In this document: piece after piece, positions 1-44,640 of the stretch
How the letters are laid out: every line of letters begins with the position of its first letter
Position numbering within the stretch: the first letter of the stretch is position 1
Assembly (NCBI GenBank): GCA_002723075.1
Contig: PBNJ01000021.1
Coordinates: 1 to 44,640 of the forward strand
Direction of reading: 5' to 3'
Origin: Flavobacteriaceae bacterium
Lineage (GTDB): Bacteria > Bacteroidota > Bacteroidia > Flavobacteriales > Flavobacteriaceae
DNA length: 44,640 nucleotides
Made by a program: the position numbers and the translations under genes
The notes under the pieces: model-generated
What the model saw: only the letters and a program-made list of their open reading frames with translations
What the model was told of the DNA's origin: nothing
Databases searched by the model: none

Positions 1-189
1 AGAAGAAAAGGTTTATTCATTATAAACTTTTGCTTAAACAAAAATGATAAAGCTTATACTCCGCTAATTGCTTACACAGAAATTAATTACATCACAAAAA
101 AATATATAGATAGTATTTACAGCAATTTAACAGATAATGTAAAAGAAAGTCACTTTGGAGTACTTTTGAAAAAAGAACTATCTAAATAA
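1..189 (+). CDS. C-terminal fragment of an unrecognised protein
   Basis: Frame 1 is open from the window edge to a TAA at 187-189 and encodes about 62 residues, ending in GVLLKKELSK. The protein is rich in Lys, Asn, Ile and Tyr. I do not recognise a family and the N-terminus lies outside the window. A good terminator follows 23 bases later, which supports a real gene end. It converges on the tRNA-Thr gene. Its high AT content suggests accessory DNA, but that is an inference from a short piece. Confidence 0.55.
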   Translation, partial: RRKGLFIINFCLNKNDKAYTPLIAYTEINYITKKYIDSIYSNLTDNVKESHFGVLLKKELSK

Positions 190-211
190 AATACTTAAGT
201 GTAAAAACAAA

Positions 212-240
212 AAAGCTTCTCGTTTGAGAAGCTTTTTTTT
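212..240. terminator. Bidirectional intrinsic terminator
   Basis: A perfect 10-bp stem (AAAGCTTCTC / GAGAAGCTTT) with a 4-base loop at 212-235 is followed by a T run on the plus strand. Read on the minus strand it is also followed by T-rich sequence. It can therefore end both the partial gene at 1-189 and the tRNA-Thr transcript that converges on it. Confidence 0.85.
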
Positions 241-241
241 G

Positions 242-315
242 AGCCGATGGAGGGACTCGAACCCACGACCTGCTGATTACAAATCAGCTGCTCTAGCCAG
301 CTGAGCTACATCGGC
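242..315 (-). tRNA. tRNA-Thr (anticodon UGU)
   Basis: The minus strand folds as a standard cloverleaf. The acceptor arm GCCGATG pairs with CATCGGC, the D arm carries GTAGCTCAG, the anticodon stem CTGAT/ATCAG encloses TTTGTAA, and the T arm carries GGTTCGAGTCC. The anticodon TGT reads ACA threonine codons. CCA is not encoded and the discriminator base is T. In many flavobacteria this tRNA lies downstream of rpsU-recombinase-hpf and starts a tRNA/tuf cluster. Here a foreign-looking gene fragment follows instead. Confidence 0.95.
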
Positions 316-338
316 AACTACCGCTTGAAAGCGGTTTG

Positions 339-369
339 CAAATGTATCTAATTATTTTTTTTTATTCAA
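339..369 (-). promoter_or_regulatory. Promoter of tRNA-Thr
   Basis: The minus strand reads TTG (369-367), 20 bases, then TACATTTG (346-339), an exact match to the Bacteroidota promoter pattern. A short hairpin ACCGC-N6-GCGGT (320-335) lies between this promoter and the tRNA 5' end, probably a precursor leader removed in processing. Confidence 0.75.
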
Positions 370-392
370 AGCATTTTTGAATCAAAAGTTGT

Positions 393-692
393 TTACGAAA
401 TCCGCGCTTTTTCTTTTCGCCGTTTCAACATGCGTTCGGCAGTTGAGGCAGCCATGTCGAGAGATTTTTCAAACGATTCGCTTTTTTTGCCAACGACCAC
501 ATCATCACCAGGGATATTTACACGCAGTTCGACGGATTTGTTGGTCTGGCTCGATTGGTTATCGAGGTTTAAATACAAGTCAACACTCACAATACGGTTG
601 TAGTACAGGCTGAGCTTTGACAACCGTTTGTCAATATACTTTTGTAGGTTGGAATTCATTGAAAAGTGAACGGTTTGAATATTTATTTTCAT
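393..692 (-). CDS. hpf: Ribosome hibernation promoting factor (short HPF/RaiA family)
   Basis: The 99-residue protein begins MKINIQTVHFSM and has the HPF/RaiA layout: a beta strand with a conserved HF, the helix LQKYIDKRLSKLSLYYNRI, later beta strands (VDLYLNL, SVELRVNIP), and a closing basic helix containing MLKRRKEK. The family binds the 30S subunit at the decoding centre and tRNA sites and stabilises idle ribosomes. The length matches short HPF; the long C-terminal dimerisation domain is absent. The gene follows the recombinase by 24 bases on the same strand, so it is probably co-transcribed with rpsU, which is fitting for a ribosome-related operon. Confidence 0.9.
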   Translation of the reverse strand: MKINIQTVHFSMNSNLQKYIDKRLSKLSLYYNRIVSVDLYLNLDNQSSQTNKSVELRVNIPGDDVVVGKKSESFEKSLDMAASTAERMLKRRKEKARIS

Positions 693-716
693 AACGCTAT
701 TGTTTATGCCCTGTGG

Positions 717-1598
717 CTAGGCGCGTGGATGGGCGGTTAGATAATCCTGTTTCATTTTGGGGAGTTGCACTTTGGCATAGATTTGAGTCGAAGACAAACT
801 TTTATGACCCAAAATTTCTTTAATACTGTTTATGTCTGCACCGCGATTGAGCAAATGCGTTGCAAAGGTGTGTCGCAATACATGCGGACTGACTTTCTCT
901 TTCGTGGAGACTTTGGAGAGGTAAGCTGTCACACATTTATATATATGTGATGGGTTGAGCTCCTTTCCTTTTCGATTGACAAACAACCAATGGGATTCTT
1001 TGGCTTTTTCAATTTGATCACGATGAGCTAAATAGCCATCCATTTGTGATATGACCTTTGGCAACAAAGGAATAATCCGGGTTTTATTTCGCTTTCCAAC
1101 CACTTGCAATTGTCGCTTGTTTCGATCAATAGCATCCAAGGTCAATGAAAGCAACTCCGCACGTCGCATTCCAGTTGTATACAAAAGTTCAAGTATCAGC
1201 GCATCACGTGCCCCTTCAAAATGGCTATGGTCATACATCTCAATCACTGTTAGAAACTCTTTTTCTGTCAAAGGCACCACCAATTTTGGAGTCGTTTTGA
1301 GCTGACGGTGAAATTGCATTGGAGACTGATCGATCTCACCAATTTTTTGTAAAAAACGAAAATAGCTCTTTAAAGCAGAACATTTTCTATTGATAGTTTG
1401 GTTTTTAAGGCCCGTAGATGATAGGTCAACAATCCATTCCCGAATGATGGGATATTCAACTTGCGCCAAGTCTGTCAGTTGGTAGTGCGATTTACAATAG
1501 GTAGCAAAGCGTTCAAGGTCTTTTCCATATGCGTTTAGGGTATGTGGAGAAAACCGTTTCTCCAATCTGATGTAATCGTTAAAAGCTGATAAAGACAT
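717..1598 (-). CDS. Tyrosine recombinase, XerC/XerD type
   Basis: From the ATG at 1598 the protein has 293 residues; the frame is open further upstream only through a GTG start (1622). The N-terminal SAM-like domain (LSAFNDYIRLEKRFS...) is followed by the catalytic domain. The full active-site set is visible: Arg145 (TGMR), Lys169 (VVGKRN), His239 and Arg242 (HVLRH), His265 (LGHKS) and the Tyr274 nucleophile (QIYAKV). Xer proteins resolve chromosome dimers at dif. This gene sits between rpsU and hpf, a common flavobacterial arrangement, so it is probably the housekeeping enzyme and not an integrase. No dif-like site is visible beside it. XerC and XerD cannot be told apart here. Confidence 0.9.
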   Translation of the reverse strand: MSLSAFNDYIRLEKRFSPHTLNAYGKDLERFATYCKSHYQLTDLAQVEYPIIREWIVDLSSTGLKNQTINRKCSALKSYFRFLQKIGEIDQSPMQFHRQLKTTPKLVVPLTEKEFLTVIEMYDHSHFEGARDALILELLYTTGMRRAELLSLTLDAIDRNKRQLQVVGKRNKTRIIPLLPKVISQMDGYLAHRDQIEKAKESHWLFVNRKGKELNPSHIYKCVTAYLSKVSTKEKVSPHVLRHTFATHLLNRGADINSIKEILGHKSLSSTQIYAKVQLPKMKQDYLTAHPRA

Positions 1599-1612
1599 AA
1601 ACAAAACTAAGA

Positions 1613-1648
1613 CACCGAACACAAGTTAATAAAAACTCATGTTCGGTG
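1613..1648 (-). repeat. Inverted repeat in the rpsU-recombinase spacer
   Basis: CACCGAACA (1613-1621) and TGTTCGGTG (1640-1648) form a perfect 9-bp inverted repeat around an 18-base spacer, 15 bases before the recombinase ATG. In the minus-strand RNA it would form a hairpin followed by a moderately T-rich tail. It may partly terminate or stabilise the rpsU transcript. It does not resemble a dif site. Confidence 0.5.
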
Positions 1649-1676
1649 CAATATTTTTGTTCCTTAATTTGGAGGT

Positions 1677-1871
1677 TTAAATTTCCTCTTTGTCGCGAAG
1701 TTTTTGGATATACTGGGCTTTTTGAACAACAGCACGACGTGCAACAGAGGGTTTTGTAAAGGTTTTTCGCTCACGCAATTGACGCATGGCTCCTGTACGA
1801 TCAAACTTTCTTTTGAAACGCTTGAGCGCACGATCGATATTTTCTCCGTCTTTAATTGGTATAATTAACAT
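1677..1871 (-). CDS. rpsU: 30S ribosomal protein bS21
   Basis: The 64-residue protein starts MLIIPIKDGENIDRALKRFK and continues with a strongly basic helical stretch, as in bS21 (64-71 residues in most bacteria). bS21 sits near the 3' end of 16S rRNA on the 30S platform. In Flavobacterium it helps to bury the anti-Shine-Dalgarno sequence. The gene has its own promoter and an unusually strong Shine-Dalgarno (separate entries), which fits feedback control by bS21 occupancy. Recombinase and hpf genes follow on the same strand. Confidence 0.95.
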   Translation of the reverse strand: MLIIPIKDGENIDRALKRFKRKFDRTGAMRQLRERKTFTKPSVARRAVVQKAQYIQKLRDKEEI

Positions 1872-1879
1872 AAACTACG

Positions 1880-1888
1880 ACCTCCTTT
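1880..1888 (-). promoter_or_regulatory. Strong Shine-Dalgarno of rpsU
   Basis: AAAGGAGGT on the minus strand is an exact extended Shine-Dalgarno, with GGAGG 9 bases before the ATG. Other starts in the window lack one. In Flavobacterium, ribosomes normally hide the anti-Shine-Dalgarno through bS21, bS18 and bS6. A strong site on rpsU lets ribosomes lacking bS21 translate it preferentially. The sequence fits that autoregulation. Confidence 0.85.
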
Positions 1889-1903
1889 CTTTAATATTGA
1901 CTG

Positions 1904-1933
1904 CAAATATAAGTTTAATTCGCAAGTCAGCAA
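1904..1933 (-). promoter_or_regulatory. Promoter of rpsU
   Basis: The minus strand reads TTG (1933-1931), 19 bases, then TATATTTG (1911-1904), a perfect match to the Bacteroidota pattern. It lies between the acyl-CoA dehydrogenase stop and rpsU and gives an rpsU 5' leader of about 25-30 bases carrying the Shine-Dalgarno. Confidence 0.75.
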
Positions 1934-1937
1934 CGGT

Positions 1938-3104
1938 TTATTTTAAAATTTGCTTGGCAATCACAACTTTCTGAATTTCAGAAGTGCCTTCACCAATTGT
2001 ACAAAGCTTCGAATCGCGGTAGAATTTCTCGACAGGGAATTCTTTGGAATAGCCATACCCTCCAAAAATCTGTACTGCTTCGTTGGCGATATGTACACAG
2101 GCCTCGGAGGCATACAATTTACACATGGCGCTTTGTTTGGTCATCTTTTTTCCTTCGTTAATCATTTGACTTGCATGTTGGGTAAGCAACTCTGCAGCTT
2201 CTATTTGTGTCGCCATATCGGCAAGCTTAAATGATATCCCTTGAAAGCTACTGATTGGCTTTCCAAACTGAACACGTTCTTTTGCATATTGTAGTGCCGC
2301 TTCATAGGCACCTCGAGCAATTCCCAATGACAATGCAGCAATTGAAATCCGACCCCCGTCCAAAATTTTCATCGACTGGATAAATCCTTCTCCAACTTCG
2401 CCGATACGATTTTCATCTGGAATGCGACATTGATCGAAAATGAGTTCAGCAGTTTCTGAGGCGCGCATGCCAAGTTTATCTTCTTTTTTCCCAGAGGAAA
2501 ATCCTGGAGTATCCCGTTCAATCACAAAGGCTGTCATTCCATGACTGTCTCCTTTTTCACCAGTTCTGAAAATCACCACAGCCACATCTGATGAAATGCC
2601 ATGCGTAATAAAATTCTTAGTTCCATTCAGAATCCAATGATCTCCGTCTTGAACAGCAGTTGAGTTCATCCCACCTGCATCGGAACCCGTATTGTGCTCC
2701 GTCAAACCCCATGCACCAATCCATTCGCCAGAGGCTAACTTAGGCAACCAACGAGATTTCTGAGACGTTGAACCAAATTTTAAAATATGATTAGTACACA
2801 ATGAATTGTGGGCTGCTATAGACAAGCCGATTGAAGGGTCGACTTTCGAAATTTCTTGTACCACAGCAACATACTCATGATAGCCAAAACCCGAACCACC
2901 ATATTCTTCTGGAACAAGAATTCCAAGAAAACCATAGGAACCAGCTTGTTTCATCACGTCGACAGGAAAGTGCTGCGCTTCATCCCAATCCATAACGTGT
3001 GGTTTGATAAACTGTAAAGCAAAATCTCGAGCAGAGTCTGCAACAAGTTGTTTTGTTTCTGTAGCCGTTTCAATCATATCATAGGAAGCAATATCCATAT
3101 TCAT
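1938..3104 (-). CDS. Acyl-CoA dehydrogenase
   Basis: The 388-residue protein has the full family layout: an N-terminal helical domain, a middle beta domain with FAD and substrate-binding motifs (WGLTEHNTGSD near 132-142, WILNGTKNFITHG near 157-169), and a C-terminal helical domain with ERVQFGKPI and QIFGGYGY. The catalytic base is Glu372 in the GEGTSEIQ motif, where short- and medium-chain enzymes carry it. The enzyme oxidises acyl-CoA to trans-2-enoyl-CoA with FAD and passes electrons to ETF. Chain length or branching preference cannot be read from the sequence. The gene begins just downstream of a decayed helix-hairpin-helix gene and its promoter overlaps that gene's last codons. Confidence 0.93.
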   Translation of the reverse strand: MNMDIASYDMIETATETKQLVADSARDFALQFIKPHVMDWDEAQHFPVDVMKQAGSYGFLGILVPEEYGGSGFGYHEYVAVVQEISKVDPSIGLSIAAHNSLCTNHILKFGSTSQKSRWLPKLASGEWIGAWGLTEHNTGSDAGGMNSTAVQDGDHWILNGTKNFITHGISSDVAVVIFRTGEKGDSHGMTAFVIERDTPGFSSGKKEDKLGMRASETAELIFDQCRIPDENRIGEVGEGFIQSMKILDGGRISIAALSLGIARGAYEAALQYAKERVQFGKPISSFQGISFKLADMATQIEAAELLTQHASQMINEGKKMTKQSAMCKLYASEACVHIANEAVQIFGGYGYSKEFPVEKFYRDSKLCTIGEGTSEIQKVVIAKQILK

Positions 3105-3117
3105 TTAAGCGATTTTT

Positions 3118-3412
3118 TTATTTCAAATATAAGGCAATTCTAGCAATGCGTATCGAATCAAGTTCAAATTTATCTGCAATCGAATTCCAACTGATTTTTT
3201 GCTCATGAAAGGTCCGATATGCCACAATGCGACTTGCCAAACTGGGACTGATATAAGGGTTTTCTACCAACTCAGAAATCGTGGCGTAATAGTGTTGTAT
3301 GTTGTTGCTCTTGATTTGCATGAAAGAGCAAAAGATGCCCAACAACAACTACCAATACTAAAAAAAGTAACCCACGTCTTTGTGGACGTGTCCATTGCGA
3401 AAATTGGGACAT
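3118..3412 (-). pseudogene. Broken helix-hairpin-helix membrane protein (ComEA-like), two frames
   Basis: An ATG at 3412 opens a 46-codon frame: MSQFSQWTRPQRRG, then a hydrophobic anchor (LLFLVLVVVVGHLLLF), ending at TGA 3274-3272. A second frame, open from 3348 to 3118, carries the C-terminal end of a helix-hairpin-helix domain (ENPYISPSLASRIVAYRTFH ... IARIALYLK) without its own N-terminal anchor. Together they look like the two ends of the roughly 250-300-residue flavobacterial HhH protein usually found between an acyl-CoA dehydrogenase and an AGCS symporter, as here. About 150-200 middle residues are missing and the ends are out of frame. I infer an internal deletion. A short functional HhH peptide starting inside the second frame is possible but less likely. 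Confidence 0.65.
3124..3131 (-). promoter_or_regulatory. -7 box for the acyl-CoA dehydrogenase gene
   Basis: TATATTTG on the minus strand lies 19 bases before the ATG at 3104. It is embedded in the final codons of the helix-hairpin-helix fragment. No TTG is found at the usual distance, so support rests on the -7 element alone. Confidence 0.45.
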
Positions 3413-3431
3413 ACTGTTTTGATTTTACTGT

Positions 3432-5021
3432 TTAAGCTCGTACAGCTTTGAGATATTTTTGCAATTCTTCTTTGACCCTTGGATACAAGAAGAACAAACC
3501 AATCATATTAGGAAAAACAAGTGCTAGAATCATGGCATCTGAAAAAGTCCAGACCGCAGACATATCTCCAGCTGCACCAATAACAATAAACAATAGGAAC
3601 AAAATTTTATAAGTGTAGTCTGATATTTTGCTTTTTCCGAACACAAACATCCATGATTGCAATCCGTAGTACGACCACGAAATCATCGTTGATATCGCAA
3701 ATAAAACGACCGCGATTGTCAAAAAGGGTCCTGAAAATGAAATGTAATTCGCAAAGGCAGCCGCGGTAATCGCAGCACCTTCAGCAGCTACGCCGTCGAT
3801 CATCACGATACCGTTTTCTCCGCCATAATTAAATATGGTTTGATCTCCATTAAAAATAATGATAACCAATGCCGTCATGGTACAAATGACAACCGTATCA
3901 ATAAAAGGTTCGAGCAAGGCAACCAGTCCTTCCGAAGCAGCGTATTTGGTTTTTACCGCTGAGTGCGCAATAGATGCAGAACCAGCACCCGCCTCATTGG
4001 AAAATGCTGCTCTGCGAAAACCAGTGATCAATACCCCTAACAGACCCCCTAAACCTGCTTGTGGGTTAAAAGCTTGAGTGAAAATCATAGCAAACGCATC
4101 GTCGACAAATGAAAAGTTTGATAGAATAATATATAGACAAGCTCCCACATATAATAGTGCCATAAAAGGCACTATTTTTTCAGTTACAGATGCGATTCGT
4201 TTAATTCCTCCAATAATGATAATTCCAACAAAAATCATCATGAATATTCCAATGATTGTTCGTGCACTACCGCCTTCCATACCAAATGAACTCACCAACT
4301 GCATAGCAGCTTGGTTAGACTGGGCGGCATTTCCTCCCCCAAATGAAGCTCCAATGCAAAGTAAGGCAAAGACGACAGCTAGAAAACGACCCAAACGAGC
4401 AAACCCTCTTTCTCTAAGCCCTTTGGTAAGATAATACATCGGGCCTCCATAAACCGTTCCATCTTCTCCAACGTCACGGTATTTGACTCCAAGTGTACAT
4501 TCGACAAACTTGGTGGACATCCCAATCAGTCCACACAGGATCATCCAAAAAGTTGCACCAGGTCCTCCAATGGCAATGGCCAAAGCAACCCCAGCAATAT
4601 TTCCATTACCAACCGTTCCTGAAACGGCAGTCGCAAGTGCCTGAAAATGACTGACCTCTCCGTCTTTACTTTCGTCTTTGATAGTATCAACATCATCGCC
4701 GTCAACCACGTTGACTTTTGCTTTTTGATTTACATCGTGATGATCGACATGATCAAATTTCCCACGAACGACGTTAATCGCCAAAGGGAAACGGCGCAGG
4801 TTGATAAACCCAAAATAAATTGTAAAAAACATAGCTCCCCCGACAAGCAGGAAAATAATCGTCGGGATGGATGTTCCCGGAAAATTGTGTAAAACAACCG
4901 CACCCCACCAATCTGCTATTGGCGTAAACGCCTCATTGATGCGGTCGTCAAGACCGCGGTCTTGTGCGAAAGAAAAAGATGAGAAAAATAGTGCAATGGC
5001 TGTAAAAATAAATCGTTTCAT
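3432..5021 (-). CDS. Sodium:alanine symporter, AGCS family
   Basis: The 529-residue protein begins with a signal-like segment (MKRFIFTAIALFFSSFSFA) followed by about ten membrane helices. The family hallmark is clear: VSGTVGNGNIAGVALAIAIGGPGATFWM near 133-160. Further conserved stretches are GFRRAAFSNEAGAGSASIAHS and SWSYYGLQSWMFVFGKS. AGCS carriers import alanine or glycine with sodium. A charged, Asp-rich insertion (VNVVDGDDVDTIKDESKDGE) precedes the hallmark motif, as in other flavobacterial members. The PspC gene starts upstream on the same strand. Substrate preference cannot be read from the sequence. Confidence 0.93.
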   Translation of the reverse strand: MKRFIFTAIALFFSSFSFAQDRGLDDRINEAFTPIADWWGAVVLHNFPGTSIPTIIFLLVGGAMFFTIYFGFINLRRFPLAINVVRGKFDHVDHHDVNQKAKVNVVDGDDVDTIKDESKDGEVSHFQALATAVSGTVGNGNIAGVALAIAIGGPGATFWMILCGLIGMSTKFVECTLGVKYRDVGEDGTVYGGPMYYLTKGLRERGFARLGRFLAVVFALLCIGASFGGGNAAQSNQAAMQLVSSFGMEGGSARTIIGIFMMIFVGIIIIGGIKRIASVTEKIVPFMALLYVGACLYIILSNFSFVDDAFAMIFTQAFNPQAGLGGLLGVLITGFRRAAFSNEAGAGSASIAHSAVKTKYAASEGLVALLEPFIDTVVICTMTALVIIIFNGDQTIFNYGGENGIVMIDGVAAEGAAITAAAFANYISFSGPFLTIAVVLFAISTMISWSYYGLQSWMFVFGKSKISDYTYKILFLLFIVIGAAGDMSAVWTFSDAMILALVFPNMIGLFFLYPRVKEELQKYLKAVRA

Positions 5022-5030
5022 ATATGAAAG

Positions 5031-5258
5031 TTAAAGGTCAAAAACTGAGGTTCGTTTGGCATATACCAGATCTTTGAGTCGTAGCCAAAAGGCAAGGACG
5101 AGATAGACCGCAAAGCCAATCCCCAAAGAAAAAAAGCTGATATAAATAAAAAATAGGCGGACTGGTCTGGCACGCATTCCCAAACGATCTGCAAGACGTG
5201 AACAGACTTCAAAGCCGTGTCGTTCTAACTGGTGACGAATGCGATGTGCTAACCTCAT
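5031..5258 (-). CDS. PspC-domain small membrane protein
   Basis: The 75-residue protein has one clear membrane stretch (LFFIYISFFSLGIGFAVYLVLAFWL) and the PspC pattern: RLADRLGMRARPVRLFF ahead of it and a charged tail, LKDLVYAKRTSVFDL, after it. PspC proteins belong to the phage-shock envelope-stress response in other phyla. Stand-alone flavobacterial versions are uncharacterised. The gene has a -7 box 5 bases before its ATG and is followed 9 bases later by the AGCS symporter, so the two are probably co-transcribed. An overlapping frame at 5018-5212 is a shadow. Confidence 0.8.
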   Translation of the reverse strand: MRLAHRIRHQLERHGFEVCSRLADRLGMRARPVRLFFIYISFFSLGIGFAVYLVLAFWLRLKDLVYAKRTSVFDL

Positions 5259-5263
5259 GATTA

Positions 5264-5271
5264 CAAATATA
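5264..5271 (-). promoter_or_regulatory. -7 box of the pspC-like gene
   Basis: TATATTTG on the minus strand ends 5 bases before the ATG at 5258. Initiation about 4-7 bases downstream would fall on or next to the start codon, implying a leaderless or nearly leaderless mRNA. Confidence 0.6.
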
Positions 5272-5290
5272 TCACATTTGGGGCATGTGT

Positions 5291-5674
5291 TTACTCGATC
5301 ACTTCACCTTCCCACTCTAAAATACCTCCGAGTAAGTTATAGGTTTCTTTGAATCCCAAGTCACGCATCAATTGTACAGCTTGCGCGCTCCTCGCACCAG
5401 ATCGACAATACACATAGTAGGGTTTGTTTTTGTCCAAGGTGTTGATTTGTTCGATAAAGCCAGGGCCCATTCGCAGATCGATATTTTTGGCGTTGGGAAT
5501 GTATCCACTTTCAAATTCTTCCTCAGTGCGTACATCCAATACAACTGCTTCGGGTTGCTCGGTTAAGGCTTGAGCCCATTCATTTTGAAATAGATCTGAC
5601 ATGCTATTTTGTTTTGGCCGAAGATACATACAGCCAGTTAATAATAAAACAATAAACAAATAGTTTTTCCACAT
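5291..5674 (-). CDS. Rhodanese-domain lipoprotein
   Basis: The 127-residue protein starts with a lipoprotein signal: a hydrophobic stretch and lipobox LLTGC, with Cys15 as the lipidated residue. A single rhodanese domain follows: VVLDVRTEEEFESGYIPNAKNID near 44-66, active-site loop CRSGAR starting at Cys90, and LGGILEWEG near the end. Rhodaneses carry sulfur as a persulfide on that cysteine. A lipid-anchored version would act in the periplasm, perhaps in thiol or cyanide chemistry. No partner is apparent next to it. It is divergent from marR. Confidence 0.9.
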   Translation of the reverse strand: MWKNYLFIVLLLTGCMYLRPKQNSMSDLFQNEWAQALTEQPEAVVLDVRTEEEFESGYIPNAKNIDLRMGPGFIEQINTLDKNKPYYVYCRSGARSAQAVQLMRDLGFKETYNLLGGILEWEGEVIE

Positions 5675-5693
5675 TCATTAAATGTATTAAAAT

Positions 5694-5723
5694 TTGGTGA
5701 ATTAAAAATAAATACTACATTTG
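5694..5723 (+). promoter_or_regulatory. Promoter of marR-yceI-CDGSH
   Basis: TTG (5694-5696), 19 bases, then TACATTTG (5716-5723), a perfect Bacteroidota promoter. It lies 30 bases before the marR ATG and directly abuts the palindromes described in the next entry. Confidence 0.75.
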
Positions 5724-5727
5724 TACC

Positions 5728-5747
5728 TACAACATTTGTAAATACAA
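5728..5747 (+). promoter_or_regulatory. Candidate MarR operator (overlapping palindromes)
   Basis: TACAA-CAT-TTGTA (5728-5740) is a perfect inverted repeat that shares its right half with a second one, TTGTA-AA-TACAA (5736-5747). A related palindrome, TACATTTGTA, covers the -7 box (5716-5725). They lie between the -7 box and the marR start codon, where a MarR dimer would block transcription of its own gene. TACAA/TTGTA half-sites are common for MarR-family regulators. Confidence 0.55.
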
Positions 5748-5753
5748 TTCAAT

Positions 5754-6173
5754 ATGTTAGCAAGATCATTGGTCGTTGAGAGTATGCGTTTGGGCCAATT
5801 TATGAGTGATGAAATCAGTTGTGCTTTACACCCTTATGGATTGAGTGTTCAACAGTTTAATGTGTTGCGGATTTTGCGGGGCTGTCAGGAAAAACCAGCA
5901 TCGCTGCAATACATCACCTCTCGAATGATTCACAAAACGAGTAATACAACACGCATTGTGGATCGATTATTGGAGAAAAAACTGGTCAATCGGAAACCCT
6001 GTGCTGAAAACCGAAGAATGGTTGAAATCAACATCACCCAAGTGGGGCTTAAACTCCTGACCACCATTGATCCTGTGATTGATAAAAAAGAAAATGAAGT
6101 CGCAAGCAGATTGTCCAAAAAAGAACTGACAACCCTGCTAGACAACTATAAAAAACTATTCGTTACTCTTTAA
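5754..6173 (+). CDS. MarR-family transcriptional regulator
   Basis: The 139-residue protein has a winged-helix layout: dimerisation helix near the N-terminus, recognition region HPYGLSVQQFNVLRILRG...LQYITSRMIHKTSNTTRIVDRLLEKKLVNR (about 30-82), and wing CAENRRMVEINITQVGLKLL. MarR dimers bind palindromes and are released by small ligands or oxidation. Candidate palindromes lie in its own promoter. It is followed 15 bases later by yceI and then a CDGSH gene, so it probably controls this operon. It carries few cysteines and its inducer is unknown. Confidence 0.9.
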   Translation: MLARSLVVESMRLGQFMSDEISCALHPYGLSVQQFNVLRILRGCQEKPASLQYITSRMIHKTSNTTRIVDRLLEKKLVNRKPCAENRRMVEINITQVGLKLLTTIDPVIDKKENEVASRLSKKELTTLLDNYKKLFVTL

Positions 6174-6188
6174 TCTAAATTCTATATT

Positions 6189-6746
6189 ATGAAAATTAAA
6201 CCTAATCATTTACTTACACTACTCTTGGTAACAACATTTGCTTTTGCCAGCATCACTCCAATCCCGATCACTTCGTCAACGATTCTATGGAAAGGATATA
6301 AAGTGACTGGAGAACACTATGGAACCATTGACCTAGCCACTGGTTCTCTAGAATTTGAAGACGGTCAACTTATTGGTGGGCAATTTGAAGTGAATATGAC
6401 CACAATTACAGTTACAGATCTAGAAGGAAAATCGAAAAAGAGTTTGGAAGGTCATCTCAAATCTGATGACTTTTTTGGCGTTGAACAGTTTCCAACAGCC
6501 ACAATGGTGATCACAAATGTTGAAAAAAATGACACTGGTTATGCCGTTACTGGGGAATTTACCATCAAAGGGTCAACTCATCCTGTTCGTTTCCCAATGA
6601 CCGTTGAAGAAAATTCAGCCAAGGCTGAAGTCAAAATTGATCGCTCCAAATACAATGTAAGATATGGCTCGAACAGCTTTTTTGACAATCTTGGAAATAA
6701 AGCAATATACGATGAGTTTGATCTCTCAATAACTTTACAATTTTAA
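6189..6746 (+). CDS. YceI-family secreted protein
   Basis: The 185-residue protein has a signal peptide (MKIKPNHLLTLLLVTTFAFA) and a lipocalin-like YceI barrel with family motifs: WKGYKVTGEHYGTID, an internal GHLKSDDFFGVEQFPTATM, FTIKGSTHPVRFP and a final YDEFDLSITLQF. YceI proteins bind long polyisoprenoid or lipid molecules in the periplasm and are often induced by stress. It lies in an operon between marR and a CDGSH protein. The conserved trio suggests a redox or lipid-stress response, but the ligand is not evident from the sequence. Confidence 0.92.
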   Translation: MKIKPNHLLTLLLVTTFAFASITPIPITSSTILWKGYKVTGEHYGTIDLATGSLEFEDGQLIGGQFEVNMTTITVTDLEGKSKKSLEGHLKSDDFFGVEQFPTATMVITNVEKNDTGYAVTGEFTIKGSTHPVRFPMTVEENSAKAEVKIDRSKYNVRYGSNSFFDNLGNKAIYDEFDLSITLQF

Positions 6747-6750
6747 AACT

Positions 6751-6834
6751 ATGAAAATCGATCGTCCAAAATGCGGATGTGGAAACACACAAAACCCCGA
6801 TGGGTATTGTGATGGATCGCACAACAATAAATAA
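6751..6834 (+). CDS. Minimal CDGSH iron-sulfur protein (27 residues)
   Basis: A very short frame starts 4 bases after yceI and ends at TAA 6832-6834. It contains Cys8-Gly-Cys10, nine residues, then Cys20-Asp-Gly-Ser-His24. This is the 3-Cys/1-His [2Fe-2S] binding set of the CDGSH (mitoNEET-like) fold, and almost nothing else. Such clusters are pH-labile and can be transferred or act in redox sensing. The small size is typical of the single CDGSH motif found in Bacteroidota. Its position directly behind marR-yceI argues for co-expression and against a chance frame. Confidence 0.85.
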   Translation: MKIDRPKCGCGNTQNPDGYCDGSHNNK

Positions 6835-6847
6835 TTTTTCATTTGAG

Positions 6848-6878
6848 TTGTCTAGTTGACACTTGATTTATATATTTG
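6848..6878 (+). promoter_or_regulatory. trp operon promoter
   Basis: TTG (6848-6850), 20 bases, then TATATTTG (6871-6878), a perfect match to the Bacteroidota pattern. The leader-peptide ATG comes only 8 bases after the -7 box, so the trp mRNA probably has almost no sequence before the leader peptide. Confidence 0.8.
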
Positions 6879-6886
6879 ACTCGCAA

Positions 6887-6934
6887 ATGAAAAATATCAA
6901 TACTTGGTGGTTTGCACGTAACGCACAGTCGTGA
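6887..6934 (+). CDS. trpL: trp leader peptide with tandem Trp codons
   Basis: The frame encodes 15 residues, MKNINTWWFARNAQS, with consecutive TGG codons at 6905-6910 and a TGA at 6932-6934. It is followed by mutually exclusive antiterminator and terminator hairpins and then trpE. Two adjacent Trp codons in a 15-codon peptide just upstream of a trp operon are the signature of attenuation: charged tRNA-Trp lets the ribosome reach the stop codon and termination follows, while starvation stalls it at the Trp codons. No Shine-Dalgarno is visible. Confidence 0.9.
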   Translation: MKNINTWWFARNAQS

Positions 6935-6977
6935 GACACACCTCGTATATACATACCAAAGGGCTTGTCATCACGAC
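6928..6977 (+). promoter_or_regulatory. trp antiterminator pairing
   Basis: Bases 6928-6934 (GTCGTGA) pair perfectly with 6971-6977 (TCACGAC). After a one-base bulge, 6935-6938 (GACA) pairs with 6966-6969 (TGTC), for about 11 bp in total. The left arm covers the end and stop codon of the leader peptide. The right arm uses the loop and inner stem of the terminator. A ribosome at the stop codon would cover the left arm; one stalled at the Trp codons would leave it free. This gives the switch a clear mechanical logic. Confidence 0.75.
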
Positions 6978-6989
6978 AGGCCTTTTTTT
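6958..6989 (+). terminator. trp attenuator (intrinsic terminator)
   Basis: The left arm at 6958-6969 (AAAGGGCTTGTC) pairs with the right arm at 6975-6985 (GACAGGCCTTT), with one bulged G and one G-U pair, and the T run at 6983-6989 follows. It lies between the leader stop codon and trpE, 12 bases before the trpE ATG, and cannot coexist with the antiterminator stem. Confidence 0.88.
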
Positions 6990-7001
6990 ATTGTGAAACC
7001 T

Positions 7002-8399
7002 ATGAAGTACACACTACAGACACATCATCGCAAATTGCTCGTCGATACCATGACGCCTGTCAATATGTATTTGAAAGTCAGAGACAATTTCCCAAACAGT
7101 ATTCTTTTGGAAAGTTCGGACTATGGAGTCAACGATAACAGTGTGGCCTATATCTGTTTTAATCCCATTGCGGATATCAAGCTCCAAAATCAGATGTTGT
7201 CGATGCGCTACCCCAATGGGAAATCCAAACAAATCCAACTGGCAGATAACGAGCGAGTGGCTAAGTATTGCAGTGATTTTGCCAAGCAGTTTGCAGGAAA
7301 TTTTAAATCCGAAAGATTTGTATCCAACGGCTTGTTTGGCTTTACCTCCTACGATGCTGTCCAGCATTTTGAAGACATTCAATTCTCGAAAAAAGAGGAA
7401 GATGTTCATATTCCACAAATGCATTATGCTCTTTTCCAAAACGTAATTGCCATTAATGTCTTCAACAATGAGGCCCATCTCTATGCACATTGTTATCAGA
7501 CCAAAAGCAATCTAGATGAGGTTGTTTCTGTTTTACAAGCACCAAACCCGACAACGCATTCTTTTTCACGCCAAGGTAAACCCAAGTCCAATTTGACAGA
7601 TGATGAATTTGTCGAACTTGTCAAAAAGGGAATTCATCATTGCTATCGCGGGGATGTATTTCAGATTGTGTTGTCACGACGCTTTTCCCAACCATTTGCT
7701 GGGGATGACTTTACCCTATATCGTGTTCTAAGGTCGGTAAACCCCTCCCCTTATTTATTTTATTTTGATTTTGGGGATTATCAAATTTTTGGGAGTTCTC
7801 CCGAAGCACAGTTGGTTGTTAAGGATGGGAAAGCAGAGATTCACCCGATTGCGGGTACCTTTCGTAGAACGGGGAACGACAAGCAAGATGCCGAGCGTGC
7901 TAAGGAGCTTGCAAAAGATCAAAAAGAGAATAGCGAGCATGTGATGCTCGTCGATTTGGCAAGAAACGATCTCAGTCGAAATGGCAATCAAGTGAAGGTT
8001 GAAAAAAACAGAGAAATTCAATTCTATTCCCACGTGATTCACCTTGTATCAAAGGTTACGGCAATGAAAAAAGAAAACCGAGACACCATGGAAATTGTGG
8101 CTGATACCTTTCCTGCAGGCACACTTAGTGGCGCACCCAAGCATCGAGCAATGCAGCTCATCGATGAATACGAAAATCGAAGTCGAGCTTTTTATGGGGG
8201 GGCTATTGGATTTATGGACTTTGACGGTAATTACAATCATGCCATAATCATTCGCTCTTTTTTGAGTAAAAACAATGTCTTGCACTATCAAGCTGGTGCT
8301 GGGGTGGTGTCGGAGTCTAAACCCGAAAATGAATTACAAGAAGTTTATAACAAACTGGGGGCTCTCAACAAGGCCCTAGAAGAAGCTGAAAAACTATAA
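7002..8399 (+). CDS. trpE: Anthranilate synthase component I
   Basis: The start at 7002 (MKYTLQTHHRKLL) gives 465 residues; the open frame extends upstream into the attenuator, so earlier starts are rejected. The N-terminal part has the tryptophan feedback motif (ILLESSDYG). The chorismate-binding domain shows GDVFQIVLSRRF, GSSPEAQL, IAGTFRRTGND, DQKENSEHVMLVDLARNDL, GTLSGAPKHRAMQLIDE and FYGGAIGFMDFDGNYNHAIIIRS. With TrpG it converts chorismate and glutamine to anthranilate. It is the first gene of trpEGDCFBA and is controlled by the attenuator. Confidence 0.97.
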   Translation: MKYTLQTHHRKLLVDTMTPVNMYLKVRDNFPNSILLESSDYGVNDNSVAYICFNPIADIKLQNQMLSMRYPNGKSKQIQLADNERVAKYCSDFAKQFAGNFKSERFVSNGLFGFTSYDAVQHFEDIQFSKKEEDVHIPQMHYALFQNVIAINVFNNEAHLYAHCYQTKSNLDEVVSVLQAPNPTTHSFSRQGKPKSNLTDDEFVELVKKGIHHCYRGDVFQIVLSRRFSQPFAGDDFTLYRVLRSVNPSPYLFYFDFGDYQIFGSSPEAQLVVKDGKAEIHPIAGTFRRTGNDKQDAERAKELAKDQKENSEHVMLVDLARNDLSRNGNQVKVEKNREIQFYSHVIHLVSKVTAMKKENRDTMEIVADTFPAGTLSGAPKHRAMQLIDEYENRSRAFYGGAIGFMDFDGNYNHAIIIRSFLSKNNVLHYQAGAGVVSESKPENELQEVYNKLGALNKALEEAEKL

Positions 8400-8401
8400 C
8401 T

Positions 8402-8962
8402 ATGCACATACTTGTCATTGATAATTACGATTCTTTTACCTATAATTTGGTGCATTATCTCGAAGATCTAGATTGTGAGGTGGCCGTAAAACGAAACGAT
8501 CAACTGACTATCGAAGAGGTGGCAGATTATGATAAAATTGTACTGTCACCTGGTCCAGGGATTCCAGACGAAGCAGGACTGTTAAAACCCATCATCGCCG
8601 CCTATGCCAAAACAAAGCCAATTTTTGGAGTTTGCTTGGGGCATCAAGCTATCGGAGAGGTCTTTGGTGGTACCTTGACCAACCTCGATAAGGTCTATCA
8701 TGGAGTAGCAACCCCCATTCAAGTTCTTGTCAATGACCCACTTTTTGAGGGCTTGGGTGAGCAATTTGAAGTTGGACGTTATCACTCTTGGGTAGTCGAA
8801 AAGCCCCTGCCTGATCAGCTTGTCCTTTTGGCAGAGGAAAACCATGGGCAAGTGATGGCGATGAAACATAAAGTGTACGATGTTTATGGCGTTCAATTTC
8901 ACCCCGAGTCCATTTTAAGCCCCGAGGGAAAACAACTGTTGAACAACTGGATAAGGATGTAA
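8402..8962 (+). CDS. trpG: Anthranilate synthase component II (glutamine amidotransferase)
   Basis: The 186-residue class I amidotransferase begins MHILVIDNYDSFTYNLVHYL. It has the nucleophile Cys78 in FGVCLGHQAIGEVFGG and the His167/Glu169 pair in VQFHPESILS. It releases ammonia from glutamine for TrpE. It starts 2 bases after trpE. In some bacteria the same subunit also serves PabB, and no separate pabA is seen in this window. It is stand-alone here, not fused to trpD as in enteric bacteria. Confidence 0.97.
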   Translation: MHILVIDNYDSFTYNLVHYLEDLDCEVAVKRNDQLTIEEVADYDKIVLSPGPGIPDEAGLLKPIIAAYAKTKPIFGVCLGHQAIGEVFGGTLTNLDKVYHGVATPIQVLVNDPLFEGLGEQFEVGRYHSWVVEKPLPDQLVLLAEENHGQVMAMKHKVYDVYGVQFHPESILSPEGKQLLNNWIRM

Positions 8963-8963
8963 A

Positions 8964-9959
8964 ATGAAAGTGATATTAGAAAAACGAATCCAAAACCAAA
9001 GCTTGACAAAAGACGAGGCTAAAAACACCTTGCTTGATATTGGGCAAGGGAAATGCAATTCGTATCAAGTGGCAGCATTTTTAACCACCTACATGATGCG
9101 CCCAATTACGGTCGACGAGCTTTCTGGTTTTCGTGCTGCTCTTCTCGACCTTTGTATTGCCATTGACTTGTCGGACTATGATCCGATTGACCTCTGTGGC
9201 ACCGGCGGAGACGGAAAAGACACTTTTAATATCTCGACGCTTGCCTCTTTTGTGACGGCTGGTGCTGGGGTCGCTGTGGCAAAACACGGAAACTACGGTG
9301 TTTCTTCTTCCTGTGGATCGAGTAATGTGATGGAACACTTGGGTATTCGATTTTCGAATGAACAAGACTTTTTGCAAAACTGCATTGAAAAGGCAGGAAT
9401 TTGTGTTCTTCATGCACCTTTATTTCACCCCGCTATGAAGCATGTTGCTCCCATTCGACGTGATCTGGGGCTGAAAACCTTTTTTAATATGCTCGGACCA
9501 CTCGTGAATCCCTCCAAGCCCAACAAACAAATGGTGGGCGTATTTAACCAAGAACTTCAACGGATTTATCGCTATGTCTTGGAAGAGACCAACCAACAAT
9601 ACAGTATACTCCATGCCTTAGACGGCTATGATGAAATCTCTCTCACCAGCGATACAAAGGTGATATCAAACAGTGGAACTGCCACAATTAACTCAGCCAG
9701 CTTTGGCTTGAAAAAACTGGAACCTTCACAAATTGGGGGTGGTGACTCGGTAGATGCTGCTGCTGCTATTTTTACAGCCGTACTGGAAGGCAAAAGTACC
9801 GATGCACAAAAACAAGTAGTTTGTGCCAACGCAGCTATCGCAATCGCCACTGCCAAAGCATGTAGTAGTCAAGAGGGCTATGCCTATGCCACGGAATCCA
9901 TCGACTCGGGCAAAGCACTTCAAGCACTAAAAACCCTCCAACAACTCAGCGCAAAATGA
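8964..9959 (+). CDS. trpD: Anthranilate phosphoribosyltransferase
   Basis: The 331-residue protein shows the PRPP-binding loop CGTGGDGKDTFNIST (about 78-92), KHGNYGVSSSCGSSNVME (107-124) and FNMLGPLVNPSKPNKQMVGV. It transfers the phosphoribosyl group from PRPP to anthranilate. It begins 1 base after the trpG stop codon and its last bases overlap the trpC start (ATGA at 9956-9959), so translation is probably coupled. Confidence 0.97.
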   Translation: MKVILEKRIQNQSLTKDEAKNTLLDIGQGKCNSYQVAAFLTTYMMRPITVDELSGFRAALLDLCIAIDLSDYDPIDLCGTGGDGKDTFNISTLASFVTAGAGVAVAKHGNYGVSSSCGSSNVMEHLGIRFSNEQDFLQNCIEKAGICVLHAPLFHPAMKHVAPIRRDLGLKTFFNMLGPLVNPSKPNKQMVGVFNQELQRIYRYVLEETNQQYSILHALDGYDEISLTSDTKVISNSGTATINSASFGLKKLEPSQIGGGDSVDAAAAIFTAVLEGKSTDAQKQVVCANAAIAIATAKACSSQEGYAYATESIDSGKALQALKTLQQLSAK

Positions 9960-10738
9960 ATATCCTTCAACAGATTGTAGCGGACATTCAAAAGGATTTG
10001 ATCTTAAAAAAACAAATTGTTTCAATTCGCGCACTCGAAACAGGTCCATTTTTTGAGCGACAAACCATTTCGCTCAGTCAGCGTATTGTCAATACAGATG
10101 GAATTATCGCAGAGCACAAACGTCGTTCGCCATCTAAACCAAACATCAATTTTGGTCTTCGGCTGGCCGATGTCGCACAGGGCTATGAGTCGGCTGGTGT
10201 GGCAGGGATGTCCGTGCTGACCAACAACCAGTACTTTGGTGGTTCACTCGAAGACTTACTTCTTGCACGTCAGGCTTGCGAACTTCCCCTATTGCGAAAA
10301 GAATTTATGGTCGACGAATACCAAGTATTAGAAGCCAAGGCCAATGGGGCGGATGCGATTTTACTCATCGCTGCTTGTTTAGAAAGGCAAGATATTCAAA
10401 CCCTTTCAAAGCTGGCACAACAACTCGGAATGGAGGTCTTACTGGAGGTTCACAATGCAGATGAATTAGAAAAATCCATTATGTCATCTATCGATATGAT
10501 CGGGGTAAACAACAGAGATCTCAAAAGCTTTACGGTCAGTCTGGAGACAAGTAAGTCTTTGGTCGAACAAATTCCTGCCGAATTCGTCAAGCTATCGGAA
10601 AGCGGACTCTCCACCTCTGAAAGTGTTCTTGAATTACGGGGCTGTGGCTACCAAGGATTTTTGATGGGCGAGCACTTTATGAAAACAGACGACCCTGGAG
10701 CATCGGCTCAAAACTTTATCAAATCACTCGCCAAATGA
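9956..10738 (+). CDS. trpC: Indole-3-glycerol phosphate synthase
   Basis: The 260-residue TIM barrel has the family signature IIAEHKRRSPSKPNIN with Glu53 and Lys55, then VLTNNQYFGGSLEDL, PLLRKEFMVDEYQVLEA, GVNNRDLKSF and KLSESGLST. It closes the indole ring from carboxyphenylaminodeoxyribulose phosphate. It is separate from trpF, unlike the enteric fusion. It overlaps trpD and trpF by 4 bases each. Confidence 0.97.
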   Translation: MNILQQIVADIQKDLILKKQIVSIRALETGPFFERQTISLSQRIVNTDGIIAEHKRRSPSKPNINFGLRLADVAQGYESAGVAGMSVLTNNQYFGGSLEDLLLARQACELPLLRKEFMVDEYQVLEAKANGADAILLIAACLERQDIQTLSKLAQQLGMEVLLEVHNADELEKSIMSSIDMIGVNNRDLKSFTVSLETSKSLVEQIPAEFVKLSESGLSTSESVLELRGCGYQGFLMGEHFMKTDDPGASAQNFIKSLAK

Positions 10739-11346
10739 AACTCAAAGTTTGTGGCATGCAGGAAACAGAGAATATAGCGGCTTTGGCAAGTCTCCAACCT
10801 GACTATATGGGCTTTATCTTTTGGGAGCCCTCCAAACGATATTGTACAACTGTTCCAACAGATATCCCCAAACACATTAAAAAAGTAGGGGTCTTTGTCG
10901 ACGAAACAACAAAGCAGATCAAAGAAAAAGTTAAATTATTTGGACTTGATGCCGTTCAACTCCACGGCGACGAAATCCCGCGTCAATGCGCTGCCTTATT
11001 AAACTTATGCGAAGTGATTAAGGCCTTTCGGATTGGTCCTGATTTTGACTTTAAAACCCTCACCCCCTATCAAGACCATTGTACCTATTTCTTGTTTGAC
11101 ACCCAAGGTCCACTCCCTGGTGGGAATGGCACCACTTTTGACTGGAAACTCCTGGCGGGATACACCTTAGACACACCATTTTTTCTCAGTGGGGGCATCG
11201 GTCTAGGTCATGTGGAGGCAATTGCCGAAATTCGCAAACGCAATCTGCCAATCCATGCATTGGACATCAACAGCCTATTTGAAAGTAAGCCAGGCGTAAA
11301 AAAAATTGAAAAAATTGAAAAGTTTAAACAACTTGCACAGCTATGA
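10735..11346 (+). CDS. trpF: Phosphoribosylanthranilate isomerase
   Basis: The 203-residue TIM barrel starts MKLKVCGMQETENI, giving the catalytic Cys5. It continues with YMGFIFWEPSKRY, VGVFVDE, AVQLHGDE, FLLFDTQGPLPGGNGTTFDW and FLSGGIGLGHV. The catalytic Asp is in the FDTQ motif. It catalyses the Amadori rearrangement before TrpC. It starts inside the trpC stop (ATGA, 10735-10738) and overlaps trpB the same way. Confidence 0.96.
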   Translation: MKLKVCGMQETENIAALASLQPDYMGFIFWEPSKRYCTTVPTDIPKHIKKVGVFVDETTKQIKEKVKLFGLDAVQLHGDEIPRQCAALLNLCEVIKAFRIGPDFDFKTLTPYQDHCTYFLFDTQGPLPGGNGTTFDWKLLAGYTLDTPFFLSGGIGLGHVEAIAEIRKRNLPIHALDINSLFESKPGVKKIEKIEKFKQLAQL

Positions 11347-12524
11347 GTTATCATGTAAATGAAAAAGGGTATTATGGAGATTTCGGAGGGGCATATATAC
11401 CTGAAATGCTATATCCCAATGTAGAGGAATTGAGACAAAATTATTTGGAGATTACAGCACAAGCGGATTTCAAATCTGAATTCGACCAACTCCTACGCGA
11501 TTATGTCGGTCGGCCAACACCTCTTTACTATGCGTCTCGCTTATCGGAGAAATACAACACCAAGATATACTTGAAACGAGAGGATCTTTGTCATACTGGC
11601 GCCCACAAAATCAACAATACCATTGGGCAAATCTTATTGGCCAAGCGATTGGGTAAAAATCGTATCATTGCCGAGACTGGCGCAGGCCAACATGGAGTTG
11701 CTACAGCAACGGTCTGCGCACTTATGGGGATTCAATGTGTGGTGTACATGGGCGAATTGGATATCAAACGCCAAGCACCCAATGTGGCACGAATGAAAAT
11801 GCTGGGCGCAGAAGTACGCTCCGCACAATCGGGTAGTAAAACGCTCAAAGATGCGACCAACGAAGCGATCCGCGATTGGATTAACAATCCTGTTGATACC
11901 CATTATATTATCGGATCTGTTGTAGGACCACACCCCTATCCAGATATGGTTGCTCGTTTTCAAGCAGTCATCAGTGAGGAGTGTAAAAGTCAACTCCTAG
12001 AAGCAGAAGGTCGTGACTACCCCGATCATGTGATTGCCTGTGTAGGTGGTGGTAGCAATGCTGCTGGTTTGTATTATCATTATCTCGATGACAAACGCGT
12101 AAACATCATCGCGGTTGAAGCGGCTGGAAAAGGAATTGATTCAGGAGAAAGTGCAGCCACCTCAGCCCTCGGAAAAGAAGGAATCATACACGGGAGTAAA
12201 ACCCTGTTGATGCAAACTGAAGACGGGCAGATTACCGAACCCTACTCCATTTCAGCTGGACTCGATTATCCAGGAGTGGGTCCAATGCATGCTCACTTAT
12301 ATAGATCCAAGCGCGCGGAATTTATTTCGATCCCCGATCAAGAAGCCATGGATTGGGGTCTCACCTTATCCCAAACGGAAGGAATTATCCCTGCGATTGA
12401 AACCGCACATGCTTTTGCTGTTTTAGATGAGAGAGCTTTTGAGTCTGATGAGATTGTATTGTTTAATTGCTCTGGTCGAGGTGACAAAGACCTGGAAACT
12501 TACATTGATTATTTTAAATTGTAA
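11343..12524 (+). CDS. trpB: Tryptophan synthase beta subunit
   Basis: The 393-residue protein carries the PLP site HTGAHKINN with Lys89, KREDLCHTG, ETGAGQHGVATATVCAL, the phosphate-binding GGGSNAAG, and the closing FNCSGRGDKD. It is the TrpB1 type that partners TrpA. It condenses channelled indole with serine. The gene overlaps trpF by 4 bases and its stop overlaps the trpA ATG by one base (TAATG). Confidence 0.97.
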   Translation: MSYHVNEKGYYGDFGGAYIPEMLYPNVEELRQNYLEITAQADFKSEFDQLLRDYVGRPTPLYYASRLSEKYNTKIYLKREDLCHTGAHKINNTIGQILLAKRLGKNRIIAETGAGQHGVATATVCALMGIQCVVYMGELDIKRQAPNVARMKMLGAEVRSAQSGSKTLKDATNEAIRDWINNPVDTHYIIGSVVGPHPYPDMVARFQAVISEECKSQLLEAEGRDYPDHVIACVGGGSNAAGLYYHYLDDKRVNIIAVEAAGKGIDSGESAATSALGKEGIIHGSKTLLMQTEDGQITEPYSISAGLDYPGVGPMHAHLYRSKRAEFISIPDQEAMDWGLTLSQTEGIIPAIETAHAFAVLDERAFESDEIVLFNCSGRGDKDLETYIDYFKL

Positions 12525-13285
12525 TGAATCGAATCAACCAAACGCTAAACCAAGACAAAAAGCTATTGTCTATCTACTTCACAGCGGGCTTTCCCCAGCT
12601 TGAGGATACTGTACCAATTTTGGAGCAATTGCAAGAAGCAGATGTAGATATGATCGAATTGGGACTCCCGTTTTCCGATCCGCTTGCCGATGGTCCTACC
12701 ATACAGGAAAGCTCTACCCAAGCCCTGCGTAATGGAATGACCACCGACAAACTCTTTACCCAACTCGAAGGCATTCGTGCTCGCATTCACGTTCCTTTGA
12801 TTGTGATGGGATATTTTAATCCTATGATGCAGTATGGGGTTGAGCGCTTTTGCAAACGATGCCAAGAAGTGGGTATCGACGGGCTTATCATCCCAGACCT
12901 CCCGGCAGATGTCTATCACACTCAATACCAAAGCTTATTCCAGCAATATGGGTTGCTCAATATGTTTTTGATTACACCCCAAACCCCTGATGAACGCATT
13001 CGTTATATCGACCAAGTATCAGAAGGTTTTATCTATATGGTCTCGAGCGCAGCAACCACTGGTGCACAAAGGAGTTTTGGAGATACCCAACAACACTATT
13101 TTCAACGAATCGCTGACATGAAACTCCAATCCAAACTCCTTGTCGGATTTGGAATCAGCAATGCAGAAACTTATCAATCAGCAGTAGCCCATAGCCAAGG
13201 TGCGATTATTGGCTCGGCTTTTATCAAGCACTTGGAAGCAAATGGCAACCAAAGCGTGCAAGCATTTGTCAAGACCATTCGATAG
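12524..13285 (+). CDS. trpA: Tryptophan synthase alpha subunit
   Basis: The 253-residue TIM barrel contains MIELGLPFSDPLADGPTIQ with the catalytic pair Glu45 and Asp56. Also visible are VIMGYFNPMMQYG, GLIIPDLP, FLITPQTPDERI, YMVSSAATTGAQ and LVGFGISNAE. It cleaves indole-3-glycerol phosphate to indole and passes it to TrpB. It is the last gene of the operon. I see no convincing terminator after it; a short signal-peptide-like frame and the convergent yaaA follow. Confidence 0.97.
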   Translation: MNRINQTLNQDKKLLSIYFTAGFPQLEDTVPILEQLQEADVDMIELGLPFSDPLADGPTIQESSTQALRNGMTTDKLFTQLEGIRARIHVPLIVMGYFNPMMQYGVERFCKRCQEVGIDGLIIPDLPADVYHTQYQSLFQQYGLLNMFLITPQTPDERIRYIDQVSEGFIYMVSSAATTGAQRSFGDTQQHYFQRIADMKLQSKLLVGFGISNAETYQSAVAHSQGAIIGSAFIKHLEANGNQSVQAFVKTIR

Positions 13286-13311
13286 GGTTAGCTTACCTGC
13301 AGTAGGCGGGA

Positions 13312-13380
13312 ATGAAAAACAGTCTCTTCAAGCTCTTGTTCCTTTGCCTTGTGGTTAGTGAGTTTGGTCAAGATGATTAG
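13312..13380 (+). pseudogene. Signal-peptide-like remnant after trpA
   Basis: A 22-codon frame starts at 13312 and encodes MKNSLFKLLFLCLVVSEFGQDD, then a TAG. It looks like a signal peptide plus the first mature residues of a secreted protein, with nothing after it. Its end overlaps the yaaA stop on the other strand. It could be the relic of a deleted gene or a chance frame. Confidence 0.3.
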
Positions 13381-14138
13381 CGTACAAACACAGGTGTAGC
13401 ATGGTTTGTGGTGTGCTCTTCACTGTAGCGGTAACCGTCGAGGTCAAAACCCAATACATCATCCGCCGTTTGAGCATTCGTATCGATGAGATAGCGTGCC
13501 ATCAGTCCTCTGGCTTTTTTGGCATAAAAAGAAATGATTTTTAGCGCTCCGTTTTTATAGTCTTTAAATACAGGCTCAATCACGGTTGCATCTAAATCAC
13601 AAAGGGAAACAGCAGAGGCATATTCCTTACTTGCAAGGTTTACGACACACTCATTGGGTTGAAGTTCTCGATTGAGCTGAGCAGTGATTTTATCTTGCCA
13701 AAACCCATATAAGTTTTTGCTGCCATTCACTGTAAAAGAAGTTCCCATTTCGAGGCGATAAGGCTGCATGAGATCAAAGGGTTTGAGAATACCATAAAGT
13801 CCTGAAAGAATACGCAAGCTACTGTTGAGCGTATCCCATTTACCTTCCTCAATCGTGTAGGCATCGAGACCTGTATAGACATCTCCATCAAAGGCATACA
13901 CCGCAGGGCGGGCATTATCAGCTGTAAAAGGAATCGAAAAACTTTGGTTGCGGGTCCAATTGAGCTCGGCGAGTTTATCGGAAATTCCCATAAGTGCCTT
14001 TAGCTCGGCTGGTGATTTTTTTCGCAAAGCCGTATTGAGGGTAGCCGCTTCCTGAACAAAAACGGGTTGACTGCAAGTGGCATGCGGCAATGGGCTTTCA
14101 TAATTCAAAGACTTGGCAGGGGATACTAAAAGTTTCAT
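13377..14138 (-). CDS. yaaA: Peroxide stress protein YaaA (UPF0246)
   Basis: The 253-residue protein starts MKLLVSPAKSLNYESP and has family motifs: GISDKLAELNWTRNQSF, PAVYAFDGDVYTGLDAYT, LRILSGLYGILKPFDLMQPYRLEMGT, NLYGFWQDKIT and VVNLASKEY. In E. coli YaaA lowers free iron during peroxide stress and its fold binds DNA; the biochemical activity is not settled. It has its own promoter. It faces trpA tail to tail and is followed by no same-strand partner within the window's left half. Confidence 0.93.
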   Translation of the reverse strand: MKLLVSPAKSLNYESPLPHATCSQPVFVQEAATLNTALRKKSPAELKALMGISDKLAELNWTRNQSFSIPFTADNARPAVYAFDGDVYTGLDAYTIEEGKWDTLNSSLRILSGLYGILKPFDLMQPYRLEMGTSFTVNGSKNLYGFWQDKITAQLNRELQPNECVVNLASKEYASAVSLCDLDATVIEPVFKDYKNGALKIISFYAKKARGLMARYLIDTNAQTADDVLGFDLDGYRYSEEHTTNHATPVFVR

Positions 14139-14154
14139 ATCAACAGCTTTTGGT

Positions 14155-14185
14155 CAAAAATAACAAGGGTTTTTGGGATAGGCAA
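14155..14185 (-). promoter_or_regulatory. Promoter of yaaA
   Basis: The minus strand reads TTG (14185-14183), 20 bases, then TATTTTTG (14162-14155), 16 bases before the yaaA ATG. The same spacer (14139-14223) holds an inverted repeat, TATTCAA-N15-TTGAATA, close to the rluD stop, which may act as a weak transcript end. Confidence 0.7.
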
Positions 14186-14223
14186 GTTCCAGATATTCAA
14201 AGTATTAATTATAAATTGAATAC

Positions 14224-15243
14224 TTAGTCCAATCTATGCTTAGCGTAGTGTCGCCATTTGTCTAAGGCAGCTAGCATATCGTTGGGCAGGGCTGCTTCAA
14301 ATGACATAGATTTGCCGGATATAGGATGAACAAAGCCCAGCGTTTGGGCGTGAAGTGCTTGGCGTGGGAGTAGTTTAAAGCAATTGTCCACAAACTGTTT
14401 ATATTTTGTAAACGTGGTGCCCTTTAAAATGTGATTACCCCCATAACGGGCATCACTAAAGAGGGTATGACCAATCGACTTCAGATGCGCTCGAATCTGA
14501 TGGGTACGTCCCGTTTCGAGTTGGCACCGAAGCAAAGTGGTGTATCCAAAGCGTTCAACCACCTCATAATGGGTAATTGCTTCTTTACCTTGATCTCCAT
14601 CGGGAAACACCGTCATCAACAACCGGTTTTTGGGATCTCTACCGATATGTCCTTCAATTGTGCCTTTGTCATCCAAAACATCACCCCAGACCAATGCGAG
14701 GTAGCTACGGGCAGAAGTTTTTTCAAAAAACTGTTTGGCTAAGTGTGTCATCGCCCGTTCTGTTTTGGCAACAACGAGCAAGCCACTGGTGTCTTTATCA
14801 ATACGATGTACCAAACCGGGTCTTTCGTTGGTATTTAAAGGTAAAGACTCAAAATGGTGCAGCAGGGCATTGAGCAGCGTGCCACTGTAATTTCCATGAC
14901 CGGGGTGAACAACCATGCCTGCAGCTTTATTCACCACAACCAAGGTATCATCTTCATAGACGATATCGAGAGGTATTTCTTCTCCGACGAGTAAGTTTTC
15001 ATAGGGAGGGTGGGCAAACAAAACTTGCACCTTATCTCCCCCTTTGACCTTATAGTTGGATTTGACCGCTAGGTCATTGACATGGACACTTCCGGCTTTG
15101 GCTGCCTGTTGAATTTTGTTGCGAGTGGCATTTTCAATGCGATTCATCAAAAACTTGTCTACGCGTAGGGGCTGCTGCCCACTGTCGGCGGTAAAGGCAT
15201 AATGCTCATAAAGAGAATCGTCTTGATCTTGTGTTTCCATCAT
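14224..15243 (-). CDS. rluD: Ribosomal large-subunit pseudouridine synthase, RluD type
   Basis: The 339-residue protein has an N-terminal S4 domain (LRVDKFLMNRIENATRNKIQQAAKAGSV) followed by the RluA/RluD catalytic domain: VVNKAAGMVVHPG, the active-site GLVHRIDKDTSGLLVVAKT with catalytic Asp149, and ETGRTHQIRAHL. Family members modify uridines of 23S rRNA, with RluD acting on helix 69. The exact target is inferred. The start overlaps the upstream PASTA gene's stop (ATGATG), so the two are translationally coupled. Confidence 0.92.
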   Translation of the reverse strand: MMETQDQDDSLYEHYAFTADSGQQPLRVDKFLMNRIENATRNKIQQAAKAGSVHVNDLAVKSNYKVKGGDKVQVLFAHPPYENLLVGEEIPLDIVYEDDTLVVVNKAAGMVVHPGHGNYSGTLLNALLHHFESLPLNTNERPGLVHRIDKDTSGLLVVAKTERAMTHLAKQFFEKTSARSYLALVWGDVLDDKGTIEGHIGRDPKNRLLMTVFPDGDQGKEAITHYEVVERFGYTTLLRCQLETGRTHQIRAHLKSIGHTLFSDARYGGNHILKGTTFTKYKQFVDNCFKLLPRQALHAQTLGFVHPISGKSMSFEAALPNDMLAALDKWRHYAKHRLD

Positions 15244-15797
15244 CGGGCTCGTCTTCCATTTCCAAGAACCAAATCAACTTTGGACGATTTTGGGATTTTA
15301 GCACCCGGTTCTATCTCATTGCCTTCAAAGCGCAAAGCCAAAACCATATCTTTACCGATATTATTGCGATAGCTGATGTTTCCAATCTCTAATCCTACAG
15401 CACGCAAAGAGGAAACCGCATTTCGATAGGTTACTTGAACCACATTGGGTACAGATACTTTTCGATAGGTGGATGGATTAAGTGTGAGGTAAATTTTACG
15501 TCCTCTCTTGACTTCATCACGGGCTCGTGGTTGGTGTTCGATAACGGAAAGCGGGGCGATTTCGGGATTGAATTGGGTGGAGTCAATAACTTCAAAATTG
15601 AGTCGCAAATCGGAAAGCAAATCTTCGGCCTCCGAAAGAGGGATTTGATAAAGGTCCGGCACTTCAATCAAACGGTTTTGACGGGTGTGAAAGTGTAGTA
15701 TCAAAAACAATAAAAAAACCAAACCAACTCCAATAACACTCGCTTTCAGAAGTGCTAAGAAAAAGGATTTGCTTATAAAAAACCGAAGTCGTCGCAT
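15240..15797 (-). CDS. Membrane-anchored PASTA-domain protein
   Basis: From the ATG at 15797 the protein has 185 residues; a GTG at 15836 would overlap ddl and is less likely. A short basic N-terminus precedes one membrane helix (ALLKASVIGVGLVFLLFLILHF). Two PASTA repeats follow (VPDLYQIPLSEAEDLLSDLRL... and VPNVVQVTYRNAVSSLRAVGL...) with a partial third segment at the end. PASTA domains bind peptidoglycan or muropeptides, usually on kinases or PBPs. This stand-alone periplasmic version is typical of Bacteroidota, and its partner is unknown. It lies divergent from ddl and upstream of rluD. Confidence 0.85.
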   Translation of the reverse strand: MRRLRFFISKSFFLALLKASVIGVGLVFLLFLILHFHTRQNRLIEVPDLYQIPLSEAEDLLSDLRLNFEVIDSTQFNPEIAPLSVIEHQPRARDEVKRGRKIYLTLNPSTYRKVSVPNVVQVTYRNAVSSLRAVGLEIGNISYRNNIGKDMVLALRFEGNEIEPGAKIPKSSKVDLVLGNGRRAR

Positions 15798-15814
15798 TCG
15801 GTCAAAATTAATGA

Positions 15815-15822
15815 TATTTTTG
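15815..15822 (+). promoter_or_regulatory. -7 box of ddl
   Basis: TATTTTTG ends 4 bases before the ddl ATG (15827). No TTG lies at the usual upstream distance. The predicted start site falls on or beside the start codon. Confidence 0.5.
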
Positions 15823-15826
15823 TCAA

Positions 15827-16789
15827 ATGAAACCACGTGTAGCCGTAATCATGGGTGGGTATACCTCCGAACATGACATTTCGCTGAAAAGTGGGGCTGT
15901 CGTGATGGCCCATATCGACAAGGAAGTTTTTGAACCTTACTCAGTACGAATCGATAAAGATGCCTGGCTTGTAGAGGTTGATGGCAGCTGGAAACCGATT
16001 GACATTGCTGATTTTAGCAGTGGTAATCTTCAGTTTGATGCGGTGTTTAATGCTGTGCATGGTACACCAGGTGAAAATGGAGAGTTACAAGCCTACTTTG
16101 ACAGTTTACAAATCCCATATACTGGCTGTACAGCAGAGGTTTACTCCCTCACCTATAATAAGGCAAAAACCTTAGAATACTTAAGGCCACATGGAATTGC
16201 AATGGCAAAGCGAATTATCCTTTCTGCTGGGGACCCAATCGATACGCAAGAGATTGTCGGAAAAGTAGGGCTACCCTGCTTTGTTAAAGCCAACCAAGCG
16301 GGAAGTAGCTTTGGCGTGACAAAGGTGTACGAAGAGAATAACTTACGTTCGGCAATCGAAATCGCCCATAGAGAGGATAGAGATGTGTTGATCGAGTCAT
16401 TTTTACAAGGAACTGAGGTTTCAATTGGCGTTATCACATTTCAGGGGAAAGTACGTGTTTTGGCTCCAACGGAAATTATCACAGATGAGGATTTTTTTGA
16501 TTTTAGTGCCAAATACGAAGGGAAGTCGGAAGAAATTACGCCTGCCCGATTGACTGAAGTGCAACATCAAGCACTGCGAATTGCTGCAGAAAAAGTATAT
16601 AATGCTCTGGGAATGAAAGGCATGAGTCGGAGTGACTTTATTTTTGTCGGAGACGTCCCCCACTTTTTGGAAATCAATACTGTTCCGGGGCTAACAGAAG
16701 AAAGCTTGCTGCCACAGCAAGCCAAACATGCTGGTATATCGCTAAGAGATCTATTTGGCAATGCTCTTGTCGAAGCCATGGAAAAATAA
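15827..16789 (+). CDS. ddl: D-alanine--D-alanine ligase
   Basis: The 320-residue ATP-grasp enzyme begins MKPRVAVIMGGYTSEHDISLKSG and has VFNAVHGTPGENGELQAYFDSLQIPYTGC, CFVKANQAGSSFGVTKV, VLIESFLQGTEVSIGV and the metal-binding end FLEINTVPGLTEESLLPQQA. It makes the D-Ala-D-Ala dipeptide for peptidoglycan in the cytoplasm. The gene is followed by coaD, which has its own promoter inside the ddl tail. Confidence 0.97.
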   Translation: MKPRVAVIMGGYTSEHDISLKSGAVVMAHIDKEVFEPYSVRIDKDAWLVEVDGSWKPIDIADFSSGNLQFDAVFNAVHGTPGENGELQAYFDSLQIPYTGCTAEVYSLTYNKAKTLEYLRPHGIAMAKRIILSAGDPIDTQEIVGKVGLPCFVKANQAGSSFGVTKVYEENNLRSAIEIAHREDRDVLIESFLQGTEVSIGVITFQGKVRVLAPTEIITDEDFFDFSAKYEGKSEEITPARLTEVQHQALRIAAEKVYNALGMKGMSRSDFIFVGDVPHFLEINTVPGLTEESLLPQQAKHAGISLRDLFGNALVEAMEK

Positions 16790-16798
16790 ATACCTTTG
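16767..16798 (+). promoter_or_regulatory. Promoter of coaD inside the ddl 3' end
   Basis: TTG (16767-16769), 21 bases, then TACCTTTG (16791-16798), ending 4 bases before the coaD ATG at 16803. Both elements match the Bacteroidota pattern. It supports the ATG at 16803 over the earlier in-frame starts within ddl. Confidence 0.75.
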
Positions 16799-16802
16799 CG
16801 TT

Positions 16803-17255
16803 ATGAAACGAGCTGTTTTTCCCGGGTCTTTTGATCCGCTCACATTAGGTCATCAAGACATCGTTGAGCGTGGAGCAACCATTTTTGACGAGATAATCGT
16901 AGGGATTGGACATAATGCCGAAAAAAGCCATATGTTCTCGATCAAACAGCGCAAGCAATTTATTGCACAATGCTTTCAAGACAATCCCAAAGTCAAAGTA
17001 TTGGATTACCAAGGGCTCACTATTGATTTTTGTAAATCTGTAGGTGCCAACTATCTTCTTCGAGGTGTTCGTAACAACGGAGATTTTGAGTTTGAAAAAG
17101 CTATCGCTCGAACCAACCGCGAGTTGTCAAATATCGAAACAGTCTTTTTATTGACCTCTATTCAAACTTCATTTATAAGCAGTAGCATCGTTAGAGAAAT
17201 CATCCGCAACAAAGGAGATTATAAACGATTTGTACCAGATTGTGTCCGGATCTAA
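16803..17255 (+). CDS. coaD: Phosphopantetheine adenylyltransferase
   Basis: The start at 16803 gives 150 residues (MKRAVFPGSFDPLTLGHQDIVERG). It is a nucleotidyltransferase with the TLGH variant of the HIGH motif, the LLRGVRNNGDFEFE loop and the C-terminal ISSSIVREI motif. It adenylates 4'-phosphopantetheine in CoA synthesis. The frame is open further upstream, but the conserved N-terminus and the promoter directly in front fix the start. It converges on the Nudix gene, with a 4-base overlap of the ends. Confidence 0.96.
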   Translation: MKRAVFPGSFDPLTLGHQDIVERGATIFDEIIVGIGHNAEKSHMFSIKQRKQFIAQCFQDNPKVKVLDYQGLTIDFCKSVGANYLLRGVRNNGDFEFEKAIARTNRELSNIETVFLLTSIQTSFISSSIVREIIRNKGDYKRFVPDCVRI

Positions 17256-17860
17256 CCGATCTTTAAATCTTTCAGTAAATGCCTGATGTTACCATATGAA
17301 TTTTCCAAGGCTTTCTCCGTTTTCTTCGGACCTTTCCATTTGGCTTCTGTAATATCCTCCTGGAGCTCAGGTTTGAGTTTACCAGTGTAGGTTGTGGTCA
17401 TATGAAACCAATGGGTTTCTTTGAGTTGGTATTTGTCGTTGCGTTTAAAAATGTGGTAGGTCACACCAGCCAACCCATTGAGCTCAAGTTTTTTGACTCC
17501 TGTTTCCTCTTTGACCTCACGCTTTGCTCCTTTCTCAAGGGTCTCACCCTTATCAATTTTTCCTTTGGGCAAATCCCATTTTCCTTTTCGAAAAATAAAA
17601 AGCATCTTCCCGCTTTGGTTCCTAACCAATCCTCCTCCAGCTTGAACAACTGGTAATTTTGATTTGAAAGTTTTTAAAAGGGTTGCAGGATCATCACCCA
17701 TCAAGTATATTTTCCTTGCCTTAGTCTCCTTAAGAACTTGCAAAATCGTCTGAAACGATGTAGTTTCAAGGGGAAACACCAACGAATTCTTAGATTTTGG
17801 GAGTGCGGTCGTCAAGATCATCAATTTTGTATTGATAAAAACTTTATACTTTTGTCCCAT
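17252..17860 (-). CDS. Nudix hydrolase
   Basis: The 202-residue protein has an N-terminal strand region starting MGQKYKVFINTKLMILTT and a complete Nudix box, GKIDKGETLEKGAKREVKEETG (about 100-121). The first part is outside the Nudix core and is typical of flavobacterial homologues encoded next to pyrE. Substrate is unknown; Nudix enzymes cleave nucleoside diphosphates linked to another group. The start codon overlaps the divergent pyrE start at the shared CATG (17858-17861). An ATG at 17821 is an alternative, but the KVFIN segment looks conserved. Confidence 0.88.
   Translation of the reverse strand: MGQKYKVFINTKLMILTTALPKSKNSLVFPLETTSFQTILQVLKETKARKIYLMGDDPATLLKTFKSKLPVVQAGGGLVRNQSGKMLFIFRKGKWDLPKGKIDKGETLEKGAKREVKEETGVKKLELNGLAGVTYHIFKRNDKYQLKETHWFHMTTTYTGKLKPELQEDITEAKWKGPKKTEKALENSYGNIRHLLKDLKIG
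17827..17854 (+). promoter_or_regulatory. Promoter of pyrE
   Basis: TTG (17827-17829), 17 bases, then TACTTTTG (17847-17854), ending 4 bases before the pyrE ATG. The promoter lies inside the 5' coding region of the divergent Nudix gene. Confidence 0.6.
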
Positions 17861-18500
17861 GATTCACGATGCCTTCACAGCCAAAAAAATTGCTGAGTTA
17901 CTGATACAAATTAATGCAATAAAGTTGGAACCTAAAAATCCATTTACTTGGGCCAGTGGGTGGAAATCTCCAATATATTGTGACAACCGCATCGCATTGT
18001 CATATCCAACCGTTCGAACATATATCCGCGAACAATTTGCAAAACAAATTGAAGCTATATATGGCAAGCCTGACGTGATTGCTGGCGTGGCAACTGGCGC
18101 AATCGGGATTGGGGCTTTGGTTGCCGAGGAACTCAACTTACCTTTTGTATACATCCGTCCAAAGCCCAAAGGTCATGGACGAAAAAATCAGATTGAAGGG
18201 ATCCTCCCAAAAAACAGTCAAGTCGTTGTCATTGAGGACCTCATCAGCACTGGAAAAAGTAGTATGGAAGCCATCAAGGCATTGCAGAAAAACCAAGCAT
18301 CGATCAAATGCTTGCTATCGATTTTTGATTACAATTTTCAGGTTGCCGAAAAACGATTTAAAAAAGAGGGGATTAGCGTTTATTCATTGAGTGATTACGA
18401 GCATTTAATTGCGCTCGCCACTGAAAACCGATTTATTCTCAAAAGTGAAGAAGAAATGTTGCGCAAATGGCGTTTGGCGCCCGAAAAATGGAAACCCTAA
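17859..18500 (+). CDS. pyrE: Orotate phosphoribosyltransferase
   Basis: The start at 17859 gives 213 residues (MIHDAFTAKKIAELLIQINA). Motifs are FTWASGWKSPIYCDNR, VIAGVATGAIGIGALVAEEL, YIRPKPKGHGRKNQIEG and the PRPP-binding VVVIEDLISTGKSS. It converts orotate and PRPP to OMP in pyrimidine synthesis. Upstream in-frame starts are rejected because the promoter's -7 box ends 4 bases before 17859. An SRPBCC gene follows 4 bases after the stop. Confidence 0.96.
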   Translation: MIHDAFTAKKIAELLIQINAIKLEPKNPFTWASGWKSPIYCDNRIALSYPTVRTYIREQFAKQIEAIYGKPDVIAGVATGAIGIGALVAEELNLPFVYIRPKPKGHGRKNQIEGILPKNSQVVVIEDLISTGKSSMEAIKALQKNQASIKCLLSIFDYNFQVAEKRFKKEGISVYSLSDYEHLIALATENRFILKSEEEMLRKWRLAPEKWKP

Positions 18501-18504
18501 CAAT

Positions 18505-18894
18505 ATGGAATTCAATAGCTCGATCGCTCGTGTTGACCATTCAACAGAACAACTTTTTTCTAAACTAACCAGTGTTGAAACCTATGAGGGCCTGATGCCA
18601 GAGGGTGCAGCCTTTACAAAAATTGACGATAGTCGATTTCGATTTAAACTTGGTGGTATGCCTGAAATTGGACTGACTATAGGATATAAACAACCCAACG
18701 AATCGATCGTGTTGATATCTTCCAGTGACAAAATCTCTTTTTCACTACGTGGACAGTTGACAAAAGTCTCGGAAACACAAACCGATGTACAATTGCAATT
18801 TGACGGTGATTTTAACCCCATGATGGCGATGATGGTCAAAAAGCCATTAACCCAATTTATGGAGTCATTGATCGACAATATGCACAAACTGTAA
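18505..18894 (+). CDS. SRPBCC-fold protein
   Basis: From the ATG at 18505 the protein has 129 residues (MEFNSSIARVDHSTEQLFSKLTS). The spacing of strands and the long final helix (MMVKKPLTQFMESLIDNMHKL) match the START/SRPBCC polyketide-cyclase-like fold, which encloses a hydrophobic ligand. Flavobacteria commonly have this gene between pyrE and birA. No catalytic role is known. It overlaps the convergent birA end by 30 bases. Confidence 0.8.
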   Translation: MEFNSSIARVDHSTEQLFSKLTSVETYEGLMPEGAAFTKIDDSRFRFKLGGMPEIGLTIGYKQPNESIVLISSSDKISFSLRGQLTKVSETQTDVQLQFDGDFNPMMAMMVKKPLTQFMESLIDNMHKL

Positions 18895-19590
18895 TTCCTT
18901 GACTTCAAACAGTTGCTCACCAGTTTCGGTCTCCAGTACAAGTTTTCCATCCGGAGTAACCGATCTGATGATTCCATAAAACTCATGTTTGCCATTCATA
19001 AACCGTCTCTTTTGGTTCAAACCATAGAGAAATTGATGATAAGCAGTATCCCAATCTTTACCAGGATGAGTTAGTCCTTCTATAAGTTTGGGTATGAAAG
19101 ACAAAAGGAGGGTGTTTAGGTCATAGGTCTTTGCCGTGCATAGCCGCATAGAAGAGGCATTGGGGAGTTCTGGAAATTGAATTTGATTGACATTGATTCC
19201 CATCCCAATAATGATCGACTTAGTCATTGACTTTTGCATACTGCTTTCCACTAAAATTCCAGCCAATTTTTTATCGCCTGACAAAATGTCGTTTGGCCAT
19301 TTCACGGAGATATCAGGGATTTGAAGCGACAAAAGCCAGTCTGCCAAACAAACAGAAACGATTTTATGGATTGAAAAAAGTTGATCTGCACTTCGGCTTA
19401 GATTTGGGATATACAGAGAAAACATCAGGTTTTCACCAGCTGGGCTTGTCCAAACTTGACCGCGCTGTCCTTTTCCTTTTTTTTGAAACAGACTCCAAAC
19501 AACAGTGGGTGTTGTCAACGTATTATCCAACATCATTTGGCGCAAGTAATCATTAGTGGAGTCGGTGGCATCAAGTTTGATTATGTGCAT
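18865..19590 (-). CDS. birA: Biotin--[acetyl-CoA-carboxylase] ligase
   Basis: The 241-residue protein starts MHIIKLDATDSTNDYLRQ and carries the biotin-binding GKGQRGQVWTSPAGENLMFS (39-58), VKWPNDILSGDKKLAGILVES (96-116) and GMGINVN. It attaches biotin to carboxylase carrier domains. There is no N-terminal helix-turn-helix, so this is the non-regulatory monofunctional form. GKGQRGQ is a slight variant of the usual GRGRxGR loop. It is divergent from rsfS. Confidence 0.93.
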   Translation of the reverse strand: MHIIKLDATDSTNDYLRQMMLDNTLTTPTVVWSLFQKKGKGQRGQVWTSPAGENLMFSLYIPNLSRSADQLFSIHKIVSVCLADWLLSLQIPDISVKWPNDILSGDKKLAGILVESSMQKSMTKSIIIGMGINVNQIQFPELPNASSMRLCTAKTYDLNTLLLSFIPKLIEGLTHPGKDWDTAYHQFLYGLNQKRRFMNGKHEFYGIIRSVTPDGKLVLETETGEQLFEVKELQFVHIVDQ

Positions 19591-19594
19591 GCAA

Positions 19595-19602
19595 CAAAGC
19601 TA
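19595..19602 (-). promoter_or_regulatory. -7 box of birA
   Basis: TAGCTTTG on the minus strand ends 4 bases before the birA ATG at 19590. No TTG lies at the usual distance. It is another -7 box placed almost on the start codon. Confidence 0.5.
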
Positions 19603-19634
19603 GCAATATCACTTCGTATTACACGAATTTATAA

Positions 19635-19642
19635 TAGATTTG
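19635..19642 (+). promoter_or_regulatory. -7 box of rsfS-ftsH
   Basis: TAGATTTG lies 15 bases before the rsfS ATG at 19658. It is probably the promoter for the rsfS-ftsH-LUD-cdsA-psd-ACBP run. A -33 TTG is not obvious. Confidence 0.45.
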
Positions 19643-19657
19643 CTTTATCTTGATTAT

Positions 19658-20026
19658 ATGAGTAAGCTCGAAAACACGGATCAACTCATCGCTGCAATTG
19701 TCGATGCCCTTGAAAATATCAAAGGTGAAAACATCCGCATATTAGATCTGAGAGATATTGAAAATACCGTGTGCAAATATTTTATCATTTGTTCAGGGGG
19801 CTCAAATACACAAGTGAATGCCTTAGCTGGATCTGTTCAAAGACAAGTGAGTAAATCCCTTCGGGAAAAACCATTTCAGGTTGAAGGAACTGAAACATCT
19901 GAATGGGTGCTTTTGGATTACATCGATATTGTCGTTCATATTTTTCAAAAATCTGTTCGAGAATATTACGACATCGAATCCTTGTGGGGCGATGCCAAAT
20001 TAACTGAAATTGCTTCTAATTATTAA
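19658..20026 (+). CDS. rsfS: Ribosome silencing factor
   Basis: The start at 19658 gives 122 residues (MSKLENTDQLIAAIVDALEN). Family motifs are ILDLRDIENTVCKYFIICSGGSNTQVNALA, EGTETSEWVLLDYIDIVVHIF and YYDIESLWGDAKL. RsfS binds uL14 on the 50S subunit and blocks subunit joining when nutrients are low. It is followed 2 bases later by ftsH. Earlier in-frame starts overlap the likely promoter and are rejected. Confidence 0.95.
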   Translation: MSKLENTDQLIAAIVDALENIKGENIRILDLRDIENTVCKYFIICSGGSNTQVNALAGSVQRQVSKSLREKPFQVEGTETSEWVLLDYIDIVVHIFQKSVREYYDIESLWGDAKLTEIASNY

Positions 20027-20028
20027 AA

Positions 20029-21999
20029 ATGGCGAAAAAAGAAAAGACTCCAAATAAAAAATCAAACATAAGCGCCTATTGGTTGTATGGCTTAATTGCA
20101 GTGTTTTTTATCAGCATGTCATACTTCAATAACGATGGGATGACCAACGACCAGCGCATTAATATCTCTACATTTGAGCGATTTCTAAATGATGACGAAG
20201 TGGAGCGTGTGTTGGTGATCAACAAAAGCTTGGCGCAAGTCACCATTAAAGACGATGCTTTACAAACTTCAAAGCACAAAAGCGCTCGATCGACAGATTT
20301 TTTAGGCCGCTCAAACGCGAAGGGGCCTCACTACCAGTTTGAAGTAGGTAACCTCGAAATTTTTCAAACCAAATTGGAGGAAGCCAAAAGCAATGGAATT
20401 GAATTTGACTACGATTTTAAAACCGTAGAAAACCGGTGGCTCGATGTGATGTTGAGTTTTCTGCCCCTTATTCTGATTATTGGGGTATGGATTTTCCTCA
20501 TGCGTCGAATGTCTGGCGGAGGAGCTGGTGGAGGTGGTCAAATATTTAATATCGGAAAGTCTAAAGCAAAACTCTTTGACGAGAAGTCAAATGTGAAAGT
20601 AACCTTTAAAGATGTTGCTGGACTTGAAGGTGCTAAGGAAGAGGTACAAGAAATTGTAGACTTTTTGAAAAACCCGAGTAAATACACGGTTCTTGGGGGT
20701 AAAATCCCAAAGGGTGCATTGCTTGTTGGCCCTCCAGGAACGGGAAAGACACTCTTGGCTAAGGCTGTTGCTGGGGAAGCAAAAGTTCCCTTTTTCTCGT
20801 TGTCGGGGTCAGATTTTGTAGAAATGTTTGTAGGTGTCGGTGCCTCACGAGTTCGCGACTTGTTTAAACAAGCAAAAGACAAGTCGCCAGCTATCATTTT
20901 TATTGATGAAATTGATGCCATCGGCCGAGCCCGTGGAAAGAGCAATATGACGGGTTCGAATGACGAACGCGAAAACACGCTCAACCAGCTACTCACCGAA
21001 ATGGATGGTTTTGGAACGGACACCAATGTGATTGTGTTGGCAGCAACCAACCGATCGGATGTGCTGGACAAAGCCCTGATGCGAGCTGGGCGTTTTGATC
21101 GACAGATCTATGTGGATTTACCGGACTTGCGTGAGCGCGAAGAAATTTTTAAAGTGCATGTAAACCCACTTAAAGTTGACAAACAACTCGACGTGAGCTT
21201 TTTAGCCAAACAAACCCCTGGGTTTTCAGGTGCAGATATTGCAAATGTCTGTAATGAATCGGCTCTTATTGCTGCACGGAAAAGCAAGAAAAAGGTTGAT
21301 CGACAAGACTTCCTCGATGCGGTTGATCGAATTGTTGGCGGCTTGGAGAAAAAGAGTAAGATCATAACACCCTCAGAAAAGAAAACCATTGCCTTTCACG
21401 AAGCAGGTCACGCTACAGTCAGTTGGATGCTAGAACATGCAGCTCCGCTTGTAAAGGTTACCATCGTACCAAGAGGTCAATCTCTTGGAGCAGCGTGGTA
21501 CTTGCCTGAAGAACGTCAAATTGTACGGACAGAACAAATGCTTGACGAAATGTGTGCCACCTTAGGCGGTCGTGCTGCCGAGGAAATTATTTTTGGTAAA
21601 ATCTCTACAGGTGCCCTTAGTGATCTGGTAAAGGTAACCAGACAAGCTCGGGCGATTGTAACGATATATGGGCTGAATGATAAAATTGGAAATATCACTT
21701 ATTACGATGCCAATGGGCAAAATGAGTTTGGGTTTACCAAACCATACAGCGAGGAAACAGCGAAGCAAATTGATGAAGAAATTTCGAAAATTGTAGAGCG
21801 GGAATACAAAAGAGCACTGGCACTATTGCGTAAACATAAAAAGAAACTTACTGAGTTAGCAAAGCATCTTCTCGAAAAAGAGGTGATTTTCAAAGATGAT
21901 TTAGTCACTATTTTCGGAAAGCGTCCATTTGAGAAGGAAGAAATCGTTGAGGAGAAACCCAAATCGTCTACCGCAAAGAAGGCGACAAAATCCACATAG
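20029..21999 (+). CDS. ftsH: ATP-dependent zinc metalloprotease FtsH
   Basis: The 656-residue protein has a membrane helix near 16-32, a periplasmic segment, and a second helix near 139-158 followed by a Gly-rich linker. The AAA+ domain has Walker A GPPGTGKT (234-241), Walker [12 protein letters not shown] (289-299) and arginine fingers in [10 protein letters not shown]. The M41 protease domain has HEAGH (457-461). It degrades membrane and cytosolic proteins, including lipid A enzymes in some bacteria. The C-terminus ends in a Lys/Glu/Ser-rich tail. It follows rsfS by 2 bases. Confidence 0.98.
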
Positions 22000-22032
22000 T
22001 TTGTTATCTTTAACGTTTCAAACAACAAAGCC

Positions 22033-22647
22033 TTGAAACGTCTCTTTTCCTCTCTCTTTGGAGGGTCTTCAAAAACTGAAAAACAAGAAGACACAATCCG
22101 CAGCAAATATATGCCTGCTGAAGAGACACCTATAGAAGAAGCTTTTACTTTAAAGTTCACTGAACAAGGTGGGAAGTTCATCTACTGCGAGGACAAAAAA
22201 GAGTCTGTCAACGTATTTAAAAATATTCTAGCCGAAAATGGGTGGGATGATTGTGAAATGCTTTGTTTCCGACCCAAACTACAAGAGCGGTATATCAGGC
22301 CGTCCATCACCCCGACCAAAACGAATTTAAATGCTCGGTTCTTTTTGACGGACTGTGAATTTTTAGTTGCACACGATGGCAGTATAATCATCTGTGCTGA
22401 ACAAATTGCTAATCATAAACTGATTGACCTGCCAGAAAATTTTGTGATTGTCGCTGGGACAAAACAACTCACAGACACTTTGAGTGAAGGCTTGAAAGGG
22501 ATCAAACACAAATACAAAAAAAACATCCCTATCAATATTACCTCTATCAAGCACTTTAGAAAAAATATTACTGAAGGTGAAGACACCTTTTTAACCTATG
22601 GGTTACCGATAAAGCATGTGTACCTAATTCTTATAGAAGATTTTTAA
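22033..22647 (+). CDS. LUD-domain protein
   Basis: The 204-residue frame begins with TTG (MKRLFSSLFGGSSKTE), a start supported by its resemblance to the usual N-terminus; ATG at 22111 is the alternative. The middle part (CEFLVAHDGSIIICAEQ, FVIVAGTKQLTDTLSEGLKGIKHKY) matches the LUD (LutB/LutC, DUF162) fold, found in lactate utilisation proteins. The flavobacterial gene stands alone between ftsH and cdsA, so its role is unknown. Its stop overlaps the cdsA ATG by one base. Confidence 0.8.
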   Translation: MKRLFSSLFGGSSKTEKQEDTIRSKYMPAEETPIEEAFTLKFTEQGGKFIYCEDKKESVNVFKNILAENGWDDCEMLCFRPKLQERYIRPSITPTKTNLNARFFLTDCEFLVAHDGSIIICAEQIANHKLIDLPENFVIVAGTKQLTDTLSEGLKGIKHKYKKNIPINITSIKHFRKNITEGEDTFLTYGLPIKHVYLILIEDF

Positions 22648-23450
22648 TGCATAGTTTCATCGAACGATCTCTTGTCGGTATTGCCTATGCTGCTGTGTGG
22701 GTAACCAGCTTGGTGTATAGCCCGAACTTGGGATACCCGATCCTATTGTTTGTGATTGCTTTTGTGGCAGCATTTGAAATGTTAAAACTCTATCAAATCC
22801 GATCGCTAGCCCTCACCACTCTGCTATGCTTCGGCACGGCAAGTCTGCTGGTTTTCAACACACCACTGTTACAGATTGCCATCTTATCCTATGTGTTTCA
22901 AATGGGATTAACGATCCTGTTGTTTCGGCGGAAGACCATACAAGCAAACGCCCTATTGGCCAGTCTATTATGCATTGCGCATTTGCTATTTCCGCTGTTG
23001 GTGATTAGCGAAGTCTCTTTCGTGAAATCGCCTGTTTTCACAATCGATCTCACTTTTGGACTTTTATTTTTTATCTGGGGGGCAGATGCAATGGCCTACA
23101 GTTTTGGAACTCTTTTTGGAAAAACACCACTTTTTCGGACTGTGTCGCCAAAAAAATCGATTGAAGGTGCCATTGCAGCAATTCTATTCAGCCCTGTTAT
23201 AGCTATTTTAAATCATCAGATTTTTACCAGCTATTCGTTTTCTTTTTGGCTATTGATGGGGGTTCTTATAAGCATAACCTCTATTATTGGCGATTTGGTA
23301 CAGAGTCAATGCAAACGCACTGCTGGGGTAAAAGACAGTGGCACCATATTGTTGGGGCATGGAGGTGTGTATGATCGTATTGATAGTCTGATTTTTACAG
23401 TCCCTTTTGTGTATCTCTATTTAGTATTTTTTAGTTGCTATGTTTCATAA
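22647..23450 (+). CDS. cdsA: Phosphatidate cytidylyltransferase
   Basis: The 267-residue integral membrane protein has about eight hydrophobic helices and the CdsA signature near the end: SQCKRTAGVKDSGTILLGHGG followed by VYDRIDS. In most homologues the residue before GHGG is Pro (PGHGG); here it is Leu. It makes CDP-diacylglycerol from phosphatidic acid and CTP, the branch point for phospholipids. The gene overlaps psd by 11 bases, and psd acts downstream in phosphatidylethanolamine synthesis. Confidence 0.93.
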   Translation: MHSFIERSLVGIAYAAVWVTSLVYSPNLGYPILLFVIAFVAAFEMLKLYQIRSLALTTLLCFGTASLLVFNTPLLQIAILSYVFQMGLTILLFRRKTIQANALLASLLCIAHLLFPLLVISEVSFVKSPVFTIDLTFGLLFFIWGADAMAYSFGTLFGKTPLFRTVSPKKSIEGAIAAILFSPVIAILNHQIFTSYSFSFWLLMGVLISITSIIGDLVQSQCKRTAGVKDSGTILLGHGGVYDRIDSLIFTVPFVYLYLVFFSCYVS

Positions 23451-24090
23451 AGAAGGTTTTCGGATAATTACGATTACATTTTTAGCTGTTGCCGCAGTCG
23501 TAATTTCTGCAGATCATTACATCTCTTCACTTTGGATGTCAAAAGGAATACAAATTGTGGCTTTGGTATTTCTTATTTTAGTACTTCAGTTTTTTCGAAA
23601 TCCAAAAAGAACAGCCCTCGAGAGTGAAACCCAAATTATTGCGCCTGCCGATGGGAAAATTGTGATCATAAAAGAAGTCAATGAACCAGAGTATTTTCAA
23701 GACAAACGACTTCAAGTTTCTATTTTTATGTCACCACTCAATGTTCATGTTACACGATATCCAGCAACTGGTGAAATCAAATTTAGCAAGTATCACCCTG
23801 GGAAATATTTGGTGGCATGGCATCCAAAATCATCCGAACTGAATGAGAGAACGACGATTGTTATTGAACATCAAACCTATGGCTCCATACTCTATCGGCA
23901 AATCGCTGGAGCGGTAGCAAGACGGATCGTAAATTATGCGAAAGTAGGTGACAAGGCAATTCAAGGTCACGATGCTGGCTTTATTAAATTTGGTTCTCGA
24001 ATCGACTTGTTTCTACCACTAGGCACACCACTCAGCGTTGGATTGAATGAACGAGTAAAAGGGGGAATAACCATAATCAGTTCTTCATGA
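23440..24090 (+). CDS. psd: Phosphatidylserine decarboxylase, short form
   Basis: The 216-residue protein has two N-terminal membrane helices (about 8-25 and 35-52), then the catalytic part: IIAPADGKIV, FMSPLNVHVTRYP, AGAVARRIVNY and the self-processing site FIKFGSRIDLFLPLG. Cleavage between Gly185 and Ser186 would create the pyruvoyl group. It converts phosphatidylserine to phosphatidylethanolamine. It overlaps cdsA by 11 bases and the ACBP frame by 4 (ATGA at 24087-24090). Confidence 0.93.
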   Translation: MFHKEGFRIITITFLAVAAVVISADHYISSLWMSKGIQIVALVFLILVLQFFRNPKRTALESETQIIAPADGKIVIIKEVNEPEYFQDKRLQVSIFMSPLNVHVTRYPATGEIKFSKYHPGKYLVAWHPKSSELNERTTIVIEHQTYGSILYRQIAGAVARRIVNYAKVGDKAIQGHDAGFIKFGSRIDLFLPLGTPLSVGLNERVKGGITIISSS

Positions 24091-24354
24091 GTTATATCAT
24101 TGTTGACAAGACTGTATTTGATGAAGCCATTGAGTGGGTGAACGAAAATTTTACCAAAATCCCCAAGGATGATTTATTGCGCCTTTATGCTTTTTATAAA
24201 ATTGCAAATGGAATGCGACATGAGCAAAATAACAAGCAACCCATTGTGAGTGCGTTTAAAGCTAAATGCGATCATGCAGGTGTCGCACTTATCAATTGAC
24301 ATGGCGCAAGCCCGTTACAGTGCTTTAGTGGAGAAATTAAAACAAATGGATTAG
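24087..24354 (+). pseudogene. Acyl-CoA-binding protein with a frameshift
   Basis: The first frame gives 70 residues and stops at TGA 24297-24299. The ACBP core is clear: LLRLYAFYKIANG and PIVSAFKAKCDHAGVALIN. The missing C-terminal helix lies directly downstream in another frame (MAQARYSALVEKLKQMD, ending at TAG 24352-24354). Removing one T at 24296/24297 joins them into about 88 residues, the normal ACBP length. The break is one base in AATTGAC. It may be a real mutation or a sequencing or assembly error. ACBP carries long-chain acyl-CoA in the cytosol. It converges on valS with a small end overlap. Confidence 0.75.
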
Positions 24355-26975
24355 CCCTCTAATTGAGCAATTTGCTGTTCGATATGCTTGATTTTTTCTA
24401 GGGCGTCTTTCTCTTTTTTCCTTTCGATTTCAACAACCTGAGCAGGCGCATGATCCACAAAACGCGTGTTGCTCAATTTTTTTTGGACTCCAGCTAAAAA
24501 TCCTTTTTGATAATCTAAATCTTGATTAAGTTTGGCAAGCTCCTCCTCGGGGTTTTCGATAGAAAATGGAAGGTAATAGGCAGCAGTCCCAACGCGAAAT
24601 GAGAGTACTTGCTCGGGTAAGTCTTTGACCAGCTCGAAACTTTCGATATTTGCCAGTTTCGAAATCACCGCTTTGTAATAATCCATCTGTGAAGAGGTCT
24701 CAAGCAATTGCATGGGAACTTTCATGGAGATATTTTTCTGTTTTCGAATTGAACGAACAGAGGTCACCATTTCCATGGTATGTGAGAATATCGAAAGGAC
24801 CGTATTATCAATTTTTGCTTCTGTTGGCCATGAAGACACAACTAGGGCCTCCGCTTTTGTGCGTTCTGCGATATCATGCCAAAGTTCTTCACTCAAAAAC
24901 GGCATAAAAGGGTGGAGTAATCGCAGATTATTTTCAAAAATCTCAATCACTTCAGTATGGGTTTGCGCATCGATTGGATTGCCATAAGCGGGTTTGATCA
25001 ACTCTAATAACCATGAGCAAAAGTCATCCCACACCAATTTGTAAGTACACATTAAGGCATCTGAAATCCTGTATTTTGTGAAGTGGTCGTTCACCACAGA
25101 AAGCTCATTTTGGAACTTGCTCCTATACCATTCCAAACTCTGTTTGGCGGTCTGGTCCTGCGGTAGAGAATCATCAACATCCCAACTCTGAGTCAAACGG
25201 TGAGCATTCCAAATCTTATTGGCAAAATTCTTTCCTTGTTGACAAAGCGCTTCGTCGAAAAGCAAATCATTTCCGGCTGCAGAACTCAATAACAAGCCAA
25301 CGCGAACGCTATCCGCACCATATTTTTCGATAAGTGCCAATGCATCAGGAGAGTTACCCAACTGTTTGGACATCTTTCGGCCTTGGCTGTCTCGAACCAG
25401 ACCTGTCAGATATACGTTTTGAAAAGGTTGTTGATTGCGAAAAGCATAGCCGGACATAATCATTCGAGCGACCCAGAAAAACAAAATATCAGGCCCTGTG
25501 ACAAGGTCTTGTGTGGGATAATAATATTGAATTTCATCGTTTTCAGGAAATCGAATTCCATCAAAGACAGAGATTGGCCATAGCCAAGATGAAAACCATG
25601 TATCGAGCACATCTGAATCCTGCGTTAAATCTGTAGCATCAAGAGAAGGGTTTTTGGTTTTTTCACGTGCTTTTTTCAGGGCCTCTTTGGGAGTTAAGGC
25701 AACCACAAAATCTTGTTTGCCCGATCCGTAATAATAGGCAGGAATTTGCTGGCCCCACCACAACTGACGCGAGATATTCCAATCACGAATGTTATTTATC
25801 CAATGGCGATATGTATTGATGAATTTTTTGGGAAACAATCGAATTGTTCCGTCTTCAACTGCAGTCAGCGCTGGTTTGGCCAAATCTTCCATTTTCAAAA
25901 ACCATTGATCGGAGAGTCTAGGCTCTACAACTGCCTTGGTTCTTTCAGAGAGGCCAACTTTGTGCATGTGTAGCTTGGTTTGCAATAGCAATTTTGAGGA
26001 CTTGAGCTCCTGAACAATCAGTTTTCGAACTTCAAATCGGTCTTTGCCTTCAAAGTGTAAACCTTCTGCATTAAGCGTTCCATCGGGATTAAAAATATCA
26101 ACAAATGCCAGCTTGTGTTTGTCGCCCAATGCTTTATCGTTTTCATCGTGAGCAGGGGTTACCTTTAAGCAACCCGTGCCAAACTCCATATCCACATAGC
26201 TGTCTGTAATAATCGGAACTTCTCGATTGACAATCGGAACCACAACTTTTTTGCCATGCAGATGGGTAAAGCGTTCGTCTTTGGGATGAACTGCTACAGC
26301 CGTGTCTCCCATTAGCGTTTCTGGACGAGTCGTGGCAATGGTAACTGTCTCCTCGCTATCAACTAATCGATAAGCAATATGGTATAAATTGCCTTGTTTT
26401 TCTTCATAAATCACTTCTTCGTCAGAAAGTGTGGTTTGGGCTTCTGGATCCCAATTCACCATTCGGAATCCACGGTAGATCAACCCACGCTCAAAAAGGT
26501 CTACAAAAACCCGAAGAACGGATTCAGTCATGGGCTCGTCGAGGGTGAATTTGGTGCGATCCCAATCGCAAGAACATCCAAGTTTTTTGAGTTGCTCCAA
26601 AATAATCCCGCCATGTTCATCGGTCCATTCCCAAGCATGCTTGAGAAATTCCTCTCGAGTCAAGTCTTCTTTTTTCACACCTTGATCTGCTAATTTCTGA
26701 ACCACTTTCGCTTCAGTAGCAATGGACGCATGGTCAGTTCCTGGAACCCAACAGGCATTCATGCCAAGCATACGCGCACGCCGTATAAGTACATCTTGCA
26801 ATGTATTATTCATCATGTGTCCCATATGCAAAACGCCTGTAACATTCGGTGGAGGAATCACAATTGTGTAGGGTTTTCGGGAGTCGGGCTCAGAACGAAA
26901 ATAGTGATTTGCTAGCCAATAAGCATACCACTTTTCAGCGATTTGATTGGAATTGAATGTGTTGGGAGAACCCAT
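24351..26975 (-). CDS. valS: Valyl-tRNA synthetase
   Basis: The start at 26975 (MGSPNTFNSNQIAEKW) gives 874 residues. The class I motifs are IPPPNVTGVLHMGH (HMGH form of HIGH) and GRKMSKQLGNSPD (KMSKS form). The ARTTRPET-like editing motif ATTRPETLMGDTAV and a C-terminal coiled coil (NPEEELAKLNQDLDYQKGF...KIKHIEQQIAQLE) are typical of ValRS. A TTG start at 27005 lies inside the likely -7 box and is rejected. It attaches valine to tRNA-Val. The tRNA-Val gene itself is far away at the right end. Confidence 0.97.
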   Translation of the reverse strand: MGSPNTFNSNQIAEKWYAYWLANHYFRSEPDSRKPYTIVIPPPNVTGVLHMGHMMNNTLQDVLIRRARMLGMNACWVPGTDHASIATEAKVVQKLADQGVKKEDLTREEFLKHAWEWTDEHGGIILEQLKKLGCSCDWDRTKFTLDEPMTESVLRVFVDLFERGLIYRGFRMVNWDPEAQTTLSDEEVIYEEKQGNLYHIAYRLVDSEETVTIATTRPETLMGDTAVAVHPKDERFTHLHGKKVVVPIVNREVPIITDSYVDMEFGTGCLKVTPAHDENDKALGDKHKLAFVDIFNPDGTLNAEGLHFEGKDRFEVRKLIVQELKSSKLLLQTKLHMHKVGLSERTKAVVEPRLSDQWFLKMEDLAKPALTAVEDGTIRLFPKKFINTYRHWINNIRDWNISRQLWWGQQIPAYYYGSGKQDFVVALTPKEALKKAREKTKNPSLDATDLTQDSDVLDTWFSSWLWPISVFDGIRFPENDEIQYYYPTQDLVTGPDILFFWVARMIMSGYAFRNQQPFQNVYLTGLVRDSQGRKMSKQLGNSPDALALIEKYGADSVRVGLLLSSAAGNDLLFDEALCQQGKNFANKIWNAHRLTQSWDVDDSLPQDQTAKQSLEWYRSKFQNELSVVNDHFTKYRISDALMCTYKLVWDDFCSWLLELIKPAYGNPIDAQTHTEVIEIFENNLRLLHPFMPFLSEELWHDIAERTKAEALVVSSWPTEAKIDNTVLSIFSHTMEMVTSVRSIRKQKNISMKVPMQLLETSSQMDYYKAVISKLANIESFELVKDLPEQVLSFRVGTAAYYLPFSIENPEEELAKLNQDLDYQKGFLAGVQKKLSNTRFVDHAPAQVVEIERKKEKDALEKIKHIEQQIAQLEG

Positions 26976-27002
26976 GAAAAGATGCGTTGTCGTATTGAAT
27001 GA

Positions 27003-27010
27003 CAAAAGTA
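27003..27010 (-). promoter_or_regulatory. -7 box of valS
   Basis: TACTTTTG on the minus strand lies 27 bases before the ATG at 26975. It supports the shorter valS start, since the longer frame begins within this box. No TTG lies at the usual distance. Confidence 0.5.
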
Positions 27011-27086
27011 GCTAAGAACAATTGATAAAAAAAGCCATTGATAATCTGAAATAGATTTTTGTATATTTAACCAAAAGAAAGAAAAC

Positions 27087-27473
27087 ATGAAGTTCACCAA
27101 GTTTTTTATCGCAATCCTATTGTGTTTTTGCTATACCAATGGATTTTCACAAGCTGAAATCACTTTCGAGTCGGATGTGGTTGATTACGGCACGATTGAA
27201 AAAGGAGCTGATGGGGTTCGTGAATTCAAGTTTACCAATACGGGCTCATCCCCTTTATACATTACTCAGGTTCGTTCGTCCTGTGGTTGTACAATCCCCA
27301 AAAAACCCACCGATTCCATTATGCCTGGAGTTGAAGAGGTGATTGAAGTGAAATACGACACCAATCGAGTTGGTCCAATCCGCAAAACCATAACGGTTAG
27401 TTCCAATGCTGTAACGCCAGTGGTGGCCTTACAAATCAAGGGCACTGTCGAGGAACCAGAGGAAGAAGAATAG
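27087..27473 (+). CDS. DUF1573 secreted protein
   Basis: The 128-residue protein has a signal peptide (MKFTKFFIAILLCFCYTNGFS) and one DUF1573 beta-sandwich: VDYGTIEKGADGVREFKFTNTGSSPLYI, the VRSSCGCTIPKKP motif and VKYDTNRVGPIRKTITVSSN. The tail is acidic (EEPEEEE). DUF1573 domains resemble immunoglobulin-like ASH/MSP repeats and are common in Bacteroidota, with unknown function. It lies between the divergent valS and an aminotransferase and is probably a single gene. Confidence 0.88.
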   Translation: MKFTKFFIAILLCFCYTNGFSQAEITFESDVVDYGTIEKGADGVREFKFTNTGSSPLYITQVRSSCGCTIPKKPTDSIMPGVEEVIEVKYDTNRVGPIRKTITVSSNAVTPVVALQIKGTVEEPEEEE

Positions 27474-27522
27474 CTTTTCAGCTTAACATCCCTGTCGATT
27501 CGGGCTAAATTTTGCATCTTTG

Positions 27523-27538
27523 CTGTCAAAATTGACAG
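27523..27538 (+). promoter_or_regulatory. Palindrome at the aminotransferase start, candidate operator
   Basis: CTGTCAA-AA-TTGACAG is a perfect 16-bp palindrome that ends on the base before the ATG (27539). It immediately follows CATCTTTG (27515-27522), a -7 box with one mismatch. A repressor here would block initiation. The same sequence could also form a hairpin in the mRNA. Confidence 0.45.
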
Positions 27539-28753
27539 ATGCCTAAAATTTCGTTGAAAGGGATGAATCTTCCCACCTCACCCATTCGAAAATTATCGAA
27601 ATATGCCGAGGAAGCTAAAGCGAAAGGAATTGAGGTGATCCACCTCAATATTGGTCAACCTGACATTCAAACACCCGCTAAAGCTTTAGATGCGATAAAG
27701 TTCTTTGACCAAAAGGTATTGACTTATGGCCCATCTGAGGGATCTTTGGCGTATCGTCAAAAGATGTGCACCTACTATGCCGAGCACAATATCGTAATTC
27801 AACCAGAAGATATTTTGGTTACCACAGGTGCAAGCGAAGCCATTATCATGACTTTGGATTGCATTACCAATGAGGGCGATGAACTCATTATTCCAGAGCC
27901 CTTTTATGCCAATTATGACACTTTTGCAGCTGCTTGTGGTGTCAAGGTTGTCCCTGTATCTTCTACCATTGATGCCCATTTTTCGTTGCCGTCAATCGAT
28001 GAAATTGAAGGAAAAATCAATGATAAAACAAGGGCTATTTTTATTTGCAATCCAAACAATCCAACTGGGTATGTCTATACCCATAAAGAGCTCAATGATC
28101 TGGCTGATCTTGTTAAAAAACACGATATCTTTTTGATTGTCGATGAGGTCTATCGAGAATTTGTTTATGATGGGGCAATCCACCATTCGGTACTCACAAT
28201 TCCAGGTCTTGAAGAGCATGCGATCCTAGTGGACTCCATGTCAAAACGATACAGTATGTGTGGCGCAAGAATTGGGTGTTTGGTCTCCAAAAACAAAGCT
28301 GTTATGGAAGCTGCACTGAAGTTTGCGCAATCTCGTCTGTCTCCCCCGACTTTAGGCCTTCATGCCTCCGAAGCTGCTATGGATGAGCCACTTCGTTATC
28401 TTCAAGAAGTCGCAGCTACCTACCTTGAGCGAAGAAATACACTGGTTCAAGCCTTACAACAAGTACCAGGGATCACTGTCAGCAAGCCACGCGGCGCATT
28501 TTACTGCTTGGCACAACTCCCTGTTGAGGATACAGATGAATTTGCAAAATGGTTGTTGACTTCTTACAACCACAACGGTAAAACAGTCATGGTAGCCCCC
28601 GCATCAGGATTTTATGGAGATCGTCATCTCGGTAAATCTTTGATTCGAATTGCTTTTGTGCTCGACAAAGAAAAGCTCAAAGAAAGTGCCCTTATCCTTG
28701 AAGGTGCCTTGCATGCTTATCCACACACTCTGACATCAAAATTGAGCCAATGA
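27539..28753 (+). CDS. PLP-dependent aminotransferase, class I (aspartate-type)
   Basis: The 404-residue protein has the fold-type I layout: LNIGQPDIQTP, TTGASEAIIMTLDCI, FICNPNNPTGYVY, VDEVYREFVYD, and the PLP lysine in SMSKRYSMCGARIG, with RIAF near the end carrying the carboxylate-binding Arg. It probably transfers amino groups between aspartate or related acids and 2-oxoglutarate. Exact substrate is not readable. It overlaps murB by 4 bases (ATGA at 28750-28753), which suggests co-expression. Confidence 0.92.
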   Translation: MPKISLKGMNLPTSPIRKLSKYAEEAKAKGIEVIHLNIGQPDIQTPAKALDAIKFFDQKVLTYGPSEGSLAYRQKMCTYYAEHNIVIQPEDILVTTGASEAIIMTLDCITNEGDELIIPEPFYANYDTFAAACGVKVVPVSSTIDAHFSLPSIDEIEGKINDKTRAIFICNPNNPTGYVYTHKELNDLADLVKKHDIFLIVDEVYREFVYDGAIHHSVLTIPGLEEHAILVDSMSKRYSMCGARIGCLVSKNKAVMEAALKFAQSRLSPPTLGLHASEAAMDEPLRYLQEVAATYLERRNTLVQALQQVPGITVSKPRGAFYCLAQLPVEDTDEFAKWLLTSYNHNGKTVMVAPASGFYGDRHLGKSLIRIAFVLDKEKLKESALILEGALHAYPHTLTSKLSQ

Positions 28754-29763
28754 TCGAACAAGGCGTTTCACTCAAAACCTATAATAGTTTTGGAGTAGCC
28801 GCAGAAGCTGCCTTATTTGCCGTTGCAAAAACCATTGAAGATTTACAATCCATACTCAAAGATCAGCGCTTTGCCTCTGCTTGGATTTTAGGTGGTGGCA
28901 GCAATACATTGTTTTGTGACACCCCCAAACCTCCAATCATTCACCTTGCAATATCTGGCATCGAAATCACTGAAGAACAGAGGGACGAGGTCGTCATCAA
29001 GGCAGGTGCAGGAGTAAACTGGCACGAATTGGTATTATGGTCTCTTGAAAAGGGATTTGGCGGACTAGAAAATCTGGCTTTAATCCCGGGAAATGTTGGC
29101 GCAGCTCCAATTCAAAATATAGGTGCTTATGGGGTCGAATTGCAAGATGTTTTTGAATCCTGTACGCTGGTCAATAGAAAAGATCAGAGCGTAGAAACTT
29201 ATGACAAGGTCGCTTGTCAGTTTGGGTATAGAGACTCCATTTTTAAACGTGAGTTAAAACACAAAGTGGTGATTACGGATGTCAGTTTACGACTGAAAAA
29301 AGAGAATTATCGGCTTAATACCTCTTATGGAGCCATTGCACACTTGCTGACGTCCAAAGGAATCAGCACGCCAAGCCCAAAAGACATTGCAGATGTTGTC
29401 ATCGGTATTCGAACAACCAAGTTGCCTGACCCCAAACAGCTGGGCAATGCTGGAAGTTTTTTTAAAAACCCGATTGTGGATCACGATCAGGTTATACAAC
29501 TCAAATCATCATTTCCCGACATTCCGCATTACGCCCAACCAAATCAAAACTATAAAATCCCTGCAGCATGGCTTATCGAACAAGTCGGGCTTAAAGGAGC
29601 GCGAGAGGGGGATGTGGGTACACACAAACACCATGCGCTTGTTTTGGTTAATTATGGCAGTGCCAGTGGACATGAAATCAAGACCTTTAGCCAGAAAGTT
29701 CAACAAACGGTTGAAGAGCGTTTTGCTATTCGCTTACAACCCGAAGTCAATTTCTGCTGTTAA
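28750..29763 (+). CDS. murB: UDP-N-acetylenolpyruvoylglucosamine reductase
   Basis: The 337-residue FAD enzyme shows SFGVAAEAALFA, WILGGGSNTLFCD, NLALIPGNVGAAPIQNIGAYGVE, FGYRDSIFK, LGNAGSFFKNP with the catalytic Ser, and PEVNF at the end with a conserved Glu. It reduces UDP-GlcNAc-enolpyruvate to UDP-MurNAc in peptidoglycan synthesis. The length and the final PEVNF match the E. coli type I form. Confidence 0.96.
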   Translation: MIEQGVSLKTYNSFGVAAEAALFAVAKTIEDLQSILKDQRFASAWILGGGSNTLFCDTPKPPIIHLAISGIEITEEQRDEVVIKAGAGVNWHELVLWSLEKGFGGLENLALIPGNVGAAPIQNIGAYGVELQDVFESCTLVNRKDQSVETYDKVACQFGYRDSIFKRELKHKVVITDVSLRLKKENYRLNTSYGAIAHLLTSKGISTPSPKDIADVVIGIRTTKLPDPKQLGNAGSFFKNPIVDHDQVIQLKSSFPDIPHYAQPNQNYKIPAAWLIEQVGLKGAREGDVGTHKHHALVLVNYGSASGHEIKTFSQKVQQTVEERFAIRLQPEVNFCC

Positions 29764-29766
29764 TCG

Positions 29767-29774
29767 TATCTTTG
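29767..29774 (+). promoter_or_regulatory. -7 box of the small membrane protein gene
   Basis: TATCTTTG ends 4 bases before the ATG at 29779, directly after the murB stop. No -33 TTG is visible at the usual spacing. Confidence 0.5.
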
Positions 29775-29778
29775 CCCT

Positions 29779-29988
29779 ATGAAACTTTTTTTGCTTAGTG
29801 TCATACTCATCGGACTTGCATTTGCGGGGATTGCCATTAAAATTTGGGCAAAAAAAGACGGGGAGTTTGCAGGAACTTGCGCCAGTCAAAGTCCGTTTTT
29901 AAACAAAGATGGTAAACCCTGTGGATTGTGCGGTAAAATGCCCGAGCAGCAAACAGATTGCGACCTACCGCATCCACAGCACAACTAA
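29779..29988 (+). CDS. Small membrane-anchored Cys-rich protein
   Basis: The 69-residue protein has one N-terminal hydrophobic segment (LFLLSVILIGLAFAGIAIKIW) and a short soluble part with five... cysteines counted as C34, C48, C51 and C60 in TCASQSP, PCGLCGKMP and TDCDLP. The CGLC pair resembles a metal or redox site. It matches the flavobacterial family usually labelled membrane or secreted protein, found beside a sigma factor and an Nramp gene, as here. Its function is unknown. The four cysteines outside the membrane could bind a metal, which is my inference. Confidence 0.75.
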   Translation: MKLFLLSVILIGLAFAGIAIKIWAKKDGEFAGTCASQSPFLNKDGKPCGLCGKMPEQQTDCDLPHPQHN

Positions 29989-30020
29989 GAGTCCGTTTAG
30001 ATTTCTTATTTTTAACTTCT

Positions 30021-30578
30021 GTGAAAAACCAAGAACAAACGATTTCTGATCTTGTTCATTCTGCAAAGCATCAAGACCAACATGCTTTTCGTCAGTTGCT
30101 GGATCTGCATTGGAATGAATTGTATGGGTTTATGATTAAGCGAACAGAGAATGAAAACGATGCCGAAGACCTCTGTCTTCAGGCCTTTTCAAAAGCGTTT
30201 GATAAAATCGAAACCTATAATGATGAGTTTACCTTTTCGACATGGCTTACCTCAATCGCCAAAAACTTACATGTCGATTTGATTCGAAAGGAAAAAACGC
30301 GACTACATCAATCGACAGATGTTGATGAGGTGGGCCTTGACGTAATTGACAAAACTTTGGGTCCCGAAGACCAACTGATACGATCTCAAAACCTAGACAA
30401 GCTTCTACAACAAGTTCGATCGCTTAAACCCATTTATCGGGACGTAATTCAACTGCGTTTTTTTCAGGAACTCAGCCATAAAGAAATGGCAACACAGCTC
30501 GGACTATCGTTGAGCAATGTAAAAGTTCGTTTGCTTCGTGCCAAAAAGTTGTTGGCTGAAATCATTAATGACAAATGA
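30021..30578 (+). CDS. ECF-type RNA polymerase sigma factor
   Basis: The GTG at 30021 gives 185 residues (VKNQEQTISDLVHSAKH); an earlier in-frame start at 29958 overlaps the preceding gene and is rejected. Region 2 is HAFRQLLDLHWNELYGFMIKRTENENDAEDLCLQAFSKAFDKIETYN...FSTWLTSIAKNLHVDLIRK. Region 4 is PIYRDVIQLRFFQELSHKEMATQLGLSLSNVKVRLLRAKKLL. No anti-sigma gene lies next to it. It overlaps the Nramp-like transporter by 4 bases (30575-30578), suggesting it regulates or is co-regulated with metal uptake. Confidence 0.92.
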   Translation: MKNQEQTISDLVHSAKHQDQHAFRQLLDLHWNELYGFMIKRTENENDAEDLCLQAFSKAFDKIETYNDEFTFSTWLTSIAKNLHVDLIRKEKTRLHQSTDVDEVGLDVIDKTLGPEDQLIRSQNLDKLLQQVRSLKPIYRDVIQLRFFQELSHKEMATQLGLSLSNVKVRLLRAKKLLAEIINDK

Positions 30579-31792
30579 AGAATACATTACAAAAACTTGG
30601 CCCTGGACTCTTGTTTGCTGGTGCTGCTATTGGAGTTTCTCACTTGGTACAATCCACTCGTGCAGGGGCTGACTTTGGTCTCGGTTTGCTATGGGCATTA
30701 TTACTCGTCAACTTCTTCAAGTATCCATTTTTTCAATTTGGACCCCGCTATGCCCTAGCGACTGGAGAAAGTCTACTAGCTGGATATGCCAAACTAGGAA
30801 AGGGAGTGATTGTCACCTATTTTGTGTTGACAATCGCAACCATGTTTACCATCCAAACTGCGGTGACGATCGTAACTGCTGGACTGGCAGTTGAACTTTT
30901 TGGCATTTCATCCAATATTGTGTATTGGGGTGTTGTAATCACTTTGATTTGTGCAACGCTATTGTCTTTTGGGCGTTATGGGTTATTGGATCAAGGCATG
31001 AAGGTCATTATCATCGTGCTGAGCATCAGTACTTTCGTCGCTGCTTTTCTAGCATTTGGACAGTCCAAAGACATTGAGTGGACACAAGTCCTTCCCGCCT
31101 CAACGACTGGCTTTGCATTTTTGATTGCCTTTATGGGTTGGATGCCTGGACCTTTAGACATATCGGTCTGGCATTCGTTATGGTCACTAGAGAAGAAAAA
31201 AAGAATGCAAAACTTAACGGTCAAACAGAGTTTATTCGATTTCAATGTAGGCTATTTGACAACCATTGTTCTTGGTGTATGCTTTGTTCTATTAGGTACT
31301 TTGGTTATGTACGGCACAGGAATCGGGTTTTCTAGTAGCGGCGGTGCCTTTGCACAGCAACTCATTGCATTATATACAAGTAGTTTGGGGAATGGCGCAT
31401 ATTGGATAATTGGGATTGCCGCATTTACCACCATGTTTAGCACCACACTTACTACCTTAGATGCATCCCCCAGAGCAATGGCAAAAACCGCACAAATTTT
31501 ACAGTTACCAATCGTGATGTCTTCCTATTTGTTTTGGATTTTAGTTTTGGTAATCGGGACTTGCGCCGTTTTCTTTTTTCTACTTTCCAACATGGGAGCA
31601 CTTGTTCAATTGGCAACCATTCTTTCTTTTATTACAGCCCCATTTTATGGGTTGATAAACTTTTTACTAGTCTCCGGAAGGCATATGCCTGAAAACTATC
31701 GTCCAAATGGGTTGATGAGAGTTTGGTCAATCGCTGGATTGGTTTTTTTGACAGGATTTACAATTTGGTACTTGAGTACTTTTTTGATTTAG
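30575..31792 (+). CDS. Nramp-like metal transporter with non-canonical metal site
   Basis: The 405-residue protein has about eleven membrane helices and the Nramp start GPGLLFAGAAIGVSHLVQSTRAGADFGLGLLW. In classical Nramp the first helix carries Asp-Pro-Gly-Asn; here the position reads GVSH. Helix 6 normally has Met-Pro-His; here it is GWMPGPLD. The rest of the fold is recognisable (helices, TTLDASPRAMAKT). It may therefore carry a different ion or substrate. NRMT-type relatives that lost the DPGN motif move magnesium, but I cannot assign a substrate. It is translationally coupled to the ECF sigma gene. Confidence 0.85.
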   Translation: MKNTLQKLGPGLLFAGAAIGVSHLVQSTRAGADFGLGLLWALLLVNFFKYPFFQFGPRYALATGESLLAGYAKLGKGVIVTYFVLTIATMFTIQTAVTIVTAGLAVELFGISSNIVYWGVVITLICATLLSFGRYGLLDQGMKVIIIVLSISTFVAAFLAFGQSKDIEWTQVLPASTTGFAFLIAFMGWMPGPLDISVWHSLWSLEKKKRMQNLTVKQSLFDFNVGYLTTIVLGVCFVLLGTLVMYGTGIGFSSSGGAFAQQLIALYTSSLGNGAYWIIGIAAFTTMFSTTLTTLDASPRAMAKTAQILQLPIVMSSYLFWILVLVIGTCAVFFFLLSNMGALVQLATILSFITAPFYGLINFLLVSGRHMPENYRPNGLMRVWSIAGLVFLTGFTIWYLSTFLI

Positions 31793-31802
31793 TGTATCTT
31801 TG
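31772..31802 (+). promoter_or_regulatory. Promoter of lipA
   Basis: TTG (31772-31774), 20 bases, then TATCTTTG (31795-31802), ending 8 bases before the lipA ATG. The promoter overlaps the last codons of the Nramp-like gene, so lipA can be expressed on its own. Confidence 0.7.
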
Positions 31803-31810
31803 TCAAGTCT

Positions 31811-32686
31811 ATGAAAACAGAAATTCTAGAATCCAAAACAGCTCATACGCCAAAGCCAAAATGGCTCCGTGTAAAACTCCCAACTGGAAAAAAATACACT
31901 GAACTCAGAGGTCTTGTCGATAAATATAATCTCCATACGATTTGCACATCGGGTAGTTGTCCCAATATGGGTGAGTGCTGGGGTGAGGGAACTGCGACAT
32001 TTATGATTTTAGGAAATATCTGTACGCGTTCATGCGGGTTTTGTGGTGTGCAAACGGGCCGCCCCGAAACGGTGGACTGGGCAGAACCAGAAAAAGTTGC
32101 ACGATCTATCAAAATTATGAAAATCAAGCATGCGGTACTCACTTCTGTTGATCGAGATGACTTGCCTGACATGGGCTCAATACTCTGGGCAGAAACGGTG
32201 CAAGCAGTCCGCAGATTGAATCCAGAAACTACGATGGAAACTTTGATTCCTGATTTTCAAGGGATTGAAAAACATATCGATCGCATCGTCAATGTGATGC
32301 CCGAGGTTGTATCACACAATATGGAAACTGTTCGCAGATTAACTCGCGAAGTGCGAATCCAAGCCAAATACGATCAAAGTTTAGGAGTGTTGCGCTACCT
32401 TAAGCAAGCCGGAGTTCGTCGTACCAAATCTGGGATTATGCTCGGTTTAGGTGAGACCGAGGAAGAAGTCAAACAAACCATGCGCGACCTAAGAGATGCG
32501 AATGTTGATATTGTGACAATTGGACAATATCTCCAACCCTCCAAAAAACATCTCCCTGTCAAAGAATTTATCACGCCTGAGCAGTTTAAAGTTTATGAGG
32601 ATTTTGGAAAAGAAATCGGCTTTAGACATGTCGAAAGCGGTGCACTTGTGCGTTCCTCCTATAAAGCACACAAACATATCGCTTAA
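31811..32686 (+). CDS. lipA: Lipoyl synthase
   Basis: The 291-residue radical SAM enzyme has the auxiliary cluster motif C45-N4-C50-N5-C56 (CTSGSCPNMGEC), the radical SAM cluster C71xxxC75xxC78 (CTRSCGFC), and the RSSY serine near the end that ligates the auxiliary cluster. It inserts two sulfurs into octanoyl groups on E2 and H proteins. No lipB lies beside it. Confidence 0.97.
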   Translation: MKTEILESKTAHTPKPKWLRVKLPTGKKYTELRGLVDKYNLHTICTSGSCPNMGECWGEGTATFMILGNICTRSCGFCGVQTGRPETVDWAEPEKVARSIKIMKIKHAVLTSVDRDDLPDMGSILWAETVQAVRRLNPETTMETLIPDFQGIEKHIDRIVNVMPEVVSHNMETVRRLTREVRIQAKYDQSLGVLRYLKQAGVRRTKSGIMLGLGETEEEVKQTMRDLRDANVDIVTIGQYLQPSKKHLPVKEFITPEQFKVYEDFGKEIGFRHVESGALVRSSYKAHKHIA

Positions 32687-32701
32687 ACATTCTTTTGTTT
32701 T

Positions 32702-33700
32702 TTATCGTATTTGATTTGAAATGATGTCCTTGAATCGGTCCTCATCTGCCAAAAAACGGACTGATATGGGCAAGTAATGCACATCCTTTAGATAAGGATT
32801 TAAACGAACATAGTCCTTTTCAGTGGTAAGGACTGGCAGTCCCGAAGACAATATATTTTGACGATCCGAAGGTGAAAACGAATGGTGATCACCAAACTCC
32901 AGATGCTTATACTTTGCGTCAAGTTGATCGAGATAGCTTGTTAATGGTTTGGCATTGGCAATTCCAGTGACCAAAACAAATGGACTTTGAACAAAAGATT
33001 TAAGTTCCATTTGGGAAGCTCCACATACATTTGTGTCATATTGAATGCTCGTGAAAAAGAGATTTTGATCGGGATCCAACGCCAACTGATTGGTGTAATC
33101 TTCTCGCTCTTTTTTGGAGAGCAATTCTGGACATTTAGTGACAACAACGAGATCTGCGCGTTTTTTACCACGAGCGGACTCTCGCAAATTTCCTGCGGGT
33201 AAAACACAATCCCGAAACCAAGGCGTTTCAAAGGGTGTCAAAAGGATTTGAAAAGATGGTTTTAACTGGCGATGTTGAAAGCCATCATCTAGAAAAATAG
33301 CGTCCAGTTGAGGTGACTTTTGCAGCAAACCTCGGATGCCATTAGGGCGGTTTTTGCAAACCGCAAATTGAACCTTCGGAAACTTTTGAAACAACAGAAA
33401 GGGTTCATCGCCCAAAGTTTCGATTGACGAGGTCTCATCTGCGACAAAAAACCCAGATGATTTGCGTTTATATCCACGACTTAATACCGCAAAAGAAAAA
33501 CGATCTGAAAATTGATGGAGCAAATACGCAATCATAGGTGTTTTACCACTCCCACCAGTGATGAGATTCCCAATCACTATGGTTGGAACAGCAAACTGAC
33601 TCTGATGCAACCATTGCTTATCGAAAGCAGCATTGCGAACCCGTGTCACAACATCATATAATAAACTAAGCGGAAACAAAGACTTCCTCAGAAGATTCAT
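32702..33700 (-). CDS. lpxK: Tetraacyldisaccharide 4'-kinase
   Basis: The 332-residue protein has an N-terminal membrane-associated helix (MNLLRKSLFPLSLLYDVVTRVRN), the P-loop GNLITGGSGKTPMIAYL (44-60), FLDDGFQHRQLKP, and TTEKDYVRL. It phosphorylates the 4' position of the lipid A disaccharide at the inner membrane, so the organism makes lipid A. It is divergent from the Nif3-like gene. Its -7 box ends 4 bases before the ATG. Confidence 0.95.
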   Translation of the reverse strand: MNLLRKSLFPLSLLYDVVTRVRNAAFDKQWLHQSQFAVPTIVIGNLITGGSGKTPMIAYLLHQFSDRFSFAVLSRGYKRKSSGFFVADETSSIETLGDEPFLLFQKFPKVQFAVCKNRPNGIRGLLQKSPQLDAIFLDDGFQHRQLKPSFQILLTPFETPWFRDCVLPAGNLRESARGKKRADLVVVTKCPELLSKKEREDYTNQLALDPDQNLFFTSIQYDTNVCGASQMELKSFVQSPFVLVTGIANAKPLTSYLDQLDAKYKHLEFGDHHSFSPSDRQNILSSGLPVLTTEKDYVRLNPYLKDVHYLPISVRFLADEDRFKDIISNQIR

Positions 33701-33704
33701 AAAA

Positions 33705-33712
33705 CAAAATTA
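33705..33712 (-). promoter_or_regulatory. -7 box of lpxK
   Basis: TAATTTTG on the minus strand ends 4 bases before the lpxK ATG at 33700. It lies in the 35-base spacer with the opposing nif3-like box. Confidence 0.5.
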
Positions 33713-33719
33713 TAACATT

Positions 33720-33727
33720 TATATTTG
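33720..33727 (+). promoter_or_regulatory. -7 box of the Nif3-like gene
   Basis: TATATTTG ends 8 bases before the ATG at 33736. Together with the lpxK box it makes a 35-base divergent promoter region in which neither gene has room for a 5' leader. Confidence 0.55.
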
Positions 33728-33735
33728 GGTTCAAT

Positions 33736-34830
33736 ATGAAGATTTTTCAGATAACGCAGATTCTCGAAGAATGGGCACCCCTCCACTATGCTGAGGATTT
33801 TGACAATGTGGGGTTACTAGTTGGAAATCCAAATGATGAGGTCAGCGGGATACTCGTCACTCATGATTGTTTGGAAGAAGTGGTTTATGAAGCCATGGAG
33901 AGAAATTGCAGTCTCATTGTTTGTTTTCATCCGATTCTGTTCAAAGGACTCAAAAGGTTTACTGGAAACTCTCACGTGGTGAGAGCTGTTCGAAAAGCAA
34001 TCAAAAATGATGTGGCAATCTATGCGATTCATACTGCTTTGGATAATCAAGCACATGGCGTTAGCTTTGGCTTGAGTCAAGCATTAGGACTTACCAACAC
34101 ATCCATTCTTTTGCCAAAGGAGGATACAATAAAAAAATTGAATTTTTATGTTCCAAAATCAAAGGCAGATCAAGTTCGAGACACATTGTTTGCTGCTGGA
34201 GCTGGAAAACTGGGCAATTACGATAAGTGCAGCTTTTCATGCGATGGGAAAGGGAGCTTTCGCCCATCGCAAAACAGCACCCCTTATGTCGGCAGAAAAG
34301 GGGAACAGCATATCGAAGACGAGATTCAAATTCAAATGGTATTTCAAAAACATCTCGTATCCGAAATCACAAAAGCGCTGCTGTCGAGCCATCCCTATGA
34401 GGAGGTTGCTTACGAAATCACTTCCCTGGAAAATTCCAATCCAAATTTAGGAATGGGTATGATTGGACACTTGCCAAAAAGTATGAAACCAAGTTCATTT
34501 TTGAAATTTGTCAAAAAAACCCTCGGAACTCCTAGCCTACGTCATAGTCAGTTGGGGACAAACAACATAGGTCGCGTGGCTGTACTTGGGGGATCTGGTA
34601 GCTTTGCCATTCAAGCTGCGAAAAGAAAAAAAGTAGATGCCTATATAACTGCAGATCTGAAATATCACGATTTTTATGAAGGAAATCAAAGTTTCTTAGT
34701 TGTAGACGCTGGGCATTACGAAACAGAGCAGCACACAAAAAAGTTAATCCTTAACTATCTTACAGAAAAATTGCCTAATTTTGCGATTCTTTTATCGGAA
34801 GTAGATACGAATCCAATAAAATATCTGTAA
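33736..34830 (+). CDS. Nif3-like dinuclear metal protein
   Basis: The 364-residue protein starts MKIFQITQILEEWAPLHYAEDFDNVGLLVGNP and has the metal-binding HPILFKGLKRF, AIYAIHTALDNQAHGVSFGLSQALG, and near the end ITADLKYHDFYE and VDAGHYETEQ. A CutA-like/NGG1p domain is inserted in the middle (about 130-240), as in the long Nif3 form. The family binds two metal ions and forms hexamers; its activity is uncertain, with GTP cyclohydrolase-like folds proposed. It is followed 2 bases later by the zinc-ribbon-family gene. Confidence 0.92.
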   Translation: MKIFQITQILEEWAPLHYAEDFDNVGLLVGNPNDEVSGILVTHDCLEEVVYEAMERNCSLIVCFHPILFKGLKRFTGNSHVVRAVRKAIKNDVAIYAIHTALDNQAHGVSFGLSQALGLTNTSILLPKEDTIKKLNFYVPKSKADQVRDTLFAAGAGKLGNYDKCSFSCDGKGSFRPSQNSTPYVGRKGEQHIEDEIQIQMVFQKHLVSEITKALLSSHPYEEVAYEITSLENSNPNLGMGMIGHLPKSMKPSSFLKFVKKTLGTPSLRHSQLGTNNIGRVAVLGGSGSFAIQAAKRKKVDAYITADLKYHDFYEGNQSFLVVDAGHYETEQHTKKLILNYLTEKLPNFAILLSEVDTNPIKYL

Positions 34831-34832
34831 GC

Positions 34833-35609
34833 ATGGCAAAAAAAACTGAGATTTCTGTAGAAGAGCGTCTGCGAGCGCTATATGATTTACAACTTATCGA
34901 CGCACAAATTGACAAAATTCGAAGTGTCCGTGGTGAACTCCCTCTTGAAGTAGAGGACTTAGAAGCCGATGTCGCCGGACTAACCAAACGAGTTGAAAAT
35001 ACCAATACAGAAATCAAGGCCTACGACGATGAGGTCAAGGTTAAAAAAAATGCCATTGAAACTTCAAAAGGGCTGATCAAAAAATACGGAGAGCAACAAG
35101 AGAATGTTCGTAACAATCGCGCTTATGAGTCTTTAAACAAAGAAATTGAGTACCAAGAGCTTGAAATTCAACTTGCAAATAAACAGATTAACCAACTCAA
35201 AGAATTGATCGAAAAAAAGAAAGAAGAGTTGGCACAAGCAGAGGAGAAACTCGAAGAAAGGGAAAATCACCTCAAACATAAAAAAGAAGAACTCGACGCC
35301 ATCTTAGCAGAAACGCAAAAAGAAGAGGACTTGCTTCTTAAAAAATCAGCAGAATTTGAAAAGAAAGTAGAAGAGCGTTTGGTCACTGCCTACAAAAGAA
35401 TACGATCTTCCGTCCGTAATGGTCTGGCCGTAGTTCCCATTGAGCGTGGTGCTTCAGCGGGTTCTTTCTTTACGATTCCACCTCAGGTGCAGCTTGAAAT
35501 CGCCTCTCGGAAAAAAATCATAACCGATGAGCATAGCGGACGTATCCTCGTCGATGCAGAGCTTGCTCAAGAAGAACAAGAAAAAATTCAAGCATTATTT
35601 AGGTCGTAA
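34833..35609 (+). CDS. Coiled-coil protein of the C4 zinc-ribbon family, cysteines lost
   Basis: The 258-residue protein is almost all coiled coil (about 30-190, heavily Glu/Lys/Gln). It ends in the C4 zinc-ribbon family domain: VRNGLAVVPIERGASAGSFF...KKIITDEHSGRILVD. In the family the two knuckles are CxxC pairs. Here they read SAGS and DEHS, so all four zinc ligands are absent while flanking residues are intact. It is probably a structural version without zinc and not a pseudogene. It follows the Nif3-like gene by 2 bases, the usual pairing. Function is unknown. Confidence 0.85.
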   Translation: MAKKTEISVEERLRALYDLQLIDAQIDKIRSVRGELPLEVEDLEADVAGLTKRVENTNTEIKAYDDEVKVKKNAIETSKGLIKKYGEQQENVRNNRAYESLNKEIEYQELEIQLANKQINQLKELIEKKKEELAQAEEKLEERENHLKHKKEELDAILAETQKEEDLLLKKSAEFEKKVEERLVTAYKRIRSSVRNGLAVVPIERGASAGSFFTIPPQVQLEIASRKKIITDEHSGRILVDAELAQEEQEKIQALFRS

Positions 35610-35629
35610 TCCAATTCCATGTATTGGTT

Positions 35630-35662
35630 TTGTAACAAAACCCAATGTTTTTGTTACATTTG
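35630..35662 (+). promoter_or_regulatory. Promoter and inverted repeat upstream of pckA
   Basis: TTG (35630-35632), 22 bases, then TACATTTG (35655-35662), 44 bases before the pckA ATG. Between and over these elements lies a perfect 10-bp inverted repeat, TGTAACAAAA (35631-35640) and TTTTGTTACA (35649-35658), with an 8-base spacer. A shorter palindrome, TTTTGT-A-ACAAAA, sits at its left arm. The arms cover the -33 region and the -7 box, so a bound protein would compete with RNA polymerase. This is a candidate operator for gluconeogenic control. Confidence 0.6.
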
Positions 35663-35706
35663 ACATAACAACGATCGTCTAACATTGTTGGACTAAAATG
35701 TTTTAA

Positions 35707-37305
35707 ATGTCAATCCCCCAACCTTTACAGATTTGGGCAAACCAAGACCAAATCATATCAGCTTATTATCAGTTAAGTGCTGATGAACTCACCAAAAAAA
35801 CAATCGAAAACAAACAAGGAATCATTAGTAATAGTGGTGCTCTAATCGTAAAGACAGGGAAATTCACTGGTCGTTCCCCAAAAGATCGGTATCTTGTCAA
35901 AGACCAAATGACCTCTGAACGAGTTTGGTGGGGAAATATCAATATTCCATTCTCACCTCAAAACTTTGATTTTCTTTTTAAAAAAATGATGGCGTCTTTA
36001 ACAAATAAATACCTGTATGCAAGGGATGTATTTGCAGGTGCTGACAAACGATACCGTATTGGCATACGAATCTTCAATGAGACCCCTTGGGCCAATCTTT
36101 TTGTGCGCAATATGTTTATTCAACCCAACGAAAAGGAGCTGAAAAACTTTCAACACGACTGGCTTGTACTTAATATTCCTAGTTTTCAGGCCGATCCGAA
36201 AATTGACCATACAAGACAATCCAATTTCACGATTGTCAACTTTTCCAAAAAGGTCATTCTTATTGGTGGTAGTGGATATACTGGGGAAATCAAAAAGTCT
36301 ATTTTTTCGGTGTTGAATTTCACCTTACCCACAAATGAGAATGTGTTGCCTATGCATTGCTCTGCCAATGTGGACAATGATGGAACCACCGCTTTATTTT
36401 TTGGACTTTCTGGAACAGGAAAAACAACACTTTCCGCAGATGCAAAGCGACAGTTGATTGGGGATGATGAACATGGATGGACACCAGATAACAAAATCTT
36501 TAATTTTGAAGGCGGATGTTATGCAAAGGTCATCGATTTATCAAGACAAAAAGAGCCCGATATTTTTGATGCGATCAAAAAAGGTGCTTTGCTTGAAAAT
36601 GTCATCATAGATGAAGACGGGCATGTTGATTATAGCGATACAACCCTCACACAAAACACACGAGTTAGTTATCCCTTGCATCATATTCGCAATACCGCAA
36701 TTCCATCTATCGGAGAGCAAACCAAGCATATCTTCTTCTTAACGGCTGATGCCTTTGGTGTACTTCCTCCGATTACCATGCTAAATCCCTATCAGGCCGC
36801 CTATCATTTTATTTCTGGTTACACCGCTAAAATTGGAGGGACAGAAGAGGGAATTCAAAAACCACAACCCTCTTTTTCCGCTTGCTTTGGCGCTCCATTT
36901 ATGCCCCTTCACCCTGGCACTTATGCGAGTCTTTTGGCAAAAAAAATTGAAGAAAACGAAATTTCTGTTTGGCTCATCAATACGGGATGGACTGGTGGTC
37001 CCTATGGCGTTGGGCATCGCATCCTTTTGCAACATACCCGCGCGATGATTGAAGCTGCTCGAACAGGTCTTCTCAATCCAAACTACAGCTATACAGACTA
37101 TCATATCCACTCTGTGTTTGGCATTGCTCAACCCAGAACATGCCCTGGAGTCCCTGATTCAATTTTAAGTCCTCGGCAAACTTGGAAAGATGACAAGGCA
37201 TTTTACAAACAAGCATATAAGCTCGCAAGGGCATTTCACAGCAATTTTAAGCAATTTGAAGACAAGGTGTCAAAAGAGATTTTAAGTGGCGCTCCCCCAC
37301 TTTAG
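35707..37305 (+). CDS. pckA: Phosphoenolpyruvate carboxykinase (ATP)
   Basis: The 532-residue enzyme shows FTGRSPKDRYLVKD, the kinase-1a P-loop GLSGTGKTTLSAD (233-245), the metal-binding IGDDEHGW, NFEGGCYAKVIDL and GGTEEGI. It converts oxaloacetate and ATP to PEP, the first step of gluconeogenesis. It has its own promoter with an inverted repeat. Its end overlaps the convergent acetoacetyl-CoA ligase by 4 bases. Confidence 0.97.
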   Translation: MSIPQPLQIWANQDQIISAYYQLSADELTKKTIENKQGIISNSGALIVKTGKFTGRSPKDRYLVKDQMTSERVWWGNINIPFSPQNFDFLFKKMMASLTNKYLYARDVFAGADKRYRIGIRIFNETPWANLFVRNMFIQPNEKELKNFQHDWLVLNIPSFQADPKIDHTRQSNFTIVNFSKKVILIGGSGYTGEIKKSIFSVLNFTLPTNENVLPMHCSANVDNDGTTALFFGLSGTGKTTLSADAKRQLIGDDEHGWTPDNKIFNFEGGCYAKVIDLSRQKEPDIFDAIKKGALLENVIIDEDGHVDYSDTTLTQNTRVSYPLHHIRNTAIPSIGEQTKHIFFLTADAFGVLPPITMLNPYQAAYHFISGYTAKIGGTEEGIQKPQPSFSACFGAPFMPLHPGTYASLLAKKIEENEISVWLINTGWTGGPYGVGHRILLQHTRAMIEAARTGLLNPNYSYTDYHIHSVFGIAQPRTCPGVPDSILSPRQTWKDDKAFYKQAYKLARAFHSNFKQFEDKVSKEILSGAPPL

Positions 37306-39185
37306 GTAAAGGGGTTACTTTTTGCATAGTCAACAAACCACTTGATCGAATCGGGATTTCGTAAAGAATCTGTGCTCAATGCATCGGACTGCGGTATACC
37401 CATCAATAATCGCTTGACGGGAATTTCTACCTTTTTCCCACTTAAGGTATACGGGATATCTGGGGCACGAATAATAAGGTCAGGTACGTGTCGCGGAGAG
37501 CATTGCTCCCTGAGCTGAGCCCTAATTTCGTTTTCATTGATTTCTGCCTGTGCCACAACAAACAAAAGCAAGTAGTCCTGTTTGTCATTTGTGAGATGAA
37601 TGACAAGGCCGTCTTTTAGATCTTTCCGCGTATTTAACGAATTGTAAATCTCTGCAGTTCCGATACGCACACCCTTTCGGTTTAAAGTGGCATCGGAGCG
37701 TCCATGAATGACAAAACTCCCAGAATCATTTTCGGTTGCCCAATCACCATGATTCCAAACTTGCGGATACATTCCATAGTAGCTCGCTTGCATCAAACGA
37801 TTGTCCTGATCACCCCACAACCCAATCGGCATAGACAAAAATGGCTTTGACAGCACCAATTCACCGGCTTGATTGATCACTTTATCGCCGAGCGTGTTCC
37901 ACACTTCGACTGGAGCGCCGAGCATTTTACATTGGATTTTTCCAGGGATGACCTTCATTTCGGGGTGACCGCCAATAAAAGCGGTACAAACGTCTGTTCC
38001 GCCACTTAACGAAATCACCTGCGTGTTGGGAAAGTGATGTTGTAATGATCGGCAAGTATCGGCTGACATTGGAGAGCCCGTCGAGCCAATCGTTTTGAGA
38101 TGTTGAAAATCGAGTGTTTCAATCCCTGAAAAAGATCGGTCTGCATGGTGCTGAAAATAAACAGCGCCATGACCAAAATGATTAATCCTTGCTTGGTGGG
38201 CAAAATCCCATAGTGTGGATTCCTTTGGGTGATTTGGTGCGCCATTGTACAAACAAAGCGTAGCTCCGCACAACAAACTCGATAAGGCATAATTCCACAT
38301 CATCCACCCAGTGGTAGAATTCCAAAAATATCGATCCCCTTCGCAAACGTCTTGATGAATACCAAGCGCCTTTTGATGCTCCAGAATCATTGCCCCTGTC
38401 CCGTGAACAATTGCTTTTGGTTTTCCTGTTGTACCTGATGAAAACAAAACCCAAATCGGATCAGAAAATGACACTGGAGTCAAATGAATTTCATAGTCAT
38501 CTATATCAGAATCTCCAAAAGAATTTAATTCACTTAGATCTATAAACCCACAGTTTACCAGACCCTCTTGCAAAGCAGCAACTCTATGGCTAATATCAAA
38601 TTGTTTCCCTTTGTAGGTATACCGTGAATGCACAAAAAGGACTTTGGACTGTAATTGTGAAAAACGATCAAGAACGGCATCAGATCCGAAATCAGTTGAG
38701 CAAGAAGACCAAACTGCTCCCAGACCATTGACAGCCAAAAAGGCCGCAATCGTTTCAGGGGCGTTGACACAGTAAGCCGCTACACAATCTCCTTTTTGAA
38801 CACCCAATGCAAGAAGCTGTTGTTGGATTTGAACTGTTTTGTTGTATAAAGCTTTCCAACTTATTTCGGTTAATGGATTGGTTTCGCTTTGATAAATAAG
38901 AGCTGGTCGATCATTTGAAAATTGAGAAAAAATATGCTTTGCATAACTGATCTCCGCCCCCGTAAACCAAGTGGTTTCCCAAGGATTTTCAGAAAGACTT
39001 ATTACGGATAAATAGGGCTTGTCAAAAGATATGGTGAAAAATTGGCAAATCGATTCCCAAAATGCAGCTTGATGGGTTACACTCCAAGTGTGAAGTTCAT
39101 GATAATCGGAAAAAGAAAGTTGGTTCTCCTGTTGTAGGAATTGAATATATCGTTGGTAATTCGATAATTTGATTTTGGACATCAT
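37302..39185 (-). CDS. Acetoacetate--CoA ligase
   Basis: From the ATG pair at 39185/39182 the protein has 627 or 626 residues. It has an ACS-type N-terminal extension, the AMP-binding FSSGTTGKPKAIVHGTG, YFWNSTTGWMMWN, SGGTDVCTAFIGG, the C-terminal HGRSDATLNRKGVRIGTAEIYN and the catalytic lysine in SGKKVEIPVKRLL. These fit the acetoacetyl-CoA synthetase branch of the acyl-CoA synthetases. It activates acetoacetate, for example for ketone or polyhydroxybutyrate metabolism. The open frame continues upstream for 88 codons but shows no conservation. Confidence 0.9.
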   Translation of the reverse strand: MMSKIKLSNYQRYIQFLQQENQLSFSDYHELHTWSVTHQAAFWESICQFFTISFDKPYLSVISLSENPWETTWFTGAEISYAKHIFSQFSNDRPALIYQSETNPLTEISWKALYNKTVQIQQQLLALGVQKGDCVAAYCVNAPETIAAFLAVNGLGAVWSSCSTDFGSDAVLDRFSQLQSKVLFVHSRYTYKGKQFDISHRVAALQEGLVNCGFIDLSELNSFGDSDIDDYEIHLTPVSFSDPIWVLFSSGTTGKPKAIVHGTGAMILEHQKALGIHQDVCEGDRYFWNSTTGWMMWNYALSSLLCGATLCLYNGAPNHPKESTLWDFAHQARINHFGHGAVYFQHHADRSFSGIETLDFQHLKTIGSTGSPMSADTCRSLQHHFPNTQVISLSGGTDVCTAFIGGHPEMKVIPGKIQCKMLGAPVEVWNTLGDKVINQAGELVLSKPFLSMPIGLWGDQDNRLMQASYYGMYPQVWNHGDWATENDSGSFVIHGRSDATLNRKGVRIGTAEIYNSLNTRKDLKDGLVIHLTNDKQDYLLLFVVAQAEINENEIRAQLREQCSPRHVPDLIIRAPDIPYTLSGKKVEIPVKRLLMGIPQSDALSTDSLRNPDSIKWFVDYAKSNPFT

Positions 39186-39388
39186 GATACGAATGTAAGT
39201 AAACAGCTTCAATTCGAAAAGGTTTAAACACCCTTTTATAACCCTAACAAAATACCATACTTTTACAATATCAAAATAACTTTTAAAGTTTACACATAAT
39301 TGATTTCGAATGACAATGAACGTGTTGTGTATGTGCATTAAAAAAAGAGTGACCTCTTTATAAAAGGAATTTCCCAACAAAAGGGATA
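39186..39388. other. AT-rich spacer before the glycan island
   Basis: The 203-base spacer between the acetoacetyl-CoA ligase start and the first glycosyltransferase has no gene and no exact TAnnTTTG box. It marks the change from the housekeeping block to AT-richer sequence. Confidence 0.5.
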
Positions 39389-40183
39389 ATGAAAAATATG
39401 TTAGAACAAAAAAAAGTAATTGTATCCTTAACTTCTTTTCCAGCTGCAATACCCTATGCGAAAGATGCGGTTAAGTCTATTTTAGCAGGCAATACTTTGC
39501 CCGATAAAGTGGTATTGTATCTTACGTTTTCACAATTCAAAGACAGTAAAATTCCCTTAGAATTAGTGGCTTTAGCCAACAATAATCCGTTGTTTGAAAT
39601 TAGGAATTATAAGGAAGATATTCGTTCATATCGAAAATTGATTCCAGCACTGAAAGATTTTCCCAACGATATAATCGTAACAATTGATGATGATGTGAAG
39701 TATCATAAAAATATGTTACGAGATTTGCTTCACCTACATAAACAAATTCCAGATGTTATTATTGCAAATAGAGCCAAAAAGATAAAACTGAACGCTCCCT
39801 ATCGTCAATGGAAAAAATATCGTTGGTACCATTTTTTTGCAAACAGGCTTCATTTCAGTTTTAAAAATATACAAACAGGTGTTGGAGGTGTTTTGTATCC
39901 TCCAAATTCGTTGAGCAAGGAAATGATGGGTTCTGATATATTTAAAGAAATTGCACCAACAACAGACGATATATGGTTTTGGGCTGCAGCAGTTGCTAAT
40001 GGTACGTATATTCTTCCTTTTCCATTAGGAAAACATAACAAACCTCGAGGATTAAATAAACCAAAAAAACTATCATTAAAAACCACTAATTTCAAAAGAG
40101 GTACAGATTTGAACCGCAAAGCGTTCGAAAAAATTATAAAAAATTATACCATAATCAAACAAAGAATTGAAAATGAAAAGTGA
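39389..40183 (+). CDS. Glycosyltransferase, GT-A type (pair 1)
   Basis: The 264-residue protein starts MKNMLEQKKVIVSLTSFPAAIPYAKDAVKSIL (or at the second ATG, 39398). It has a nucleotide-sugar fold opening, the metal-binding DDDVKYHKNML (near 101-111), and later GVGGVLYPPNSLSKEMM and PTTDDIWFWAAA. It has a close paralogue at 41222-42013 on the other strand, similar over the whole length. The donor and acceptor are unknown. It overlaps the following Stealth gene by 11 bases, so the two are probably one functional unit. Codon use is AT-rich compared with the flanking genes. Confidence 0.82.
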   Translation: MKNMLEQKKVIVSLTSFPAAIPYAKDAVKSILAGNTLPDKVVLYLTFSQFKDSKIPLELVALANNNPLFEIRNYKEDIRSYRKLIPALKDFPNDIIVTIDDDVKYHKNMLRDLLHLHKQIPDVIIANRAKKIKLNAPYRQWKKYRWYHFFANRLHFSFKNIQTGVGGVLYPPNSLSKEMMGSDIFKEIAPTTDDIWFWAAAVANGTYILPFPLGKHNKPRGLNKPKKLSLKTTNFKRGTDLNRKAFEKIIKNYTIIKQRIENEK

Positions 40184-41123
40184 TACTCCTAGTATTGATT
40201 TGGTTTATTTATGGGTAGATGGCAACGACCCCGAATGGCAGGCAAAGCGCAATGCCTTTTTCGGTAGAAAAGTGGAAAATTCATCATCAAATTTTAATGG
40301 TCGTTATGTCAACAATGATGAGTTAAAATTCAGCTTGCGTTCCGTTGAGAGATATGCACCGTGGATAAGGAAAGTTTTTATTGTTACCGACAATCAAAAG
40401 CCAAAATGGCTCGACATTTCAAATCCTAAAATCCAAATTATAGATCAAAATGACATATTGCCGGAAAAAAGTTTGCCATGTTTTAACTCAAACGTACTAG
40501 AACATTTTTTATATAAGATACCAAATCTATCAGAGCATTTTCTATTATCAAATGATGATATGTTTTTTAACAAAACGGTTTTACCAACCACCTTTTTTGC
40601 AAAGGATGGATTCCCTATTATACGTCTTAATCGAAAACCGTTTAGAAGATTTCGTTGGTTTTTAAGGGAACAAATTTTCAAAAAGCCTCACAAGCTATAT
40701 AGCAAAGCGTTATTTAATGCTGCTGAACTGGTGAAACAAAAATTTGGGGTTTTTTATAATGGATTACCACATCATAATTTAGATAGTTATTTAAAGAGCG
40801 ACTGCTTGCGTGTTGCTGAGCATATTTTCAAAAATGAAATTGATCTTACGAAAATGAATCACTTTCGGAGTGCAAATGATATCCAGCGTATTGTTTATTC
40901 CTATGTTGCTTTAGCTGAGAAACGTGGACATTTACAATATGTTTCAAATGATGAGTCACTACATATCCATATTCAAAAAGATCGGCATTTTGAAAAACTT
41001 AAAAAATTTAACCCCACATTTTTTTGCATGAATGATACTGAATATGCTGATGACAACGACCGCATGAAGTTAAAAGTGTGGTTAAGCACCCGCTTTGCTG
41101 AAAAATCAGAGTTTGAGAAGTGA
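40173..41123 (+). CDS. Stealth-family sugar-phosphate transferase (pair 1)
   Basis: From the ATG at 40173 the protein has 316 residues. It shows the Stealth conserved regions: CR1 IDLVYLWVDGNDPEWQ, CR2 NNDELKFSLRSVERYAPWIRKVFIVTDNQKPKWLD with PCFNSNVLEHFLYKIPNLSEHFLLSNDDMFF, and later the CR3-like HHNLDSYLKSD. Stealth proteins transfer sugar-1-phosphate to another sugar and form phosphodiester-linked capsule or glycan chains. It is translationally coupled to the glycosyltransferase. Sugar specificity cannot be read. Confidence 0.88.
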   Translation: MKSDTPSIDLVYLWVDGNDPEWQAKRNAFFGRKVENSSSNFNGRYVNNDELKFSLRSVERYAPWIRKVFIVTDNQKPKWLDISNPKIQIIDQNDILPEKSLPCFNSNVLEHFLYKIPNLSEHFLLSNDDMFFNKTVLPTTFFAKDGFPIIRLNRKPFRRFRWFLREQIFKKPHKLYSKALFNAAELVKQKFGVFYNGLPHHNLDSYLKSDCLRVAEHIFKNEIDLTKMNHFRSANDIQRIVYSYVALAEKRGHLQYVSNDESLHIHIQKDRHFEKLKKFNPTFFCMNDTEYADDNDRMKLKVWLSTRFAEKSEFEK

Positions 41124-41221
41124 AAGAATTACTTAAAATTTGTAATAAGCCATGTGTGGCACTCAAAATATCTTACAATGACCACTGTAAATTTTCTTTC
41201 CTCAGTTGAGGTATACAGCTT

Positions 41222-42013
41222 TTAAATCTGAGATGAAGATTTACTTTCAAATCGCTGTTTTATTGTTGGGTAGTTTTTTATGATACTTTCAAAAACTGTA
41301 CGATTCACATCAATATTTGAAAACACATTTGTGCTTCTTAAAGAAAACTTTGAGGGTTTTCCAAGGTCGGGTTGACGCCAATAACCGAATGGTATAGGCG
41401 CTATTTTAGTTCCCTTTGCAACTGCTGCAGCCCAAAACCATATATCGTCTACAGTTGGCGCCAACTGCATAAACAAATCAGGCTTTAGCATTTCTTCGGA
41501 TAACGAATGGGGTGGATATAATACCCCACCAACTCCGGTTTGTAAATTTTTATAGCTTGGTTTGAAGCTGCGGCTCAATAGACTGATACGCTTATAGCAT
41601 TTCCATTTTCTGTACCTCTTATTCAATTTTATACGTCTTATACGATGCCCAATAATCGCATTGGGGTATTTCTTGTGACGGCTCAATAAGTGCTTTAGCA
41701 TATTTTTGTGATAACGTACATCGTCATCTATCGTAATTATAATGTCATTTGGAAAATCTTGTATGGCGGGAATTAACTTAGTGTATGAGCGAATGACCTG
41801 ATTGTAAAATCTAACTTCAAAAAATGTATTTAAAGTTAGTAAGTCCTCAAGATATGATGGAATTTTACCACTTGGAAACTGTTGAGCCGTCAAATAAAGC
41901 ACTATTTTGTCTGGAAGAACCGACCCTTCCAAAATAGACCTTATTGCTTGAACGCAGAAAGGCAATGCTTGAGGAAAAGAAGTTAAGGAAACAATAATTT
42001 GCTGTTTTTGCAT
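41222..42013 (-). CDS. Glycosyltransferase, GT-A type (pair 2)
   Basis: The 263-residue protein is a paralogue of the one at 39389. The openings (IIVSLTSFPQALPF vs VIVSLTSFPAAIPY), DDDVRYHKNML, TGVGGVLYPPHSLSEEM and PTVDDIWFWAAAVAKGT are nearly the same, with about half of all positions shared by eye. Downstream tails differ. It follows the second Stealth gene by 6 bases on the minus strand. The AT-rich composition matches the rest of the island. Confidence 0.82.
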   Translation of the reverse strand: MQKQQIIVSLTSFPQALPFCVQAIRSILEGSVLPDKIVLYLTAQQFPSGKIPSYLEDLLTLNTFFEVRFYNQVIRSYTKLIPAIQDFPNDIIITIDDDVRYHKNMLKHLLSRHKKYPNAIIGHRIRRIKLNKRYRKWKCYKRISLLSRSFKPSYKNLQTGVGGVLYPPHSLSEEMLKPDLFMQLAPTVDDIWFWAAAVAKGTKIAPIPFGYWRQPDLGKPSKFSLRSTNVFSNIDVNRTVFESIIKNYPTIKQRFESKSSSQI

Positions 42014-42019
42014 GGTAAA

Positions 42020-43018
42020 CTAAAGTTCAAAACTCGATTCAACTGGCAAAATACTTTCAAAAGCATTTTTAATATTTCCAATAACCTCTTCGTAATTACG
42101 GATACGAACATTGTCATTTAGACATATAAGTTTGTATGATTGGTTTCGAATTACCTGTAATGCCTTTTTTTGTTTTGGCTGTACCATGAGTGCAAACATT
42201 TTGGTATCGCTATAGGTGTTGTAAGGCGTAAAATTACCGCTACACATCTGCCAAGCACGAAATAGCTCAGGGGTATAATCGGTTACTTTACGAAATCTGT
42301 TTGCAGAAGTTTCTGTTAATTCTTTTTCGCAATGTTTCCACACATCTTCAAACATACTTTTTAAAAAGGGTTGTGCATTGTGAGGTGTACGCAACGTTAT
42401 AAATTTTGAATAAAACTTCATGACATAATTCATCCACAATTTTTTTCCGTAAATCGGGTTGTACCACTTATCGTGAAAGCGATTCATGACCTCTTTTTTA
42501 TCAAAATGCAAATTAATGAGCCTAATGTTATTCTTAATGCGTATATACCATTGTGACCAATTTGGGTTGTACTGAAAAATGGAAATATCACAGGGCAAAC
42601 CGTCTTGAAAAAATCGACTTTTATCCAGGTGATTTATAATGTAAAAATCATCATTGAAATAAACAAAATGCTCTGACAGATCAGGAATTTTATGCAAATA
42701 ACGTTCAATAACGACGGAGTTGTAGCTAGGCAAAAACTGCTCTGGAATAAAATTTTTGTGGTCAACGAGATTGATTTTTGGATGATTTTCATCTAACCAT
42801 TCAGGTTTTTGTCCACAGGTCACAAAATGGATCTTACGTACCCAAGGGGCAAATTTTTCAACGCCGCGAAACCAGAATTTCAATAAGCCGTAATCCCGAA
42901 AACGTGCCTTGGAAACAGAGTTTTTTTCATTTTCTGTTTTGTTTGAATACTTTACAAAATCACGTTGCCACTCAGCGTCATTCATATCCACCCAAGTAAT
43001 TACAAAATCTATTTCCAT
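42020..43018 (-). CDS. Stealth-family sugar-phosphate transferase (pair 2)
   Basis: The ATG at 43018 gives 332 residues. Conserved regions are CR1 IDFVITWVDMNDAEWQ, CR2 ARFRDYGLLKFWFRGVEKFAPWVRKIHFVTCGQKPEWLD with PSYNSVVIERYLHKIPDLSEHFVYFNDDFYI, CR3 TPHNAQPFLKSMFEDVWK and a CR4-like KLICLNDN. It is clearly in the same family as the protein at 40173 but much less similar to it than the two glycosyltransferases are to each other, so it may use another sugar. Earlier in-frame starts lack conservation. Confidence 0.87.
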   Translation of the reverse strand: MEIDFVITWVDMNDAEWQRDFVKYSNKTENEKNSVSKARFRDYGLLKFWFRGVEKFAPWVRKIHFVTCGQKPEWLDENHPKINLVDHKNFIPEQFLPSYNSVVIERYLHKIPDLSEHFVYFNDDFYIINHLDKSRFFQDGLPCDISIFQYNPNWSQWYIRIKNNIRLINLHFDKKEVMNRFHDKWYNPIYGKKLWMNYVMKFYSKFITLRTPHNAQPFLKSMFEDVWKHCEKELTETSANRFRKVTDYTPELFRAWQMCSGNFTPYNTYSDTKMFALMVQPKQKKALQVIRNQSYKLICLNDNVRIRNYEEVIGNIKNAFESILPVESSFEL

Positions 43019-43057
43019 AAAGTGCGTGGTCCTATAATTAGTTATGACACATCTAAA

Positions 43058-43065
43058 CAAATATA
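43058..43065 (-). promoter_or_regulatory. -7 box of the second Stealth-glycosyltransferase pair
   Basis: TATATTTG on the minus strand, 39 bases before the Stealth ATG at 43018. No -33 TTG is visible at the usual spacing. Confidence 0.45.
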
Positions 43066-43152
43066 AGTTAAATCTAAGCGTGTTTTGTTTATTTGGGAAG
43101 CCCTCTTAGCCAAAGTTTATACCTCAAACCGTAGTTTAAACTTTAAAACATA

Positions 43153-43160
43153 TATTTTTG
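43153..43160 (+). promoter_or_regulatory. -7 box of the family-92 glycosyltransferase
   Basis: TATTTTTG ends 42 bases before the ATG at 43203. A TTG start at 43158 lies within this box, so it is unlikely to be used for translation. Confidence 0.45.
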
Positions 43161-43202
43161 TTATTTACAATCGAAAAACAACAAAATTTCGGTTTGAGAT
43201 TT

Positions 43203-43997
43203 ATGTTTAAAAGGAAATATCCGTTTTATCTAACCCTTTGTGCAATTGCCAAAAACGAAGGGCGCTATTTGCAAGAATGGATTGAATACCACAAGATGTT
43301 GGGTGTTGAAAAGTTCTTTATCTATGACAACGAGAGTGCCGATAATACTCGTGAGGTATTGCAACCTTATATCGATACTAATTTAGTAAAGTACTGTTAT
43401 TTTCATGGAAAGAAAATGCAACTTAAGGCTTATGCCAACTGTGTGAGAAAGCATAAACGCCACACGAAGTATATGGGGTTTTTGGATATAGATGAATTTA
43501 TCGTACCGATCAAACACAAAACTATTCCAGATTATCTGCGTAGTTTAGGTAGGTTTTCAGGAGTTCAAATAAATTGGTTGGTTTATGGTAGTGGTGGAGC
43601 CAAAAAAAGAGAAAAAGGGTTTGTTATAGAACGGTTCAAAGACCATTCTTTTCCCGACCAGAAACTTAATCGTCATATTAAAGTGATTCTTAATCCTAGA
43701 TTGATTTTACGGTTTTTCTCGGCGCATCGACCTGTCATTTTTGGTAGATATATTGATTCTAATGGAAATATTACCAAAAAACGTTTTTGGGATAGAACAC
43801 CAGTGTCAAATCAAATACGCATTAATCATTATGCTATAAAAAGCTATGAAGAATTTTTGGAAAAACGCAGTCGTGGTAGAGCAAGGTTTGATAGAAAACG
43901 AGGTTTAGATTACTTTGACAACTACAACTTAAACGATATTAAAAACGATTCTATTATGGATAAATATGTCGTTGAATTAAAGAAAAGGATAAAGTAA
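43203..43997 (+). CDS. Glycosyltransferase, family 92 (DUF23)
   Basis: The ATG at 43203 gives 264 residues. It shows the family pattern CAIAKNEGRYLQEWIEYH, VEKFFIYDNESADNT, the metal-binding FLDIDEFI and INHYAIKSYEEFLEKRSRGRA near the end. GT92 enzymes include beta-galactosyltransferases; the bacterial members act on surface glycans, but the sugar here is unknown. It is divergent from the second Stealth gene. It belongs to the AT-rich island and is the last confident gene before tRNA-Val. Confidence 0.87.
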   Translation: MFKRKYPFYLTLCAIAKNEGRYLQEWIEYHKMLGVEKFFIYDNESADNTREVLQPYIDTNLVKYCYFHGKKMQLKAYANCVRKHKRHTKYMGFLDIDEFIVPIKHKTIPDYLRSLGRFSGVQINWLVYGSGGAKKREKGFVIERFKDHSFPDQKLNRHIKVILNPRLILRFFSAHRPVIFGRYIDSNGNITKKRFWDRTPVSNQIRINHYAIKSYEEFLEKRSRGRARFDRKRGLDYFDNYNLNDIKNDSIMDKYVVELKKRIK

Positions 43998-44075
43998 ACT
44001 GAGGTCTTAAACAAATTCTAAATTTTGCTCAAATCCCTTTTTATTATAATGAATATGAACAAATATTAAAATGAA

Positions 44076-44270
44076 ATGATTTGTATAAAGACAAAAGTCC
44101 CCAAAGAAATATGTGAAATTAATGATGAATTAAAGGCAATTTATCATAGTCATAATTCTATTTGCATATGGGTCTTTAAAACACGAGATGATAGAAATAA
44201 ATTTATGGATGAAACGATTGGAATGCTAAAAAAAGATAGGGAAGAATACTACATTTCAAATTTTCAATAA
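44076..44270 (+). CDS. Small hypothetical protein
   Basis: A 64-residue frame starts at 44076 (MICIKTKVPKEICEIN) and ends before a hairpin that suits the minus strand. It is Lys- and Glu-rich, with no signal peptide or membrane segment. No motif is recognised and no promoter is visible. It may be a small gene of the island or a chance frame in AT-rich DNA. Confidence 0.4.
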   Translation: MICIKTKVPKEICEINDELKAIYHSHNSICIWVFKTRDDRNKFMDETIGMLKKDREEYYISNFQ

Positions 44271-44294
44271 AAAACCCCAACTAAAGTTGAGGTT
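44266..44294 (-). terminator. Terminator after tRNA-Val
   Basis: The minus strand has AACCTCAACT and AGTTGGGGTT forming a 9-10-bp stem (44273-44294, one G-U pair), followed by a run of six Ts. It ends the tRNA-Val transcript. The plus strand has no T run here. Confidence 0.75.
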
Positions 44295-44301
44295 ATAAAA
44301 G

Positions 44302-44376
44302 TGGGCGCGAAGGGATTCGAACCCCTGACCCCTTGGGTGTAAACCAAGTGCTCTGAACCAACTGAGCTACGCGCCC
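44302..44376 (-). tRNA. tRNA-Val (anticodon UAC)
   Basis: The minus strand folds as a cloverleaf. The acceptor arm GGGCGCG pairs with CGCGCCC, the D arm carries GTAGCTCAG, the anticodon stem CTTGG/CCAAG encloses TTTACAC, and the T arm carries GGTTCGAATCC. Anticodon TAC reads GTA valine codons. The discriminator is A and CCA is not encoded. It borders the glycan island. No copy of its 3' end is seen elsewhere in the window. Confidence 0.95.
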
Positions 44377-44640
44377 AAAATACTGATAATCAATAAGTTA
44401 GGTTATTTTACAGAGATGCAATTTAATTGTATGAACCTTATCTGCACCTTACTTGATGTATTTTCACTAACTCAAAGACCGTAAAAGGCACGCAAATATA
44501 ATCGTTTTAGAGAACTAAGCCAATAATAGTTTTTCCTTAAATTAGTATCGCTAAATAATAGCCATAGTTTATGCTTAGAAAGGTATTTGGTGGTTTTCTG
44601 TTTTCTTCGTGTGGATATTCTATTCAGCATTAGCCTACAT
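44377..44640. other. Non-coding stretch upstream of tRNA-Val
   Basis: The 264 bases hold a promoter for tRNA-Val (next entry) and about 115 bases of leader. A possible hairpin (ATGCAATT-T-AATTGTAT, one mismatch) lies inside the leader at about 44420-44436. A 55-codon minus-strand frame crosses the promoter and reaches the window edge; I do not call it as a gene. Confidence 0.5.
44493..44523 (-). promoter_or_regulatory. Promoter of tRNA-Val
   Basis: The minus strand reads TTG (44523-44521), 20 bases, then TATATTTG (44500-44493), a perfect Bacteroidota match. It lies 116 bases before the tRNA 5' end, implying an unusually long leader that must be processed away. Confidence 0.65.

Follow-up and report, generated by a model that had tools for sequence, protein, structure and literature searches.

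What controls the trp genes of this flavobacterium is the question raised by the short interval in front of its trpE. The window, meaning the whole 44,640 nt stretch of DNA that was analysed, is contig C21 of a source genome of 1.69 Mb that is 84.67% complete. All coordinates given for it are on the plus strand. The closest records with the same trpE are Flavobacteriaceae or Bacteroidetes assemblies, with 95-97% protein identity. The gene for anthranilate synthase component I, trpE (7002..8399), matches Pfam PF00425 and PF04715 above cut-off; its best NCBIfam match is TIGR00564, yet this falls under that model's cut-off. It is followed by trpG, trpD, trpC, trpF, trpB and trpA (8402..13285), tight or overlapping and recognized from their ORFs and Pfam, so that the order after the leader is trpEGDCFBA with little or no spacing. 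Three of these match only general Pfam families, trpG GATase, trpD glycosyltransferase-3 and trpB PALP, and their names therefore lean also on gene order and context. Directly upstream of the leader region is a short ORF, MKIDRPKCGCGNTQNPDGYCDGSHNNK (6751-6834), which we take to resemble a CDGSH iron-sulfur motif; no Pfam match was found for it, submitted without its Met.

The leader peptide gene, trpL (6887..6934), is supported by the sequence, its ORF and its relatives. It encodes MKNINTWWFARNAQS, beginning with the ATG at 6887 and running for 15 codons to a TGA stop at 6932-6934. It contains the tandem regulatory Trp codons TGG TGG (6905..6910), so the leader of this length with tandem TGG that a first-pass annotation had described is correct to the base. 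The -7 promoter box, TATATTTG (6871..6878), is an exact TAnnTTTG and ends 8 nt before the trpL ATG. A TTG at 6848..6850 is a possible, weak -33 element, its position fitting the -33/-7 layout of Bacteroidetes promoters given in the available part of PMC6847099. The same text puts the distance from box to start at 4-5 nt for many F. johnsoniae promoters, and on this spacing the leader RNA is predicted to start at 6883..6884, with a near-leaderless 5' UTR of 3-4 nt.

Between trpL and trpE is an intrinsic terminator (6958..6989), in which 6958-6969 pairs with 6975-6986 and a T-run occupies 6983-6989. Folding bears out this terminator (z -5.1, with 0 of 200 shuffles as good), and the 111-nt leader as a whole also folds better than its shuffles (z -4.2, 0 of 200). 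The alternative stem is as the first-pass annotation gave it. The left arm of this antiterminator (6928..6938) forms 11 pairs, with one bulged base, with a right arm inside the terminator (6966..6977), including TCGTGA with TCACGA. The segment folds with z -4.1 (1 of 200 shuffles as good) and the duplex has an energy of -20.0 kcal/mol (z -4.5, matched by none of 300 shuffled left segments). Both arms are supported by folding and by relatives. The left arm covers the leader stop codon in the window, as had been claimed, but it does not do so in three of the relatives described below (L013, L072 and L073).

The lowest-energy fold of the window also contains a predicted 1:2 helix (6900..6948), pairing 6900-6922 with 6928-6948, for which the support is mixed. 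It has an energy of -16.6 kcal/mol (p 0.04) and overlaps the consensus helix of the Rfam family Bacteroid-trp (RF01692), with many non-standard pairs against that model. With this helix in the fold, the proposal that two short stems do the work, in a design simpler than the classical four segments, is not established. The two-stem reading may hold for this clade, where the antiterminator outcompetes the 1:2 helix before the right arm of the terminator is made.

The conservation of these parts was assessed in 75 distinct trpE upstream regions: the window, 44 from titled records and 30 further relatives. There were 46 titled records, of which L032 and L035 were dropped as having no upstream DNA; L052-L060 are duplicates of L004-L012 and were left uncounted. 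By rule, a short ORF with W.?W is present upstream of trpE in all 75 loci, whereas 20 dinucleotide shuffles give a mean of 2.55 and a maximum of 6, and the opposite strand has 1. The rule match in L010 is a spurious overlap, the real leader there being MKNINTWSSARNAHS with a single Trp codon, and a tandem or near-tandem Trp leader thus precedes trpE in 74 of the 75 Bacteroidota loci. Three Trp codons in a row are found in 56 loci, WW in 14 and WLW in 3; of the last two, one has four Trp codons and the other a single one. Among the leaders of the genus, 9 of 10 have WW and the tenth is L010 (DJCM01000012.1). The second Trp codon of L010 reads TCG and its promoter box is altered to TATATTTA, making it either a decaying leader or an assembly error. 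In 58 of the 75 loci an exact TAnnTTTG box is no more than 60 nt from the leader start (shuffle mean 7.3, maximum 12).

Terminators were counted in 75 of 75 loci by rule alone, and in 65 of the 67 loci to which a stricter T-run rule was applied, L048 and L075 being missed. In 59 of the 75 loci the antiterminator outdoes shuffles of its left arm at p<0.05; of the 16 that do not reach this level, L080 shows nothing. Within the 10 genus leaders, 94.6% of antiterminator cells are paired, with one double change in 13 pairs; 44 of 500 shuffles do as well, and sliding by one column yields two. Since these controls match or exceed it, covariation in the genus alone would not prove the antiterminator. 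The terminator has 98.3% of cells paired in the same leaders and no double change. For the 1:2 helix, 90.0% of cells in the genus are paired, with one double change, and a two-column slide covaries more; the helix reaches significance in 35 of the 75 loci, of which 3 are among the 10 of the genus, and the fold of L004 lacks it. Relatives thus retain both the WW peptide and the stems, which was the check that the first-pass annotation had proposed.

The pairing of each left arm with its own terminator was evaluated in 14 mutually dissimilar loci, setting each terminator against its own and foreign left arms. The own arm ranks first in 8 of 14 loci and in the top tenth in 10 (Wilcoxon p 0.0006). 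The exceptions are L064, in which it is worse than the average foreign arm, L086, in which it is about equal, and L039, in which it is only slightly better. Some of the arm pairs can be recognized by eye, such as CGTAATC with GATTACG in L036 and GGGTGAGTC with GATTCACTC in L042.

The response of the fold to the ribosome was modelled in the window by masking, such that only RNA beyond a chosen base, representing the ribosome edge, was allowed to fold. With the first free base at 6917-6923, corresponding to a ribosome on the Trp codons, the antiterminator reaches 0.74-0.83. The state is mixed at 6926-6928, and from 6930 onward, corresponding to a ribosome at the stop, the terminator reaches 0.97. 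The two states are those that the first-pass annotation had assigned to the two ribosome positions. When nothing is masked, the full-length RNA has the 1:2 helix at 0.98 and the terminator at 0.96; with the polymerase only at 6978, the antiterminator is at 0.99.

Across loci, the ribosome edge was placed 13 nt past the first base of the A-site codon, a distance that reflects the ribosome footprint. At full-length equilibrium a switch is seen in 8 of the 75 loci, the window included, against 0.1 in shuffles. In the remaining 67 the terminator wins even with a stalled ribosome, and these loci therefore need co-transcriptional timing. Such indifference to the ribosome is what would be expected if the hairpin did no more than terminate a short RNA or the upstream genes constitutively, with the Trp peptide a coincidence. 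It is very improbable that this is so: the hairpin has its own promoter box and leader peptide, the latter present in all but one of the loci, and in most of the 14 dissimilar loci the antiterminator fits the local terminator better than foreign ones.

The truncated-transcript test, run after the full-length test, cut the RNA four bases into the right arm of the terminator. In this form 62 of the 75 loci switch, compared with 10.3 (maximum 17) in shuffles, and 13 fail. Set against the 8 that switch at full length, this suggests that the switch would be mostly kinetic and that the antiterminator would have to form first, as expected of attenuators. When the truncated test is run with no ribosome, 33 of the 75 loci have an antiterminator signal below 0.25 and 24 have one above 0.5. 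In 9 of the 10 genus leaders the signal is 0.73-0.76, which makes it ambiguous what state this clade adopts in the absence of a ribosome. What was found by computation is a leader with codons for the product of the operon, an intrinsic terminator before the first gene, and an antiterminator exclusive with it whose left arm is masked only by a ribosome at the stop. The proposal of ribosome-mediated attenuation is supported, the fold depending on the position of the ribosome and the peptide and stems being retained in relatives.

A different sensor of tryptophan, such as an RNA-binding protein, a repressor or a T-box, would make the ribosome unnecessary. Searches for genes and RNA families returned no point in its favour, with no match to TrpR or TRAP in the source genome (which is incomplete, as given above) and no T-box match in the window at the gathering threshold. 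The repeated codon of the leader also changes with the pathway. Such a sensor is judged very improbable. In the source genome, hisG (L081, G000:C8) is preceded by the leader MKKNTHIHHLFALSQTS and a prephenate dehydratase gene (L082, G000:C7) by MNNTFYYYNAFYTSQTEQGDL, each followed by an inverted repeat, identified by eye, and a T-run. Like the trp leader, these two start 8 nt after a box or near-box, the his box being GATATTTG, an inexact match to TAnnTTTG. No clear leader was seen by eye in the ilvD upstream region (L083). In relatives, His-rich leaders precede hisG in 26 of 27 loci, counted by rule without shuffles. Phe/Tyr-rich leaders precede the prephenate dehydratase gene in 29 of 30 loci by the same kind of rule and in 26 of 30 after L122, L136 and L139 were set aside by eye. 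That the codon tracks the pathway, in these leaders and in the lysine leaders below, was counted in favour of ribosome-mediated attenuation. Leader-peptide clues before amino-acid operons, and conserved structured 5' elements of pheA and hisG, are described for F. psychrophilum in PMC9723704, section 19 of which names no antiterminators, codon counts or lysine version.

The lysine version came from the search of 60 genomes with RF01692. In G034 there is a match of 38.9 bits, under the cut-off, at L169:2516-2625 on the minus strand, before an aspartate kinase gene and lysA; for trpE this genome has no good match (best E 5.6e-17). The leader ORF at this site is LKLINILNKKDKKVHLRRTS. A second lysine leader, VLNIFKQKDKKIYLRRMS, precedes an aspartate kinase gene in G124 (L172, G124:C258). 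The Trp leader L074, used as the reference for both, ends WWWKHLRRSS. Measured from the regulatory codons as far as the terminator, the two lysine leaders share 82% and 81% identity with L074, compared with a mean of 67% and a maximum of 84% among 15 chosen flavobacterial trp leaders and up to 62% for a shuffled lysine leader. In the truncated test both behave as switches, at 0.73 and 0.66 with the ribosome stalled and 0.01 with it at the stop. An aspartate kinase match is present in 119 of 120 genomes; the best 30 loci were read for Lys leaders and 2 have the Lys cassette, while L176 has a Lys-rich ORF without the cassette. It is likely, on this likeness, that the Bacteroid-trp attenuator is a re-codable cassette, with Lys in place of Trp before aspartate kinase in two genomes of the same family. 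Some caution is warranted because the start codons are TTG and GTG rather than ATG and because two loci are known. No report of a lysine version was found in the literature searched, at the level of listings.

The Bacteroid-trp motif is listed in a table of Weinberg et al. 2010 (PMC2864571), and the accessible part of PMC6414381 states that the trp operon of F. psychrophilum has this element conserved upstream of it, and draws a comparison with the Trp leader of E. coli. Rfam describes RF01692 as a tryptophan peptide leader. At the site, RF01692 scores 33.2 bits against a gathering cut-off of 49 (E 0.019 in 181 nt), and because of this shortfall the site is called a divergent relative rather than a member by score. 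In the source genome as a whole the site is the better of two matches (33.2 bits, E 0.044). With strict filters, the cut-off is reached in none of the 13 genomes of the genus and in 15 of the 60 genomes searched; in a separate scan it is reached in 3 of 20 loci. A short ORF with at least two Trp codons is a feature of the family. Common to the family and the site are this ORF, the phylum Bacteroidota, the position directly upstream of the trp genes, and a terminator that starts with GGCUUGUC. A helix around the Trp codons, as in the consensus, is predicted here with the mixed support described above. The window differs in having two Trp codons, where exactly three in a row are present in most of the loci. 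The RF01692 consensus ends in the left arm of the terminator, and the terminator and antiterminator are outside the model. Taken with the folding results, the site is in all likelihood a ribosome-mediated trp attenuator and a divergent relative of the Bacteroid-trp family.

Two tandem Trp leaders precede trpE in L086 and L090, of family f2, and in L031 and L033 (Prolixibacteraceae, Draconibacterium). A terminator-like repeat is visible by eye between the two leaders in L031 and L033. Both tandem leaders of L090 (genome G037) and of L086 (genome G052) match RF01692 under the cut-off.

The classical attenuator is that of E. coli trpL, with tandem Trp codons and alternative 1:2, 2:3 and 3:4 pairings. 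The site resembles it in the tandem codons, the alternative pairings and the intrinsic terminator before the structural genes. It differs from E. coli trpL in having no Shine-Dalgarno sequence, a probably near-leaderless transcript and a phylum-specific promoter, and in that no TrpR was found. In Sinorhizobium meliloti, according to the available text of PMC7298713, the leader RNA of trpL (rnTrpL) starts at the ATG, compared with a predicted start near the ATG here, and attenuation operates without transcriptional repression, as the lack of a TrpR match would allow here. The two belong to unrelated phyla, and functions in trans are reported there but none are known here. The terminated leader RNA or peptide could nonetheless also act in trans, as rnTrpL and peTrpL do (PMC7298713), given that the terminated RNA would be about 100 nt, starting near the AUG, in the same layout. 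This is improbable, as the peptide varies among relatives outside its Trp codons and the leader RNA has no known targets.

The first-pass annotation had also drawn attention to the missing Shine-Dalgarno sequence and to the gap of 8 bases from the promoter. Both observations hold in the window, but neither is a special trait, being ordinary in the genome or the phylum. The absence of a Shine-Dalgarno is normal in Bacteroidetes (PMC6847099, part). A recognizable box, [TC]AnnTTTG, precedes 62 of the 75 trp leaders under an in-frame ATG rule, and 13 are without one; a first-ATG ORF rule gave no box in L015, L066 and L067, and the in-frame rule was used. The distance from box to ATG in the 62 is 3-9 nt in 32, 10-15 nt in 10 and 16-21 nt in 20. 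In 443 kb of the source genome (the window and L149-L168), a box within 60 nt is found for 76 predicted genes, and in 23 of them the gap is 3-9 nt; a looser start rule gives 26 of 80, and in shuffled upstream DNA a box is found in 11 genes. A leaderless start special to attenuators was therefore rejected, and the short gap looks like a habit of the genome and not of the attenuator. The spacing in the 443 kb is bimodal, with a group at 3-9 nt, none at 10-12 nt and the rest at 13 nt or more. This suggests two modes of initiation, with near-leaderless mRNAs frequent. Published values use measures that differ from the box spacing used here: leaderless mRNAs are 5.5% in F. psychrophilum (PMC9723704), 5' UTRs below 10 nt are about 3.7% in B. 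thetaiotaomicron (PMC7366714), and in F. johnsoniae 87% of transcripts with a probable promoter exceed 10 nt (PMC6847099), each as stated in the part of the article available. No report of leaderless leader peptides in Bacteroidetes was found in the literature searched, as far as its accessible text goes.

The evidence throughout is computational. The computations give directly the parts of the attenuator, how far they are conserved and how the fold depends on where the ribosome stands, and we infer the start site, stalling, timing and regulation as follows. RNA polymerase would start about 3-4 bases upstream of the leader ATG. With ample tryptophan, the ribosome would pass both Trp codons to the stop at 6932 and cover 6928-6938; the terminator at 6958-6986 would then form and transcription would end before trpE. 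A shortage of charged tRNA-Trp would make the ribosome stall on 6905-6910 and leave 6928-6938 free to pair with 6966-6977 before the right arm of the terminator is made, and the polymerase would continue into trpEGDCFBA. The leader switch thus very probably turns the trp genes on when tryptophan is short.

This kind of switch is already listed for the phylum, and the site is a real, divergent example of it. The Rfam model RF01692 misses the genus by score, and the terminator and antiterminator that are absent from the model are now supplied. The lysine version, if confirmed, would be a natural test of codon-specific stalling, a codon-swap experiment run by nature that would show ribosome stalling to set specificity. 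The findings indicate that a flavobacterium with a small genome keeps classical-looking attenuation at trp, and probably likewise at his and phe. The phylum lacks Shine-Dalgarno sequences and the transcript here is probably near-leaderless, so control by ribosome stalling would need neither a Shine-Dalgarno nor a long 5' leader.
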